Positions 1 to 7,916 of a stretch of DNA of 7,916 nucleotides are shown piece after piece. Within the stretch, counting starts at the first letter, position 1, and every line of letters begins with the position of its first letter. The position numbers were made by a program, and so were the translations under genes. The notes under the pieces were generated by a model. That model made no database searches and was not told the origin of the DNA. It saw only the letters and a list, made by a program, of their open reading frames with translations. Origin of the DNA: an archaeon (GTDB lineage Archaea > Thermoproteota > Bathyarchaeia > TCS64); assembly GCA_020444005.1 (NCBI GenBank), contig JAHLLU010000087.1, positions 1 through 7,916 of the forward strand. Direction: 5' to 3'.

Positions 1-270
1 GACGGAGAACCAATCGTACCACCCAAAGCATACACCTACGAACCCTACCACCTATACGCAGAACACGGCGGATTCTTCATCAGCAACGTCAGAGCCGGAG
101 ACCTCGTCAAAAAAGATCAGGTACTAGGAGTCATCAAGGACCTATTCGGTGAAACCCTTGAATAGATCAAGGTACCAACCGACGGAGTAATCCACATGGT
201 AACAAGCCCATCCATCTGGGAAAGCGACGTTGTCTACGAGATAGGAAAAAACATACGGGAAATACCATAG
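1..270 (+). pseudogene. C-terminal end of AstE/AspA-family deacylase, interrupted by in-frame TAG
   Basis: Only the C-terminal part is in the window. Frame 1 reads through a glycine-rich segment (AGDLVKKDQVLGVIKD) typical of the small C-terminal beta domain of succinylglutamate desuccinylase/aspartoacylase proteins. It meets TAG at 163-165 and then continues in the same frame with another 34 codons (beginning IKVPTDGVIHMV) to a second TAG at 268-270. The part after the first TAG still aligns with the end of the neighbouring paralogue (553-1560): KVPTDGVIHM here against KAPIDGVVHT there. The coding frame therefore clearly extends past the stop, and TAG occupies a position where the paralogue has Glu. 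One base change from GAG, AAG or CAG would make it. The simplest readings are a recent nonsense mutation or a sequencing error; conditional readthrough or pyrrolysine insertion is possible but less likely. The catalytic region lies outside the window, so activity cannot be judged. Confidence 0.7.
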
Positions 271-291
271 TACCAACTATGTTCCGCCTCC

Positions 292-312
292 CAGTATTTA
301 ATGCATATATAC
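292..312 (+). promoter_or_regulatory. TATA-type promoter for the RNA locus
   Basis: An AT-rich stretch with two TATA-like elements (TATTTAATG at about 292-300 and CATATATAC at about 304-312) lies just after the deacylase remnant. The second is centred about 26 bp before the first structured base at 334, the spacing expected for an archaeal TATA box. It would drive the leader RNA and possibly the tRNA as one transcript. No BRE is obvious. Confidence 0.45.
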
Positions 313-333
313 CTCAGACCTAAAACACATTAT

Positions 334-410
334 GCGGGAAACCGCAAGGTGAGCCGAGTAAAACTGGTTGGTTCCTCATGCTCGCCTTTTCTGTTACACC
401 AGTTTTATCA
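334..410 (+). ncRNA. structured leader/small RNA complementary to the adjacent tRNA variable arm
   Basis: I do not recognise a named family. The RNA opens with a GNRA-capped hairpin: GCGG (334-337), loop GAAA, CCGC (342-345). Immediately after comes a 9-bp stem with one G-U pair, AAGGTGAGC (346-354) with GCTCGCCTT (380-388). It can be extended by GAG (356-358) with CTC (375-377), leaving an apical loop at 359-374. The segment 362-375 is the exact reverse complement of tRNA positions 481-494, so most of the apical loop could pair with the variable arm. The loop start (359-368) is also a perfect 10-bp inverted repeat of 398-407, giving an alternative pseudoknot. T-rich sequence follows at 387-390. 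It may be a separate small RNA, or the 5' leader of a tRNA precursor. No C/D boxes are visible; an ACA at 396-398 is not enough to call an H/ACA guide. Confidence 0.5.
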
Positions 411-432
411 TAAAAAACTAATAGTTTGATAA
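405..432 (+). promoter_or_regulatory. AT-rich hairpin abutting the tRNA 5' end
   Basis: TTATC (405-409) pairs with GATAA (428-432), and AAACTA (415-420) pairs perfectly with TAGTTT (422-427). Together they make an AT-rich hairpin with an internal bulge, ending one base before the tRNA. It could be a processing or termination structure between leader and tRNA. Alternatively the TTTTATCATA stretch near 403-412, about 27 bp before the tRNA, may simply be the tRNA's own TATA box. Confidence 0.35.
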
Positions 433-433
433 C

Positions 434-522
434 GCGCCGGTGCCAGAGTCAGGCCTAACGGTTTCGGCTGAAGACCGAATGGAACCAACCAGTTCACGTA
501 GGTTCGAATCCCACCCGGCGCG
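434..522 (+). tRNA. class II tRNA with anticodon GAA (identity uncertain: Leu-like body, G73)
   Basis: An intronless cloverleaf of 89 nt without encoded CCA. The acceptor stem is a perfect 7 bp (434-440 with 515-521). U8 and G9 are 441-442, and the D arm is 443-461 with GG at 452-453. The anticodon stem is TTCGG/CCGAA (463-467 and 475-479) around loop CTGAAGA, so the anticodon is GAA at 470-472. The T arm is 498-514 with loop TTCGAAT. Between anticodon and T arms is an 18-nt variable region (480-497) forming a 4-bp stem GAAC/GTTC with loop CAACCA, the class II hallmark of Leu and Ser tRNAs. The D-arm layout matches archaeal tRNA-Leu, the discriminator G522 suits Ser better, and GAA would read Phe codons. 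Two A-C mismatches occur: 445/459 in the D stem and 500/512 in the T stem. It may be a specialised tRNA or a degenerating one. Confidence 0.75.
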
Positions 523-547
523 TTATATACAGGTTGTAACAAGTTAC
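523..547 (+). promoter_or_regulatory. TATA box and palindrome before the deacylase paralogue
   Basis: TTATATAC at 523-530 directly follows the tRNA 3' end and is centred about 26 bp before ATG 553, so transcription should start at or next to the start codon (leaderless mRNA). No Shine-Dalgarno sequence is present, which agrees. GTAAC (536-540), AA, GTTAC (543-547) is a perfect 5-bp inverted repeat between TATA box and start, placed where a repressor would block initiation. Confidence 0.5.
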
Positions 548-552
548 TTTCT

Positions 553-1560
553 ATGACGTTTGACCCATTCAAGGTGCCAAAAGGCCAGAAGAAGTTCGGG
601 TATGTTCCCGTTGTTGACAACCTGCTCGTGGACGCTAAGGTCCCGGTGGGAGTTGTAAATGGTGTAGAGGATGGCCCCACACTCGCGGTGACAGGCGGCT
701 TATATCCAACAGAGTACTGCGGAGTAGAAGCAGCCTCCAGACTCTACCAATTAATAGACCCAGAGAAGCTCAGAGGACGCTTCATCACCATACCAGTAAT
801 GAATATGCCAGCGTTCCAGTGGAGACTCAGATGGCTGAACCTCAGAAGCACGGGAAGCAGCCCCTTTGACGGAGTAGGCATAAACGGTGTTTTCCCGGGA
901 GACCCAGAAGGCGGATTAACCCAGCGTGTCGCTTACGCCAATTATCAGATACTAAAAGAGGCGGATTATCACGTTGATTTCCGGGGTGGCGATTTACCTG
1001 AGAGCCATCTTGTGCACACAATCCAGCTACGGATTGGTGATAATATTGATAAGACCACTGAGGCTATGGCTAAGGTGTTTGGGTTGGAGTATGTCTTGCC
1101 GGGTACCCCGGAGATTGGTCACACGAGCCCCGGTACCATGATACATACACTGGTCTCAAACGGTGTTGCAAGCATAATCAGCGAGTCTGGTCTCGGGTAC
1201 AGAACCCAGCCACTGGAAGAGTTCATACAGGACCATGTACGAGGCACAGTGAACCTACTAAAATACTTCAAAATGATGAACGGTGAACCAGAGAAACCGG
1301 AAAACCAGCGTTACCTTGATATGGAATGGGAGGGTGTAATGGCGCCTGAAGCAGGGATATTCGAGGCAGATGCCGACTATGGTGATATATTGTCCATAGG
1401 AGAGACTATTGGCTTGATCAAGGATTTGGATGGTAGCATATTAGCTGAAGTTAAGGCGCCTATTGATGGCGTGGTTCATACCATGTACCCAGCTAGGCTT
1501 GTTTTCCCCGGTGATCGACTCTATACGTTACTGAGGATCGGGGAAAAGACAGGTTGGTGA
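553..1560 (+). CDS. AstE/AspA-family (M14-like) deacylase paralogue, zinc ligands apparently lost
   Basis: The 335-residue protein has the overall plan of succinylglutamate desuccinylase/aspartoacylase proteins: a zinc-carboxypeptidase-like core (about 30-245) and a C-terminal beta domain (about 255-335; GDILSIGETIGLIKD, KAPIDGVVH). Family members use an HxxE motif, a later DxH and an NR-FPG motif to bind zinc and substrate. Here the HxxE position reads Y51-P-T-E54, the DxH position reads D142-F-R144 and the NR-FPG position reads N111-G-V-F-P-G. Glu54 and the probable catalytic Glu211 remain, but both zinc histidines and the usual Arg are replaced. It may be a pseudoenzyme, use another chemistry, or belong to a distinct subfamily. 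ATG 553 suits a leaderless start behind TATA 523-530. It is a tandem paralogue of the gene ending at 270, with the tRNA locus between them. No signal peptide or membrane segment is visible. The substrate is unknown. Confidence 0.85.
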   Translation: MTFDPFKVPKGQKKFGYVPVVDNLLVDAKVPVGVVNGVEDGPTLAVTGGLYPTEYCGVEAASRLYQLIDPEKLRGRFITIPVMNMPAFQWRLRWLNLRSTGSSPFDGVGINGVFPGDPEGGLTQRVAYANYQILKEADYHVDFRGGDLPESHLVHTIQLRIGDNIDKTTEAMAKVFGLEYVLPGTPEIGHTSPGTMIHTLVSNGVASIISESGLGYRTQPLEEFIQDHVRGTVNLLKYFKMMNGEPEKPENQRYLDMEWEGVMAPEAGIFEADADYGDILSIGETIGLIKDLDGSILAEVKAPIDGVVHTMYPARLVFPGDRLYTLLRIGEKTGW

Positions 1561-1568
1561 TTATTTTC

Positions 1569-1600
1569 GGTAGTATTAACTACCTAAATTATTTTTAGCT
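1569..1600 (+). terminator. hairpin and T-rich tract after the deacylase
   Basis: GGTAGT (1569-1574) and ACTACC (1579-1584) form a perfect 6-bp inverted repeat with loop ATTA, starting 9 bp after the deacylase stop and followed by a T-rich run (ATTATTTTTAG, 1588-1598). It probably terminates the deacylase transcript. The same AT-rich stretch could instead hold the promoter for the EamA gene. Confidence 0.35.
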
Positions 1601-1640
1601 AAAATTGAGCGAGGGGATCTGCTCTGAATAAAAGCGATCA

Positions 1641-2534
1641 GTGGATTTTATATCCGATAATACCCCCGATGTGGCGTCAAGTATGCGCTACGAGGTCTAC
1701 GCGTTACTCGCTGCATTCAGCTTCGGGGTAAACGCGGTACTGGTAAGAAAAGGAATGAAAGAAAGTACTCCAGTAACAGCCACTTTGATGGTAGCAGGAG
1801 TACAAGTAACCATCCTCAGCGCATTACTCTTGTTCAACCCACCAGAGTTAAACTGGACCGCTGTAATCTACTTCGCATTAGCTGGTTTCTTGGCGGCGAT
1901 CCTTGGTAGAACTCTCAACTATCTGAGTATTGACCGGCTAGGAGTTCCCATCAGCACAAGCCTCACAGGAACTAATCCAATATTCGCGTTAATCCTCGCC
2001 GTATTATTTCTCGGTGAGAAGGTTTCAATGGCTACGGTTTTTGGTTCATTGCTTGTGGTGGCGGGTATAGCGTTAATGAGTGGCTCTGGAGAAGGAGGGA
2101 AAATCAGTCTAACAAACCTCGTGATACCGCTGGCATCAGCGTTCTTCTACGCCTGCAGCAGCGCGGTGCGTAAGATCGGTTTAAACATCCTGCCTGAGTC
2201 GGTTCTCGGAGCGGTTGTAGGTGCCTTGACCAGTCTTATTGCTTATCCAGTGATTCTACGTTTGATGGGCCGTACAGGCGAGTTTAAACTCAGTAAAAAA
2301 GCGATTCCATGGCTGGTCGGTGGAGGAATAGCGACAAGCACAGCGTGGATCGGTATGTTTACCGCTACCCAGATGGGTTCAGTGAGCGTTACATCGGCTA
2401 TCATAGGCGCTAATCCCTTGTTCGGACTTATCCTGAGTGCGATACTGTTACGTGACTCGGAGAAGATTACAAAACGTGTCGCAGCGGGCTCGTTGTTGAT
2501 TGTAGTAGCTGTGCTGATAATAACCCTGTTCTAG
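1641..2534 (+). CDS. EamA/DMT-superfamily membrane transporter
   Basis: A 297-residue hydrophobic protein with two homologous halves, each with the EamA signature. The first half ends GTNPIFALILAVLFLGEK (about 110-127) and the second GANPLFGLILSAILLRD (about 255-271). About ten membrane helices are expected, as in drug/metabolite transporters exporting amino acids, sugars or other small solutes; the substrate cannot be read from sequence. The GTG at 1641 gives the longest frame, but ATG 1683 starts exactly where family-like sequence begins (MRYEVYALLAAFSFG) and may be the real start; neither has a clear Shine-Dalgarno. The gene ends in TAG at 2532-2534, overlapping the TAG of the convergent UPF0148 gene in the palindrome CTAG. 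Upstream AT-rich sequence (1585-1600) may supply the promoter. Confidence 0.88.
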   Translation: MDFISDNTPDVASSMRYEVYALLAAFSFGVNAVLVRKGMKESTPVTATLMVAGVQVTILSALLLFNPPELNWTAVIYFALAGFLAAILGRTLNYLSIDRLGVPISTSLTGTNPIFALILAVLFLGEKVSMATVFGSLLVVAGIALMSGSGEGGKISLTNLVIPLASAFFYACSSAVRKIGLNILPESVLGAVVGALTSLIAYPVILRLMGRTGEFKLSKKAIPWLVGGGIATSTAWIGMFTATQMGSVSVTSAIIGANPLFGLILSAILLRDSEKITKRVAAGSLLIVVAVLIITLF

Positions 2535-2875
2535 CCTAGTTTTCTAACTCGTTCACGAGCATCAAGAAGCTTCATCAAGGTCTCCAATAATGCATTGATC
2601 TTAGTGGGGTCTTTCTCTTTTTCAAGCATACCCTGTATCTCTTTCACCTTGGTGAGAAGAGTCTGGTCGATGCTTCCCTGTTGAGCCATTACCTCTGTGT
2701 CTGCGTCAGCCGAGACCACTACTACTGGTTTGTTGCACATGGGGCAGACCAGTGTTCCATCTTGAAGCTTGAACAAAGGGGTATTACACTCTGGACAAGA
2801 CTCGCTTAGCATGGTTGCTCCTTTTCTGAGTAGCTCAGCCATCTGTTTCATGCTTCCCTCTGACAACGCGATCAT
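2531..2875 (-). CDS. UPF0148 (Sjogren/scleroderma autoantigen 1-like) zinc-ribbon protein
   Basis: A 114-residue protein with the UPF0148 pattern: a short helix and MAELLRKGATML (residues 12-23), then a zinc ribbon with Cys27, Cys30, Cys44 and Cys47 (CPEC...CPMC), then a charged helical C-terminus (about 70-114) likely to be coiled coil. The family is widespread in archaea and related to the eukaryotic autoantigen p27 domain; its molecular role is not established. ATG 2875 lies about 25 bp from the TTTAAAA element at 2896-2902, so the mRNA is probably leaderless. It is transcribed divergently from the acetyltransferase and convergently to the EamA gene, with a four-base tail-to-tail overlap. 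Confidence 0.88.
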   Translation of the reverse strand: MIALSEGSMKQMAELLRKGATMLSESCPECNTPLFKLQDGTLVCPMCNKPVVVVSADADTEVMAQQGSIDQTLLTKVKEIQGMLEKEKDPTKINALLETLMKLLDARERVRKLG

Positions 2876-2894
2876 ACATTCTTCAGTATGCTTT

Positions 2895-2903
2895 GTTTAA
2901 AAC
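2895..2903. promoter_or_regulatory. shared TATA-like element for two divergent genes
   Basis: GTTTAAAAC is nearly symmetrical, so both strands carry a TATA-like TTTAAAA or TTTTAAA. On the minus strand it lies about 25 bp before ATG 2875 (UPF0148). On the plus strand it predicts a start near 2925, about 25 bp before ATG 2951 (acetyltransferase). The same TTTAAAAC core occurs at 3461-3468 before the next gene. Confidence 0.45.
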
Positions 2904-2950
2904 GTATCCCACCGACACCCCTAAAACATGGAAAGAGCCCCTACTGGATT

Positions 2951-3451
2951 ATGGTAGAGTTTACCCACGGCGGAAACATAGAGGAACTCCGAGCACATCT
3001 AGAAAACCTTGGACTCAGTCTGGGTGAGACCGAGGAAAACCTGATCACCGAGAAGCCTGAGCGTTTGATCATGTGGAGAGAAGACGGAGAACTCGTGGGA
3101 CACACCATCTGGCACGCAAGCAACACACGGGAACACCCCAACGGTGACCCAAGAGAACCAGAGGACAAGCATATTCTTGAGGAAGAGCTTGGTATAAAAG
3201 GGGATTTTATCGAGCTTCACGAGATATGGCTCGCTGATACATACCGAGGCAGAGGTTTTGGCTCAGCTTTTTTCAAGTACTTTGAGGATATGGTTAGGGA
3301 GAAAGGCTATGATTCGATTGTTTACTATGCTGATCATCCTGCTGCCATGAGTATTTGTTTGAAACGAGGCTACAGGCAGGCATATGGTGTTGAGCTTGAT
3401 GGTATAACCGGGGAACGCTGCCGATACTATGTGTTAGCAAAACGGCTATAA
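2951..3451 (+). CDS. GNAT-family N-acetyltransferase
   Basis: A soluble GNAT acetyltransferase that would move an acetyl group from acetyl-CoA to an amine. Motif A is clear: the beta4 strand (FIELHEIWLADTYRG) leads into the pyrophosphate-binding loop RGRGFGSAFF, followed by the alpha-helix FKYFEDMVREKGYDSI and the motif B region with HPAAMSICLKRGYR. The frame is open from ATG 2888, but I prefer ATG 2951. The extra 21 residues look unlike the family, and the TATA-like element (2896-2903) would lie inside them, giving a transcript start near 2925. From 2951 the protein is 166 residues, usual for single-domain GNATs. The acceptor cannot be predicted. Third-position use shifts near 3170 from A/C-ending to T/G-ending codons. 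Confidence 0.82.
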   Translation: MVEFTHGGNIEELRAHLENLGLSLGETEENLITEKPERLIMWREDGELVGHTIWHASNTREHPNGDPREPEDKHILEEELGIKGDFIELHEIWLADTYRGRGFGSAFFKYFEDMVREKGYDSIVYYADHPAAMSICLKRGYRQAYGVELDGITGERCRYYVLAKRL

Positions 3452-3460
3452 TATACACCA

Positions 3461-3468
3461 TTTAAAAC
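3461..3468 (+). promoter_or_regulatory. TATA box for the SpoU methyltransferase
   Basis: TTTAAAAC lies 30-37 bp before ATG 3498, predicting transcription from about 3490 and a leader of only several bases. It repeats the core found at 2896-2903. Confidence 0.45.
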
Positions 3469-3497
3469 CAAGCATATTATTTCATGGTTGAGAATCA

Positions 3498-4220
3498 ATG
3501 ATACAGCTTGAAGGACGCAACCCAGTCTACGAGGCACTTAAACAAGGACTAGTACTCAGCATAAAACTCGAATACGGACACGATGATAACGCCAAGATAA
3601 AACAGATCACAGACCTCGCCCGCAAGAAAGGCGTCAAAGTAGAGCTAATAAAACGCAAACAGATGGACCGCCTAAGTACAACCGGCAACCATCAAGGGGT
3701 TATCGGTTATGCGCAGACCAACGTGAACTGGAGCCTAAGCAAGGTACTCAAAGAAACAGGCAAAGAAGTATGCGTATTGATCCTTGATCAAGTGCAAGAC
3801 CCCCACAATCTGGGAGCCATAATCAGGACAAGTGAAGGAGCAGGAGCAGACGGCGTACTAATCCCCAAGAAAGGCTCAGCCGAGGTAAACAACACAGTAC
3901 ACAGGGTCAGCATGGGTGCGAGCCTCAATGTGCCTGTATGGCAGACCAACCTCTACCCAGCCATCAAACAGATGCAGGACGAGGGCCTTAGAGTGATCGG
4001 AATAGACGCTTCAGGTAGCAAGCCCTACTATGAGGAGAAGCTCAGCGGTGCTGTGGCTTTGGTTTTGGGTGGAGAGGACCGTGGAATCAACCCTACGTTA
4101 CTTAGTAAATGTGACAGCATTGTCTATATTCCAATGAAGGGAAAAATGGATTCACTAAATGTTAGTGTTGCAGCGAGCATAGTACTGTATGAGCGTGTCA
4201 GGCAACAAGAAACGGGATAA
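3498..4220 (+). CDS. rlmB: SpoU/TrmH-family RNA 2'-O-methyltransferase, RlmB-like
   Basis: A 240-residue SPOUT enzyme expected to methylate a ribose 2'-OH in RNA using S-adenosylmethionine. Residues 1-75 are the substrate-binding domain of RlmB/TrmH proteins (EGRNPVYEAL, then NHQGVIGYA). The catalytic domain carries all three SpoU motifs: motif 1 DPHNLGAIIRTSEGAGADGV (Asn104, Arg110), motif 2 ALVLGGEDRGI (Glu193) and motif 3 IPMKGKMDSLNVSVAASIVL (Ser219, Asn221), which form the trefoil knot. Its architecture matches bacterial RlmB, which makes Gm2251 in the 23S rRNA peptidyl-transferase P loop; a tRNA target remains possible. Archaea often use guide-RNA methylation for rRNA, so a protein enzyme of bacterial type suggests transfer, though that is inference. 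It has its own promoter and ends ten bases before the convergent zinc-ribbon gene. Confidence 0.88.
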   Translation: MIQLEGRNPVYEALKQGLVLSIKLEYGHDDNAKIKQITDLARKKGVKVELIKRKQMDRLSTTGNHQGVIGYAQTNVNWSLSKVLKETGKEVCVLILDQVQDPHNLGAIIRTSEGAGADGVLIPKKGSAEVNNTVHRVSMGASLNVPVWQTNLYPAIKQMQDEGLRVIGIDASGSKPYYEEKLSGAVALVLGGEDRGINPTLLSKCDSIVYIPMKGKMDSLNVSVAASIVLYERVRQQETG

Positions 4221-4229
4221 AATAATGGG

Positions 4230-4532
4230 TTAGCGTTTCATCGAGTTTGATACGATGAGTACGCCAATGGCTATGATGAATAGCGGCCAGAGGAAATCAA
4301 AGCTCGCCCACCAGAAAACATCCTCCAGTAGCGAAGATGCGCCCAAGATAATCAGGAATATTCCAATGATCATTGGCCATGTGCCTCTTCTCCGTCCTCC
4401 GAAGCAATCGTCATCGAAATCCCAGTCGTCTCTTCTATATCTGTAGGCTGGTGGTTTCAAGAGGGCGCCGCAGTTTTTACACTCTGTGGCGTTTTCATCG
4501 TTCTCGGTTCCACACTTTGTGCAGTACACCAA
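4230..4532 (-). CDS. small membrane protein: zinc ribbon plus two TM segments
   Basis: A 100-residue protein beginning with a compact zinc ribbon (Cys4, Cys7, Cys18, Cys21: CTKCG...CKNCG). An acidic/arginine-rich linker (about 28-50) and two hydrophobic segments (about 53-68 and 80-95, split by a short WW-containing loop) follow, resembling the LiaI/LiaF-like DUF5668 type. Such proteins are common in archaea and of unknown role; the ribbon probably faces the cytoplasm. The start is TTG 4532 or GTG 4529: an in-frame TGA lies three codons upstream and there is no ATG before the zinc ribbon. No Shine-Dalgarno is seen on this strand. It begins 42 bp after the membrane methyltransferase stop and may be the last gene of the radical SAM operon. 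Confidence 0.78.
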   Translation of the reverse strand: MVYCTKCGTENDENATECKNCGALLKPPAYRYRRDDWDFDDDCFGGRRRGTWPMIIGIFLIILGASSLLEDVFWWASFDFLWPLFIIAIGVLIVSNSMKR

Positions 4533-4574
4533 GTTTGTTCACTGATCAAAAGGAGGAGGTCTGTTATTCAAAGC

Positions 4575-5765
4575 TTACTCAAAACGAAGCATGCAATATT
4601 CGGTACAATCAGTACAAACAGCTACGTGGGTCCATTGGCTTGCCCTGATACGTGCATATATCCACCAAATGGTTACCGTGAGGAAGTAAATTGAGACCGT
4701 GAATCTCAGATTCGCCTTAATCGACGCGTACATAAGCCAGTCACCTAATACAAAACCCAAATTCAGCCACAGATGCACCCAACCTACGCCAAGATCAATG
4801 AAATGCTGAGCTAAGCCGAGAAAAACAAGCATAGCCCCGAACCAGAAACCAATCTGAAGATCAAAGGGATAATAACCAGTAACCAATCCCACGAGTGATA
4901 ATATTGCTCCAATAACCAAACCACTACAACCAGCACAATATTGGCTACCTCCGAAGGATACCGTATGCCCCTCAAATGAGCCACAGTTCGGGTGATGCCC
5001 AGATACTCCTTCTCCATGTCTCTCGCCTCTAAAAGAAAAGCTGCAATATCTTGGGGCGACGCCAGCTATGATGCCGAGAACACAGATAGACGCGAAAAAG
5101 AGGTCAGATACTAAGTTTGCTGATCCAATGTTGTTTGCTGGTTGGTAATTCAATACCACCAAAGTGGTGAGGAATAGACTGATCTCAGCTAAGATGACGT
5201 AGCTGAGTTGATTGGAATGCGTCTTTATGTAGGGAATCAGGTAATCTTTGATTAGTTTGTTCCAGTTGGGGAACATGAAAGGGGTCTCCGTTTTGTATAA
5301 TCTATAATCTTCTCCGAATCGCTCAAGGAGTCTTGGCTCCTCACGCTGTTTTACGATAATATAATTCAATACAAGCACCGCGGGAGTTAGAGCCAATACC
5401 ATCCCTAAGCTCTGGAACATCAAACCCATCCCCACAGGAAGCAGACTGTATCCGAGTACCATTGGGTTTCTTGAATACGCGTAGATTCCTGTGGTAACAA
5501 GTCTCTGGGTCTCTACCTCGTGGGCTGCTTCCCCCCAAGGTAATCCTCCTCCGTGTCTGTAGAGTTGCCTTGTTGATTTTATACCCAGATTAAGGCCAAG
5601 TATCATGACCGAGATACCTGTGAACAGGTTCACGGGGAACACTGGAAAAACAGGTAACCCAAGTAAGCCATCCAACCATGAGCCAATAACGAATGTTAAT
5701 GTCGGTGCAGCCACGAATATTAGCAGATAAGCGACTAGTTGCCGTTTTTTGATCGATGGCTGCAT
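4575..5765 (-). CDS. membrane methyltransferase (ICMT/PEMT-like) fused to a Cys/His membrane domain
   Basis: A 396-residue membrane protein in two parts. Residues 10-170 resemble isoprenylcysteine carboxyl methyltransferase/phospholipid methyltransferase proteins: several helices, then the SAM-binding block RLVTTGIYAYSRNPMVLGY (about 88-106), REEPRLLERFGEDYRLY (141-157) and a TPFMFP tail. These methylate lipids or prenylated termini at the membrane. Residues 185-396 form a second helical module with a conserved-looking His/Cys cluster, GHHPNCGSFEGH (256-267) and QYCAGCSG (275-282), resembling DUF2085-like proteins, and a Cys-rich end (CTDCTEYC, 384-391). The cluster suggests a metal or redox site, but I cannot name it. 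ATG 5765 lies nine bases after the radical SAM stop, so the two are almost certainly co-transcribed and may act on the same hydrophobic substrate. Confidence 0.82.
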   Translation of the reverse strand: MQPSIKKRQLVAYLLIFVAAPTLTFVIGSWLDGLLGLPVFPVFPVNLFTGISVMILGLNLGIKSTRQLYRHGGGLPWGEAAHEVETQRLVTTGIYAYSRNPMVLGYSLLPVGMGLMFQSLGMVLALTPAVLVLNYIIVKQREEPRLLERFGEDYRLYKTETPFMFPNWNKLIKDYLIPYIKTHSNQLSYVILAEISLFLTTLVVLNYQPANNIGSANLVSDLFFASICVLGIIAGVAPRYCSFSFRGERHGEGVSGHHPNCGSFEGHTVSFGGSQYCAGCSGLVIGAILSLVGLVTGYYPFDLQIGFWFGAMLVFLGLAQHFIDLGVGWVHLWLNLGFVLGDWLMYASIKANLRFTVSIYFLTVTIWWIYARIRASQWTHVAVCTDCTEYCMLRFE

Positions 5766-5774
5766 AATTAGTCA

Positions 5775-7193
5775 CTATCGGAAGATGTCTTTCAGGTTTG
5801 CCAATATATTCTGACGAGCAAGATATCCATATGTGCGCTGGGTGACGGGGTTATCACTGGTAATCCCCTTGTAGAGTCTAGGTAGGTTTGTGAAGAAACT
5901 GTTGTAGCAATTCCAGAGTTCTTTTTGGACCTCTTCTCTTGTAAGGTGCTTTGTGGGCATAGTCGCGTGAACCATATCATAATGAGCCCAATTAGTATCC
6001 TCGATCCACCCCCGCTCCAATGCGTCCTCGTATATCTCTGTGCCCGGGAAAGGAGTCAACGCGAAAAAGGTGGCAATATCTGGGTCAAGATAATCAGCGT
6101 AATTTCTCAACGCCTCAATAGACTCGTGACTATCACTGGGGTGACCTATGATGAATGTGCCTTGACTGAATATCTGGTTCTCCCTGAGCAATTCAACTGC
6201 ACGCTTGGAGTCAGTCTTGGCAACCCCCTTTTTCCTATAGCTTTTCAGAATATCCTCACTCAAATTATCAAACCCTACGAGGGCCCAGATCGCCCCAGCC
6301 TCTCTCAGCTTGACAACTATATCTGGATTTGAGACAATATCATCGACTCTGAGCTGACAGAACCACTCAATCTCGTCTCCTAATCCACGTTCAATCAATC
6401 CGTCACATACCTCTTCTGTGTGTTTATGAAGCCCAAAGTTGTCATCAGTGAACCAGAAGAACCTGCTTCCATACTCCGTATAGAGTTGTTCAAACTCGTC
6501 AACGATGCGATGAGTTGACTTGAATCGGTGAGTCTGGTTCCAGAATCTCCACTGACTGCAATAACTACAGTTATGGCGGCATCCTCGGCTACCCTCAACT
6601 ATTGCAAATGGCTTGTCTTCTTCAGCCATCAACGAGAAGTAGTAACCATCCATATGTTCAGCCACCAAGTGGTACGCGGGGGGTGGTAACTGATCTAGGT
6701 CACATATGAGTGGCCTGTCTGGGTTTCTGTTCCCCCTATAGCTCAATCCTAGTACAGTGGAGTAGTCATCATCTTTTTCAATACAGGTAACCAACTCCGC
6801 GAAGGTTTCCTCCCCCTCTCCTATTACAATGTAGTCCACTTCAGGGTAATTGGTTAATGTCTCATCCGCTAACGCCGTGTAGTGGGTTCCCCCTAATACC
6901 GTTTTAGTGTGGGGGTTGAGTTGTTTTGTGATCTGGCAGACTCTAAGACCGTAATACGCGTTTGCTGTCGCCATCCCACTTGAAGCCACTACATCGGGTT
7001 CAAGTTCGGATAGTAGCTTCTCTAGTCCATCCCAGTCCAGTCCCTCTGCCTGACAGTCAATAACTGTGATCTCGTCGCCTGTTCGCGCGTGCTCAAGATA
7101 AGCAGCCAAGCATAACAGCCCAAAAGGTGGAGGCATGTATTTCCCCATTACAAACCAGAAGTCTTTGGGGGGCTCGACTAGGGCTATTTTCAT
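5775..7193 (-). CDS. B12-binding-domain radical SAM enzyme (class B methylase/BchE-like)
   Basis: A 472-residue protein with an N-terminal cobalamin-binding Rossmann-like domain (about 1-140: PPFGLLCLAAYLE, VLGGTHYTA, VIGEGEETFAEL) and a radical SAM TIM barrel (about 195-400). The cluster motif is CRHNCSYC: Cys205, Cys209 and Cys212 (Cx3Cx2C) ligate the 4Fe-4S cluster that cleaves SAM. FFWFTDDNF (245-253) and GTFIIGHPSDS (345-355) are typical barrel strands. Relatives methylate unreactive carbons or rearrange rings, for example BchE, hopanoid or GDGT-modifying enzymes and peptide methylases; the substrate here is unknown. The N-terminal domain lacks an obvious DxHxxG cobalamin motif, as is common in this class. 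ATG 7193 is preceded by an AT-rich element about 25-30 bp upstream. It heads a minus-strand operon with the membrane methyltransferase nine bases downstream, which suggests lipid or membrane-associated modification. Confidence 0.87.
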   Translation of the reverse strand: MKIALVEPPKDFWFVMGKYMPPPFGLLCLAAYLEHARTGDEITVIDCQAEGLDWDGLEKLLSELEPDVVASSGMATANAYYGLRVCQITKQLNPHTKTVLGGTHYTALADETLTNYPEVDYIVIGEGEETFAELVTCIEKDDDYSTVLGLSYRGNRNPDRPLICDLDQLPPPAYHLVAEHMDGYYFSLMAEEDKPFAIVEGSRGCRHNCSYCSQWRFWNQTHRFKSTHRIVDEFEQLYTEYGSRFFWFTDDNFGLHKHTEEVCDGLIERGLGDEIEWFCQLRVDDIVSNPDIVVKLREAGAIWALVGFDNLSEDILKSYRKKGVAKTDSKRAVELLRENQIFSQGTFIIGHPSDSHESIEALRNYADYLDPDIATFFALTPFPGTEIYEDALERGWIEDTNWAHYDMVHATMPTKHLTREEVQKELWNCYNSFFTNLPRLYKGITSDNPVTQRTYGYLARQNILANLKDIFR

Positions 7194-7215
7194 GGGTTGA
7201 GGCTTGTTTTCTAGA

Positions 7216-7226
7216 GCAATAAATGC
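7216..7226 (-). promoter_or_regulatory. TATA-like element for the radical SAM operon
   Basis: On the minus strand the sequence reads GCATTTATTGC, centred about 28 bp before ATG 7193, so transcription would begin within a few bases of the start codon. It is a weak match and near-palindromic. Confidence 0.35.
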
Positions 7227-7355
7227 TTCGAGTTTTGATCATATTGGTTTTCAACGGTATTTACTTGTAATAAGATATGGATCATTGTTCTATATTATTG
7301 GATGGAAATAATATCGCGTAACTAAAATATATAGAATATTGTACACATAGTAAAC

Positions 7356-7371
7356 TATAAATCTTAAATAC
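7356..7371 (+). promoter_or_regulatory. TATA region before the structured leader
   Basis: TATAAATC and TTAAATAC lie back to back, centred about 27 bp before the first base of the folded RNA (7392). This is the normal archaeal spacing, so transcription probably begins at the base of the fold. Confidence 0.45.
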
Positions 7372-7391
7372 AAGCAGAATAAGTTTTTTTT

Positions 7392-7475
7392 GAGGAACTT
7401 AGCAGCCTCCAAACTAGGTATGGGCTGACCGCTCGCGGGAGTCCCCTAAGTTGAGGCCGCACCCCTCCTCTTCTT
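7392..7475 (+). ncRNA. putative structured RNA or regulatory leader of homoserine dehydrogenase
   Basis: I do not recognise this as a known riboswitch. AACTTAG (7396-7402) pairs perfectly with CTAAGTT (7446-7452), closing a junction with two hairpins: CAGCC (7403-7407) with GGCTG (7423-7427), and CCG (7429-7431) with CGG (7436-7438 region) around CTCG. GAGG occurs twice (7392-7395 and 7453-7456), and either copy can pair with CCTC at 7464-7467. This gives a closed outer stem or a short 3' hairpin followed by pyrimidine-rich TCTTCTTATT. Mutually exclusive helices next to a possible termination site are typical of a regulatory leader. A GC-rich island inside AT-rich flanks with a TATA box at the right distance supports a plus-strand transcript. 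It may end here as a small RNA or run into the gene at 7542. Confidence 0.45.
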
Positions 7476-7531
7476 ATTAACTAGCCTACTAAAAAAAGAA
7501 GCAATATCTATTATAGAGACCCTATGAAAAC

Positions 7532-7539
7532 AAGGAGAG
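7532..7539 (+). promoter_or_regulatory. Shine-Dalgarno site deciding the homoserine dehydrogenase start
   Basis: AAGGAGAG sits a few bases before ATG 7542 and favours it over the in-frame ATG 7524, which has no such site and would add six residues (MKTRRE) before the usual beginning of the Rossmann fold. Confidence 0.65.
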
Positions 7540-7541
7540 AA

Positions 7542-7916
7542 ATGACTAACATCGCCTTGATCGGTTTCGGCGCGGTAGGACAAAGCCTAGCGGAGACTAT
7601 TAGAGACAAACATGACTGGCTAAAGGACCACTTTGGTCTAGACGTAAAAATTGTAGCCATCAGTGGACGTAGCAAAGGCAGCATATACGACCCAAAAGGA
7701 CTCGACTTACAGACTCTGCTTGATGTCTTCCAAGAGACAGGAAGCCTCGAAGGATACCCCCAAGGGATCAAAGGCTTGAGCAGTATGGAGACCATTACAG
7801 ATACTAACGCCGAAATCATAGTAGAAGCGACAATAACCAACATCAAGACTGGAGAACCAACTCTAAGCTATGTCAAGGCTGCCCTGAGCAGGGGAAAGCA
7901 TGTGGTCACAAGCAAT
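7542..7916 (+). CDS. hom: homoserine dehydrogenase, N-terminal part (cut by window end)
   Basis: The first 125 residues are present. They open directly into a Rossmann nucleotide-binding strand-loop-helix, IALIGFGAVGQSLAETI, with the GxGxxG motif at about residues 8-13. After a variable segment (SGRSKGSIYDPKGLDL) comes the family block VEATITNIKTGEPTLSY and ALSRGKHVVTSN, which in homoserine dehydrogenases leads into the NK-P-A stretch after the cofactor domain. The enzyme reduces aspartate semialdehyde to homoserine with NAD(P)H, the branch point to threonine and methionine. No N-terminal aspartokinase domain is fused, so it is the stand-alone type. The start is chosen by the Shine-Dalgarno at 7532-7539. 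The structured element at 7392-7475 lies about 65 bp upstream and could control it. Confidence 0.88.
   Translation, partial: MTNIALIGFGAVGQSLAETIRDKHDWLKDHFGLDVKIVAISGRSKGSIYDPKGLDLQTLLDVFQETGSLEGYPQGIKGLSSMETITDTNAEIIVEATITNIKTGEPTLSYVKAALSRGKHVVTSN

What the first reader, a model, noticed from the sequence alone, without database searches (positions are those of the whole stretch)
334..494. Leader hairpin loop is an exact 14-nt complement of the tRNA variable arm
AACTGGTTGGTTCC at 362-375 is the perfect reverse complement of 481-494. It occupies most of the apical loop of a 9-bp hairpin, while the target covers one strand, the loop and part of the other strand of the variable arm. The loop TGGTTG at 365-370 matches the variable-arm loop CAACCA exactly, as a kissing-loop seed would. 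A 14-base perfect match within 200 bp is very unlikely by chance. Covering the variable arm could block SerRS/LeuRS recognition or hold the precursor unfolded, forming a cis- or trans-acting tRNA control element. I know of no described system like it.
Basis: partly seen in the sequence, partly recalled or inferred. Interest (0 to 1): 0.78.

Follow-up and report, generated by a model that had tools for sequence, protein, structure and literature searches.

The report
Antisense RNA paired with odd tRNA
In a group of uncultured archaea, tRNA genes that look able to misread the genetic code sit beside a small RNA whose loop is complementary to that one tRNA, and the two change together from species to species, which looks like a built-in restraint on a dangerous tRNA.

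Summary
The 14-nt match (362-375 / 481-494) joins a ~60-nt two-hairpin RNA to a class II tRNA with anticodon GAA (Phe) but Ser-type features (G73). Bathyarchaeia relatives gave six further intact pairs and several decayed ones. Each intact small RNA has its own loop with 9-16 nt of exact complementarity to the variable arm of its own tRNA, and fits the other units' tRNAs much less well on average (true assignment best of 5040 permutations). One pair was found blind, from the tRNA alone. In one the two genes are convergent, so pairing must act in trans. At one orthologous locus guide and target have both been replaced and still match. No intact tRNA has a Ser anticodon (4 UAU; 1 each GAA, AUU, AAC). 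A second, weaker contact touches the anticodon stem. Best reading: a dedicated antisense RNA disarms a Ser-type tRNA that would put Ser at Ile, Phe, Asn or Val codons; toxin-antitoxin-like, or a switch for regulated mistranslation. Pairing and co-evolution are well supported; expression, serylation, toxicity and neutralisation are untested. The literature searches made found no described system of this kind.

The parts
295..311 (+). TATA-like box of the small RNA (TATTTAATGCATATATA)
   Evidence: Sequence; A/T-rich TATA-like stretches precede the first hairpin in the other intact units, least clearly in L069 (by eye). Consensus recalled; no transcription data.
333..346 (+). First hairpin of the small RNA (GCGG-GAAA-CCGC type)
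   Evidence: Fold, z -3.8 for 330-392; a first hairpin of different sequence is predicted in the five intact units folded (window, L038, L190, L069, L071) and visible by eye in L200 and L211.
347..387 (+). Guide hairpin (stem 347-354/380-387)
   Evidence: on 8 leaders 83.9% of stem cells are paired against 36-46% when slid, but the shuffle control for covariation is not significant (86 of 500).
352..357 (+). Second contact segment AGCCGA, complementary to tRNA nts 28-33 (window 464-469)
   Evidence: 4 of 5040 permutations as good for the 7 intact units; segment chosen after seeing the data.
362..375 (+). Guide: exact complement of the variable arm of the tRNA
387..390 (+). T-run directly after the guide hairpin, probable end of the small RNA
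   Evidence: Sequence; T-rich stretches follow the guide hairpin in relatives.
403..417 (+). TATA-like A/T-rich stretch before the tRNA, possible separate promoter
   Evidence: Sequence only.
434..522 (+). Class II tRNA, anticodon GAA (470-472), 7-bp acceptor stem, G73 at 522
464..469 (+). Anticodon-stem 5' strand plus C32 U33, target of the second contact
481..494 (+). Variable arm: target of the guide (both strands and loop)

Best explanation
The locus is a two-gene RNA module. Gene 1 makes a ~60-nt RNA with two hairpins, the second presenting a guide loop. Gene 2 makes a Ser-type class II tRNA with a non-Ser anticodon (GAA here; UAU, AUU or AAC in relatives), which if charged by SerRS would put Ser at Phe, Ile, Asn or Val codons. 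The guide pairs in trans with the variable arm, the main SerRS recognition element (recalled), probably starting as a loop-loop contact; a second segment pairs with the anticodon-stem 5' strand up to U33. This unfolds or masks the tRNA and keeps it from being charged or used. If the small RNA falls short, the tRNA is freed and mistranslates: an RNA-RNA toxin-antitoxin-like module. Shown: anatomy, pairing potential, one-to-one co-variation, replacement of guide and target together at one locus, a leader left without its tRNA in one orthologous place. Inferred: expression, serylation, toxicity, neutralisation, purpose.
For: Seven intact units (window, L038, L211, L169/L190, L071, L069, L200) with exact complements of 14, 11, 16, 12, 9 (12 of 13 with one mismatch), 13 and 14 nt; cognate mean -31.1 against non-cognate mean -15.1 kcal/mol; true assignment best of 5040 (7 intact) and of 362880 (9, with two decayed). 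Control: 20 canonical class II tRNAs from 5 unit genomes have at most 9 nt of complement within up to 380 nt on any side or strand. Blind test: a pattern for class II tRNAs with anticodon TAT gave 12 hits in 256 genomes, of which ARAGORN accepts 2; one was known and the other (L169) has an exact 12-nt complement upstream and had not been listed by leader models R1 and R2. L069 is convergent, hence trans. L211 and L190 lie at the same locus (upstream protein 42% identical, GatD-like downstream protein 84%) with different guides and arms that match in each. G73 in 7 of 7 intact units, as in this group's tRNA-Ser, against A73 in its tRNA-Leu. Non-Ser anticodons in 7 of 7. ATA 23.4 and Phe codons 39.5 per 1000 in window genes, so misreading would be widespread. 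TiaS, which makes canonical AUA decoding possible, is found in 5 of 7 genomes, so UAU tRNAs look dispensable there. L213 keeps a leader at the L038 locus with the tRNA deleted; L157 is a leader-like RNA with no tRNA beside it.
Against: No expression, charging or toxicity data. Some cross-fits are strong: the best non-cognate pairing among intact units (-24.2) exceeds the weakest cognate (-23.5), and leaders L200 and L211 fit a canonical tRNA-Ser(TGA) arm from another genome at -20.6 and -22.0. Similarity of the tRNA body favours Ser in 5 of 7 intact units but slightly Leu in the window and L071. L069 has C33 and A34, so it may not decode; L200 has A34, rare in archaea (recalled). Some tRNAs called intact have imperfect stems (T-stem mismatches in window, L169, L211; one acceptor mismatch each in L071 and L211). 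In L068 and L070 tRNA and small-RNA hairpin have both decayed, so 'the tRNA goes first' rests on L213 and L157 only. Of seven leader folds only the window's stands far from shuffles (z -3.8; L038, L069, L071 -1.7 to -1.9; L190 -0.8; L157 0.05; L068 +0.8). A control tRNA (L177) has a chance 9-nt complement upstream, as long as the exact run in L071. In the second contact L211 has only 3 exact pairs, L068 2, and the L038 leader fits the window arm better than its own.
Confidence: 0.55

Rival explanations
1. Regulated recoding rather than toxin-antitoxin: the cell benefits from switching on a Ser-inserting tRNA under some condition, and the small RNA is its off-switch.
For: Same anatomy; in three places the locus is kept or traceable in more than one genome (L038/L070/L213; L211/L190; window/L002 remnant), and the leader has no match in the plasmid and phage collections.
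Against: Decay (L068, L070, L213) and varying anticodons are odd for a beneficial recoding tRNA; ATA and Phe codons are common.
Confidence: 0.2
2. The small RNA is a guide for chemical modification of the tRNA (box C/D or H/ACA-like, or a new kind).
For: A conserved frame with a variable guide complementary to a tRNA resembles modification guides; L068 and L069 have CUGA where others have CCGA, and L068 has a near C box (ATGATGC) upstream.
Against: By eye no RUGAUGA box in the aligned leaders and no CUGA after the guide (motifs recalled); long contiguous duplex; for the window's leader no Rfam match near gathering score; none of the 7 targeted tRNAs has a Ser anticodon.
Confidence: 0.1
3. Cis attenuator: the hairpin plus T-run is a terminator that senses the tRNA product and controls read-through into the tRNA gene, like a reversed T-box.
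For: Hairpin followed by a T-rich stretch upstream of the tRNA in 6 of 7 intact units on the same strand.
Against: In L069 the tRNA is on the opposite strand, so no read-through control is possible; A/T-rich TATA-like stretches lie between the two genes in several units (by eye).
Confidence: 0.06
4. CreA-like CRISPR guide that represses the tRNA gene with Cascade.
For: CreTA exists in archaea, with RNA toxins aimed at AUA decoding (PMC8501985, abstract).
Against: Cas1 in 0 of 5 unit genomes (not a test of Cascade, and MAGs may be incomplete); the guide lies inside a closed stem; pairing runs into what would be the 5' handle and co-varies there (L038).
Confidence: 0.03
5. Neutral by-product: inverted duplication of the tRNA arm into the flank.
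For: Would give complementarity without function.
Against: Conserved hairpin frame around the guide, repeated co-variation including at one locus, absence next to the 20 canonical class II tRNAs checked.
Confidence: 0.02

Closest known systems
Bacterial allo-tRNAs (review PMC7609411; passages read)
   Same: Long variable arm, Ser identity, mostly non-Ser anticodons; UAU among the predominant ones; [quoted passage not shown]
   Different: Those have 8/4 or 9/3 acceptor branches and occur in bacteria; these are 7/5 and archaeal. The passages read mention no paired antisense RNA, and 'antisense' has 0 occurrences in that review's main text.
Nematode nev-tRNAs (PMC4300185; abstract and section list read)
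   Same: V-arm tRNAs with UAU or CCC anticodons that could misread AUA or GGG; no mistranslation was detected in worm cells.
   Different: Charged with Leu, eukaryotic; no antisense partner mentioned in the abstract.
RNA-RNA toxin-antitoxin systems: type VIII such as SdsR/RyeA (recalled; search listing only) and CreTA (PMC8501985; abstract and section list)
   Same: Both partners RNA, neighbouring genes, RNA antitoxin with specific complementarity.
   Different: There the toxin is a small RNA that is not a tRNA; CreA works through the CRISPR effector on transcription. Here the partner is a whole tRNA.
Antisense RNAs that start by loop-loop contact, such as CopA/CopT (recalled)
   Same: A guide loop that mirrors a target hairpin.
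   Different: Targets there are not tRNAs (recalled).

Membership tests
Toxin-antitoxin system (RNA-RNA) | Toxic product when expressed without partner | not testable with these tools
   Needs expression; only the anatomy (Ser-type tRNA, non-Ser anticodon) suggests it.
Toxin-antitoxin system (RNA-RNA) | Adjacent antitoxin with specific complementarity to its own toxin | tested here: met
   7 of 7 intact units; best of 5040 assignments. Complementarity only; binding not shown.
Toxin-antitoxin system (RNA-RNA) | Neutralisation by the partner | not testable with these tools
   No binding or growth data.
Allo-tRNA | 8/4 or 9/3 acceptor branch | tested here: not met
   All 7 intact units fit 7-position acceptor and 5-position T stems, with mismatches in some.
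Allo-tRNA | Ser identity with non-Ser anticodon | tested here: inconclusive
   Non-Ser anticodon and G73 in 7 of 7; body closer to Ser in 5 of 7; charging untested.
nev-tRNA | Leu identity in nematodes | tested here: not met
   G73 in 7 of 7, archaeal; the 5 tRNA-Leu sampled here have A73.
CreTA | Works with type I CRISPR-Cas | tested here: inconclusive
   Cas1 in 0 of 5 genomes; Cascade genes not searched.
Box C/D guide RNA | C (RUGAUGA) and D (CUGA) boxes with the guide upstream of D or D' (recalled) | tested here: not met
   Not seen by eye in the aligned leaders; a near C box lies upstream of L068 only.
T-box or cis attenuator | Control of a gene downstream on the same strand | tested here: not met
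   L069, 1 of 7 intact units, is convergent; the other 6 have the order a cis element needs.

The most novel reading that the evidence does not exclude
A new kind of RNA-only addiction or control module: the active agent is a tRNA that rewrites codons by inserting Ser, held in check by a dedicated two-site antisense RNA that covers its variable arm and anticodon stem, with pairs diversifying so that each antidote fits best its own tRNA. Odd tRNAs such as bacterial allo-tRNA(UAU) and nematode nev-tRNAs may have, or have lost, comparable restraints.
Probability: 0.4. Interest if true: 0.95.

Novelty: categorically new. Interest (0 to 1): 0.86.

Why it matters
As far as the searches made can tell, no tRNA with a dedicated, co-evolving antisense RNA has been described. 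It would give class II tRNAs with foreign anticodons a function that can be tested directly: are they weapons or switches held off by a partner RNA? It bears on how cells tolerate code-breaking tRNAs, on RNA-only addiction modules, and offers a natural, programmable way to switch off one tRNA.

Tried and rejected
Window-only statistics are too weak to decide. Viral contigs: pattern GTGAGCNGAGTAAAAC gave 21 hits, none with more than a 7-nt complement downstream, read as chance; a second pattern gave 0. Plasmids and phages: no leader match. Rfam: only the tRNA at gathering score; weak leader hits lie far below threshold. Leader pattern in 256 class genomes: 1 hit, G002. R1 over the class: 18 hits, 5 real, 13 chance. 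R2 over 398 phylum genomes: 17 hits, one known, none new; one chance hit (L093) lies before a cut-off ordinary tRNA with no matching guide. R2 over the class: 10 hits, the 5 known, one orphan leader (L157), 4 chance. R3 on 40 genomes: 27 hits: 7 known, two new units, one leader without tRNA, 17 chance. R3 over the class: 42 hits; 15 already looked at, 19 checked and 8: no further unit; one (L220) lies near a tRNA-Leu call with only 7 nt of complement. tRNA pattern: 12 hits; 10 not accepted by ARAGORN, of which L162 and L166 have tRNA-like 3' ends; the pattern itself misses 2 of the 4 intact UAU units (L071, L211). CRISPR-like guide: see rivals. Leu identity: set aside on G73 and on the spacing between variable and T stems, though the body score is not uniform.

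Full report
OBSERVATION. The 14-nt inverted repeat at 362-375 / 481-494 exists. The tRNA is found by ARAGORN and Rfam: class II, anticodon GAA. The upstream segment folds into two hairpins, 333-346 and 347-387. Shuffling puts the match at 1 in 20000 for this leader against this tRNA, but at 5 in 1000 for any separated pair of 14-nt arms within 250 nt in this window, so comparison was needed.

HOST AND PLACE. The gene after the tRNA (553-1560, AstE/AspA family) has its 7 relatives in the genome scan all in Bathyarchaeota MAGs (close relatives only). None of those 7 loci has a tRNA by ARAGORN or Rfam. L002 holds a tRNA 3' remnant. In L001 the two flanking genes abut; in the window the module fills the gap between them.

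HOW THE FAMILY WAS FOUND. A DNA search of seven related genomes gave a second copy in G002 with a different guide and a matching arm (L008/L068). Leader model R1 gave L069, L070 and L071. A pattern for the tRNA alone gave L169. Leader model R3, from eight sequences, gave L211, L200 and the leader-only L213 on 40 genomes, and class-wide nothing further among all 42 hits (and earlier checks). In all, 8 of 256 class genomes hold at least a leader (G001, G002, G004, G249, G250, G251, G253, G256); 5 of them hold intact pairs (G249 two), which with the window makes seven intact units. A sample of 398 genomes of the phylum, partly the same genomes, added none. Members may have been missed: the leader models were trained on this group, and searches over 40 genomes used strict filters.

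CO-VARIATION. Guides and arms of the seven intact units match at 14 (window), 11 (L038), 16 (L211), 12 (L169), 9 exact or 12 of 13 (L071), 13 (L069) and 14 nt (L200). Cross-pairing among them averages -15.1 kcal/mol (best -24.2) against -23.5 to -37.2 for cognates, and the true assignment is the best of all 5040; with decayed L068 and L070 it is the best of 362880. L038 and L070 are orthologous and share a guide, so they cross-match. Against the variable arms of 20 canonical class II tRNAs the nine leaders reach -12.6 to -22.0, the highest being L211 and L200 with a tRNA-Ser(TGA) of another genome (seven leaders gave -11.8 to -16.0 with slightly shorter arms). Those 20 tRNAs have no such neighbour (longest complement 9 nt within up to 380 nt, less where contigs end); they are a length-picked part of a capped list. 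L211 and L190 lie between the same two genes in two genomes (DUF3786 protein 42% and GatD-like protein 84% identical), yet guide and arm are both different and both matched. In L069 the genes are convergent. Selection on RNA-RNA pairing in trans is the simplest reading.

SECOND CONTACT. A segment near the 5' side of the guide hairpin (AGCCGA in the window) is complementary to tRNA nts 28-33: 6, 5, 3, 7, 6, 5 and 7 nt in window, L038, L211, L169, L071, L069 and L200; 4 of 5040 permutations do as well; with L068 (2 nt) and L070 (4 nt) 68 of 100000. I found this after looking, and some leaders fit another unit's stem as well as or better than their own, so it is weaker. The order of the two contacts is not collinear, so a complex using both would be pseudoknotted, or the two are used in turn. 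The segment overlaps the leader's own stem, so binding would open that hairpin.

THE tRNA. In the sampled genomes tRNA-Ser carries G73 and tRNA-Leu A73 (15 Ser and 5 Leu; the script printed T for one Ser, L147, because ARAGORN's record there is shifted by one base). All seven intact units have G73 and 1-2 nt between variable stem and T stem (Ser 0-2 in 14 of 15, the shifted L147 3; Leu 3-4). Body similarity is best to Ser in 5 of 7, slightly to Leu in the window and L071. Anticodons: GAA, UAU (L038, L211, L169, L071), AUU (L200), AAC (L069, with C33). None is a Ser anticodon. If charged with Ser they would misread common codons. TiaS is found in 5 of 7 unit genomes, among them two of the three with intact UAU units (G249, G256); it was not found in G251 and G253, whose completeness is not told.

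DECAY. G249 has an intact unit between a radical-SAM activase-like gene and an alpha/beta hydrolase gene; at the same place G001 has a decayed one and G250 a leader with the tRNA deleted. G002 has a decayed unit and a separate tRNA remnant. G256 has a leader-like RNA beside a DNA-ligase gene with no tRNA seen next to it. This birth and death fits addiction modules, but would also fit a dispensable regulator.

MECHANISM. I propose that the small RNA binds and disarms the tRNA. Steps shown: pairing potential, specificity, co-evolution. Steps inferred: both RNAs are made; SerRS charges the free tRNA; binding stops charging or decoding; release is harmful or regulated.

KNOWN SYSTEMS. Searches of the held papers found allo-tRNAs, nev-tRNAs and CreTA; in the listings and the papers opened (four: PMC7609411 and PMC9499178 by passages, PMC4300185 and PMC8501985 by abstract) I saw no antisense RNA paired with a tRNA gene. 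The library is open-access PMC only, and the original allo-tRNA paper was not held. [quoted passage not shown] the present units would be the first I know of with a visible partner.

Noticed in passing
163-165: In-frame TAG in the upstream AstE/AspA-like reading frame (ends 270), where L001 and L005 have a sense codon; TAG (3), TAA (3) and TGA (1) all end other window genes.
   Followed up: partly
429-440 / 515-526: The acceptor stem is extended by flanking bases to 12 perfect pairs, so G73 could pair with C433 in the precursor.
   Followed up: no
359-368 / 398-407: Ten-base inverted repeat inside the leader region that would compete with the guide: a possible alternative fold.
   Followed up: no
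7385-7475: Stretch before the homoserine-dehydrogenase-like gene that folds better than most shuffles (z -2.2, 5 of 200 as good); no relevant Rfam match there. Possibly a structured RNA.
   Followed up: partly
L157:1695-1775: Leader-like RNA without a neighbouring tRNA in G256, beside an ATP-dependent DNA ligase gene; target unknown.
   Followed up: partly
L002:5907-5960: 3' half of a class II tRNA before the AstE/AspA gene in G002, a remnant at the window's locus.
   Followed up: partly
L069:1501-1700: The tRNA of this unit has C at position 33 and anticodon AAC, unusual for a decoding tRNA.
   Followed up: no
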